From the NCBI GenBank assembly GCA_014727975.1, contig WJMK01000022.1, positions 1-37,628 of the forward strand: a DNA stretch of 37,628 nt. Reading direction: 5' to 3'. Positions 1 to 37,628 of this stretch are shown here, piece after piece. Each line of letters opens with the position of its first letter. The first letter of the stretch is position 1. The notes beneath the pieces were generated by a model. That model searched no databases and had not been told where the DNA came from. It worked only from the letters and a program-made list of their open reading frames with translations. This DNA is from Microcaldota archaeon (lineage in GTDB: Archaea > Micrarchaeota > Micrarchaeia > Anstonellales > Bilamarchaeaceae). Position numbers and translations under genes: made by a program.

Positions 1-39
1 CTTCCCTCTTTCTGCCCTAAAATGAATAACGGGCTTCAG

Positions 40-81
40 AGCGAAGCTCGCTTAAAACTTCCCCAAAGAGTAGCCGGGGAA
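40..81. repeat. Two short hairpins upstream of the S23-like gene
   Basis: The sequence shows AGCGA-agc-TCGCT at 40-52 and TTCCCC/GGGGAA at 59-64 and 76-81. The 11-mer gagcgaagctc at 39-49 recurs at 912-922 on the far side of the S23-like gene. They may be transcript ends of a gene left of the window or part of the same structured island. Function is unknown. Confidence 0.4.
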
Positions 82-178
82 GGAGAAGGTGATGAAAAAT
101 GGAAAAAGAACAACCAGAATGGGATGAAAGGAAAAGGGCAGATGAAGACTGGGCAAGGGACATCGGAAGATGGTAGGA

Positions 179-529
179 ATGCAGAATTTCAAGAACCTAA
201 GGGTGTATGAAGATGCGTTTAGCCTGTCAAAAGAGCTCTACCAGTTTTTCGATGGCAAGAAGATGTCTTTCCGAACAAAGGAGCAGCTTCTTGCTTCCGC
301 CTCCTCGATTTGCGCCAACCTGGCAGAGATGGCCGCATTTGAGTCTAGGAACCAGATGAGGCAGAAGGTAATCACGTTCATAGGGGAAGCCAACGAAACC
401 GAGTTCTGGCTCAACCTTACGCACGAAACAAAAATCCTTCCGCAAAGGGAGCACCTCCAGTTCATGAACAAGCTGGTCAAGGTGCGTTCTATGCTCTTCA
501 ACCTGAAGAAAAACATGGAGGCTGATTGA
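179..529 (+). CDS. S23/Avd-like four-helix-bundle protein
   Basis: This 116-residue protein resembles the S23 (23S rRNA intervening-sequence protein) four-helix-bundle family. It opens with a short segment ending LRVYEDAF, then has the family-like stretch around ICANLAEMAAFESRNQ followed by a long helix with GEANETEFWLNL, comparable to the usual ASELEYQL. No enzyme motif is visible. Family members include ORFs inside 23S rRNA insertions and Avd, the accessory protein of diversity-generating retroelements, which binds RNA and reverse transcriptase. No reverse transcriptase is present in this window. ATG 179 was chosen because the family homology begins there; an in-frame ATG lies at 170. The gene sits alone in a hairpin-rich island, and the structured RNA candidate at 549-624 starts 20 nt after its stop. 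The family call is fairly secure; the function is unknown. Confidence 0.72.
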   Translation: MQNFKNLRVYEDAFSLSKELYQFFDGKKMSFRTKEQLLASASSICANLAEMAAFESRNQMRQKVITFIGEANETEFWLNLTHETKILPQREHLQFMNKLVKVRSMLFNLKKNMEAD

Positions 530-548
530 GATGTAGAAAAAGCCAAAA

Positions 549-624
549 CGCTAGGAAAGTGAGCAGGCTGGCCCAAAGCCGGCCGGCTCTACCCGCGCCC
601 AGGTTTCGTTGGGCGTGCCTAGCG
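549..624 (+). ncRNA. Candidate structured RNA with a three-way junction
   Basis: A compact fold is readable directly. P1 pairs CGCTAGG (549-555) with CCTAGCG (618-624). P2 pairs GAGC (561-564) with GCTC (586-589) and, after one A/G mismatch, GGCTGGC (566-572) with GCCGGCC (578-584), closed by a 5-nt loop. P3 pairs 594-601 with 610-617 around the 8-nt loop ggtttcgt and abuts P1. All three stems are GC-rich in a region without a convincing gene. It is not a tRNA: there is no anticodon arm and no TTCRA T-loop. It does not match an H/ACA or C/D layout that I can recognise. It could be a small RNA, the 3' structure of the S23-like transcript, or a cis element. The strand is uncertain because stems read on both. 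Confidence 0.45.
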
Positions 625-662
625 GAGCAAGGATTAAATGAACTTTGGAATAAACTACATTA

Positions 663-681
663 GTCCATCATTTCGATGGAC
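663..681 (+). promoter_or_regulatory. Hairpin before a small ORF
   Basis: GTCCATC-atttc-GATGGAC is a perfect 7-bp hairpin. It ends just before the Shine-Dalgarno-like gaggtg and 12 nt before ATG 693, so it could gate translation of that ORF if the ORF is real. Confidence 0.35.
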
Positions 682-692
682 GAGGTGTCAAA

Positions 693-848
693 ATGAATGC
701 CAAAAAGCAACAAAAACAGAGTAGGAAAAAAGGCACCTCAAAACCCAGAATTGCAGACGTCAAAACTCAAAACACAAAACACGAAACCTACGTTGGCAGT
801 GACGTGCGGTCTGATACATTCTACCCTTTCTTTTTCAGAAAATCTTAG
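693..848 (+). CDS. Possible 51-residue Lys/Gln-rich peptide
   Basis: This open frame of 51 codons starts at ATG 693, preceded by gaggtg at 683-688. It begins MNAKKQQKQSRKK, is strongly basic and low in complexity in its first half, and ends with an aromatic FYPFFF stretch. No family is recognised and no membrane span is evident. The DNA is A-rich, so the open frame may be chance. Support comes only from the Shine-Dalgarno-like sequence and the hairpin before it. It lies between the three-way-junction RNA candidate and a block of hairpins, so it could equally be part of a non-coding transcript. Confidence 0.25.
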   Translation: MNAKKQQKQSRKKGTSKPRIADVKTQNTKHETYVGSDVRSDTFYPFFFRKS

Positions 849-993
849 AAACCTCTGAGAAAACTTCGTTTTCTTCTCGTGAACAAAGTTCACGATTCGG
901 TTTCTTCGCATGAGCGAAGCTCACGGAGAAAGGTTCGGTCATTGCGTGTAGCTCCCGGGCCCACTGGCCCGATTTACCGAGCTACACGCAATG
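848..993. repeat. Block of five nested or adjacent hairpins
   Basis: Visible stems are AGAAAAC-ttc-GTTTTCT (858-874), CGTGAAC-aaa-GTTCACG (878-894), CTTCGC-atga-GCGAAG (904-919), and a 14-bp perfect inverted repeat, CATTGCGTGTAGCT (940-953) with AGCTACACGCAATG (980-993). The last encloses CGGGCC-cact-GGCCCG. GAAACC (848-853) can pair with GGTTTC (899-904) around the first two stems. TTCTCGTGA (874-882) can also pair with TCACGGAGAA (921-930, one bulge), which would exclude the 878-894 hairpin. The block is non-coding. It may be a switch-like leader, a small mobile remnant, or an RNA gene. Confidence 0.5.
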
Positions 994-1120
994 AGGTCCA
1001 CCCAAAGAAAAACGGTTTTCCAGATATTATTCTTTTGGGGCAGGATTAGCAGTGTCAAAAATAATCAGTGCCAGACCCGGATGTATTCTGTTTCGGGTTC
1101 CGGGCTTTCTTTGCAAACTA
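994..1120. other. Non-coding remainder of the left island
   Basis: I see no gene here. Weak inverted repeats are present: CCCAAA near 1003 with TTTGGG near 1034, and CCCGGA near 1076 with TCCGGG near 1098. The stretch ends at the tspO promoter. Confidence 0.4.
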
Positions 1121-1130
1121 ATTTATGCTT
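1121..1130 (+). promoter_or_regulatory. TATA-like box of tspO
   Basis: The AT-rich sequence atttatgctt lies about 24 nt before ATG 1149. This spacing predicts a leaderless or nearly leaderless transcript. Confidence 0.5.
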
Positions 1131-1148
1131 TCCACCCGAACAGCACCC

Positions 1149-1625
1149 ATGGACCTTAAAGAAGTAGGAAAGCTTCTCCTCGCAATAATAATTTCCAACC
1201 TTGCAGGGGCAATTGGCTCAATTTTCACATTTACTTCTATTGACAGCTGGTATGCAACCCTCATAAGGCCGGAATTCAGCCCCCCGAACTGGGTTTTCGG
1301 CCCGGTCTGGACCACCCTCTATGTCCTGATGGGAATCTCACTTTACCTCATCTGGAAAAAATACGAAGAAGGGAAAGACGCAAAGCCCGCGCTTGCAATC
1401 TTCTCAGTGCAGTGGGCCCTTAATGCAGCATGGTCCTTCCTGTTTTTCGGGCTGCAGTCCCCGCTTTACGGATTAATCGGGATAATCCCTCTCTGGATTG
1501 CAATCGTGCTGATGATAAGAAGCTATTACTCTCTTTCCAGGAATGCGGCACTCCTGCAGATACCTTACCTTTTGTGGGTGTCATTCGCAACAATACTGAA
1601 TGCTTCGATTTGGATGCTCAATTAA
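1149..1625 (+). CDS. tspO: TspO/MBR family membrane protein
   Basis: This 158-residue protein is a TspO/MBR (tryptophan-rich sensory) protein. The family is a five-helix membrane protein that binds porphyrins and related ligands and is linked to tetrapyrrole or oxidative-stress responses. The diagnostic stretch [18 protein letters not shown] is followed by [17 protein letters not shown], then by the second Trp-rich part with [13 protein letters not shown] and SPLYG. Length and five hydrophobic segments fit the family. ATG 1149 was chosen over the upstream ATG 1125 because the latter falls between the TATA-like box and the expected transcript start. The gene stands alone and its stop codon overlaps the stop of the opposing ABC permease by 4 bp. 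Family confidence is high; the ligand is unknown. Confidence 0.93.
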
Positions 1626-2428
1626 TTCATTGCCACTTTCTGCTGCACGGAAGAAAGTAGGAAGGCGCAGGCAAGAAGCAATATTATCGTAGTTCCAGAA
1701 GGAAGGTCAAAGAGATATGACAGGTATAATCCGCCCAGGGAAAGGATGATGCTCAGGATAATCGCATAGCCCATCATGCTCAGCAGGCTTGAAGTATATT
1801 TGCGCGCAATCGCAGCTGGCAGGGCAAGCAACGCAATAACCAGGATTATGCCCACCGCCTTAATCATCACGACTACGCTAAGCGCTACCATGCACAAAAG
1901 AAGAAGATATACAAAACGGGTGTTTATCCCGGAAATCTTGGCAAATTCCTCATCAAACGAAACCGCTTCCAGTTTTTTGTAGAAAAAGAATGCAAAGATG
2001 ATGATTGCAACATCCATGAGGCCCATAAGCACCAGTTCACCAGAAGGCACGGTGAGTATGTTCCCAAAAAGGTAGCTGAAGAGGTCCGGGGCATACCCGG
2101 AGCTAATGTAAATAAATAGGATCCCCAGTGCCATCCCGACTGCCCAGAACATTCCGATTGAAGTGTCTTCGCTAATCCCTGTCTCCCTGGAAATGGTCCC
2201 TATCCCGAGTGCGGAGAGGATTGTCCAGGGAATTGCCGTAAGAATGGGGTCAAAGTTCAGGAGATACCCCAGGCCGATTCCCCCGAATGCAGTATGCGCA
2301 ATTCCACCGCTCAGGGCAACGATGCGCTTCACCACCACATAAGTCCCTACAATTCCGCATGCAATGCTTACCAGGAAGGCCGCAATGACTGCGTTCTGCA
2401 TGAACTGGTATTGGAGCATTTCGAACAT
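1622..2428 (-). CDS. znuB: Metal ABC transporter permease (ZnuB/ABC-3 type)
   Basis: This 268-residue polytopic protein of the ABC-3 family forms the membrane channel of a Zn/Mn/Fe importer. It starts [13 protein letters not shown], followed by about seven or eight hydrophobic helices. The family-typical parts are [21 protein letters not shown] near residue 30 and the region around [14 protein letters not shown] 2428 overlaps the TAA of the ATPase gene in a TAATG arrangement, which indicates translational coupling. It is the third gene of the binding protein-ATPase-permease operon at 4148-1622. The metal cannot be fixed from the permease alone; zinc is favoured by the His-rich binding protein. 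Confidence 0.93.
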
Positions 2429-3183
2429 TATTTGTGCCTCCTGAGTACCCTGTGTGGAGTCCCATGTGCGATAAGCTCGATTGGGCACTGGTAAGTCGCT
2501 TCCAGGTGTTTTATCCCTTCCTTTGTTTTGCCGTGATAGTAAAGGTTTCCGTTGAGGCAGGCCAGCTTGTCCATATATTCAGTTACTGCAGTAAGGTCGT
2601 GCGTCACTATCATTATTGCCATCTTTTCCTTCAGCCTGCCCAGCAGTTCATAAAAGCTCTTTTGCGCATCCGGGTCCAGGCTCGATATAGGCTCGTCCAG
2701 GAGCAGCAGTCCCGGTTCGCTCATAAGCGCACGGGCCAGGAGGACCCTCTGTATCTGGCCTCCTGATAATTTTGAAATCTGCCTCTTGGCATACTCTTTC
2801 ATGCCCACGGTTTCCAGAGCCTCAATCGCGCTGGATTTTTCCTCTTGTCCGTAGGCCCATCCTGGCCTGGCAATGTTTCCTGGCTTTCCTGAGAGCACTA
2901 CTCCCATTACATCTATCGGAAATTCCCTGTCGAACTTGGAGATTTGGGGAACATATCCCACTTTGCCCCTTCCTGTTTCAGGGGGTTTTCCAAATACCGA
3001 CACCTTGCCTTTGGTGGGCTGAAGCAAGCCAAGAATGATTTTGAGCAGGGTGGTCTTGCCGCCTCCATTGGGGCCTATCACCCCAACCAGGTCGCCTTTT
3101 TTCACGCTAAGGGTTATATCCCGGAGCACGGGTAGTGAATCATAGCTGAAAGAAACCTTTTTCAGCTCAACAACTTCTTCCAT
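2428..3183 (-). CDS. znuC: Metal ABC transporter ATP-binding protein (ZnuC type)
   Basis: This 251-residue ATPase drives the metal importer from the cytoplasmic face. Walker A is GPNGGGKTT near residue 37, the Q-loop region is VGYVPQ, the signature is LSGGQIQR near residue 139, Walker B is LLLLDEP, the D-loop is SSLD and the switch histidine lies in IVTHD. It lies 32 nt after znuA and overlaps znuB by one base, so all three are probably one transcript. The C-terminal tail (about residues 215-251) carries two Cys/His positions and may be regulatory, but nothing specific can be shown. Confidence 0.95.
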
Positions 3184-3215
3184 GGACTCCCTTCCCGAAA
3201 AAAGAATAAAAAGGA

Positions 3216-4148
3216 TTAGTTTGCAGCATCCCTAGCTGCTGCAAATGCATCTGACACATTCTGCATGTTTTCCAGGTAGTTTTTGCCCAATGGGTCGATG
3301 AGGACCACCTGCCCCCCTATTTCGGATGCCACTGTTTCAGCACTGGAAGTGCTGAATTGGGGTGAGGCAAATACAACCTTTATCCTGTGTTCTTTGGCCG
3401 TATCCACAACATGCTGGAGGCTTTGGGCCGTAGGCTCCTTGCCGGCTTCTTCTATCGCTACCTGCTCAAGCCCGTAATCTCGGGCAAAGTAACCCCACGC
3501 GGGATGGAAAACTATGAACTCTCTGTCCTCGCTTCCCTCAAGCGTATTGCTTATGCTTGAATCCAGCTGGTCCAGCCTGGAGATGTACGCATCTGCATTT
3601 GCCCGGTAATATTCAGCATTATCCGGGTCCTCCCCGGCAAGTGCTTCATACATGTTTTCTACCATGACTTTTGCATTCTTCGGGGAGTTCCAGATATGTG
3701 GGTCGAGGCCAGTGTGCACATGTTCCTCTTCGTGCTCATGCTCTTCTTCCCCCTCGTGCTCTTCATGTTCATGGTGTTCATGCTCTTCCATTTCAATAAG
3801 GGCAATTCCGTGAGATGTATCTATAATCTTTAAATTAGGGTTCACTCCCTGGATGTCCTCCATCCAGGCCCTCTCAAATTCCACCCCGGACCCAACTTTG
3901 AAATATAATGAAGCTCCTGCAACTTCTTCAAGCTGTGAAGGGGCGGGCTCATAGCTGTGGGGGCTTGCCCCTGGAGGCACCATTACAATTACATCTGCTT
4001 TATCCCCAACCATCTCTTCAGCAAATTCTGCCTGGGGAAGGAGTGTAACAACTACCTTCATTTTACCTGTGCCTTCTGCTGGAGCGGCACATCCAAAGAG
4101 CAGGAGGGCCACCGCAAGGGTCACGAAAATAATTTGTTTTGAGTACAT
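3216..4148 (-). CDS. znuA: Metal-binding lipoprotein of ABC importer (ZnuA type)
   Basis: This 310-residue cluster A-I solute-binding protein captures extracellular metal. A lipobox signal (LLLFGC, Cys20) predicts membrane anchoring. Likely ligands are the His in GASPHSYEP, the His in HIWNSPKNA, the His in FHPAWGYF and the Asp near IDPLG. Between the first two lies a long His/Glu-rich loop (about residues 118-153) made of repeats such as EEHEHHEHEEHEG, typical of zinc-specific ZnuA proteins, where it acts as a metal buffer or sensor. The start has the Shine-Dalgarno AGGTGG six nt upstream. Its promoter faces the CPCPFC peptide gene. Zn specificity is inferred from the loop. Confidence 0.93.
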   Translation of the reverse strand: MYSKQIIFVTLAVALLLFGCAAPAEGTGKMKVVVTLLPQAEFAEEMVGDKADVIVMVPPGASPHSYEPAPSQLEEVAGASLYFKVGSGVEFERAWMEDIQGVNPNLKIIDTSHGIALIEMEEHEHHEHEEHEGEEEHEHEEEHVHTGLDPHIWNSPKNAKVMVENMYEALAGEDPDNAEYYRANADAYISRLDQLDSSISNTLEGSEDREFIVFHPAWGYFARDYGLEQVAIEEAGKEPTAQSLQHVVDTAKEHRIKVVFASPQFSTSSAETVASEIGGQVVLIDPLGKNYLENMQNVSDAFAAARDAAN

Positions 4149-4176
4149 CTAAATCCACCTTATTCTGGAAGAGGCA

Positions 4177-4199
4177 GATGTTTATTAAATCTTTTCATC
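4177..4199. promoter_or_regulatory. Shared divergent promoter with possible operator
   Basis: The AT-rich box tttattaaat (4181-4190) is correctly spaced for ATG 4213 on the plus strand and can serve znuA on the minus strand. It is bracketed by an inverted repeat GATG (4177-4180) and CATC (4196-4199) separated by 15 nt. NikR operators are inverted half-sites about 16 nt apart, so this is a reasonable but short candidate site for the NikR-like protein encoded at 4389. Confidence 0.35.
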
Positions 4200-4212
4200 A
4201 AAATTATTAACT

Positions 4213-4398
4213 ATGGGGAGTTCCAAGGCTTTATTTACTAAAAACATTCTTTCCGGAAAGGGAAACGCAAGCCTTGTATCCGGAGCTTTATTCGGTTTGG
4301 GCAGCTTTGCATGCCCCTGTCCCTTCTGCATAATTTCCACAGTAACACTGACGCTTAACGGCTTGCGCGAAAAACTTGGAGTGGAATTATGGAGATAA
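4213..4398 (+). CDS. Small CPCPFC membrane peptide
   Basis: This 61-residue protein has no family I recognise. A short basic N-terminus is followed by one hydrophobic segment (about residues 19-50) containing Ala-Cys-Pro-Cys-Pro-Phe-Cys, then LREKLG. A CPC motif in a membrane helix recalls the metal-binding CPC of P1B-type ATPases, and three Cys in five residues suggest metal or redox chemistry. This is inference. The start has a TATA-like box about 27 nt upstream, giving a leaderless mRNA. The last four codons overlap the NikR-like gene by 10 bp, so the two are probably co-expressed. It faces the metal transporter operon. The coding call rests on promoter spacing, overlap and non-random composition. 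Confidence 0.65.
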   Translation: MGSSKALFTKNILSGKGNASLVSGALFGLGSFACPCPFCIISTVTLTLNGLREKLGVELWR

Positions 4399-4769
4399 TC
4401 AGCGTTTCCATGGACAAGGACCAACTAGAGGAACTGAACAAAATACAGCAGAAACTCGGCTTCAGGAGCCGCTCCAGGCTCTTCCGCGCAACCATAGATT
4501 CCATGCTCAATGAGTATAATATGCTTGAGTCCAGGCGGGGACACACTGATGCGGTGTTCACGGTAACGCATGCTTCCCATGGCACGGATTCTCTGGGCAG
4601 GCTACTGGAGGAATTTGAGGATGTAATAACAACAGAAGTTCACCAGCACCACAATAACATATGCCTCAGGGTCCTAATCAGCTGCGGGGATGCAAAAAGG
4701 ATAAAAGAGCTGTTTTCCCACCTGAAGCGCAATAAGGGGATGCGCTCAGTCCAGGTTTCCGTCCTGTAG
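4389..4769 (+). CDS. NikR-like ribbon-helix-helix regulator
   Basis: This 126-residue protein has an N-terminal ribbon-helix-helix DNA-binding segment (IISVSMDKDQLEELNKIQ, then GFRSRSRLFRATIDSML, residues 3-40) and a C-terminal ACT-like metal-sensing domain. By eye alignment with E. coli NikR, Cys92 matches Cys95 and His85/His87 plausibly match the HxH pair with a one-residue deletion. The histidine equivalent to His76 is absent, replaced by an acidic LLEEFED stretch. The metal may therefore not be nickel. Context suggests that it controls the opposing Znu-type operon and its own small partner gene. The family call is good; the ligand is uncertain. Confidence 0.85.
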   Translation: MEIISVSMDKDQLEELNKIQQKLGFRSRSRLFRATIDSMLNEYNMLESRRGHTDAVFTVTHASHGTDSLGRLLEEFEDVITTEVHQHHNNICLRVLISCGDAKRIKELFSHLKRNKGMRSVQVSVL

Positions 4770-4773
4770 AAAT

Positions 4774-4783
4774 CTTTTTATTC
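4774..4783 (+). promoter_or_regulatory. TATA-like box of the antiporter gene
   Basis: The sequence ctttttattc lies about 25 nt before ATG 4804, with no Shine-Dalgarno, so the mRNA is probably leaderless. Confidence 0.5.
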
Positions 4784-4803
4784 CATGTCACAGAGGGATT
4801 CCC

Positions 4804-5979
4804 ATGGCGGAACTTCTTTCATTCCTGATAGTCATCTCTGCAGGCCTTTTTCTTTCGGAGTTCCTCAAAAAGTTCCATCTCCCTTATGTAGTTGCATTAA
4901 TACTCACAGGAATAATCATCGGCCCCTTTGCCCTGGACCTGATAGTAATAGATGAAACAATTGATTTTCTTGGCTCAATAGGCCTGGTTTTCCTGATGTT
5001 CATGGCAGGCCTTGAAATAAAGCTCTCCAGCTTCAGGAAAATAGTGGGCAGCGCAGCCAAGTTTTCACTTCTAAACGGAATCCTACCAATGTGTGTCGGT
5101 TTCCTTGTTGCCTCTTACCTGGGATATGGCCTGGTGGGCTCATTCATGCTAGGGATAATATTTGTATCCTCCTCAATCGCAATAGTGCTTCCGGTGATGG
5201 AGGCACAGGGGCTGATGCAGATGAAGCTCGGCCGCCTTATAGTTTCAGGGACAATTCTTGAGGATGTTTTCAGCCTGCTGATGCTTTCATTTTTCCTCCA
5301 GCTGGTAAACCCCACAACCGAGATTCCCCTTTACCTTTTCTATATAATAGTTGCAATAGCCCTGTATGCGCTAAGGAAGCTCCTGCCAAGGGCAAGGGAG
5401 GCATTCAGGAAATTCCACGGGGAGGAAAAGCCTCTTTTTGAGGAAGAAGTGAGATTTATTTTCGTTTCCCTGATTGCCACAGTTGTGTTTTTCGACCTAC
5501 TGGGAATGCACCCGGTAATCGCGGGATTCTTTGCAGGGCTGGTTCTTTCAGAATCAATCCAGAGCCAGATACTCCTGCGGAAGCTGCACGCAATCAGCTA
5601 TGGGCTGTTCATCCCGGTTTTTTTCATAATAATCGGAGTGGAAATGGATGTAGGGGTTCTCTTTAACGGAGGAGAGGGCCTTGCCATTATCCTCACCATC
5701 CTTGCAGCAGCCGTGCTTTCAAAATTCATCGGGGGGTTCCTTGCAGGCAGGGTGAATGGGTTCAATTCAAAAGAAAGCATTATATCCGGAGTTGCCACAA
5801 TTCCCCAGCTGAGCACCACGCTTGCGGTTGCATTTGTGGGGCTTGAAATGGGCCTTATAGACGACATGCTAATCACTGCAATGATTGTGCTCAGCATAGC
5901 AACAACCTTCTGCGGCCCAATCCTGGTGAAACTGCTCTCAGAGCCAATGACAGGAAAGGAAGCCCCGGAATCCCAGTAG
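4804..5979 (+). CDS. CPA2-family cation/proton antiporter
   Basis: This 391-residue integral membrane protein is of the KefB/NapA (CPA2) type, exchanging Na+ or K+ for H+. It has about twelve hydrophobic segments. Typical features are the first helix with SEFLKKFHLPYVVALILTG, IGLVFLMFMAGLEIK near residue 60, SSSIAIVLPVM near 120, and GMHPVIAGFFAGLVLSE near 235. The later conserved region has PVFFIIIGVEMDV. No C-terminal RCK/TrkA-N domain is present, so it is the short transport-only form. It has its own promoter and is followed by the separately promoted RuBisCO gene. Ion specificity cannot be read. Confidence 0.92.
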   Translation: MAELLSFLIVISAGLFLSEFLKKFHLPYVVALILTGIIIGPFALDLIVIDETIDFLGSIGLVFLMFMAGLEIKLSSFRKIVGSAAKFSLLNGILPMCVGFLVASYLGYGLVGSFMLGIIFVSSSIAIVLPVMEAQGLMQMKLGRLIVSGTILEDVFSLLMLSFFLQLVNPTTEIPLYLFYIIVAIALYALRKLLPRAREAFRKFHGEEKPLFEEEVRFIFVSLIATVVFFDLLGMHPVIAGFFAGLVLSESIQSQILLRKLHAISYGLFIPVFFIIIGVEMDVGVLFNGGEGLAIILTILAAAVLSKFIGGFLAGRVNGFNSKESIISGVATIPQLSTTLAVAFVGLEMGLIDDMLITAMIVLSIATTFCGPILVKLLSEPMTGKEAPESQ

Positions 5980-5980
5980 C

Positions 5981-5990
5981 CTTTTATTTG
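5981..5990 (+). promoter_or_regulatory. TATA-like box of rbcL
   Basis: The sequence cttttatttg lies about 24 nt before ATG 6010 and begins one base after the antiporter stop codon. It predicts a leaderless transcript. Confidence 0.5.
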
Positions 5991-6009
5991 TTGCCTCATT
6001 CTCTTTAGC

Positions 6010-7305
6010 ATGGCAAAAATAGATTGGTATGACCAGTTTGTGGATTTAAAGTACAAGCCAGCCAAAGATGACATAGTAGTCCTCTTCTACTTCGAGCCCC
6101 CTGCAGGAATGAGCAAGAAGGAATCCGCAGGAAGGATTGCATCCGAAAGCTCTACAGGAACCTGGACAACGCTTACCAAGCTCCCTCCCCGCATAAAGAA
6201 GCTCAGCGCCACTGCATTCAAGATGGATGGGAATTACCTCAAAGTCGCTTACCCTGCTGGACTCTGGGAGAACGGGAACATGGCACAGCTCCTCTCTGGA
6301 ATTGCAGGAAACATATTTGGCATGAAGGGAGTGAAGAACCTCCGCCTCATAGATGCAAAACTCCCCAAGAGCTACCTGAATAGCTTCAAGGGCCCGCAAT
6401 ACGGGATGCAGGGAATAAGGAAAATGATGGGCATAAAGAAGCGCCCGCTCACAGGAGCAGTAGTAAAGCCCAAAATAGGTTTTTCTGCCTCCGAGCATGC
6501 AAAGATAGGTTATGAGACCTGGCTGGGCGGATTTGATTTTGTAAAGGATGATGAGAACCTCACTTCCCAGAAATTCAACAGGTTTGAGGAGCGCGTAAAA
6601 ATCCTGACCAGGCTGAGGGATAAGGCAGAGAAAGAAACAGGGGAAAAGAAATCCGCATTCTTCAACATCACTGCAGAAACAGAGGAGATGAAGAGGCGCG
6701 CAAAGCTTGTTGCGGATGCAGGATGGAACTACGTAATGGTCGATATAGTAGTAACCGGAACATCCGCAGTGCAAACCATGACTGATTACTGCAGGGACCT
6801 TGGGCTTGCAATCCATGCCCACCGCGCAATGCACGCATCATTTACCAGAAATGCAAAGCACGGCATGACGATGCAGTTCCTTGCAAAGACAATGAGGGTC
6901 CTCGGGGTAAACAACATCCACACTGGAACTGCTGTAGGAAAGCTTGTAGGCTCAAAAGAAGAAGTCTCCGCACTCGCAGACGTGCTTAGGGAAAAGAAGA
7001 CAAAAGCAAAAAAGAACCTGATTCTTGAGCAGGACTGGGGAAACATGAAAACAGTTTTCCCTGCATCCTCAGGAGGCCTCCACCCGGGATTGGTCCCGGA
7101 TGTAATGGATATTTACGGGAACGAGATGGTACTTCTTATCTCAGGGGGAATCCATGGGCACCCCAAGGGAACGAGGGATGGTGCAGCAGCCACAATGCAG
7201 GCAATTGATGCAGTAATGGAAGGAATTTCCCTCAAGGAAAAGGCAAAAAAGAATAAGGAATTGGCATGGGCCCTGAAAAAATGGGGGCATCACAAGCCCA
7301 AATGA
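6010..7305 (+). CDS. rbcL: RuBisCO large subunit, form III-like
   Basis: This 431-residue RuBisCO fixes CO2 onto ribulose-1,5-bisphosphate. All active-site positions I checked are present: Lys153 and Lys155 (VVKPKIG), the carbamylated Lys179 with Asp181 and Glu182 (FVKDDEN), His271-Arg272 (HAHRAMH), His304 (NIHTGTAVG), loop-6 Lys311, SSGG at 353-356 and SGG at 378-380. Length and the lack of a small-subunit gene fit form III of archaea, which usually acts in the AMP nucleoside salvage pathway. Form II/III cannot be excluded without a tree. The partner enzymes, AMP phosphorylase and ribose-1,5-bisphosphate isomerase, are not in this window. Convergent with the desulfoferrodoxin gene, one base between stops. 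Confidence 0.95.
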   Translation: MAKIDWYDQFVDLKYKPAKDDIVVLFYFEPPAGMSKKESAGRIASESSTGTWTTLTKLPPRIKKLSATAFKMDGNYLKVAYPAGLWENGNMAQLLSGIAGNIFGMKGVKNLRLIDAKLPKSYLNSFKGPQYGMQGIRKMMGIKKRPLTGAVVKPKIGFSASEHAKIGYETWLGGFDFVKDDENLTSQKFNRFEERVKILTRLRDKAEKETGEKKSAFFNITAETEEMKRRAKLVADAGWNYVMVDIVVTGTSAVQTMTDYCRDLGLAIHAHRAMHASFTRNAKHGMTMQFLAKTMRVLGVNNIHTGTAVGKLVGSKEEVSALADVLREKKTKAKKNLILEQDWGNMKTVFPASSGGLHPGLVPDVMDIYGNEMVLLISGGIHGHPKGTRDGAAATMQAIDAVMEGISLKEKAKKNKELAWALKKWGHHKPK

Positions 7306-7306
7306 A

Positions 7307-7681
7307 TTATTTTTTCCAGAGGCCGTGGATATTGCAGTATTCCCTTGCAGACACTGAGTCTGCCTGGATGCAGAATTCTGCTTCAGGGGCCATACCCGGC
7401 TTAAGCTCTTCCCGGTAAACCTTCCCCCCTGCAATAAGCTCAATCCACTGGATATAGTGTGCATCCTCCATTGGGTGCGGCACCGAGCCCACCTTTACCT
7501 TATACCCCTTCTCAGTTTTCTCAATTACCGGAACGTGCTTTTCTCCGCCCTCGTCCTCAATTTTCCCTGGAAGAAGGTCCATGTTTTTTCCGCAGCAGAC
7601 CAGAGGGACCCCTGTCCCGTGGAGCACTTCCACAATGTTTCCGCATATGCTGCATTTGTATATCTCCCTGTTTTTTGTCAT
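7307..7681 (-). CDS. dfx: Desulfoferrodoxin (superoxide reductase)
   Basis: This 124-residue two-domain superoxide reductase reduces superoxide to H2O2 without making O2. The N-terminal desulforedoxin-like domain has Cys10, Cys13, Cys29 and Cys30 for Fe(Cys)4 centre I. The catalytic domain has His49 (EKHVPV), His69 and His75 ([11 protein letters not shown]), Cys116 and His119 (YCNIHG) for the Fe(His)4Cys centre II. Glu47-Lys48 supply the usual EK pair. Length matches class I enzymes. GGTGA lies four nt before ATG. It lies 22 nt after the peroxiredoxin gene, which would remove the H2O2 product, so the pair forms a logical superoxide-to-water route. Confidence 0.96.
7310..7315 (+). terminator. 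T-run after rbcL
   Basis: Six consecutive T residues on the plus strand directly follow the rbcL stop, as in archaeal T-tract terminators. They lie inside the end of the opposing gene. Confidence 0.35.
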
Positions 7682-7703
7682 TCTTTCACCATCTTCTGCA
7701 AAA

Positions 7704-8267
7704 CTATATCTTCCCTACAAGGTCCAGCCCGGGCTTAAGCGTATCTTTTCCCGGTTCCCAGCCTGCGGGGCAGACCACCCCATCGCTTTTGCGCACGAAA
7801 TCTGCTGCCTGCAGTTTCCTGAGGAGCTCCTTTGCACTCCTACCTATGCTGTTGTCGTGCACTTCATATGCTTTCAGCACCCCATCCGGGTCAATTATGA
7901 AGCTTCCGCGCAGTGATACTCCTTCCTCTTCTATGTATGTTCCAAACTCCCTGCATATCTTGCCTGTGGGGTCTGCTGCCATGGGGTACTTGATTTTTTT
8001 GATTGCAGGAGAACTATCATGCCATGCCTTGTGCACAAATACAGTGTCTGTGCTTACGCTTATCACTTCTGCGCCCATTTTCCTGAATTCTTCATAATGT
8101 TCTGCAATCGCCTCAAGCTCTGTAGGGCAGATAAATGTAAAATCTGCAGGGTAGAACACAAGCACGACCCATTTTCCTGAGAAATCCGAAAGCTTTACCT
8201 TTTTGATTTCCTCATTATGGAAAACTTCCATTCCCAAATCCGAAACTTTTTCTCCTATTTTTGCCAT
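7704..8267 (-). CDS. 2-Cys peroxiredoxin (AhpC/Prx1 type)
   Basis: This 187-residue thioredoxin-fold peroxidase reduces H2O2 and alkyl hydroperoxides. The peroxidatic Cys47 lies in [13 protein letters not shown] and the resolving Cys166 in VVCPAGW, so it is a typical 2-Cys AhpC/Prx1 protein. Cys105 is an extra cysteine. ATG 8267 was chosen because it has AGGTGG upstream and the family N-terminus begins at MAKIGEKV; the frame stays open further upstream without homology. It has its own TATA-like region at 8321-8336 and probably reads through into desulfoferrodoxin. Its electron donor is not encoded next to it. Confidence 0.96.
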
Positions 8268-8320
8268 TCTATCCACCTCTGGAGCAATATTCTCGCAAAC
8301 AAGTCCTGCAGGGTAAAAAA

Positions 8321-8336
8321 CAAATATAAATAAAAA
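8321..8336 (-). promoter_or_regulatory. TATA-like region of the peroxiredoxin gene
   Basis: On the minus strand the sequence reads TTTTTATTTATATTTG, about 60 nt before ATG 8267. This gives a leader of roughly 30 nt that includes the AGGTGG ribosome site. Confidence 0.5.
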
Positions 8337-8347
8337 CGAGGAAGGGC

Positions 8348-8818
8348 TCAGCCTTCTATCCATTCAACAAGGGCCTCAAACCTTTCTTCGTGCTCAATCT
8401 CTTCCTCCATGATGTGCAGCGCAAGGTTGTATGTTACAACATCACTGTCCTTTGTCATCATTGCAATCTTGTGGTAAATCTTTATTGCGCAGTTTTCCCC
8501 CTTGAGGGCCCCCTTAAGCGATTCAATGGTTTCTTCGCTTGGCGCTTCGTATCCGCAATTGGTAAGCTCATAAAGCTGTTTCTGGTCCACTACCGGCTTT
8601 CCGCCAAGCTGCAGAATCCGCTCGGTAAGCTCGTCAGCATGCTCAAGCTCTTCCTTTGCAACAGAGGCAAGCTCTTTTGCAGCATTTGGATGCTTGACTA
8701 TGGACGCTGCCATAGTGTACTGAATGTAAGCAAGCCATTCATCTGCCAGAGCTTTATTGAGCTCTGCAACAACGTCTTCTACTTTCTCTCCTGCAATCTC
8801 TCTAGCTGTTTTTCCCAT
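8348..8818 (-). CDS. Dps-like ferritin (thioferritin type)
   Basis: This 156-residue four-helix iron-storage protein oxidises and sequesters iron and consumes H2O2. The di-iron site is visible as Glu27 (LADEWLAYIQY), Glu57/His60 (KEELEH), Glu108 and Glu140/His143 (EEEIEH). Two cysteines, Cys88 (NCGY) and Cys110 (ENCA), fit the conserved pair next to the ferroxidase centre that defines archaeal Dps-like (DPSL, thioferritin) proteins. Bacterioferritin is the alternative; no haem methionine could be assigned. It is the first gene of the dpsL-prx-dfx stress cluster and has its own promoter at 8857-8868. Confidence 0.88.
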   Translation of the reverse strand: MGKTAREIAGEKVEDVVAELNKALADEWLAYIQYTMAASIVKHPNAAKELASVAKEELEHADELTERILQLGGKPVVDQKQLYELTNCGYEAPSEETIESLKGALKGENCAIKIYHKIAMMTKDSDVVTYNLALHIMEEEIEHEERFEALVEWIEG

Positions 8819-8856
8819 TTAATCCACCCTAGTCTAAGCCTATGGGGCTTGAACCC

Positions 8857-8868
8857 TTTAAATAGTAT
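8857..8868 (-). promoter_or_regulatory. TATA-like box of the ferritin gene
   Basis: On the minus strand TACTATTTAAAG lies about 45 nt before ATG 8818. GGTGG is found seven nt before the start. Confidence 0.45.
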
Positions 8869-8897
8869 CCATGTAGTTCCAAGCGCTCCGTGAAACT

Positions 8898-9173
8898 TCA
8901 CGCCTTCTTTTTGTAAGAGTTGGAAACCCACCATTCTTTCACAAAGGGGAGCGTAAGCGTGGAAAGCACATATGCCCCCGCTGGCACAAGAGCATTCATC
9001 CACGGGTTGGGCGCATTAATTAGAATAAGGAAAAAAACCACAATCAGGTAGGTGGATACAGCAATTATCCCTCTCCTGGTTTTGCTTGTTTCCCAGGCCT
9101 TGTCTGCCTCAACCCGTGCATTCCTTTTCTTTATCTCCCGGATTGGGTCCTTAGCCGCTGACGCACTCGCCAT
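8898..9173 (-). CDS. Small two-helix membrane protein
   Basis: This 91-residue protein has no recognised function. A charged N-terminal part (residues 1-38, rich in Lys, Arg and Glu) precedes two hydrophobic segments, one around IIAVSTYLIVVFFLILI and one around ALVPAGAYVLSTLTL, joined by NAPNPWMN. It ends in a basic tail. ATG 9173 was chosen because GGTG lies five nt upstream; this start overlaps the end of the Cys-repeat lipoprotein gene by 23 bp in another frame, which suggests coupled translation. Further in-frame starts lie at 9188 and 9203. The clean amphipathic pattern supports a real gene. Confidence 0.72.
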   Translation of the reverse strand: MASASAAKDPIREIKKRNARVEADKAWETSKTRRGIIAVSTYLIVVFFLILINAPNPWMNALVPAGAYVLSTLTLPFVKEWWVSNSYKKKA

Positions 9174-10077
9174 CTTCGCACCATTCATCAGAGTCGCACT
9201 CAATTATGCCGAAACCCTTGCCCCCTTCTTCTGTGCACCAGGTTTCAAGCACCGAATCCTGGTCATAGCATTTGTCTGTTTCACTGTATTGGGTATCTCC
9301 CACCCAGTAGGTTATGGTCCCTTCCTCATACCTGTCCTTTCCACCATCCGTTTCCCTGCATTCCCTCTCAGGGCCTTCAACACAATAGCCGTTTTCGCAG
9401 TCCATCCCTTCCGGGCACACTACCTGCTCATGCGCAAGCTCTCCGCCCTTGCAATAGTATTCATAAACCACATTGTAGCTAAGGCAGCTGTCCGCGTATG
9501 TGGCTGAGCCATATGTGGCGGTTCCCTTTATGAATTCGTTTATGCCTCCATCTGAATCAGAGCACTGGGCAACGCCCACACACCTTCCGTTTATGCATTC
9601 CTCTGCAGGGCCGCAGCCTATCTCCTCATGCAGCGCCCCCTCCCCGCAGTAATATTCTTTTACAGTCTCCCCATCAATGCAACTATCCGTGTATTCTTCG
9701 TTACCATAGCTTACTGTCCCTGTTTTTGAAGTATCCTTCCCCCCATCACTGTCATAGCAGGTGCTTTCCACGCATGCGCCCCCATAGCAGAGGTAGCCAG
9801 CAGGGCATTGCATGTTCTCATCAGCTATCTCATTCCCATCGCAATAATACTCCAGGACCATTTCATCTTCCCCAAGGCAGCGGTCCGTGCCGCTTTCTTC
9901 ACCCACTGAGGCTGTTCCTGAAATAAATTCGTCCTTTCCCCCATCAGAGTCTGTGCACTGCTGTAGTTGCGGGGGAGGCTCTATCACATCCCATTCGCTC
10001 GGTTCAGCAAGTGGCTGGCCGGTGCACCCGCCCAGGAAAAGCCCAAAAGCCAGCAGAATAAAAATCAGTCCTCTCAT
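9151..10077 (-). CDS. Lipoprotein with four six-Cys repeats
   Basis: This 308-residue exported lipoprotein has its lipobox at LFLGGC (Cys18). After a Pro-rich linker it consists of four tandem repeats of about 62-73 residues (roughly 39-105, 106-169, 170-236, 237-308). Each begins C-x-(D/E)-(S/T)-DGG and continues with a GT-x-x-x-YG/W element, D-x-C, (E/V)-YYC or TWC, and two to three Cys near GYCV or GRCV. Six cysteines per repeat suggest three disulfides in a small extracellular module. The function is unknown. Such Cys-rich repeat lipoproteins, as I recall, are common in DPANN genomes. A TATA-like box at 10100-10110 predicts a leaderless mRNA. It is transcribed with the two-helix protein downstream. 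Confidence 0.82.
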   Translation of the reverse strand: MRGLIFILLAFGLFLGGCTGQPLAEPSEWDVIEPPPQLQQCTDSDGGKDEFISGTASVGEESGTDRCLGEDEMVLEYYCDGNEIADENMQCPAGYLCYGGACVESTCYDSDGGKDTSKTGTVSYGNEEYTDSCIDGETVKEYYCGEGALHEEIGCGPAEECINGRCVGVAQCSDSDGGINEFIKGTATYGSATYADSCLSYNVVYEYYCKGGELAHEQVVCPEGMDCENGYCVEGPERECRETDGGKDRYEEGTITYWVGDTQYSETDKCYDQDSVLETWCTEEGGKGFGIIECDSDEWCEDGECVSG

Positions 10078-10099
10078 GGAGAGTATTTAGCTGCAAAAG

Positions 10100-10110
10100 C
10101 ATTAAATTGG
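10100..10110 (-). promoter_or_regulatory. TATA-like box of the Cys-repeat lipoprotein
   Basis: The minus strand reads CCAATTTAATG about 27 nt before ATG 10077. A second box for the divergent DUF211 gene lies at 10126-10136. Confidence 0.45.
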
Positions 10111-10125
10111 CATCCTTGCTCAACT

Positions 10126-10136
10126 CTTTTATATCC
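10126..10136 (+). promoter_or_regulatory. TATA-like box of the DUF211 gene
   Basis: The sequence cttttatatcc lies about 25 nt before ATG 10157, predicting a leaderless transcript for DUF211 and the transporter after it. Confidence 0.55.
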
Positions 10137-10156
10137 TTTGCTCAAGATAGTTCAGC

Positions 10157-10441
10157 ATGGCAGATGTTAAAGTACAAAAGATAGTCCTTGATGTCCTAAA
10201 ACCAATGGAGCCCTCAATGCTTGAGCTTTCAAGAAACATAACGGGGCTGGATGGAGTCGAAAGCGTTTCAGTGGATCTTATAGAAATCGACAAGAAGGTA
10301 GAGAATGTAAAGCTTTCAATAAGCGGCACCACCCTGGATTATACGGATATAAATGCCGTGATTGAGAGCACTGGAGCTACAATCCACTCTGTAGATTATG
10401 TTTTCGCAACAAAGGGGACCCCTCCTCGGGAAGAAAGCTAA
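10157..10441 (+). CDS. DUF211 family protein
   Basis: This 94-residue soluble protein belongs to the archaeal DUF211 family, which has a ferredoxin-like alpha/beta fold and no proven function. Family signs are KIVLDVLKPMEPSMLELS at the N-terminus, the GLDGVESVSVDLIEID strand-turn, and STGATIHSVDYVFA at the C-terminus. The fold and position suggest a small ligand sensor. Only 13 nt separate it from the VIT1/CCC1-like transporter, so it may regulate or assist it. The pairing seems recurrent in archaea, but I recall this and did not check it. Confidence 0.9.
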   Translation: MADVKVQKIVLDVLKPMEPSMLELSRNITGLDGVESVSVDLIEIDKKVENVKLSISGTTLDYTDINAVIESTGATIHSVDYVFATKGTPPREES

Positions 10442-10454
10442 ATAGCGTGAAAAA

Positions 10455-11054
10455 ATGGGGATCAGAAAAAAGCTGGACCAGTATGAGAAAATAACCGGGA
10501 TGTCGGAGCTTGCAAGGCGCTATTTTGTAATGAACAGCTTTGACGGAACACTTACTATATTCGGGGTTCTCCTGGGCTCTTTTCTTGCGCAGATATCCGA
10601 GCCAGCAACAATAATCATGCTTGGGATGGCAGGGGGCGCGGCAATTTTCGTATCCGGGGTATGGGGCACATACCTCTCAGAAAGTGCAGAGCGCAAAAAA
10701 TCCAAAAACGAGCTTGAGAAAGTGATGCTAAAGGACCTTGACCGCACAAAAATATCAGAGGCAGAGAATTTTGCCACATATTACGTTTCTTTTATAAATG
10801 GCATTTCCCCGCTTCTTGCCATTCTTCTTATAATCTCACCGTTTTTTGCAGCATCCGCAGGGATAATCGGGATGGGGACAGCATACTATATCTCATTTGC
10901 GCTGTTTTTTGTTGTTTTTGCATCCATAGGGGTATTTCTCGGGCGGCTTTCCAAAGAAAACCTTGTGCTCTCCGCATTAAAGAGCCTTGCAGTGGGCTTC
11001 GTATGCGCGATAATAATCTATGCGATAAGCTCGTTCACCGCGCCCCCGATATAG
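10455..11054 (+). CDS. VIT1/CCC1-like iron/manganese transporter
   Basis: This 199-residue membrane protein resembles the VIT1/CCC1 family of Fe2+/Mn2+ exporters. It has about five hydrophobic segments. The first has NSFDGTLTIFGVLLGSFLA, comparable to the family helix with the D-G-x-x-x-x-x-G pattern, and the second has GGAAIFVSGVWGTYLSESAERK. A charged cytoplasmic segment (about residues 76-105) corresponds to the metal-binding domain region but is short and lacks an obvious cluster of Glu/Met ligands. It is operonic with DUF211. With the ferritin 2 kb away this suggests iron handling. Confidence 0.85.
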   Translation: MGIRKKLDQYEKITGMSELARRYFVMNSFDGTLTIFGVLLGSFLAQISEPATIIMLGMAGGAAIFVSGVWGTYLSESAERKKSKNELEKVMLKDLDRTKISEAENFATYYVSFINGISPLLAILLIISPFFAASAGIIGMGTAYYISFALFFVVFASIGVFLGRLSKENLVLSALKSLAVGFVCAIIIYAISSFTAPPI

Positions 11055-11063
11055 CTCCCCGAA

Positions 11064-11075
11064 AATATTTTATAT
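11064..11075 (+). promoter_or_regulatory. TATA-like box before the secreted protein gene
   Basis: The sequence aatattttatat lies about 27 nt before ATG 11097. It predicts a leaderless transcript. Confidence 0.5.
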
Positions 11076-11096
11076 GCCCTTTCCCTAATCATCTGC

Positions 11097-11849
11097 ATGA
11101 ACAGGAACATATTCTCATTTGCAATGTTGCTGCTTTTTCTGGGCAGCACTTTTGCAGGGGCAACAGTGGGCGTTGGTGAAACTGTTCCCGTAGGGGGAAC
11201 TACTGCTACTGCAACAGCTGACAACGGAACAGCCCAGGACTCTACTGAATCAGCAGAGGAGGGAGACAGTGAAGATGAAACCCCGTTTGGAGGCGTAGTA
11301 ATGACAAACGAGGAAGGGGACTCAGTTGTTGTGGGAAAGGAGGAAGGCTCCATTGAAGCAGTGGAGGATGGAAAGAAGCAGAATGGAGAGGCAGTCCAGG
11401 CGCAGCAGGCCTTGGAAGTGCAGGCCTCTTCTGGGCAGATGGTGCAGGCGCAGGTAGTAAAGCAGGAGCAGAAAACCCTCCTTGTTTCCAATGGGGCATC
11501 TGCATCAACAGAGCAAGAGATTGTAGTGCAGGAGCAGAATCTTTACCTCAAGGAAAATGGGGACCAGTACCACCTTGTAATGATGCCTTATGAACTCCAG
11601 TATGCAGGGGAAGGAGAAGCAGAAGTTCAGGATGTGGAACTGGAGGTTTACGAAGAAACTCCTGTTTACCGCTTCAAGGTGAAAGAGAAGCGGAATTTCC
11701 TCCTGGTGCTTCCTGTTGATTCGGAAACGGAATATGTTGTTGATGCACAAAGCAGGGAAGTTCTCCAGGAAAATGCGCCCTGGTGGGGGTTCCTGGCTCC
11801 GCAAAACCACAATTTCAGGGGACAGCTTGAATCAGCAGGATCACCTTAG
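11097..11849 (+). CDS. Secreted protein of unknown function
   Basis: This 250-residue protein has a classical Sec signal (MNRNIFSFAMLLLFLGSTFA), then a Thr/Gly/Glu-rich linker to about residue 65. Next comes a Gln/Val/Ala-rich part with repeated VQAQ-like words (about 95-130), then a C-terminal beta-rich domain (about 140-235) containing EIVVQEQNLYLKENGDQYHL and VYRFKVKEKRNFLLVLPVD. No cysteine, lipobox or C-terminal anchor is visible. No family is recognised. Its end overlaps the opposing flavodoxin gene by 4 bp. The coding call is strong because of the signal peptide and the promoter. Confidence 0.82.
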   Translation: MNRNIFSFAMLLLFLGSTFAGATVGVGETVPVGGTTATATADNGTAQDSTESAEEGDSEDETPFGGVVMTNEEGDSVVVGKEEGSIEAVEDGKKQNGEAVQAQQALEVQASSGQMVQAQVVKQEQKTLLVSNGASASTEQEIVVQEQNLYLKENGDQYHLVMMPYELQYAGEGEAEVQDVELEVYEETPVYRFKVKEKRNFLLVLPVDSETEYVVDAQSREVLQENAPWWGFLAPQNHNFRGQLESAGSP

Positions 11850-12307
11850 AGCACTTCTATTTTACTTAATATTTTTTTTGCAAAGTCTCTTGCTTCCCGG
11901 AGGTCTGATTCGTTGGGCCTTCCCCTGTTCTTAAGTGAAAATTCCTGCCCCGGGCATGACCATTCTCCGATAACCTTAATCCCTTTCTCTTCCAGGATAT
12001 CCTTCATTTTTGAGAGATGGCCTGTTCCGCTTCCCCCTGCAGTTCCGAATACTGCAGCATACCTGTCTTCAGCGGGCACGAGATTTTTCAGAAACTCCGC
12101 CATCTCTTTTCCAGGCCCGGAGAGATAGTTCCCGCTTCCCGCAAAAATGAGGTCGCATTTTTTCATGCTGTAGCCTTCCCCTACAGCTGCCGCCTCAATT
12201 GCTTCTGTTTTCATTTCTTCGGAAATTGCCTCTGCCACTTTTTTTGTGTTCCCGCTTTTGGAATAATAAAAAACCTTTACCCTTGTTTTTTGCAGTTTTC
12301 CTCCCAT
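11846..12307 (-). CDS. Flavodoxin
   Basis: This 153-residue flavodoxin-fold protein is an FMN electron carrier. The phosphate-binding loop is YSKSGNTKKVAEAI (about residues 15-28), and a second region, FAGSGNYLSGPGKEMAEFL, contributes to flavin binding. The strand with FGTAGGSGTGHLSKM and the family-typical ending are also present. ATG 12307 begins four nt after the stop of the Cys-repeat lipoprotein gene, so the two are probably co-transcribed. It may feed electrons to the peroxide-stress enzymes or to Taw1, but no partner is adjacent. Confidence 0.9.
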   Translation of the reverse strand: MGGKLQKTRVKVFYYSKSGNTKKVAEAISEEMKTEAIEAAAVGEGYSMKKCDLIFAGSGNYLSGPGKEMAEFLKNLVPAEDRYAAVFGTAGGSGTGHLSKMKDILEEKGIKVIGEWSCPGQEFSLKNRGRPNESDLREARDFAKKILSKIEVL

Positions 12308-12311
12308 TCCA

Positions 12312-13322
12312 TCATTCCTCGTCTTCCAATGCAATATAGAATTCCTTCAGCACGCCCTGTTCATAATAATGCAGATATTCTGAATGGAGGTCACCTGTGC
12401 CTCCAATTACCCTGAACCATACCTGGCCGGATTCTGTTTCCCCCGGGCCAATGCCCCCCCAGTCAAAGATATGCCCTATACTGCACCCGCTTGGCCTGTC
12501 TATGTAAGCCCTCCGCGTATCCACAAAGAGCTTAACGTTCTCTTTTTCCAGCTCCATACTCTCCTCCCCTGAATTCGCAGCTGTGAGCTGCAGCTTTACG
12601 TATGTCCCGTCATCGCAGCTTTCCCAACTAACTCTGTCAAACAGGATGCTGAAGCTATCAGTCACCCTGATGGTTTCCCCAATGGAATAGTTTTGTGCAC
12701 TCGGGTCAAAGCATTCCCCTTCCAGGAGGAATTCCCAGGGATGGCATCCGCACACCAGTGGGTTCATCACAAGCTCATAATCCTTGTTGCAATAGTATGG
12801 AGCGGTTTCGGTTGAGCAGGCATACTTTGGAGTCCCGTCATCGCATGCATTCCTGCACCCCTCCCCGTCCACATCATATCCAGGCGGGCATCCGCAAAGG
12901 CCTGCCTTTTCCTCAAGCACTGCCTGTGAATTGCAGTAAAATGGTTTTTCTGAAGAGCATTGCCCGATAGGCGTCCCATCCTCGCAGCTGTAGATGCATT
13001 CGCTTCCCCTCTGCACAGAATTTTCCGGGCATCCACAGGTTCCCGGGTCATCAACCAGGTTTCCATAAATATCGCATATTTTTGGCTTTGTTACAGAACA
13101 TTGCCCCACCGGGGTCCCGTCATCGCAATGGGTTACCTCTTCTTCTCCATCCGGAGGATTTTCTTCAGGTTTCCCCTCCTCCCCAGATGGCCCCTCTTCT
13201 CCTGAAGGCTCTTCACCCGGAGGCGCATCTTCCCCTGTTTCGTCCCCAGCTGCTTCTTCCTGGGGGCACCCAAAGCCGAAAAGGAGGAGCCCAATTACCA
13301 AAAATGCCATAATGCTCTTCAT
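12312..13322 (-). CDS. Lipoprotein with three CDDGTP-type Cys repeats
   Basis: This 336-residue exported lipoprotein has its lipobox at LLFGFGC (Cys19). A Glu/Pro/Gly-rich linker (20-65) contains repeated SGEEG words. Three repeats of about 47 residues follow, each starting C-(D/E)-DGTP, then a Cys, a second Cys after a Pro (KICD, FYCN, YYCN), C-G-C and a last Cys, giving six cysteines per repeat. The C-terminal domain (about 210-330) starts YSIGETIRVTDSFSILF and contains a GPGE turn, resembling DUF4352-like immunoglobulin-fold domains of lipoproteins. ATG 13322 gives the proper signal peptide. The function is unknown. Confidence 0.82.
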   Translation of the reverse strand: MKSIMAFLVIGLLLFGFGCPQEEAAGDETGEDAPPGEEPSGEEGPSGEEGKPEENPPDGEEEVTHCDDGTPVGQCSVTKPKICDIYGNLVDDPGTCGCPENSVQRGSECIYSCEDGTPIGQCSSEKPFYCNSQAVLEEKAGLCGCPPGYDVDGEGCRNACDDGTPKYACSTETAPYYCNKDYELVMNPLVCGCHPWEFLLEGECFDPSAQNYSIGETIRVTDSFSILFDRVSWESCDDGTYVKLQLTAANSGEESMELEKENVKLFVDTRRAYIDRPSGCSIGHIFDWGGIGPGETESGQVWFRVIGGTGDLHSEYLHYYEQGVLKEFYIALEDEE

Positions 13323-13342
13323 GCTCTTTACCTTAAAGCACA

Positions 13343-13369
13343 GTTTTTTTATTCCTTCTCGGTGCACCG
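13343..13369. promoter_or_regulatory. Promoter of the Cys-repeat lipoprotein with nearby palindrome
   Basis: On the minus strand GAATAAAAAAAC (13343-13354) is a TATA-like box about 27 nt before ATG 13322. A perfect 10-bp palindrome, CGGTGCACCG, lies just upstream at 13360-13369, between this promoter and the divergent rad50 promoter. It could be an operator. Confidence 0.4.
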
Positions 13370-13387
13370 GCAACCTCCCCTGTCATC

Positions 13388-13398
13388 CTTTTTATTGC
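13388..13398 (+). promoter_or_regulatory. TATA-like box of rad50
   Basis: The sequence ctttttattgc lies about 27 nt before ATG 13420, which supports that start over the upstream ATG 13312 of the same frame. Confidence 0.5.
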
Positions 13399-13419
13399 TT
13401 TTTCAACAACATTACTACA

Positions 13420-15711
13420 ATGATACATTCTCTTTCACTCAGGAACTGGCGCACTCACAATGGCACTTCCCTAGAGTTTGGCAGGGGGACCAACCTGATT
13501 ATTGGCATAATGGGGAGCGGCAAGAGCGGGGTGCTCAACGGACTGAGCTACGCCCTCTTCGGCTCTTTCCCTGCACTCAAGCGAAGGGAGGTTTCTGCAG
13601 GGGATGCAATCTCCCATGGCCAGGAAGAAGCCGAGGCAGAGGTGGTTTTTGAGCACAAGGGAAAGAAGTACAGAGTCAGCAGGAAGCTCCGGAACAAATC
13701 AGGGAAACTATCTACAGCCGCCAAGCTTTATGAGGAAGGGAATGTGCTTGAAACCGGACAGGCCCGTGTGACCGAGTCTGTTTCCTCCATCCTTGGGATG
13801 GATTACGACCTTTTTACCCGTGCAGTATACTCAGAGCAGAACAATATAGACTATTTCCTTGCAATCGACCCTGGAAGGAGGAAAAAGGAGATGGACCGGC
13901 TCCTTGGTCTTGACCGCTTTGAAACCGCCCGCGCCAACTCTGTTTCAGTGCTCAACCGCGTTTCCTCAGAAGCAGAATCCCGTTCCTCGGTTTTCAGCCC
14001 TGAAGATTACGCCTCCAGCAAAAAGGAGCATGAAGAAAAGAATGCAAAGCTCTCCTCCCTGGAATCCCAGAAGAAAAAATCTGAATCCGAGCTTGCCAGG
14101 ATAAAGGAAGCGCTTGCCCCACTTTCCAGGCAGGTTTCCGCACTTGAGGAGGCGCGCAAAAAGCAGGAATATGCGAAAAACGCGCTGGAGCGCTCAAATG
14201 CCAAGCTCGAGCATCTTTCCTCAGAGCTTGAAGGCAAGGAACCCTCAAGGGAAAAGCTCACAGGGCTTAAGGAAAAACTGGGCTCCCTCTCCAGGGAAAA
14301 GAAATCCATCGGCTCTGAAATACAGGACCTGGAAAAGAAAGGCTCTGCATTAACAAACCAGCTGGGGCGCCTTGCCACCCTGATCGAATCTGCAAGATCC
14401 TCCGCAGAATCCCTTTCTAATTCAGAAAAAGAGCTTTCCTCCCTTGGCAGCGCAGGCAGCCTGAGGTCGCTTGCAAAGGAAAAGGAAGAGCAGCTGGTTT
14501 CCCTCTCCTCAAAAATAAAGTCTGCATCCAATGAAATATCGGAGCTACAGGAAATTGCATCAACGCTAAAGCCGGACCATTCTGAATGCCCCCTCTGCGG
14601 AACCGAGCTCAACGATGATAAAGCAAAGCATATACAGGAAGAGAAAAAGCAAAAAATCCAATCCAAAAAAGAAGAGCTTTCTGCACTGGAGCAATCACTT
14701 CCCAAAACAAGGAAGGAGCTTTCTGATGCAATGGAAAGAATGCGCAAAGCCCAGCAGCTCTCTGACCGCATCAATGACCTGAAATCCAGGTCTGAGAAGC
14801 TCCCCGAACTCGAAGAGAAGAAATCCGAGGCAGAAAAACAGCTTTCAGAGCTCAAGAGCAAACAAGGAGAGCTTCGTGCAAAGCGCGAGAAGCTCGAGCC
14901 TGCATATTCCGAACTCCTCATTCAATACAGGGAGGAAGAATCCCTCCTCAAGCAGCTTGCCTCACTAAAAGCCGCAGAGGAGGAGCACACAAAAGCCAAA
15001 TCTGCCCTGGGCTCAATCAAATTCGATGAGTCCGAGCTGGAAAAAGCCCGCAAATCCCTGGAGGAATCCAGAGTAAATGAGGAGCGCACCCGTGCCAACT
15101 TGGAAATGCTGCGCAAGGAGCACGCATCAATTGCTGAAGTGCTTTCCATGCTCCAGAAGCGTATCACCCAGATGGAAAACGCAAAAAAGGACTCGGAGTA
15201 CCTGCTCAAGCTAAAGGAAGAGCTTACACTCTACAAGAACTCATTAATTGAGCTCCAGAGCGAGCTGCGCGCGGAAATGACCAGCGCAATAAGCTCCGCA
15301 ATGAACGAAATCTGGCCCGTTCTCTACCCATATGCAGATTACAGGCAAATCCGCATCACAGGCACAGAAAAGGATTACTTTTTCGAAGTATACGATGGGG
15401 AGTGGAGGAGGCTGGAAAAGGTTGCGAGTGGGGGCGAGCGTGCCTGCCTTTCCCTCACTCTCCGCATCGCGCTCTCAACCGTGCTCACCCCTGGGATTGG
15501 ATGGATGATGCTGGATGAGCCTACCCACAACCTGGACAAGGATGCAGTCCACACCCTCTCGGAAGCATTAGAGAACAAGGTCCCGGAAATAATTCCCCAG
15601 TCCATAGTGATTACGCACGAAGAAAACCTAATCAGCTCCGAGTTTGCAAGGAGCTACAAATTCTCAAGGGACAAGGAGAGCCTTGGGCCAACAGCAGTTG
15701 AAAACCTCTAG
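13420..15711 (+). CDS. rad50: Rad50-like DNA double-strand break repair ATPase
   Basis: This 763-residue SMC-like ATPase has the Rad50 layout. Walker A is GIMGSGKS (residues 29-36). Two long coiled coils (about 175-380 and 410-620) flank a zinc hook, CPLCGTEL, with Cys390 and Cys393. The signature is ASGGERACLSLTLRIALS, Walker B is WMMLDEPTHNLD, and ITHEE follows. Rad50 normally works with Mre11, and in archaea usually lies beside mre11, herA and nurA. None of them is in the 37 kb window. The Q-loop region AVYSEQNNIDYFLAIDPGRR is Rad50-like. It could be a Rad50 paralogue with another partner. The start rests on promoter spacing. Confidence 0.92.
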   Translation: MIHSLSLRNWRTHNGTSLEFGRGTNLIIGIMGSGKSGVLNGLSYALFGSFPALKRREVSAGDAISHGQEEAEAEVVFEHKGKKYRVSRKLRNKSGKLSTAAKLYEEGNVLETGQARVTESVSSILGMDYDLFTRAVYSEQNNIDYFLAIDPGRRKKEMDRLLGLDRFETARANSVSVLNRVSSEAESRSSVFSPEDYASSKKEHEEKNAKLSSLESQKKKSESELARIKEALAPLSRQVSALEEARKKQEYAKNALERSNAKLEHLSSELEGKEPSREKLTGLKEKLGSLSREKKSIGSEIQDLEKKGSALTNQLGRLATLIESARSSAESLSNSEKELSSLGSAGSLRSLAKEKEEQLVSLSSKIKSASNEISELQEIASTLKPDHSECPLCGTELNDDKAKHIQEEKKQKIQSKKEELSALEQSLPKTRKELSDAMERMRKAQQLSDRINDLKSRSEKLPELEEKKSEAEKQLSELKSKQGELRAKREKLEPAYSELLIQYREEESLLKQLASLKAAEEEHTKAKSALGSIKFDESELEKARKSLEESRVNEERTRANLEMLRKEHASIAEVLSMLQKRITQMENAKKDSEYLLKLKEELTLYKNSLIELQSELRAEMTSAISSAMNEIWPVLYPYADYRQIRITGTEKDYFFEVYDGEWRRLEKVASGGERACLSLTLRIALSTVLTPGIGWMMLDEPTHNLDKDAVHTLSEALENKVPEIIPQSIVITHEENLISSEFARSYKFSRDKESLGPTAVENL

Positions 15712-15738
15712 TGCGGCCCCAAGAGGCCAATCCTAATG

Positions 15739-15748
15739 AATAAAAATA
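15739..15748 (+). promoter_or_regulatory. TATA-like box of the DUF475 gene
   Basis: The sequence aataaaaata lies about 27 nt before ATG 15770 and predicts a leaderless transcript. Confidence 0.5.
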
Positions 15749-15769
15749 GCTCCCCTCTATCACTATGCA

Positions 15770-16717
15770 ATGGATATTTTTGCAATGTCACTCACAGTCT
15801 TGGGGCTCATTTTCTTCGAAACCATCACCAGCCTGGACAATGCAGTGATAAATGCAGAAATCCTTTCAAAGATGAGCGAGAGGGCAAGGAAATGGTTCCT
15901 GCTATGGGGCATCCTGATTGCTGTTTTCATGATAAGGGGCTTTCTTCCCGCAGCAATTGTGTGGGTGGCAAACCCGCATTTCACAATCGAGGAAGTATTT
16001 ACATCTACCCTTTCAAGCGACCCCGAAGTTGTAGAGGCGATGGAGCAAAGCGGCCCGGTCCTCCTCATAGCCGGAGGCATGTTTCTCATTTTCCTGTTTT
16101 TCCACTGGCTATTCCTTGAGCCGAAGCATTTTGGCCTCCCTACTGAAAAGTTTTTCAAGGAACAGGGAGTCTGGTTTTTTGCAATAGTGTCCATAATCCT
16201 TGCATACGTAACATGGCATGCAATAAACCTGGACCCGCTCCTTGCATTCGGGGCAGTTGTAGGCTCAACTGCTTTCTTCATAGTCCACGGCTTCAAGCAG
16301 AATGCGGAGTTGCAGGAGGCAAGGCTCAGGGAAGGGAAAGCAGAGCTCACAGACTTCAGCAAGCTCATGTACCTGGAAGTTATTGATGCAACTTTTTCAA
16401 TAGACGGAGTTGTAGGCGCGTTTGCATTTACCTTTTCAATCCCGCTCATCCTTATTGGAAACGGGGTTGGCGCATTTATGGTCAGGGAACTCACAATACG
16501 AAATATTGAGAATGTAAAGAAGTACGTGTTCCTGAAAAACGGGGCAATGTATTCAATCTTCTTCCTTGGCCTCATCATGGTCCTCGACAGCTTCGGGGCG
16601 CACATTCCTTCATGGGTTTCACCCATAATTACTTTCTCGGTAGTAGGTTTCTTCTTCTGGAAATCAGTTTGCAGGCTTAACGTCGAGGAGAAAAAGAAAC
16701 CAAAAAAGAAGGACTAG
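15770..16717 (+). CDS. DUF475/TerC-like integral membrane protein
   Basis: This 315-residue protein has about eight hydrophobic segments. It contains FFETITSLDNAVINAEILSK near the N-terminus and LEVIDATFSIDGVVGAFAF near residue 205. These paired acidic motifs within membrane helices (E-T-x-x-S-L-D-N and D-x-x-F-S-x-D) are typical of the TerC/DUF475 (YkoY-like) branch. Family members are linked to metal (Mn2+) export or tellurite resistance. DUF475 itself is not functionally defined. It has its own promoter, and its stop overlaps the stop of the opposing polB by 4 bp. Confidence 0.88.
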   Translation: MDIFAMSLTVLGLIFFETITSLDNAVINAEILSKMSERARKWFLLWGILIAVFMIRGFLPAAIVWVANPHFTIEEVFTSTLSSDPEVVEAMEQSGPVLLIAGGMFLIFLFFHWLFLEPKHFGLPTEKFFKEQGVWFFAIVSIILAYVTWHAINLDPLLAFGAVVGSTAFFIVHGFKQNAELQEARLREGKAELTDFSKLMYLEVIDATFSIDGVVGAFAFTFSIPLILIGNGVGAFMVRELTIRNIENVKKYVFLKNGAMYSIFFLGLIMVLDSFGAHIPSWVSPIITFSVVGFFFWKSVCRLNVEEKKKPKKKD

Positions 16718-19107
16718 AACCAGTCCCCCAGCCCCTTCTGTTTCCCCCCGTGCTTCAGTTCGTACTCATCATAGCCAAGCTCCTTCAGTATTTTCATCAC
16801 GGAAGGCAAAACCTGGTTATCAATATAATATGAAGGGTCATAATTGTCAGCAAACTCCAGCAGCTCAGCCTTGTCCGAGATGCTTTGCCCCTTCCTTGTT
16901 ATTACATATGATATGATGCTCCCCCGCCCAATCTTTTTTCCCTTTTCAATCCCCTTCTGCGCTGCAGAGAGCTCAGGGGATTTAATATCGTAATTTTTGG
17001 TGTCTTTCTTGAGCTGGGTGTAAATCGCAACTTCCTCCAAAGGAACTTCTCCGGATTTAAGCCGCTCAATAACTTCCCGCACAATCTCCACTGCCTTTTT
17101 CCTGCTCCCCTCTTTAAGTATTGCCTGGAGCACTTTTTTCTGGGTGTCCCGCGCAACACGCGACCAGTCCCTGCGCACGAGCTCAAAGCCCTTTATCTTG
17201 ATGCTCCCGTCTTCAGCAAGCATTGCATATTTCTTCTTGGCCCCGGTAGCCTCCTTCTGGTGCTTCTTGCTCACGAATACGCCACGGGTATAGAAATCCT
17301 CCAGCTCAAGCTCCATCTTTCCTGGGAGCTCATCATTGATTTCACCCAGGAATTTCAGCGCATCTTCCTTGGTTTTGTCCCCCAGAAGCAGGAATACGCT
17401 ATCTGTATCCATGTACAATACCCTGAATCCTGATTCCTCTGCCCTTTTCTCGAGTTCCCTTATGTGCTGCCTTCCCCATGCAGTAACGCTCTCCGCGCAC
17501 TTCCGGTTGTACCACCTGGAGCGCGCATAACCCAGGTACCCGTAGAACGAGTTCGCAAGAATCTTCAGCGCATATGATTTGGCATATGCCTTGTTGTATG
17601 CAGTGGAGCCCTTTTCAAGCTCCTTCAGCATTTTCTTTACCTTGACCCTCCGGTCAATCAGCCCCTCAAGGACTTCCGGGATGAGCCCCACTGGCTTCCT
17701 GAGGAAGTTTGCCCCCGTAGGAGATTCAAAGCTTTCCCCCTCCCTGTCCATCCTGTCCGGGTCAATATTATATGAGCAGATTATGCTCGGGTACAGCCCA
17801 CGGAAATCAAAAACAGCTATGTTCTCGTAAATCCCGGGCTCCGGAAGCTTCACGTACGCGCCCTTAATCGGGTTTTTCATCCGTGCGTTAACCGCACTCC
17901 CTGAAGGCTTAGGCGGAACAACCATCCCCTTACGGATAGCCTCGCTCATCAGCAGGGATTCCACAAGCTGCCCTGAAGTGGCATATGCAACATCAAACAA
18001 AGGAAGGCGGCTGACCTCGGAAAGCTCCATCTGGATGGGCAGGATATGTTCTCCAAGCTCATAGGTGGATGTAGCATCCATCAAAGAATAATCAGAAAGC
18101 TCATCGAGCTCCCCCTCGTCCCACATCTTCCATATGTCCAGCCTTTCCACCATTTTCTTCTTTTTCCCAGTAACTGCAGAATATACGTTTTTCAGCGTAT
18201 AATCCCCTGTTTTTATAAGGCCGGTGAATCCGAAAAACCGCACGGATGGATACAGGTCTACATTAATCCGCCCGAGCACTTTCAGGGGCTGGATAAGGCC
18301 CTTTTTAGTGACCCTGTAAGATGAGCCATCCCTTCCTATTGCCAGGGAAATCTTGTTTCTTTGCGCCCTTTCCTTTAGGTAGGGGAGGTCGAAATTAGTG
18401 CTGTTGTATGCCATCAATATATCTGCGTCCTTCTCCTCCAGAACAGAGCAGAATCTCTCGATAAGCTGCTTTTCCCCATCTACTGTTTCCACGAAATCCT
18501 TTCCAGGGACTTCCTTGTATGTAAGCACTCCACTGTCCTTTCCTGTGGCATAGCTTACCATGATTACCGGGTCCTTGCGCTCCCGTGGCGCCCCTTCAGG
18601 GTTATAGGTTTCAATATCAAATGCAAGCCTGTTGAGCCTGGAGCCCCCGTTTTCCCCTATTTTCAGGAACTCCCTGATTATTCTCCCCTCCCTCTCATAG
18701 TGTATTATGGAAAGTGGCACCAGCCCATGGTCCATCATTACCCTCCGCCCGAATGGAATAGAGTATTCATAGCATGCAAAATCCACATGCGCCTCGAGTA
18801 TGGGCACGTCACGCGGGGCATTGCACATTACCTTCAGGAGCTCTTTCTTTCCCCCGCGGAGCTCCTTCTCTACAGCCTCAACACCCTTAGGAGAAACAAC
18901 TTCTCCGTCCTTGGCCTTGGCAACAATGCCCATTATCTCCTTTTTTGCTGCAGAGGGCGCATCCACGTAAAAATAAGGGTCGCATTTGTAATAGAGTACA
19001 GAAGCCCGCTTCCCCTTAACCTCGAGGCGCGCGTACGTCTGGCCCTTCTTGATTACATAATCTACATTAAGGAGAACAGCTTTCTTTCTCACACTTTGTG
19101 GGCCCAT
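16714..19107 (-). CDS. polB: Family-B DNA polymerase
   Basis: This 797-residue replicative polymerase has proofreading and polymerase active sites intact. Exo I is AFDIETYN with Asp164 and Glu166, Exo II YNSTNFDLPYL with Asp240, Exo III YSLMDATSTYELG with Asp344. Polymerase motif A is DFRGLYPSIICSYN near 434, motif B KILANSFYGYLGY near 515 and motif C YMDTDSVFL near 565. The C-terminus, QKGLGDWF, fits a PIP box for PCNA binding. Length and motifs match archaeal PolB3-type enzymes, and no intein is present. It lies 30 bp downstream of the triple-repeat protein gene on the same strand. Confidence 0.97.
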   Translation of the reverse strand: MGPQSVRKKAVLLNVDYVIKKGQTYARLEVKGKRASVLYYKCDPYFYVDAPSAAKKEIMGIVAKAKDGEVVSPKGVEAVEKELRGGKKELLKVMCNAPRDVPILEAHVDFACYEYSIPFGRRVMMDHGLVPLSIIHYEREGRIIREFLKIGENGGSRLNRLAFDIETYNPEGAPRERKDPVIMVSYATGKDSGVLTYKEVPGKDFVETVDGEKQLIERFCSVLEEKDADILMAYNSTNFDLPYLKERAQRNKISLAIGRDGSSYRVTKKGLIQPLKVLGRINVDLYPSVRFFGFTGLIKTGDYTLKNVYSAVTGKKKKMVERLDIWKMWDEGELDELSDYSLMDATSTYELGEHILPIQMELSEVSRLPLFDVAYATSGQLVESLLMSEAIRKGMVVPPKPSGSAVNARMKNPIKGAYVKLPEPGIYENIAVFDFRGLYPSIICSYNIDPDRMDREGESFESPTGANFLRKPVGLIPEVLEGLIDRRVKVKKMLKELEKGSTAYNKAYAKSYALKILANSFYGYLGYARSRWYNRKCAESVTAWGRQHIRELEKRAEESGFRVLYMDTDSVFLLLGDKTKEDALKFLGEINDELPGKMELELEDFYTRGVFVSKKHQKEATGAKKKYAMLAEDGSIKIKGFELVRRDWSRVARDTQKKVLQAILKEGSRKKAVEIVREVIERLKSGEVPLEEVAIYTQLKKDTKNYDIKSPELSAAQKGIEKGKKIGRGSIISYVITRKGQSISDKAELLEFADNYDPSYYIDNQVLPSVMKILKELGYDEYELKHGGKQKGLGDWF

Positions 19108-19137
19108 TGGAAAAAATAAGGAGGGAAAGGATTAAAG

Positions 19138-19878
19138 TTAGTAGCTGCCCTTCCTCAGGGCAAGCTCTTTGTCAATAAGCTCTGAAACAACGTCCCTCGG
19201 GATAAATCTCCTCCCGCTGATTTTCACATGCGGGATGCGGTTCCTGTCGAGCCTCCTCTCGAATGCATTCCTCTTTATGGACACATCTCTCTTGTGCAGC
19301 TCCTTCAGCGCCTCGCTTACAGAATAATATTTCTTTGCAACGTGGCTGAGGGAATCGATTGCATCCTTGGGGATGAGCCTTTTTGTCCCAATTTTCAGGG
19401 AAGGAATGGAGTTTTTCTCCACTCTGCCTATGAAGGCGCGGTAATTAATATTCTTGTTGTGCTTTTTGTAAACCTCATAAGCTTTCCTTACTGTGTAAAA
19501 GTTGTCGCTTATGCCAAGCATATCCTCAAGGGACTGTACGGGGAGGTACCTTTTCTTGCCAATTTTTACTGAGGGGATGCTCCTTCTTTCGATTCTTCCT
19601 CCGAATGCCCTGAATGAAATGTCAAGGCCCTTTGAACGGAGAAATTCATAAGCTTCCTGGATAGAATAAAGGCCTGCTTTCTTGAGTGCGTCATCACTGA
19701 GCTTTTTCCTTGAGCTCATTTCCTTGGCAGAGTCCATAACATTCTCTATGGATGAAGAAAGCTGGCCTTCCAGCTCCTCTCGCTCTCCTTTAAGCTCTTC
19801 CATGTCTAGGGACCTAAAGGAATCAACCTTATCATCGTCTATTTTTTTGTTTATTACAATTCTCCTTCCCCTCGGCAC
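19138..19878 (-). CDS. Protein with three 57-residue winged-helix-like repeats
   Basis: This 246-residue protein is not a family I recognise. A basic start (PRGRRIVINKK) and an acidic helical region to about residue 65 precede three tandem repeats with an exact period of 57 residues (about 70-124, 127-181, 184-238). Each reads Y-(S/T)-(V/I)-x-x-A-x-E/K, a helix, then R/N-AF-x-x-R-x-(E/D), IP-(S/H)-x-K-I-x-x-(K/R)-R-x-(I/L)-P. This resembles excisionase/MerR-like winged HTH domains. GTG 19878 was chosen because AGGTGA lies five nt upstream. The next gene is polB, probably in the same transcript. A multi-site DNA-binding role is inferred. Confidence 0.78.
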   Translation of the reverse strand: MPRGRRIVINKKIDDDKVDSFRSLDMEELKGEREELEGQLSSSIENVMDSAKEMSSRKKLSDDALKKAGLYSIQEAYEFLRSKGLDISFRAFGGRIERRSIPSVKIGKKRYLPVQSLEDMLGISDNFYTVRKAYEVYKKHNKNINYRAFIGRVEKNSIPSLKIGTKRLIPKDAIDSLSHVAKKYYSVSEALKELHKRDVSIKRNAFERRLDRNRIPHVKISGRRFIPRDVVSELIDKELALRKGSY

Positions 19879-19926
19879 ATTTTTCACCTTTTTCCGTTTT
19901 TATTAACATTATTATTACGTCTAAAA

Positions 19927-19936
19927 GATTTATAAA
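19927..19936 (-). promoter_or_regulatory. TATA-like box of the triple-repeat gene and polB
   Basis: The minus strand reads TTTATAAATC about 50 nt before GTG 19878, giving a leader of about 25-30 nt with AGGTGA at its end. Confidence 0.55.
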
Positions 19937-19943
19937 GCTATCG

Positions 19944-21248
19944 TTATTCTTCTTCGGTCAATCCTCGGATATAGCTCCAGACTGCATATGCAAGCACCAA
20001 AACCACAACAGCACCAATGACGATAAACAAGGTGTTGTCCTCGGCCCCGGTTGGAGGCTGCCCACCTTCCCCAGTTTCCTCTTCCTCAATAGGTTCCCCA
20101 TCTTCTTCCTCCTCTTCCCCAGGAGTTACCAGGTACTGCCCATTCACCGTCTGCATGTTGCCCTCCATGTCATATGTCGTAATGGTAAACCTCAGCAGGC
20201 TGTTCTCATCAGGAACAGGCATATCCACGATGTATGAGCCGCTCTCCACATATGGCACTGCATACTCTGTTACGCCGCCCACTGTATAGCTTACGGTTGT
20301 CTCGTCCAGGTCTGCTCCAGTCGCATATGCTCCATGGTCATATACAAAGAACCTTATCCTGAGCTCATCCTCGTCCCTCTCAACTTCCACATTTGTTATC
20401 TCTGGGGGAGTAAGGTCAAATGAAACAATGTAGTCTGTCTCAGACGCAAGGTCTATTTCAGGCGTTTTCTCCAGGGAACCGTAAACAACCTTAACATACG
20501 GGCTCTGGAGCGCTATTTCCTCTATTTCAACTTCTGAGCCCTCATATTCTTCATCTTCAACAATAATATCTGCAACAAGCGGGTCCCCCTGGTCGTCAAC
20601 AACCTGCAAATTAAGCGGGTATACTCTTGCCTGCAGAGTGTACGTTGTATCTTCCTCTACCTGTATCTCCTCGCTTATTACTCCGCTCAGGTAAGGGACT
20701 GCAACGTCCACATCCCCTTTGTTCACAATTATCGCCACGAATCCAGAACTGCTGGTATTCCTGTACATCTCATTTACCCTTATCTGCGTGCCTGCAATCG
20801 GGGAGCCGTACCTGTCAACTACCTTCAGGTTCAGGAGATATGCTTCCTCAAACCTCAACTGGAGCTCTGCAGAGTGGCTCTGTGCCTCAATTTCCCTTTC
20901 CACAACGACTCCATCGTATTCTGCAGTAATGGTAACGCCACATTCCACCCTGTCTTCAAAAACTTCTGAATTGCGTATTGTTTCTTCAACTTTTCCATCA
21001 GCACCGGTATATTGCGGATTTGTGGTCACATAGCCCTTCCCCGTAGTCCTGTCTTTCTGGTAGGTAACTGTTACTTTTGCATCTTCGATTGGCCTGTATT
21101 TGTGGTCAATAACCTTGATGTTCAGCGTATCTACAAATCCTGCTTCACATGCCCATGAAACGCTCGATAAGAGCAAAACTCCAAAAAGGAAAAAACTTGC
21201 CAGCAGGGCAAAGCTGCCTACTTTTTTCCACATGTTATCACGTTCCAT
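19944..21248 (-). CDS. Anchored surface protein with beta-sandwich domains
   Basis: This 434-residue protein has a signal peptide (hydrophobic residues 10-32, ending SVSWAC) and a C-terminal membrane anchor (IVIGAVVVLVLAYAVWSYI) followed by a short acidic tail. The ectodomain includes repeated carboxypeptidase-regulatory-like strands: LNIKVIDHKYRPIEDAKV, LNLKVVDRYGSPIAGTQI and LNLQVVDDQGDPLVADII. A later Ig-like part starts at PPEITNVEV. A Glu-rich stalk (about 378-405) precedes the anchor. The architecture is that of a cell-envelope protein with unknown ligand. ATG 21248 has AGGTGG three nt upstream; ATG 21233 is an alternative start. Confidence 0.82.
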   Translation of the reverse strand: MERDNMWKKVGSFALLASFFLFGVLLLSSVSWACEAGFVDTLNIKVIDHKYRPIEDAKVTVTYQKDRTTGKGYVTTNPQYTGADGKVEETIRNSEVFEDRVECGVTITAEYDGVVVEREIEAQSHSAELQLRFEEAYLLNLKVVDRYGSPIAGTQIRVNEMYRNTSSSGFVAIIVNKGDVDVAVPYLSGVISEEIQVEEDTTYTLQARVYPLNLQVVDDQGDPLVADIIVEDEEYEGSEVEIEEIALQSPYVKVVYGSLEKTPEIDLASETDYIVSFDLTPPEITNVEVERDEDELRIRFFVYDHGAYATGADLDETTVSYTVGGVTEYAVPYVESGSYIVDMPVPDENSLLRFTITTYDMEGNMQTVNGQYLVTPGEEEEEDGEPIEEEETGEGGQPPTGAEDNTLFIVIGAVVVLVLAYAVWSYIRGLTEEE

Positions 21249-21272
21249 ACTCCACCTTCTCCCTTTAAAGCT

Positions 21273-23738
21273 TTACTCAGGGGGAGACGGAGGGGCAGCC
21301 GGGCCCTTGCTTTCAGGCTCCGGAACTTCCTCTGCCTGCTCTTCTGCTGCTTTTTCCTCGGGCTTCATCACCGTAAATGAGGAAACCTTCTCGCTCTCCT
21401 TGAGCTTTGCAATCCTCACTCCCATAGTGTTGCGGCCTATTACGGATATGTCACTTGCACCCATGCGCACGATCCTTCCGCTCGAGCTCACAACGATTAA
21501 CTCATCCCCATCGCTTGCGGATTTAACCCCTACAACGCTTCCGTTCCTCCCCCCTGTTTTTATGTTGATGATGCCTTGCCCTCCCCTTCCCTGCAGCCGG
21601 TACTCCTCCAGCCTGGTCCTTTTGCCATAGCCATTTTCTGTTATGGTAAGGATATGGGGCTTGCTGCAGACCGCGAAGCCTACAACTCCATCCCCTTTCC
21701 TGAGCCTGATTCCGCGCACTCCCATGGAGCCCCTGCCAGTCTCCCGCACGTCCTTTTCATCGAAGCGTATTGCAAGGCCGTTCTTTGTCCCGAGCATCAG
21801 GCTCTGGCTGCCATCTGTTTTCCTTACTTCTATGAGGCTGTCCCCTTCCCTGAGGGTTATTGCGTTTATGCCCCCTTTCCTCGGCCTGCTGAATGCAGAG
21901 AGCTTTGTCTTCATGATGGAGCCGTTCCTGGTTGCCATCATAAGGTGGAGGTTCTCGCTGAATTCCTGGACAGAAATCCATGCGCTTACTTTCTCCTCTT
22001 TCAGCTCAAGAAGGTTTACAATGGGCTTACCCTTTGAATACCTCCCCCCCTCCGGAATCTGGTAAGTCTTGAGCCAGTGCACCCTGCCCGCATCTGTAAA
22101 GAACAGCAGGTACCTGTGGTTGGTGGTCACTATAAGGTCTTCTATGAAATCCTCTTCAACTGTTTCCGCACCAATTACCCCAAGGCCACCGCGCTTCTGG
22201 GTCCTGTACTGCTCCAGCGGGACCCTCTTTATGTACCCCCTCTTGGAGAATGTAACCACGACCTTTTCATCCGGTATTAGTGCTTCCATGTCTCCAAGGT
22301 CTTCCTCTACATCGAGTATTTCGGTCCTTCTTTCATCAGCAAAGCGCGCCTTTGCTTCCTGGGCCTCGCGCTTTACTACCTCAAGTATCTTCTTTTCATC
22401 TGCCAGCAGGCTCTCAAGTATCCGTATTTCCCCCTCTTTTTCTTTTTTCTCCCTTACAATCCCTTCTCTTTCCATGTTGGTAAGCTTCTGGAGCTTCATG
22501 TCCAGGATTGCCCCTGCCTGCTTTTCCGAAAGCCCGTAAACTTTTCCTAGTGCGCCTTTTGCCTCATCTGCATTGTTCGCAGCCTTGAGCATCCCTACAA
22601 TCGCATCAATATTCTGCAGAGCAACAGCGAGCCCCTCAAGTATGTGGAGCCGGTCCTTTGCCTTTCGGAGCTCAAACTGGCTCCTCTTCGTAATAATCTG
22701 TTTCCTGAAATTAATGAACTCCCAGAGCATATCATTAAGCGTAAGGAGCTTTGGCTTCCCCTCCACAAGGGCAAGGTTGATTATCCCGAAGCTCTTTTCA
22801 AGGTCGGTGTGCGCATAAAGCTGCCTGAGCACAATCTCCGGGTCCTCCCCGCGCTTAAGGTCAATCTTGATGCTCATACCTTCTTTGTCTGAATGGTCAT
22901 GGAGCCCGCTTATCCCATCAATCTTCTTTTCTTTTACACGCGAAACAATCTGCTGGATAAGTGCTGTTTTATTTACCTGGTACGGGATTTCAGTAACTAT
23001 GATTTCTTTTTCCTTTACTTCTGCCTTCCCCCTTATCCTGATGATGCCCCTGCCTGTTTTGTATGCAGAGAGTATCCCGCTCCGGCCTACAATATATCCT
23101 CCGGTAGGGAAATCGGGCCCGGGAACAATTGCGAGAAGCTTTTCTTCATCTGCCCCATCTATCGCAGCAACAATTGCATCTGAAACCTCCCCAAGGTTGT
23201 GCGGCGGCACATTTGTCGCCATTCCCACGGCAATTCCTGCAGACCCATTTACAAGAAGGTTGGGAATCCGGGAAGGCAGAACAGTGGGTTCCTTAAGCGT
23301 CCCGTCAAAATTGGGGACAAAATTTACGGTTTCTTTTTCAATGTCCTTGAGCAGCTCTTCAGCAATAGCCTTCATGCGGACTTCGGTGTAACGCATAGCG
23401 GCTGCAGAATCCCCGTCCACGCTGCCGAAGTTCCCCTGCCCGTCCACGAGCACGCTCCTCAGGGAAAAGGGCTGCGCCATCCTTACAAGGGAATCATAAA
23501 TTGCAGCATCACCATGAGGATGGTACTTACCAAGCACTTCACCCACAATCCTTGCGCTTTTTTTGTAAGGTTTTGAATGGGTGTTGCCAAGCTCATGCAT
23601 TGAATACAGAATCCTCCTGTGCACAGGCTTGAGCCCGTCCCTTGCATCAGGCAGCGCCCTGCTTACGATGACGCTCATTGCATAATCCATGTATGATTTT
23701 TTCATGTCCTGCTCGATTGGTATGTCTGTAACTGCCAT
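21273..23738 (-). CDS. gyrA: DNA gyrase subunit A
   Basis: This 821-residue subunit breaks and rejoins DNA. The N-terminal domain has the catalytic Tyr117 in [10 protein letters not shown] and the conserved [16 protein letters not shown]. The long coiled coil follows, then a C-terminal beta-pinwheel. Its GyrA box reads QKRGGLG, one substitution from the canonical QRRGGKG, which supports negative supercoiling rather than a topo IV function. The last 35 residues are an acidic Pro/Glu/Ala tail. ATG 23738 was chosen because GGTGA lies five nt before it, inside the end of gyrB; GTG 23747 and ATG 23744 are alternatives. Bacterial-type gyrase in an archaeon implies ancient acquisition. Confidence 0.96.
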
Positions 23739-23747
23739 GGCCATCAC

Positions 23748-25628
23748 CTATACATCCAGGTTCTCTACCTCCTTTGCATGCTCATCTATGAATTTCCTCC
23801 TTGGCTCGACCGCATCCCCCATAAGCGTGGTAAAGAGCTCATCTGCAAGCATCGCATCCTGGATAGTCACTTTCTTCATTTTCCTGTTTTCAGGGTTAAG
23901 CGTTGTTTCCCAGAGCTGGCCAGGGTTCATTTCACCGAGCCCCTTGTACCTGCTCACATGTGCATTCTCCCCCATTTTTGCAACAAGCTCCCCCATCTCT
24001 TCATCATCGTATGCATACTCAAATGCCTTGCCTTTCTTTACCCGGTAAAGCGGAGGCTGGGCAATGTATAAATGCCCGCGCTCAACAAGCTCCTTGAAAT
24101 AACGGTAGAAGAGAGTAAGCAGCAGCGTCCGGATATGGCTTCCATCCACATCTGCATCCGTCATGATTACAATCTTGTGGTAGCGCAGCTTCCCAGGGTC
24201 AAAGTCATCCCCAAAGCCTGTCCCCAGGCTCATGATAAGCGTCTTGATTTCCTCATTCTTCAGGATTTTGTGGATTTGTGCCTTTTCCACGTTAAGTATT
24301 TTCCCCTTGAGCGGGAGGATTGCCTGGATTTGCCTGTCCCTCCCCTGCTTTGCCGAGCCCCCTGCGGAATCACCCTCCACAATAAAGAGCTCTGCTTTCT
24401 GCGGGTCGCGCTCAATGCAGTCTGCAAGCTTGCCCGGAAGCACACTGCTTTCGAAGACGCTCTTCCTGCGTATAAGCTCTTTTGCCTTCTGCGCCGCTTC
24501 TCGCGCATTCATTGCGCCCAGCACCTTTTCCCCAATCATGCGCGCCTCAGCCGGGTTTTCATTAAGGAACTGCATCAGGCTGTCGTACACTACACTAGAA
24601 GTGATTCCCTTTACCTCTGCATTCCCTAGCTTTGTCTTGGTCTGCCCCTCAAACTGGGGCTCCATCACCTTTACGCTTACGATTGCGGTGAGCCCTTCAA
24701 GCACATCGTCCCCGCTTATCTTCCTTCCCTTGAGCGCCTTGTTCCCTTTCATGTATTCATTTATTGCGCGGGTTAGCGCCATCCTGAAGCCCACAAGATG
24801 GGTCCCCCCCTCAATCGTGTTTATGTTGTTTACAAAGGAGTGCACCACCGATGTGAAGTTCTCTGTGTACTGGATTGCATACTCCACATCAACATCCTCT
24901 ACTTTTTTCCCGTAGCTGAAAGGCTTCTGGATTGGCTTCCTGGACTTGTTCATGTATTCCACAAACGTACTGATGCCGCCTTCATACTGGAATGCCTCTT
25001 CCTGCCCGGATTCTTCCCCGCGCAGCACTATCCTCAGCCCGGCATTCAGGAATGCAAGCTCGCGAAGCCTTTCCTTAAGGTAATTGAACTCAAGTTCACC
25101 AGTGAATATTCCCATATCTGGCTTGAACCGGATTATGGTGCAGGTTGTTTCTGTATTCCCTATAATTTCCACGGGCCCTGTTGCCCTTCCCATCTTGTAT
25201 TTTTGCAGATGGATTTTCCCGTTGCGATGCACTTCTGCCTCCATCCATTCGCTCAGCGCATTAACTACTGAGAGGCCGACTCCGTGCAGCCCTCCGCTCA
25301 CCTGGTATGCCTTTTTCTCGAATTTGCCTCCTGCATGGAGCATTGTTGTCACGAGCTCAAGCGCGGATTTCCCTGTCTTGGAATGGGTTTCCACCGGGAT
25401 TCCCCTTCCATCATCCCTTACCATCACTGAACCGTCTTTTTTCAGCAGCACTTCTATGTTCTTGCAGTATCCTGCAAGCGCTTCATCTATGCTGTTGTCC
25501 ACCACTTCGAAAATGAGGTGGTGCAGCCCACGCTTTGATGTGTCACCGATGTACATCGCAGGCCTTCTCCTTACCCCTTCGAGGCCTTCGAGCACTTTGA
25601 TGGATTCAGCTCCGTATTCTTCGACCAT
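23748..25628 (-). CDS. gyrB: DNA gyrase subunit B
   Basis: This 626-residue ATPase subunit of gyrase has its GHKL site visible as Glu41 and Asn45 (FEVVDNSIDEAL), Asp72 (RDDGRGIP) and GGLHGVGLSVVNALS. The transducer and TOPRIM domains follow, with VEGDSAGGSAKQGRDR, LPLKGKILNVEKA and IMTDADVDGSHIRTLL. The C-terminus has the usual YKGLGEMNPGQLWETTLNP. It lacks the long insert of enterobacterial GyrB. Its stop is close to the gyrA start, so the subunits are translationally coupled. A TATA-like box at 25660-25669 suggests its own promoter. Confidence 0.97.
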   Translation of the reverse strand: MVEEYGAESIKVLEGLEGVRRRPAMYIGDTSKRGLHHLIFEVVDNSIDEALAGYCKNIEVLLKKDGSVMVRDDGRGIPVETHSKTGKSALELVTTMLHAGGKFEKKAYQVSGGLHGVGLSVVNALSEWMEAEVHRNGKIHLQKYKMGRATGPVEIIGNTETTCTIIRFKPDMGIFTGELEFNYLKERLRELAFLNAGLRIVLRGEESGQEEAFQYEGGISTFVEYMNKSRKPIQKPFSYGKKVEDVDVEYAIQYTENFTSVVHSFVNNINTIEGGTHLVGFRMALTRAINEYMKGNKALKGRKISGDDVLEGLTAIVSVKVMEPQFEGQTKTKLGNAEVKGITSSVVYDSLMQFLNENPAEARMIGEKVLGAMNAREAAQKAKELIRRKSVFESSVLPGKLADCIERDPQKAELFIVEGDSAGGSAKQGRDRQIQAILPLKGKILNVEKAQIHKILKNEEIKTLIMSLGTGFGDDFDPGKLRYHKIVIMTDADVDGSHIRTLLLTLFYRYFKELVERGHLYIAQPPLYRVKKGKAFEYAYDDEEMGELVAKMGENAHVSRYKGLGEMNPGQLWETTLNPENRKMKKVTIQDAMLADELFTTLMGDAVEPRRKFIDEHAKEVENLDV

Positions 25629-25659
25629 ATCTGCTCACACTCCCGTAATCTTCTCCTTT

Positions 25660-25669
25660 GTTTTATTCG
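25660..25669 (-). promoter_or_regulatory. TATA-like box of gyrBA
   Basis: The minus strand reads ACGAATAAAA about 35 nt before ATG 25628, in the 42-nt gap after the upstream lipoprotein gene and running up to its stop. Confidence 0.4.
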
Positions 25670-25670
25670 T

Positions 25671-27959
25671 TTAGGATAATTTTTCAACCATCGCGTTCCA
25701 GTCCTCAACTACTTCCCGTATCTTTGCCTTTTCTGCAATGATAAAAGCATCATAGCTGTTGTGGGAAAGGTAAACTCCTGCATGCTTTTCACCTGAAACA
25801 AGGAACCTCCTTACTTCGTTTCCCCCCATCTTCTTCGAGAGGGCCCCAACATATGATTTGAGCTTAAGGAAAAGCACATCCACAACCGTTTTCTTACCCT
25901 TGTGCAATGAATTGTAAACCTCGAGGTCCTTGGAAAGGAGCACTGCATGCTTCACGGATTTCTTTTTCAGGAGGTCCTTTAGCTTCTTTGTAAGCAGCTC
26001 ATCAACCTTTACCTCCCTTTTTACTATCACTCCATTTTCAAGTACATATCCCTTTGTCCGGTTCTCGCTTATGTATTTCTCTACTGCCCACTCCCTCCAC
26101 TGCATCGGGATGAACAGGAGGGTATTCATTGGCACGCTCTCATTCCCGGCAAGGGCTTTCCCAAGCTCTTCCTTCCATTCAGGCCATTTCTCGTTCATAA
26201 CATTTACTTTCTCATCAAGCCTTGCATCCAGGGTTTCCAGCCTTTCCTGATTGAAGTTTATCAACTGCTTTGCCATTCCCTGCTTGCCCGAAGCTATCAT
26301 CTGCTCGAGCCTTTCGATTGGCACAGAAACAATTATTGCATATTCTTCAGTCACGACCATCCCTGTTTTGGAAAGGTCTTCTATGCGCATGCGCAGGGCC
26401 TGCCATATTTCCCTTAGCTCAGCAAGGGCTTTCAGGTTTTCCTCTTTTGTTGCCCCTTTGAGCTCATAATAGTCTTTTCCCAGTATTGCCCCTTTCAGCA
26501 GGTCTTCAACCACCAGGAACAAAGTATATGCCCCTATAACGAAAACTACCACCACCACTGCACCCATAATGTCTGAGCCCAGGTTCATAATCAGGGACTC
26601 CATTTCGAATGCCCTGGATTCCACAGGGGAAGTGTAGAACATATTCAGCAGCACAGCCGCAATTACAAGCACGGCCCCCACCACCGTATATATCTTCCAG
26701 TCTGCCATCGGCGCCCCGAATGCATCCATGAGAACCTGCTTAATGTTCTTCTTGTCCATGAATGCCCTTATGATATGGTAGAGGGTCTCCAGCAGGAGAA
26801 GCAGCAGGAAAAGAAGCACTACCCACAGAGAAACGGCAGCGCCAAGTGCAGAATAGTAGCCCATGAAAAGGAATATAGTGAATATGCCTGCAGAAACCCC
26901 GAATATAAATTGCCCCAGCGGATTTTCGTAAATCTGGTTTATGTACTTGAGAGCAGTGAGGTTCCTCTCCTTTACTTTTGGGTATCTCCATTTTGACATT
27001 GTTTCCTCATCAGGTTCGCTCTGCGAAACAAAATCATAATACACGAGCCTGTGGGGCGCGCTTACTTCTACTCCTTCCCAGCCAACTTTAAGCGGGTCTT
27101 TCTCATATATCCTTCCGTTTCCAAGGACATCAAGGGAAAACTGCTCAACGCTCATTGCGATTGGGGGGCTGTCAGTGATGTAGAGCTCAATGAATTCATC
27201 CTCGTCCCCCCCGTCCAGCAGGATTGCAACCTTGTATTCATAGCTTCCTGCTTCGAGCTCATAACTCCCAAGCTCTGAGAGCGCTGCACGCAATTTGCTT
27301 GTGTCATATGTTGGCGCGCTGCACGCATCCAGCGCATCTCCCCTGAAAAGCAGGCTGGCCTCCAGCTTTGCAGAGAGGGCAAGCATATTCGCAAGCTTGC
27401 CAGCCAGCGCATCCTTCTCCCCCTGTGTGGATACAGAGTCTATTGCCCCAATTTCTGTTGCAAGCTGGTCAAGCTCCTGTGAGTTATAACTGAAGAGATA
27501 GAGCTCATGGGCAAAGCATTCCTCATTGAATTTTGCCACCCTGCTGCAGGTTGTGCTCGTGCATTGCTCCAGGCAGGAACCTTCATCTTCGCAGCTTGCA
27601 CTGTCCACGCCTAGTTTTGCAAAGCATGCATCCTCCCCAGCATCCTTCATTTCCACAAATTCGCCAACATACTCCTTTATGCTCTGTAGCTGGGTTGGAG
27701 TCACTTGAGGGTAATCTATCAGGTTTGCGGAATAGGAAACAGGATAAACAGTTACAGTTTTGCGCATGTAGAGACCGACTTCCTCATTCACCTCCTTTGC
27801 CCCATATGTGTAAAGCCGCAGGTCATTTGCGGAATCCCCGGTAAGGTCTGTGCCGGTTATTGCCTCGACCTGCTCATAGCCTGTAATGCTTACCTGGCGC
27901 TCTTCAACGCACCCATAAAACAGAAGGGCCAAAATGAGGATTATCGGTAGCCATCTCAT
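25671..27959 (-). CDS. Polytopic lipoprotein of unknown function
   Basis: This 762-residue protein is not a family I recognise. It has a lipobox (LALLFYGC, Cys17), then an extracellular part of about 320 residues with seven cysteines (112-213) and VYPVSYSANL. Hydrophobic segments occur near 350-370, 372-392, 423-442 and 464-485. A helical charged region (about 500-640) follows. The C-terminal about 95 residues (KHAVLLSKDLEVYNSL to AFIIAEKAKIREVV) resemble a roadblock/LC7- or profilin-like domain, which is a guess. The topology is unclear: positive residues after the second segment conflict with a lipid-anchored outer N-terminus and simple counting. It has its own promoter at 27981-27990 and lies upstream of gyrB. 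Confidence 0.8.
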   Translation of the reverse strand: MRWLPIILILALLFYGCVEERQVSITGYEQVEAITGTDLTGDSANDLRLYTYGAKEVNEEVGLYMRKTVTVYPVSYSANLIDYPQVTPTQLQSIKEYVGEFVEMKDAGEDACFAKLGVDSASCEDEGSCLEQCTSTTCSRVAKFNEECFAHELYLFSYNSQELDQLATEIGAIDSVSTQGEKDALAGKLANMLALSAKLEASLLFRGDALDACSAPTYDTSKLRAALSELGSYELEAGSYEYKVAILLDGGDEDEFIELYITDSPPIAMSVEQFSLDVLGNGRIYEKDPLKVGWEGVEVSAPHRLVYYDFVSQSEPDEETMSKWRYPKVKERNLTALKYINQIYENPLGQFIFGVSAGIFTIFLFMGYYSALGAAVSLWVVLLFLLLLLLETLYHIIRAFMDKKNIKQVLMDAFGAPMADWKIYTVVGAVLVIAAVLLNMFYTSPVESRAFEMESLIMNLGSDIMGAVVVVVFVIGAYTLFLVVEDLLKGAILGKDYYELKGATKEENLKALAELREIWQALRMRIEDLSKTGMVVTEEYAIIVSVPIERLEQMIASGKQGMAKQLINFNQERLETLDARLDEKVNVMNEKWPEWKEELGKALAGNESVPMNTLLFIPMQWREWAVEKYISENRTKGYVLENGVIVKREVKVDELLTKKLKDLLKKKSVKHAVLLSKDLEVYNSLHKGKKTVVDVLFLKLKSYVGALSKKMGGNEVRRFLVSGEKHAGVYLSHNSYDAFIIAEKAKIREVVEDWNAMVEKLS

Positions 27960-27980
27960 GCCAGAATTTAGATAATTCAG

Positions 27981-27990
27981 CTTATAAACC
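27981..27990 (-). promoter_or_regulatory. TATA-like box of the polytopic lipoprotein
   Basis: The minus strand reads GGTTTATAAG about 27 nt before ATG 27959, predicting a leaderless mRNA. Confidence 0.5.
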
Positions 27991-28016
27991 TTTCTTTAAA
28001 TTTAATATATTTGCAA

Positions 28017-28103
28017 CGTCGTAAAAAACCCACCCGACGAAAGTTTTTTCTGCTGTTTTAAGCTGCTGCAAAACTTTCATGAAAACATTGTCTGTTTTAA
28101 GCT
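28017..28103. repeat. Repeats and hairpins in a divergent intergenic region
   Basis: The gap between the lipoprotein and cca genes (27960-28172) holds the direct repeat CTGTTTTAAGCT at 28053-28064 and 28092-28103, 39 nt apart. It also has a 9-bp inverted repeat GAAAGTTTT (28039-28047) with AAAACTTTC (28070-28078), and CGTCG/CGACG at 28017-28021 and 28035-28039. Two copies only, so it is not a CRISPR array. A regulatory role for either divergent gene is possible. Confidence 0.4.
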
Positions 28104-28140
28104 ACTCTTGGATGCGTCCAGAGCAGCTTTTCCAGCCCCC

Positions 28141-28150
28141 TAATTAAAAA
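28141..28150 (+). promoter_or_regulatory. TATA-like box of cca
   Basis: The sequence taattaaaaa lies about 27 nt before ATG 28173, with no Shine-Dalgarno. The mRNA is probably leaderless. Confidence 0.45.
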
Positions 28151-28172
28151 CCTTGTTCCTCCAGATAACCCC

Positions 28173-29507
28173 ATGAAGCATGCTGAGGTGCTGAAGAAGA
28201 TTACGCCTTCCAAAACCGAAGCCTCAGGGGCAAAAAAGCTTGCAGAATCCACCCGGAAAGCCCTCAAAAAACACCTGCCTAAAGGAGTAAAAACCCTCCT
28301 CGCAGGCTCGGTTGCCAAGGGCACGTTCCTGAGAGGCGCAGGGGACATCGACATTTTCGCAATTTTCCCGGTTTCTTACTCAAAGGAGGAAATGTTCAAA
28401 AAGCTGGAAAAAGCCGCCAAAAAAGCGTTTCCGCGCGCCCAGCGCGAAACTGGCTATGCAGAGCATCCTTACCTGCGCATTTACCTGAAAAAGAAGAGAA
28501 TCGACCTTGTCCCCTCTTACAAAATGGAGGAGGGGGAAAGGGTAAAGTCCGCAGTGGACCGCTCCCAGCTCCACACGAAGTACGTACTCTCCAAAATGAA
28601 AGCGGCGCAAAAGAAGGAAGTGCTCCTGCTGAAGCAGTTCCTCAAGGCCAACCTCCTCTACGGGGCGGAAATAAAGACCAAGGGCTTCTCAGGCTATCTC
28701 TGCGAGCTCATGGTTCTGCATTATGGCTCATTCGAGAAATTCCTTAAGGCAGCATCAATGTGGAAACTACCTGTAGTAATTGACCAGGAGAAGAAATATA
28801 CGAGCCTGCGTGCGGTTCCGGACTTCAAGACCCCGCTCACCGTGATTGACCCTGTAGACCTCAGGAGGAATGTTGCAGCAGTAATTACCAGGGAAAATCT
28901 CCAGCGCTTCATGTTCCTTTCGGCAGCATACATTGCAGAGCCATCAGAAAAGTTCTTTTTCCCTAAAACCATGAGCCTGGAAGAGCTCGAGGAAAAAACA
29001 GAAGGGAGAAACATATTCGCGCTTGTGCTTGATGTTCCAAAAACAGGGCTGGTTTCCGATAAGCTTGCTGAGGATGTACTCTGGGGCCAGCTGTGGAGGC
29101 TTTCAGGCCAGCTTGAATCATACCTGAAAAAGGCAGAATTCAACTTGCTGGGCATACATCCTTACAAAACAGATTCGGATTGCGTAATCCTATTCGAGTT
29201 GCGCTCACCAGTATTGCCCAAAACCCAAACCTTCCGCGGACCATACCTGGACCAGACCGAGCATGTTTCTGTATTCATGCGCAAGCGCAGCAAGCCATTC
29301 TTTTTTGACCATGGCAGGATACATTCGCTCGGCAAGAGGAAACTCTGGAACATTTCGCTTGCAATAAAAGAATTCAGGAAAAGGAAGAACGCACCCTCCC
29401 ACATGGCAGGGGCGCAAAAGGCAAAACTGTTTGCAAAGGAATCAATTCTTGAGGATTATCCGGAAGCACTGGAGGAATACTTCAGGATAAACTGGTTTCC
29501 GGCTTAG
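28173..29507 (+). CDS. cca: Archaeal CCA-adding enzyme
   Basis: This 444-residue class I tRNA nucleotidyltransferase adds CCA to tRNA 3' ends. The nucleotidyltransferase signature is GSVAKGTFLRGAGDIDIF (residues 45-62) with metal ligands Asp58 and Asp60, and the third Asp111 is in RIDLVPSY. RSQLHTKYV and LLLKQFLKANLLYG follow, then the archaeal tail domains. Length matches archaeal enzymes (about 430-460). Its need is consistent with the tRNA-Ser at 37468-37552, whose gene lacks an encoded CCA. It is a single gene; a palindrome lies just after its stop. Confidence 0.96.
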   Translation: MKHAEVLKKITPSKTEASGAKKLAESTRKALKKHLPKGVKTLLAGSVAKGTFLRGAGDIDIFAIFPVSYSKEEMFKKLEKAAKKAFPRAQRETGYAEHPYLRIYLKKKRIDLVPSYKMEEGERVKSAVDRSQLHTKYVLSKMKAAQKKEVLLLKQFLKANLLYGAEIKTKGFSGYLCELMVLHYGSFEKFLKAASMWKLPVVIDQEKKYTSLRAVPDFKTPLTVIDPVDLRRNVAAVITRENLQRFMFLSAAYIAEPSEKFFFPKTMSLEELEEKTEGRNIFALVLDVPKTGLVSDKLAEDVLWGQLWRLSGQLESYLKKAEFNLLGIHPYKTDSDCVILFELRSPVLPKTQTFRGPYLDQTEHVSVFMRKRSKPFFFDHGRIHSLGKRKLWNISLAIKEFRKRKNAPSHMAGAQKAKLFAKESILEDYPEALEEYFRINWFPA

Positions 29508-29511
29508 TTTT

Positions 29512-29527
29512 TGTAACCATGGTTACA
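29512..29527. promoter_or_regulatory. 16-bp palindrome before purP
   Basis: TGTAACCATGGTTACA is a perfect palindrome 5 bp after the cca stop and about 15 bp upstream of the purP TATA-like box (29542-29550). Its position suits an operator for a dimeric regulator of purP. It could also be the transcript end of cca, but no T-run follows directly. Confidence 0.5.
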
Positions 29528-29541
29528 CAAAGCCCCCAACC

Positions 29542-29550
29542 CTTTTATTC
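29542..29550 (+). promoter_or_regulatory. TATA-like box of purP
   Basis: The sequence cttttattc lies about 35 nt before ATG 29583, allowing a leader of about 10-15 nt that carries AGGTGA. Confidence 0.5.
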
Positions 29551-29582
29551 CTAATTATTCAGATTAATCCAAGGTGAGCAAT

Positions 29583-30659
29583 ATGTTTATTTCAACACTG
29601 GGCAGCCACTCCGCATTGGACGTTTCTGAAGGGGCAAAAGCAGAAGGATACAAGTCCCTTGTTGTCTGCAAAAAAGGCCGGGAAATTACATATTCCAAGC
29701 ACTACAAGGCCCGCAAGCGCGGCCCAAAGGAGCTCGGAGTCGTGGATGAAGTAATCCTTGTGGATGAATTCACGGACATGGTGAAGCCCGAAGCCCAGGA
29801 CCAGCTCAAGGATTCAGTCTTCATCCCCAACCGCTCGTTTTCTGTTTACGTGGGCTATGACAACATTGAAAACAAATTCAAAGTGCCTGTTTTCGGAAAC
29901 AAATACCTTCTCCGTGCAGAGGAGCGGACCGCAAAAAACAACCAGTACGATTTGCTAGAAGCCGCAGATGTAAACACCGCCCGCACTTTTACCCCTGACT
30001 CCATTGATTCTCTTTCCCTCGTAAAAGTCCAGGACGCAAAGCGCTCATATGAGCGCGCCTTCTTCTTTGCTGATTCTCCAAAAGAATACGAAGAGAAAAG
30101 CGCAAAGCTCCTCAAGGAAGGCATAATAAACGAGGAAGACCTCCAGGCCTCCCGCATTGAAGAGTTCATTCTGGGTGCCCAGTTCAATTTCAACTTTTTC
30201 CATTCCCCTCTTCATGGAGAGCTGGAGCTCCTGGGAATAGACTGCCGCCGCCAGACGAACCTGGACGGTCTCCTCCGCCTCCCCGCTCCCCAGCAAACCG
30301 AAGTGCTAAAGCACAAGCGCTTTACTACGATTGAGGCAGGCCATATCGCCTCCACTATGCGCGAGTCCCTCCTTCAGAAGGGAATAGAAGCAGGTGAGCG
30401 CTTTGTGGAAACAGTGAAGAGATTCTACCCCCAGGGCCTCATCGGCCCATTTGCGCTCCAGGGTGCAATTGAGGAAAAAGACGGCAGGGAGCGCTTCGTA
30501 GTTTTTGATGTTTCCTTCCGCATGCCTGGCTCCCCCGGAACCCGCTTCACACCTTATTCCGCATACCTTTACCGCGAGCCGGTAAGCTTCGGGCGCAGGG
30601 TAGCGATGGAGATAAAAGAAGCAGAAAAGGAAAACCGGCTAAAGGAGATTATCTCTTAG
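29583..30659 (+). CDS. purP: Formate-dependent AICAR formyl-synthetase PurP
   Basis: This 358-residue ATP-grasp enzyme converts AICAR, formate and ATP to FAICAR in archaeal purine synthesis. Family signs are STLGSHSALDVSEGAKAEG at the N-terminus, FIPNRSFSVYVGYDNIE near residue 85, FGNKYLLRAEE, and EEFILGAQFNFNFFHSP near 205. C-terminal RRQTNLDGLLRLPA, FVVFDVSFRMPGSPGT and GRRVAMEIKEA are also typical. ATG 29583 was chosen because AGGTGA lies five nt upstream; GTG 29574 is an in-frame alternative. It is convergent with the small membrane protein gene, overlapping it by 11 bp. Confidence 0.95.
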   Translation: MFISTLGSHSALDVSEGAKAEGYKSLVVCKKGREITYSKHYKARKRGPKELGVVDEVILVDEFTDMVKPEAQDQLKDSVFIPNRSFSVYVGYDNIENKFKVPVFGNKYLLRAEERTAKNNQYDLLEAADVNTARTFTPDSIDSLSLVKVQDAKRSYERAFFFADSPKEYEEKSAKLLKEGIINEEDLQASRIEEFILGAQFNFNFFHSPLHGELELLGIDCRRQTNLDGLLRLPAPQQTEVLKHKRFTTIEAGHIASTMRESLLQKGIEAGERFVETVKRFYPQGLIGPFALQGAIEEKDGRERFVVFDVSFRMPGSPGTRFTPYSAYLYREPVSFGRRVAMEIKEAEKENRLKEIIS

Positions 30660-30936
30660 GGGGCACCATCCACCTTTGCCGGATGCTGTCAAGTGCATCA
30701 TATATTCTATTCTCTATTTTTTCAATATCCCCAATCCCTTCCCTTTCTGCGCTTTCCTTTTCTTTTTTTGGCTCCTGGAGCATAAGATAAGCCCCTACAA
30801 GGATTCCGATAATTGCAGAAACCGCAACAGTGCATTTTATAATTTCTGCAGCCAGAGGCTTTGCAACCCGGAATTCCCCAACTGGTTTCCTGTCTTTTGC
30901 TTTGCCAGTATTTTTGCGCTTGGCCGCATTTGCCAT
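30649..30936 (-). CDS. Small single-span membrane protein
   Basis: This 95-residue protein has a basic N-terminus (KRKNTGKAKDRK), one membrane helix (IIKCTVAVSAIIGILVGAYLML, about residues 33-54), and a charged helical tail with an EIENRIYDALDSIRQR-like end. The function is unknown. The start has a strong TATA-like box at 30959-30971, about 29 nt upstream, so it has a separate leaderless mRNA despite being downstream of taw1. Its last codons overlap the end of purP by 11 bp on the opposite strand. The promoter and the basic-then-hydrophobic pattern support a real gene. Confidence 0.72.
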   Translation of the reverse strand: MANAAKRKNTGKAKDRKPVGEFRVAKPLAAEIIKCTVAVSAIIGILVGAYLMLQEPKKEKESAEREGIGDIEKIENRIYDALDSIRQRWMVPPKR

Positions 30937-30958
30937 CTGTCTACTTATGAAATTAAGT

Positions 30959-30971
30959 GCTTATAAATATT
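30959..30971 (-). promoter_or_regulatory. TATA-like box of the small membrane protein
   Basis: The minus strand reads AATATTTATAAGC about 29 nt before ATG 30936. It touches the last base of taw1. Confidence 0.55.
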
Positions 30972-31981
30972 TAACCCTCAACGCTCCCTATAATATTATC
31001 ATATTTTGATTTTTTGCTCTTAAGAAGCACAATCCTGGATTTTTCATCCTCATCCTCAAAAGAATACCCAGGAAGAAAATCCAACAGCTTCCCGCACAAT
31101 TCCCTCACGTACTCATGTGAAGGCATGTTTTCTTCCCCCAGACGCCTGCGCGAATACCCAAGCCACATGTATGCCTTCACCTCAATAAAATCCGCCCCGC
31201 TCTTTTCAAGCATCTTCCCGTAAAGCGGCAGCATCCCCTCCAAATCATTAACCCCCTTTATCACTGTAAAGCGCAAAACCCGCCTGCAGGGAAAGTCCGC
31301 AATCATTTCAAGTGCCCTGTTCAGCCGCTCCCACCCGTCTGAATAAACCGGCACATTCACCTTTTCAAAGGTTTCTTTTTCCGCAGCGTCCACTGAAATG
31401 TAAAGTTGTGTGGGCAGAGCCCCCTCTTCTTTTAGCCGAAGCAGCATTTCCGGCTCCTGCCCATTAGTAACCAGGAATACTGTTTTCACTTCCGGGTTCC
31501 CCTTCAATTCCTTAATCAATTCCGGTAGCCGCGGGTAAAGCGTGGGCTCCCCGCTAAGGCTGATTGCCCAGTGCGCTGGAAAAGAGTCCAGCACCCTCCT
31601 GAACAGCCCCTCATCAACATCTTCTGCCCCCCCAAGCCCGGAAACAAGCTTCCTCTTAGCAGCAACAGTTCCCTCAATTATTTCCCGTGGCGAGTCCACC
31701 TCTTCCTCTTCCATCTGCCGGAAATCCATCCATTCCATTGGCCTCCAGCAAAATATGCAGTTTTGCGAGCACCATGCAGCTGCAGGGCTCATCTGCGCAC
31801 AGGAAGCACAGTCAGCCCCATAGAATTTCTGCTTGTAGCATGCCCCCTTTCCCCGCAGCATTCTTTTTGTCCATCCACAAATCTGCACCGCAGAATGGCT
31901 TCCCACAATCCCATACTGCTTCTTCAAAAATTCATCTATAACTTTTTCAGAAAAAGAAAATTTGGAAGAGGATTTATCCAT
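30971..31981 (-). CDS. taw1: Taw1/TYW1-type tRNA wyosine radical SAM enzyme
   Basis: This 336-residue radical SAM protein makes 4-demethylwyosine from N1-methylguanosine at position 37 of tRNA-Phe using pyruvate. The SAM-binding cluster motif is CSQNCIFC (Cys71, Cys75, Cys78). Upstream Cys35, Cys48 and Cys58 or Cys61 fit the second iron-sulfur cluster. The family hallmark FCWRPMEW and the LSGEPTLYPRLPELI segment are present. It lies one base after the rpoD stop and is probably translated with it. The archaeal ribosomal operon usually continues with L18e, L13, S9 and RpoN; here this tRNA enzyme takes that place. Confidence 0.95.
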   Translation of the reverse strand: MDKSSSKFSFSEKVIDEFLKKQYGIVGSHSAVQICGWTKRMLRGKGACYKQKFYGADCASCAQMSPAAAWCSQNCIFCWRPMEWMDFRQMEEEEVDSPREIIEGTVAAKRKLVSGLGGAEDVDEGLFRRVLDSFPAHWAISLSGEPTLYPRLPELIKELKGNPEVKTVFLVTNGQEPEMLLRLKEEGALPTQLYISVDAAEKETFEKVNVPVYSDGWERLNRALEMIADFPCRRVLRFTVIKGVNDLEGMLPLYGKMLEKSGADFIEVKAYMWLGYSRRRLGEENMPSHEYVRELCGKLLDFLPGYSFEDEDEKSRIVLLKSKKSKYDNIIGSVEG

Positions 31982-31982
31982 C

Positions 31983-32558
31983 CTACTTCGCCTTCTTCAC
32001 AGCTTTCCCAAGCGCGGAAAGGTCTGATTCAAGCTGCTTGCACCCGCGCACAAGCATCTCCTTTGGGCTCATCTGGAAAAAGCTCTCGGCCTTGAAAACA
32101 AGCCCCCCTTTTTCTTCTTCCCCATATGCTGCAAGCCCTGCCTGGAATTTTGCATGCTTAATCCCATTTCCAACAACTGCCTTCCCTTCAAGCCTGAGGT
32201 TCTGCCCCTCAAAAAGAGTAATAATCGGAATCCTCTCTTTTGCAACCTTTACATCCTTGTCAGTTGTTTTGAGGTCCCCGGAGTAAACCACCTTGGGCCC
32301 GCTTTCATCAAGGGAAAATGCAACCTCCATCCCTTCTTTTACTCCTTTTGGGGTGATGAGGGGCACGAGGCCGATTCTGTGCGACACATACTCATCAAAC
32401 ATCGAAGAGGTGTTCTCATAAATGGTAATGCCTTCAATCGCCAGTGTAGGTATTCTTCCCATGCAGTACCTGCGCACTGCATTCATGAATGCAAGGTCCG
32501 CACCGCTCACCTTCATGGAAATTTTGCTTCCTTTTGATTCGATAAGCTCTGCTTTCAT
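31983..32558 (-). CDS. rpoD: RNA polymerase subunit D
   Basis: This 191-residue subunit D (Rpb3/alpha homologue) assembles RNA polymerase with RpoL, RpoN and RpoP. It starts MKAELIESKGSKISMKVSG, then has FMNAVRRYCMGRIPTLAIE and the dimerisation-domain parts SHRIGLVPL and LRLEGKAVVGNGIKHAKFQ. At 191 residues it is short. The [4Fe-4S] ferredoxin-like insertion seen in some archaeal RpoD proteins appears absent, as no cysteine cluster is visible. It lies between rps11 and taw1 with 3-bp and 1-bp gaps. Confidence 0.96.
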   Translation of the reverse strand: MKAELIESKGSKISMKVSGADLAFMNAVRRYCMGRIPTLAIEGITIYENTSSMFDEYVSHRIGLVPLITPKGVKEGMEVAFSLDESGPKVVYSGDLKTTDKDVKVAKERIPIITLFEGQNLRLEGKAVVGNGIKHAKFQAGLAAYGEEEKGGLVFKAESFFQMSPKEMLVRGCKQLESDLSALGKAVKKAK

Positions 32559-32561
32559 GAG

Positions 32562-33110
32562 CTACACCCTTCTTCCCCTTCTTCCTCCTGCTCTCTTCAT
32601 GGAGTCTGTAGGAGTGGGCGTAACATCCTCGATTCTCCCGACACGCACTTTCATCCTGGCAATGGTCCTGACCACTGCCTGCGCACCTCCTCCAGGGGTT
32701 TTTGAGCCGTTTCCTCCGGGAGCGCGTATCTTTATGTGCACAGTGTCAACCCCTTTGTCCTTTAGTTCGTTTACTACTTTCTGCGCAGCCTGCATTGCCG
32801 CATAGGGTTTTCCCTCTTCCCTTGAGGATTTGACCATCATTCCCCCGCTTGCCCAGGAAAGGGTTTCCGCCCCGCTGATATCTGTTGCAGTGATGATCGT
32901 ATCATTCTTGGAAGAGTAAACATGCACAACTGCAAGTTTTCCCGGCTTCTTTTTCTTGATTTCCCTTTTCTCTTCCCCTTCCTTTGGGGCTTCAGCCGGA
33001 ACTTCTTTGGCTCCTGCTTTCTTTTCTTCCTTTGGAGCCTCTTTTTTCTCTTCCTGCTTTTCAGCTTCAGGAATTTCTCCCTTCTTTTTTTCTTTTTCTT
33101 CTTCAGCCAT
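32562..33110 (-). CDS. rps11: Ribosomal protein uS11 with charged N-terminal extension
   Basis: This 182-residue uS11 has a conserved core from about residue 54 ([20 protein letters not shown]) through [37 protein letters not shown] and the ending RRGRR. It binds 16S rRNA on the small-subunit platform. The first about 52 residues are Lys/Glu/Ala-rich (for example [17 protein letters not shown]) and absent from typical archaeal uS11. ATG 33110 has AGGTGA five nt upstream and begins MAEEE; GTG 33119 is an alternative. It belongs to the rps13-rps4-rps11-rpoD operon. Confidence 0.95.
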
Positions 33111-33121
33111 AACAGTCACCT

Positions 33122-33727
33122 TTATTCAGCCACCTTCTCCGCTGCAGGCGGAAGGTCCAATTCCTTTGGAGCCTCTTCCTTTTCCTCTCCCTCTTCTGCC
33201 TTAGGCTCCTCCTTTGGCGCAGGCTTCTCTTCAACTTCTGGAGGCTCAAGGTCTATCTTTTTGTAATAGTCAATTGAATCATCCTCAGAAACCGGGACCA
33301 GGTAGCTGGGGGAATTTACCTTTCTCCCATCTACTGAGACGAACCCATGGGTAATGAGCTGTCTTGCCTGCTTTGCAGTTTTTGCAAGCCCGCGCTTCAG
33401 CACCCTTGTCTGCAGCCTCCTCTCGAGCACATCACGCACGCTCAGGGAAAGCACCTGCTCAAGCTTTGCATCCCTGCTCAGGATCCCAAGCCTTTCCAGC
33501 TTGTTCATGAGCTTTGGGAGGTCCCTTTCCCTCTCTTCTTCAGTAACTGAAAGAAGCCTCCTTGCCTCACGCCTCATTCTCTTGAGCTCCTGGTTCATTA
33601 CCCAGAGTTCCCTCATGGTCTTGAGCCCATATTCGCGCTTAAGGGCACTTTCCTCTTTAATCCTGTCAGCTTCCCAGAGCCTTTTTGGGTGCTCATACTT
33701 GTTTCCAAATTTTCTCGGGTCTCCCAT
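33122..33727 (-). CDS. rps4: Ribosomal protein uS4 with acidic C-terminal tail
   Basis: This 201-residue uS4 nucleates the small subunit. The N-terminus is [19 protein letters not shown], the middle includes [20 protein letters not shown], and the S4 RNA-binding domain is [20 protein letters not shown] to [19 protein letters not shown]. The last about 40 residues form a Glu/Pro/Ala-rich acidic tail (for example [20 protein letters not shown]) that is unusual in its length. ATG 33727 was chosen because AGGTGA lies six nt upstream; ATG 33733 touches it. Confidence 0.95.
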
Positions 33728-33737
33728 AATCATTCAC

Positions 33738-34328
33738 CTACTTCTTGGAATCTTTTTTTGCCTGCCCCGGCTGCTGGGTCTTCCTTATCACACCAAGCGA
33801 CATTCCATGCCTTCCGGTGTTTTTGGTCCTCTGCCCGCGCACCTTCTGGCCATAGTGGTGCCGGTATCCTTTCCAGGTATAAAGCTTCTTCTCATGCTCA
33901 ATGTCCTGCCTCTGGGAAAAAACAAGGTCGTTCATGATGTTGTGCTCATCTTTCCCGCTTTCCCTGGATTTCCTCCTGTTCAGCAGGTATGCAGGCACAG
34001 CATGTGCCTGTATGTTCATGAGTATAGAGTCGATCTTCTCAATCTGCTCATCCGTAAACGTACCAACTTTTACAGTAGGGGATACCTTGAGCTCTTTTGC
34101 AATAATCTCTGCAACAAGCAGCCTGGTTGTCTGCCCGATGCCCTTTACCCTTAGAAGCGCCCTCCTGAGGGTAAGCTGCCCTGGCACATCCTTTCCTGCA
34201 AGCCTGATAATCCCCCTGACGCCTTCTTCCTCTTTTGGGGGCGCCTTCTTCTTTGCAGGCTTCTTTGAAGCTTCAACTGATACTTCAGCATTCTTCTTTT
34301 TGCTGTCCTTCTTCTTAGCTTTTGCCAT
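33738..34328 (-). CDS. rps13: Ribosomal protein uS13 with Lys-rich N-terminal extension
   Basis: This 196-residue uS13 contacts the 30S head and tRNA. The core starts near residue 36 (VRGIIRLAGKDVPGQLTLRRAL), followed by VKGIGQTTRLLVAEII, and ends with KVRGQRTKNTGRHGMSLGV, a typical uS13 tail. The first about 35 residues are Lys/Ala/Glu-rich (KAKKKDSKKKNAE, KKPAKKKAPPKEEEG) and not part of the usual fold. GGTGA lies four nt before ATG. It is the first gene of the operon and follows a leader of about 95 nt. Confidence 0.96.
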   Translation of the reverse strand: MAKAKKKDSKKKNAEVSVEASKKPAKKKAPPKEEEGVRGIIRLAGKDVPGQLTLRRALLRVKGIGQTTRLLVAEIIAKELKVSPTVKVGTFTDEQIEKIDSILMNIQAHAVPAYLLNRRKSRESGKDEHNIMNDLVFSQRQDIEHEKKLYTWKGYRHHYGQKVRGQRTKNTGRHGMSLGVIRKTQQPGQAKKDSKK

Positions 34329-34345
34329 TTATTCACCAATAGTCC

Positions 34346-34455
34346 AAGGTGCGCGGAATGCCCTCACGGGCCAGAGCCACCTTTCTTGTTTCATTTTTTT
34401 ATCCGCCCTAAAGCTCTGCACGCATCCCATGTGCCTTCAGAAAATGTATTTAGCC
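34346..34455 (-). promoter_or_regulatory. Promoter and structured leader of the ribosomal operon
   Basis: On the minus strand a TATA-like stretch (34441-34455, reading GGCTAAATACATTTT) predicts a start near 34422 and a leader of about 95 nt. The leader can pair AAGGTG (minus-strand copy at 34383-34378) with CACCTT (34351-34346) around GCCC-gtga-GGGC. A leader stem is a plausible autoregulatory site for uS4 or uS13, but this is inference. No gene is seen in 34329-34563. Confidence 0.35.
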
Positions 34456-34534
34456 TGCACAGGATATGCGTAGACTCTATTAATTTATAGTAATGTTTTT
34501 AAATGTAGCGACGTTCCCCGAGGGTGCCACAACC

Positions 34535-34544
34535 CCTATTAACT
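34535..34544 (+). promoter_or_regulatory. TATA-like box of the sixA-like gene
   Basis: The sequence cctattaact lies about 25 nt before ATG 34564, in the divergent region facing the ribosomal operon. Confidence 0.4.
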
Positions 34545-34563
34545 TTGTCTCCCAATCCCATTT

Positions 34564-35022
34564 ATGCAACTCTACCTGATACAGCACGGGGATGCAAAGC
34601 CCGAGGAAGAGGATCCGGAACGCCCCCTCTCGGAAACAGGCATCCAGGAAACAGAAGGCATTGCAGCAAAGCTCAAGGAGCTGGGCACAACGCCCACAAA
34701 GATCTTCCACTCCACGAAGCTCCGCGCCCGCCAAACTGCAGAGCTCTTCGCTTCAGCCCTCCAGGCAGAAACAGAAGAAATTGAAGGCCTTAAGCCTATG
34801 GACGAACCTTCAATAGTAAAAGAAAAGCTCCATGGGCTTGAAGAAGCAGGCAGCTACATGTTCGTAGGCCACCTTCCCCATATGGAAAAGCTTGCAGCCC
34901 TCCTGCTCACAGGCTCACAGGACCCTCCTGTACACCTGTCCCGCTACTCTTCCCCCCTCTGCCTTGAGCAGAAGGAAGGCAGCTGGCGCGTGAAGTTCTA
35001 CCTGCTCCCGGAGCTCCTTTAG
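34564..35022 (+). CDS. SixA-like histidine phosphatase
   Basis: This 152-residue protein is a short histidine phosphatase of the SixA branch, which dephosphorylates phosphohistidine in proteins. The catalytic motif is LIQHGDAK (His8; Gln replaces the usual Arg of RHG, as seen in several archaeal members). DPERPLSETGIQETEGIA follows, then Arg in KLRARQTAELFA, and the second catalytic His in FVGHLPHM. Length and order fit SixA. Its substrate here is unknown, as no phosphorelay gene is adjacent. It is followed at 48 nt by the deoxyhypusine synthase gene. Confidence 0.88.
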   Translation: MQLYLIQHGDAKPEEEDPERPLSETGIQETEGIAAKLKELGTTPTKIFHSTKLRARQTAELFASALQAETEEIEGLKPMDEPSIVKEKLHGLEEAGSYMFVGHLPHMEKLAALLLTGSQDPPVHLSRYSSPLCLEQKEGSWRVKFYLLPELL

Positions 35023-35027
35023 CAATC

Positions 35028-35040
35028 ATTTTTTAAGCAA
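35028..35040 (+). promoter_or_regulatory. TATA-like box of the deoxyhypusine synthase gene
   Basis: The sequence cattttttaagca lies about 35 nt before ATG 35071 and is followed by the ribosome site AGGTGGG. Confidence 0.4.
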
Positions 35041-35070
35041 TCCTCCACCAAAACCAAGCAGGTGGGAACA

Positions 35071-36087
35071 ATGGAAAAAAAGGATTACCTGAAAGAACAG
35101 ATAAAGCACATTGACATTGCCTCTTTCGATGGCACAAAACTAATCGACTCAATGAGGAAAATGTCCTTCAGCTCCCGGGATACTGCAAATGCAGCAGACA
35201 TCTTCAACATGATGCTGGAAAAAGAGGGCTGCACTGTAATGCTTACCCTTGCAGGGAGCACAAGCGCAGGCGGCTGCATGCAGGTCTATTCTGACATGGT
35301 GAGATACAATATGGTCGATGCAATAGTTGCAACCGGAGCCTCCATTGTAGACATGGACTTCCTTGAGGCACTCGGGTTCCACCATTACCACGGAACACCC
35401 TATGCAAATGACAGTGAGCTCCGCAAGCATTACATAGACCGCATCTACGACACCTACATAGATGAGGAGGAGCTCCAGGCCTGCGATACCACAATCAAGA
35501 AAATTGCAGACTCGCTTGAGCCCCGCCTATATTCTTCCCGCGAATTCATCGCGGAGATGGGAAAATATCTGCAGGATAATGCAAAGAAGAAAGGCTCTCT
35601 TGTCCAGCTTGCATATGAGCACAACGTGCCCATATTCTGCCCTGCATTCTCTGACTCCAGCGCAGGATTCGGCCTGGTAATGCACCAGGCAGAAAATCCC
35701 GAAAAGCACGTTTCAATCGATTCAGTAAGGGATTTCCACGAGCTTACCCAAATCAAAATCAAGTCCCCAACATCCGGGCTTTTCATGGTTGGCGGAGGAG
35801 TCCCAAAGAATTTTGCCCAGGACACCGTGGTTTGCGCAGAATGCCTTGGCAAGGAGGTCCCGATGCACGAATTTGCAGTTCAGGTTACGGTTGCAGATGT
35901 GCGGGATGGGGCTTGCTCGAGCTCCACGCTTAAGGAAGCCTCCTCCTGGGGCAAGGTAGACACTGTCCATGAGCAGATGGTCTATGCAGAGGCAAGCACA
36001 GTGGTTCCCCTAATCGCAAATTACGCATATCTCAAGGGCCACTGGAAAAGCCGGCCGCGCAGGAACTGGTCCAAGATTTTCAAATAA
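35071..36087 (+). CDS. dys: Deoxyhypusine synthase
   Basis: This 338-residue enzyme transfers the aminobutyl group of spermidine to a lysine of aIF5A in an NAD-dependent reaction. The family marks are LTLAGSTSAGG near residue 60, VATGASIVDMDFLEALG, YHGTPYANDSELR, FCPAFSDSSAGFGL near 190, VGGGVPKNF and the catalytic Lys295 in EASSWGKV. ATG 35071 was chosen over GTG 35062 because AGGTGGG precedes it. It is followed by speD and speE, so spermidine synthesis and its use are encoded together. The aIF5A gene is not in the window. Homospermidine synthase-like activity is an alternative in this superfamily. Confidence 0.94.
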   Translation: MEKKDYLKEQIKHIDIASFDGTKLIDSMRKMSFSSRDTANAADIFNMMLEKEGCTVMLTLAGSTSAGGCMQVYSDMVRYNMVDAIVATGASIVDMDFLEALGFHHYHGTPYANDSELRKHYIDRIYDTYIDEEELQACDTTIKKIADSLEPRLYSSREFIAEMGKYLQDNAKKKGSLVQLAYEHNVPIFCPAFSDSSAGFGLVMHQAENPEKHVSIDSVRDFHELTQIKIKSPTSGLFMVGGGVPKNFAQDTVVCAECLGKEVPMHEFAVQVTVADVRDGACSSSTLKEASSWGKVDTVHEQMVYAEASTVVPLIANYAYLKGHWKSRPRRNWSKIFK

Positions 36088-36099
36088 GTTTCCGTTTCC

Positions 36100-36107
36100 T
36101 TTAAATC
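36100..36107 (+). promoter_or_regulatory. TATA-like box of speD
   Basis: TTTAAATC lies about 60 nt before ATG 36167, predicting a start near 36130 and a leader of about 35 nt containing GGAGGAAGGTGA. Confidence 0.4.
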
Positions 36108-36166
36108 TTTTTTCCCCCACACTTCTCCCATGAATTCTGATTCGGAGGAAGGTGATGAGGGTGACC

Positions 36167-36499
36167 ATGGGAACACACCTACTTGTAAATATGCATGGCT
36201 GCCCTCCGGGTCTCCTGGAAAGGGCTGAAACCGTTTCCATTATTCTTAATGAAGTCGTTGCAGAAACAAAGCTCACCAAGCTAGGTGAAAACCACCACCA
36301 GTTTGAGCCCTATGGAGTTACTTCCGTAATCCTCCTTGCGGAATCCCACATAAGCATCCATACCTGGCCCGAGCAGGAAGGCTCAGCAGCAGTGGACATC
36401 TTTACCTGCGGCGACCCTAAAAATGCAGACAGGGCTTTTGAAGCGCTGAAAAGGAAGTTCAGGCCCACCAAGGTTTCCACCCAGAAAGTTGTGCGGTGA
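36167..36499 (+). CDS. speD: S-adenosylmethionine decarboxylase proenzyme
   Basis: This 110-residue pyruvoyl enzyme supplies decarboxylated AdoMet for spermidine synthesis. Self-cleavage is expected between Glu59 and Ser60 in LAESHISIHTWPE. His65 and Cys81 (FTCGD) are the other active-site residues; the HTWPE-to-TCG spacing appears one residue longer than the usual class 1B form. Crenarchaeal arginine decarboxylase is a close paralogue, so that activity cannot be excluded by eye. ATG 36167 starts MGTHLLV, where the family homology begins; ATG 36155 and GTG 36152 are alternatives. The stop is six bases before speE. Confidence 0.92.
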   Translation: MGTHLLVNMHGCPPGLLERAETVSIILNEVVAETKLTKLGENHHQFEPYGVTSVILLAESHISIHTWPEQEGSAAVDIFTCGDPKNADRAFEALKRKFRPTKVSTQKVVR

Positions 36500-36504
36500 T
36501 TCCC

Positions 36505-37392
36505 ATGGCCGAGGACACAATCATTTACACGATAAATCCATCGCTTAAAGCCAGATTAAAGGGCAGGCTCATTGCAAAAAAGAAAACCCCTTTCCAGGAG
36601 ATAGTTGTTTTCGAATCCCCTATTTTCGGCAAGATGATGCTCATCGGCCAAGACGATTATTTCATTGTGCAGTTTTCCCTAAGTGATGAAAAGTACTACC
36701 ATGAAACTGTTGCGCACCCTCCCCTCTCCCTGCACCCCCACCCCTCCCGCATTCTCATAATCGGGGGAGGAGATGGCGGCGTTCTCCGTGAGGTGCTCAA
36801 GCACCCAGTTGAAAAAGCAACAATTGCAGAACTCGACCAGGAAGTGATATCTATTTCAAAAGAACACTTCCCCTCCATCTCAAATGGGGCGTTCTCAGAT
36901 CCAAGAGTAGAAATAAAGATTGGAGATGGCCGCAAATTCCTGGAAGAAACCCAGGAAAAATTCGACGTTGTAATCCTTGACCTTACTGACCCGGAAGGCC
37001 CCAGCAAGCTACTCTTTACAAAGGAATTTTACGAGCTTCTCAAATCCAGAATGAATGAAGGCGGGGTGCTTTCTGCCCAAACCTCCTCCTATTTCGAGCC
37101 CCAGGTTCTTGGCAGGGTAAATTCCGCCCTCTCCCAAGTTTTCAGCAATGTTGCCTCTTATGCAACTTTTGTCCCCAGCTTCATGGTGCTTGAAACCTAT
37201 ACACTCGCAACCGATTCTCAAATCGAAGGAATTGCAAAGACCCTGAAAGAACGCAGAATCAAGCCCGAATCCTCAACATCCGGACAACTAGAGTCAATGG
37301 TGCTGAACCCACATTCTTTTGTGAGGCGAACCCTTTCAAAAGAGTGGCTGCCCTCAATCGATTCAAACCCAGTAGAGGTTAATTCTGAGTAA
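36505..37392 (+). CDS. speE: Spermidine synthase
   Basis: This 295-residue aminopropyltransferase moves the aminopropyl group of decarboxylated AdoMet to putrescine or a related amine. Signs are SDEKYYHETVAHPPL near residue 70, the nucleotide loop IIGGGDGGVLREVLKH near 88, the acidic strand AELDQEV, and LDLTDPEGPSKLLFTKEFY near 160. ATG 36505 was chosen because GGTGA lies five nt before it; GTG 36496 is an alternative. The usual DSTDP reads DLTDP here. Agmatine as acceptor is possible. It lies directly after speD and is probably co-transcribed. Confidence 0.95.
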   Translation: MAEDTIIYTINPSLKARLKGRLIAKKKTPFQEIVVFESPIFGKMMLIGQDDYFIVQFSLSDEKYYHETVAHPPLSLHPHPSRILIIGGGDGGVLREVLKHPVEKATIAELDQEVISISKEHFPSISNGAFSDPRVEIKIGDGRKFLEETQEKFDVVILDLTDPEGPSKLLFTKEFYELLKSRMNEGGVLSAQTSSYFEPQVLGRVNSALSQVFSNVASYATFVPSFMVLETYTLATDSQIEGIAKTLKERRIKPESSTSGQLESMVLNPHSFVRRTLSKEWLPSIDSNPVEVNSE

Positions 37393-37418
37393 AACAAAAA
37401 GGGCAGCTCAATACGGTG

Positions 37419-37425
37419 TTTTTTT
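37419..37425 (+). terminator. T-run after speE
   Basis: Seven T residues on the plus strand about 27 nt after the speE stop form a plausible archaeal terminator. Confidence 0.4.
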
Positions 37426-37467
37426 GGTTCCGCTTTTTGCACAAGCCTAAAGCTAGGGAAAAAGCGA

Positions 37468-37552
37468 CGCGGAGAGGGAGATTTGAACTCCCAAGCCCGT
37501 AAAGGCACACGCTTTCCAGGCGTGCGCGATAACCAGATTCTGCCATCTCCGC
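37468..37552 (-). tRNA. tRNA-Ser (anticodon GGA)
   Basis: On the minus strand an 85-nt tRNA folds with acceptor GCGGAGA/TCTCCGC and discriminator G73, as expected for serine. The anticodon stem is CACGC/GCGTG with loop CTGGAAA, giving anticodon GGA at 37517-37515. A long variable arm (class II) is followed by the T-arm GGGAG-ttcaaat-CTCCC. No CCA is encoded; the next bases are TCG, then five T residues (37463-37459) that can terminate transcription. The missing CCA fits the presence of cca in the window. Confidence 0.95.
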
Positions 37553-37582
37553 AAAAAGTGTATAGCTATTCATGTCCAATTT

Positions 37583-37592
37583 CTTTTTATTC
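37583..37592 (+). promoter_or_regulatory. TATA-like box before the edge gene
   Basis: The sequence ctttttattc lies about 25 nt before ATG 37614. This is the same spacing as other leaderless genes in the window. Confidence 0.35.
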
Positions 37593-37613
37593 CTTACCCT
37601 TCAACCCCTTCCC

Positions 37614-37628
37614 ATGCGGCTCATGCCC
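37614..37628 (+). CDS. Start of a gene cut by the window edge
   Basis: Five codons (MRLMP) are visible from ATG 37614, with a TATA-like box at the proper distance. Nothing can be said of the product. Confidence 0.3.

Follow-up and report, generated by a model that had tools for sequence, protein, structure and literature searches.

The window, by which we mean the whole stretch of 37,628 nucleotides analysed here (contig C23 of the source genome G000, 1.07 Mb in size and 88% complete), encodes a small basic protein with three winged-helix domains in a single chain, which we refer to as the triple-HTH protein. The gene is an order-specific chromosomal gene, near-universal within its order. Most genomes of this order are devoid of histones, which makes the protein, with its three fused domains that are predicted to read DNA, a good candidate for a chromosome organiser that has so far escaped notice. 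We give about even chances to the reading that it has a core role in chromosome architecture or binds DNA globally, as a head-to-tail trimer of BldC/Xis-like winged helices whose units come already fused. The predicted DNA binding, the binding mode, the abundance and the architectural role are what we infer from the comparisons described below.

The gene is located on the minus strand at 19138..19878 and translates into 246 aa from a GTG codon at 19878. The longest open reading frame (19138-19887, minus strand) starts with another GTG at 19887, which is in frame with the first. We preferred the GTG at 19878 because a Shine-Dalgarno sequence (GGTGA, 19884-19888) is found 5 nt upstream and the proteins of the relatives, which begin with MPRG..., start at the same point. 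The open reading frame, the Shine-Dalgarno sequence and the starts of the relatives confirm that the gene is real, and 19878, the end given in an earlier note on this DNA, is the better start. The gene has its own promoter with a TATA box TTTATAAA at 19929..19936 (minus strand). A TATA-like box is present upstream of the gene in most relatives and the stretch from the box to the start codon is conserved within genera. The protein opens with a basic tail PRGRRIVINKKID (19837..19875, minus strand; mean top-residue frequency of 0.61 across 53 relatives), followed by a helical segment (19675..19836, minus strand) for which the AlphaFold2 model shows helices at residues 15-21, 25-55 and 61-66, where the numbering begins with the P that follows the start codon.

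The three winged helices lie at 19501..19671, 19330..19500 and 19159..19329 (all minus strand) and carry the recognition helices SFRAFGGRIER, NYRAFIGRVEK and KRNAFERRLDR, respectively. In pairwise comparisons the repeats share 21/57, 17/57 and 18/57 identities, contiguous and gapless in the window protein. The corresponding BLOSUM z values relative to shuffled sequences were 11.1, 8.0 and 8.2, and none of 5000 shuffles scored as high as observed. Both motifs reported before for each repeat, AF-x-x-R and IP-x-x-KI-x-x-(K/R)R, are indeed common to all three. A search of the source genome with the repeat profile returned these three copies and no others. The exact gapless period of 57 residues that had been described holds for the window protein but not across 63 relatives: there the distance from repeat 2 to repeat 3 is almost always 57 residues, the distance from repeat 1 to repeat 2 ranges from 56 to 58, and the period is therefore not strictly fixed.

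In the AlphaFold2 model (53-member alignment, mean pLDDT 89.5, pTM 0.78) the N-terminal tail is followed by a 31-residue helix (25-55), the only long helix of the chain, and then by the three winged-helix units. Each unit comprises a short strand, two helices, a two-strand wing and a further helix with a pLDDT of about 90-94, and each repeat is confidently modelled as a MerR/excisionase-type winged helix. The C-terminal dimerisation coiled coil and the effector-binding domain of the MerR family are absent, as the chain stops at the last helix of repeat 3. Repeat 2 matches the NCBIfam profile TIGR01764 'excise' with 33.1 bits (cut-off 28.8). Repeat 3 matches Pfam HTH_17 (PF12728) with 27.8 bits for a cut-off of 27, which is marginal and drops to 26.9 once the first 4 residues are left out; HTH_17 was matched by 50 of 53 relatives (E<=0.01). 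Foldseek matches include RacA bound to DNA (5i44, probability 0.98), Pukovnik Xis (4j2n, 0.91), the two-domain protein TraN (4p0z, 0.87) and MerR proteins, and among them there was no counterpart of the full three-domain layout. In the viral structure library the best long match reached a query TM-score of 0.43. The top fold matches in the PDB, namely a UFL1 chimera, troponin C and centrin, were rejected as helix-array matches only, with TM-scores of at most ~0.3 and an rmsd above 13 Å. PDB sequence searches with the whole protein and with the profiles of the family and of a single repeat gave nothing convincing, and we found no archaeal tandem protein of such a layout in the open-licence literature. 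The model, the two profiles and the matches to RacA, Xis and TraN thus bear out three excisionase/MerR-like winged helices per chain, as the earlier note had proposed. The note also knew of no described protein of this layout and named a strong match to a known family as a refutation. Such a match exists at the level of the single domains, whose class is already known from HTH_17/'excise' and the fold matches, but not for the complete layout: for three fused domains joined to a basic tail and a long N-terminal helix we found no described precedent.

The HTH_17/excisionase family (PF12728, TIGR01764) provides the same fold as each repeat, with cut-offs reached by repeats 3 and 2, but its classical members have one domain, and here three are fused and joined to a basic tail and a long helix. 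A model for the binding mode is BldC of Streptomyces (MerR-like; PDB 6AMA, 6AMK), which like the triple-HTH protein has a winged helix-turn-helix without an effector domain. BldC binds successive 9-bp direct repeats head-to-tail, with a helix in the major groove and the wing in the minor groove, and bends the DNA (PMC5859096). However, it is a single domain of 68 aa that oligomerises on DNA, whereas here three domains share one chain. The repeat profiles gave no significant match to the BldC sequence (as in PDB 6ama, 6amk), and the likeness is a structural analogy only. TraN of plasmid pIP501 (PDB 4p0z, 6G1T) also has tandem MerR/Xis-like winged helices in one chain and is a monomeric binder of double-stranded DNA (PMC10877727), but it has two domains, acts as a conjugation repressor and shows no sequence match to the triple-HTH protein that we could find. 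The excisionases RdfS and lambda Xis both form head-to-tail winged-helix filaments on DNA, RdfS with little sequence specificity and with an extra N-terminal helix (PMC11963761); both are unfused single domains of mobile elements and differ in this from the three fused domains described here. The archaeal chromosome proteins TrmBL2, HTa, Alba, MC1 and the archaeal histones are made of other domains or folds, and none of them has three tandem MerR-type winged helices. Lineage-specific turnover of archaeal chromosome proteins is known (PMC7613761).

We studied the distribution of the protein across the order and beyond. Within the window's order 81 of 84 genomes have it, against none of the 15 other genomes of the class. 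When the family profile was run over 295 genomes of the phylum, 79 of 82 genomes inside the order were matched and only 1 of 213 outside (G184). The three order genomes without the protein are metagenome-assembled genomes with completeness values of 71%, 84% and 72%. The gene is kept even in a genus with genomes of 0.5-0.6 Mb; the Anstonellales include the reduced-genome genus Redboyarchaeum of that size (PMC12892359), which suggests that the order is probably Anstonellales. All named relatives are Candidatus Micrarchaeota or archaeal metagenome-assembled genomes, one of them labelled ainarchaeum. The protein tree broadly tracks the family groupings and is consistent with vertical inheritance. 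Judged by identity to the window protein, the triple-HTH protein is conserved to a degree similar to that of polB when both are compared genome by genome (for example 71% vs 64%, 55% vs 53% and 50% vs 48%). The protein mostly occurs as a single copy per genome. A second copy was seen in a few genomes (L078 on G039:C42, L076/L077 in G051 and L071/L072 in G073), and the extra copies in G039 and G051 are strongly diverged.

The excisionase-type domain could also mark the protein as a relic of a mobile element, and the family B DNA polymerase gene polB (16714..19107, minus strand; Pfam DNA_pol_B 1.2e-61), which in the window starts 30 bp downstream on the same strand as the earlier note had observed, could mark it as a local controller of polB expression. 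Both genes are probably co-transcribed in the window. We nevertheless consider this pair of explanations very improbable and largely refuted, as the polB operon is restricted and the mobile-element records are negative. Searches of phage and plasmid records gave no match to the protein, none was confirmed in viral contigs, and no integrase was recognised among the translated neighbours of the gene; the linkage to an integrase, phage or conjugative element that is a trait of mobile-element excisionases (Xis/RDF) was thus not found. The broadly family-wise tree is consistent with vertical inheritance. As to polB, the order Ig-like membrane protein gene, triple-HTH gene and polB on the same strand is seen only in the window's family (f1) and in one genome of f8 (G049). 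Family f2 has polB as its divergent neighbour. The distance to polB is within about 7 kb in f9, in some members of f5 and probably in f11, and in the remaining families polB is not near the gene. Because the operon is confined to f1 and G049 and is lost or looser elsewhere, the polB linkage is a decaying neighbourhood and not a conserved operon. In most families except f1 and f8 the gene stands alone between a divergent upstream and a convergent downstream neighbour, often Pus10 and FtsY, and would usually be transcribed on its own. The conservation of the polB neighbourhood, proposed as a check in the earlier note, therefore does not extend to the order.

Another explanation that draws on the neighbouring genes is an origin- or centromere-binding factor for replication or segregation, which would mark one part of the chromosome for use by polB, gyrase or the partition proteins. 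The window contains gyrA and gyrB upstream of the triple-HTH gene (21273..25628, minus strand, identified by reading the translations), and the order gyrB, gyrA, Ig-like protein gene and triple-HTH gene recurs in g1, g9 and in the reduced genomes of g28 (f8). Together with the adjacency to polB in f1, its proximity in several other families and the MerR-like RacA among the fold matches, this kept order speaks for such a factor. We regard it as improbable all the same: many families show no polB or gyrase linkage and have FtsY and Pus10 as neighbours instead, no clustered site was identified, and Orc1/Cdc6 is present in 99 of 99 genomes. For the latter reason we also rejected a replacement of the replication initiator by this protein. 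The hint at replication start or polymerase control in the earlier note is thus at most weakly supported, with the operon limited to f1 and one f8 genome, whereas DNA organisation, which it had listed as a further option, remains in place beside the winged-helix DNA-binding fold. The Ig-like membrane protein itself (434 aa, 19944-21248, minus strand, directly upstream) stays next to the triple-HTH gene in f1 and f8 despite an identity of 22-33%.

The recognition helices (offsets 19-29 of each repeat) are near-invariant across the order within each repeat, yet unlike between repeats, with the highest conservation in repeat 3. In BldC, Lys26 and Arg30 contact bases (PMC5859096); by structural analogy only, their counterparts would be offsets 21 and 25, which are Arg/Gly in repeat 1, Arg/Gly in repeat 2 and Asn/Arg in repeat 3. 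This pattern suggests that repeat 3 may be the specificity anchor and that repeats 1 and 2 may read less sequence. Near-fixed recognition helices that are specific to each repeat also fit a sequence-specific regulator, which counts against the architectural reading. Such a global transcription regulator would read a composite operator of ~30 bp with its three heads and control few promoters, probably including its own. We consider this unlikely, though it has several points in its favour: the base-facing positions are nearly invariant and distinct in each repeat, the region from TATA box to start is conserved within genera, and TraN sets a precedent as a monomeric two-domain repressor of a 34-bp site that controls its own operon too (PMC10877727). 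The order-wide presence of the protein, its retention in genomes of 0.5-0.6 Mb and the missing effector domain point the other way.

A search for over-represented intergenic words and gapped 5+5-mers in 1.0 Mb of the source genome yielded no site assignable to the triple-HTH protein. For a regulator this means that no second over-represented and suitably shaped operator was found in intergenic DNA, and for the architectural role that no genome-wide site could be tied to the protein. The gapped 5+5-mers returned repeat elements and TATA boxes only. The strongest intergenic word was a perfect 16-bp palindrome, TGTAACCATGGTTACA, found in 14 exact copies that are mostly intergenic. There are 8-17 copies in each other g1 genome, 8-11 in g9 and 3 in g11, but g12 practically lacks the word, with a single mismatched copy in one of its genomes, although g12 has the triple-HTH protein. 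It was rejected as a site of this protein for that reason and because its symmetry is unsuited to a single head-to-tail chain. The dyad symmetry points to a dimeric regulator, for which TGTAACCATGGTTACA would be a parS- or operator-like candidate site. The copy in the window (29512-29527, plus strand) lies upstream of a purP-like gene (29574-30659, DUF1246/DUF1297); neighbours of the copies include purF-like and purP-like genes, dihydroorotate dehydrogenase, the DNA primase large subunit, a helicase, HisRS and SerRS.

We return to the architectural reading and to the general properties of the protein. The 63 relatives have 198-269 aa with a median of 245 aa, a pI of 10.0 and a net charge of +21. 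When genes are ranked by the similarity of their codon usage to the ribosomal-protein and elongation-factor genes of the same genome, the triple-HTH gene reaches the 90th percentile, higher than polB, gyrA and gyrB (69-78 percentile). In a leave-one-out check four of the five reference genes reached at least the 97th percentile, but S11 only the 74th, and codon bias is thus a weak proxy for abundance. Published criteria for predicting archaeal nucleoid proteins include a size below 290 aa, a DNA-binding domain, a single-gene operon and high abundance (PMC7613761). The triple-HTH protein is below this size and has a predicted DNA-binding domain; in terms of operon structure its neighbours are on the opposite strand in most families, and same-strand genes follow in f1 and part of f8. 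With 245 aa it is nevertheless large for a nucleoid protein, which argues against an architectural role.

The order and its surroundings differ in their histones. All 15 relatives outside the order have them (14 over the cut-off) and the phylum-wide survey found them in nearly all genomes outside the order, but inside the order they occur in only 23 of 84 genomes and are missing from 61. The histone-bearing families are f5 (19/20), f11 (2/2), f3 (1/1, a weak doublet) and f1 (1/43, the genome G009 with a contamination of 6%); there were none in f2, f4, f6, f7, f8, f9 and f10. Surveys in the literature record histones for the Micrarchaeota taken together (PMC6136690, PMC11390915). HU was found in 0 of 99 genomes, MC1 in one (G020, contamination 7%) and Alba in 88. 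The weak histone-fold doublet is encoded by a 144-aa frame at C83:32089-32487 of G044, the only f3 genome (triple-HTH locus L051), about 175 bp upstream of an Orc1/Cdc6 gene. Mapping histone presence on the triple-HTH protein tree needs 3 changes. The most economical account, which is unproven, places the origin of the triple-HTH protein near the base of the order; several families would then have lost their histones while Alba stayed. As the histone-bearing families f5 and f11 keep the triple-HTH protein too, it is not a simple histone replacement.

By analogy with BldC, each domain of such an architectural protein would reach into the major groove with its second helix and into the minor groove with its hairpin wing. 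A single domain would occupy roughly 9-10 bp, so that the chain would cover about three successive half-sites on one face of the DNA (~27-30 bp), and one bound molecule would bend the DNA. The chain would then resemble a pre-assembled stretch of a BldC/RdfS/Xis-like filament with three domains at near-fixed spacing. Further, non-specific contacts may come from the basic tail and from the N-terminal helix of 31 residues, or these parts may pair two molecules and so bridge DNA. Where histones are largely lost, the triple-HTH protein would act jointly with Alba and be one of the main architectural and global regulatory proteins. We only tentatively entertain a bolder version, in which the protein would stand for a new class among the archaeal chromatin proteins, with three winged-helix units fused into a strand that coats the DNA and bends it. 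It would have originated close to the base of one Micrarchaeota order, before the losses in most families, and would have led to these losses by making histones dispensable. How archaea package their chromosomes once histones are gone has yet to be settled, and little work has addressed this in the DPANN lineages. The order offers one named, small and purifiable protein for this question and a natural contrast between the histone-bearing families f5 and f11 and the histone-lacking f1 and f8, all of which have the protein. It also poses the question of how head-to-tail winged-helix binding works with three fused units, near-fixed spacing and distinct recognition helices.

Two further observations were made along the way. 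An intergenic repeat family around TAGCGTAAAACGG and the near-palindrome CTTGAGCAGAGCTCAAG resembles a small non-coding repeat element, with copies at L119:19463-19669, L173:4457-4792, L149:11165-11204 and L146:14290-14329 and a weak copy in the window at 28092-28104. The window also contains an open reading frame of 431 aa (6010-7305, plus strand) which, on reading its translation, resembles an archaeal-type RuBisCO large subunit.
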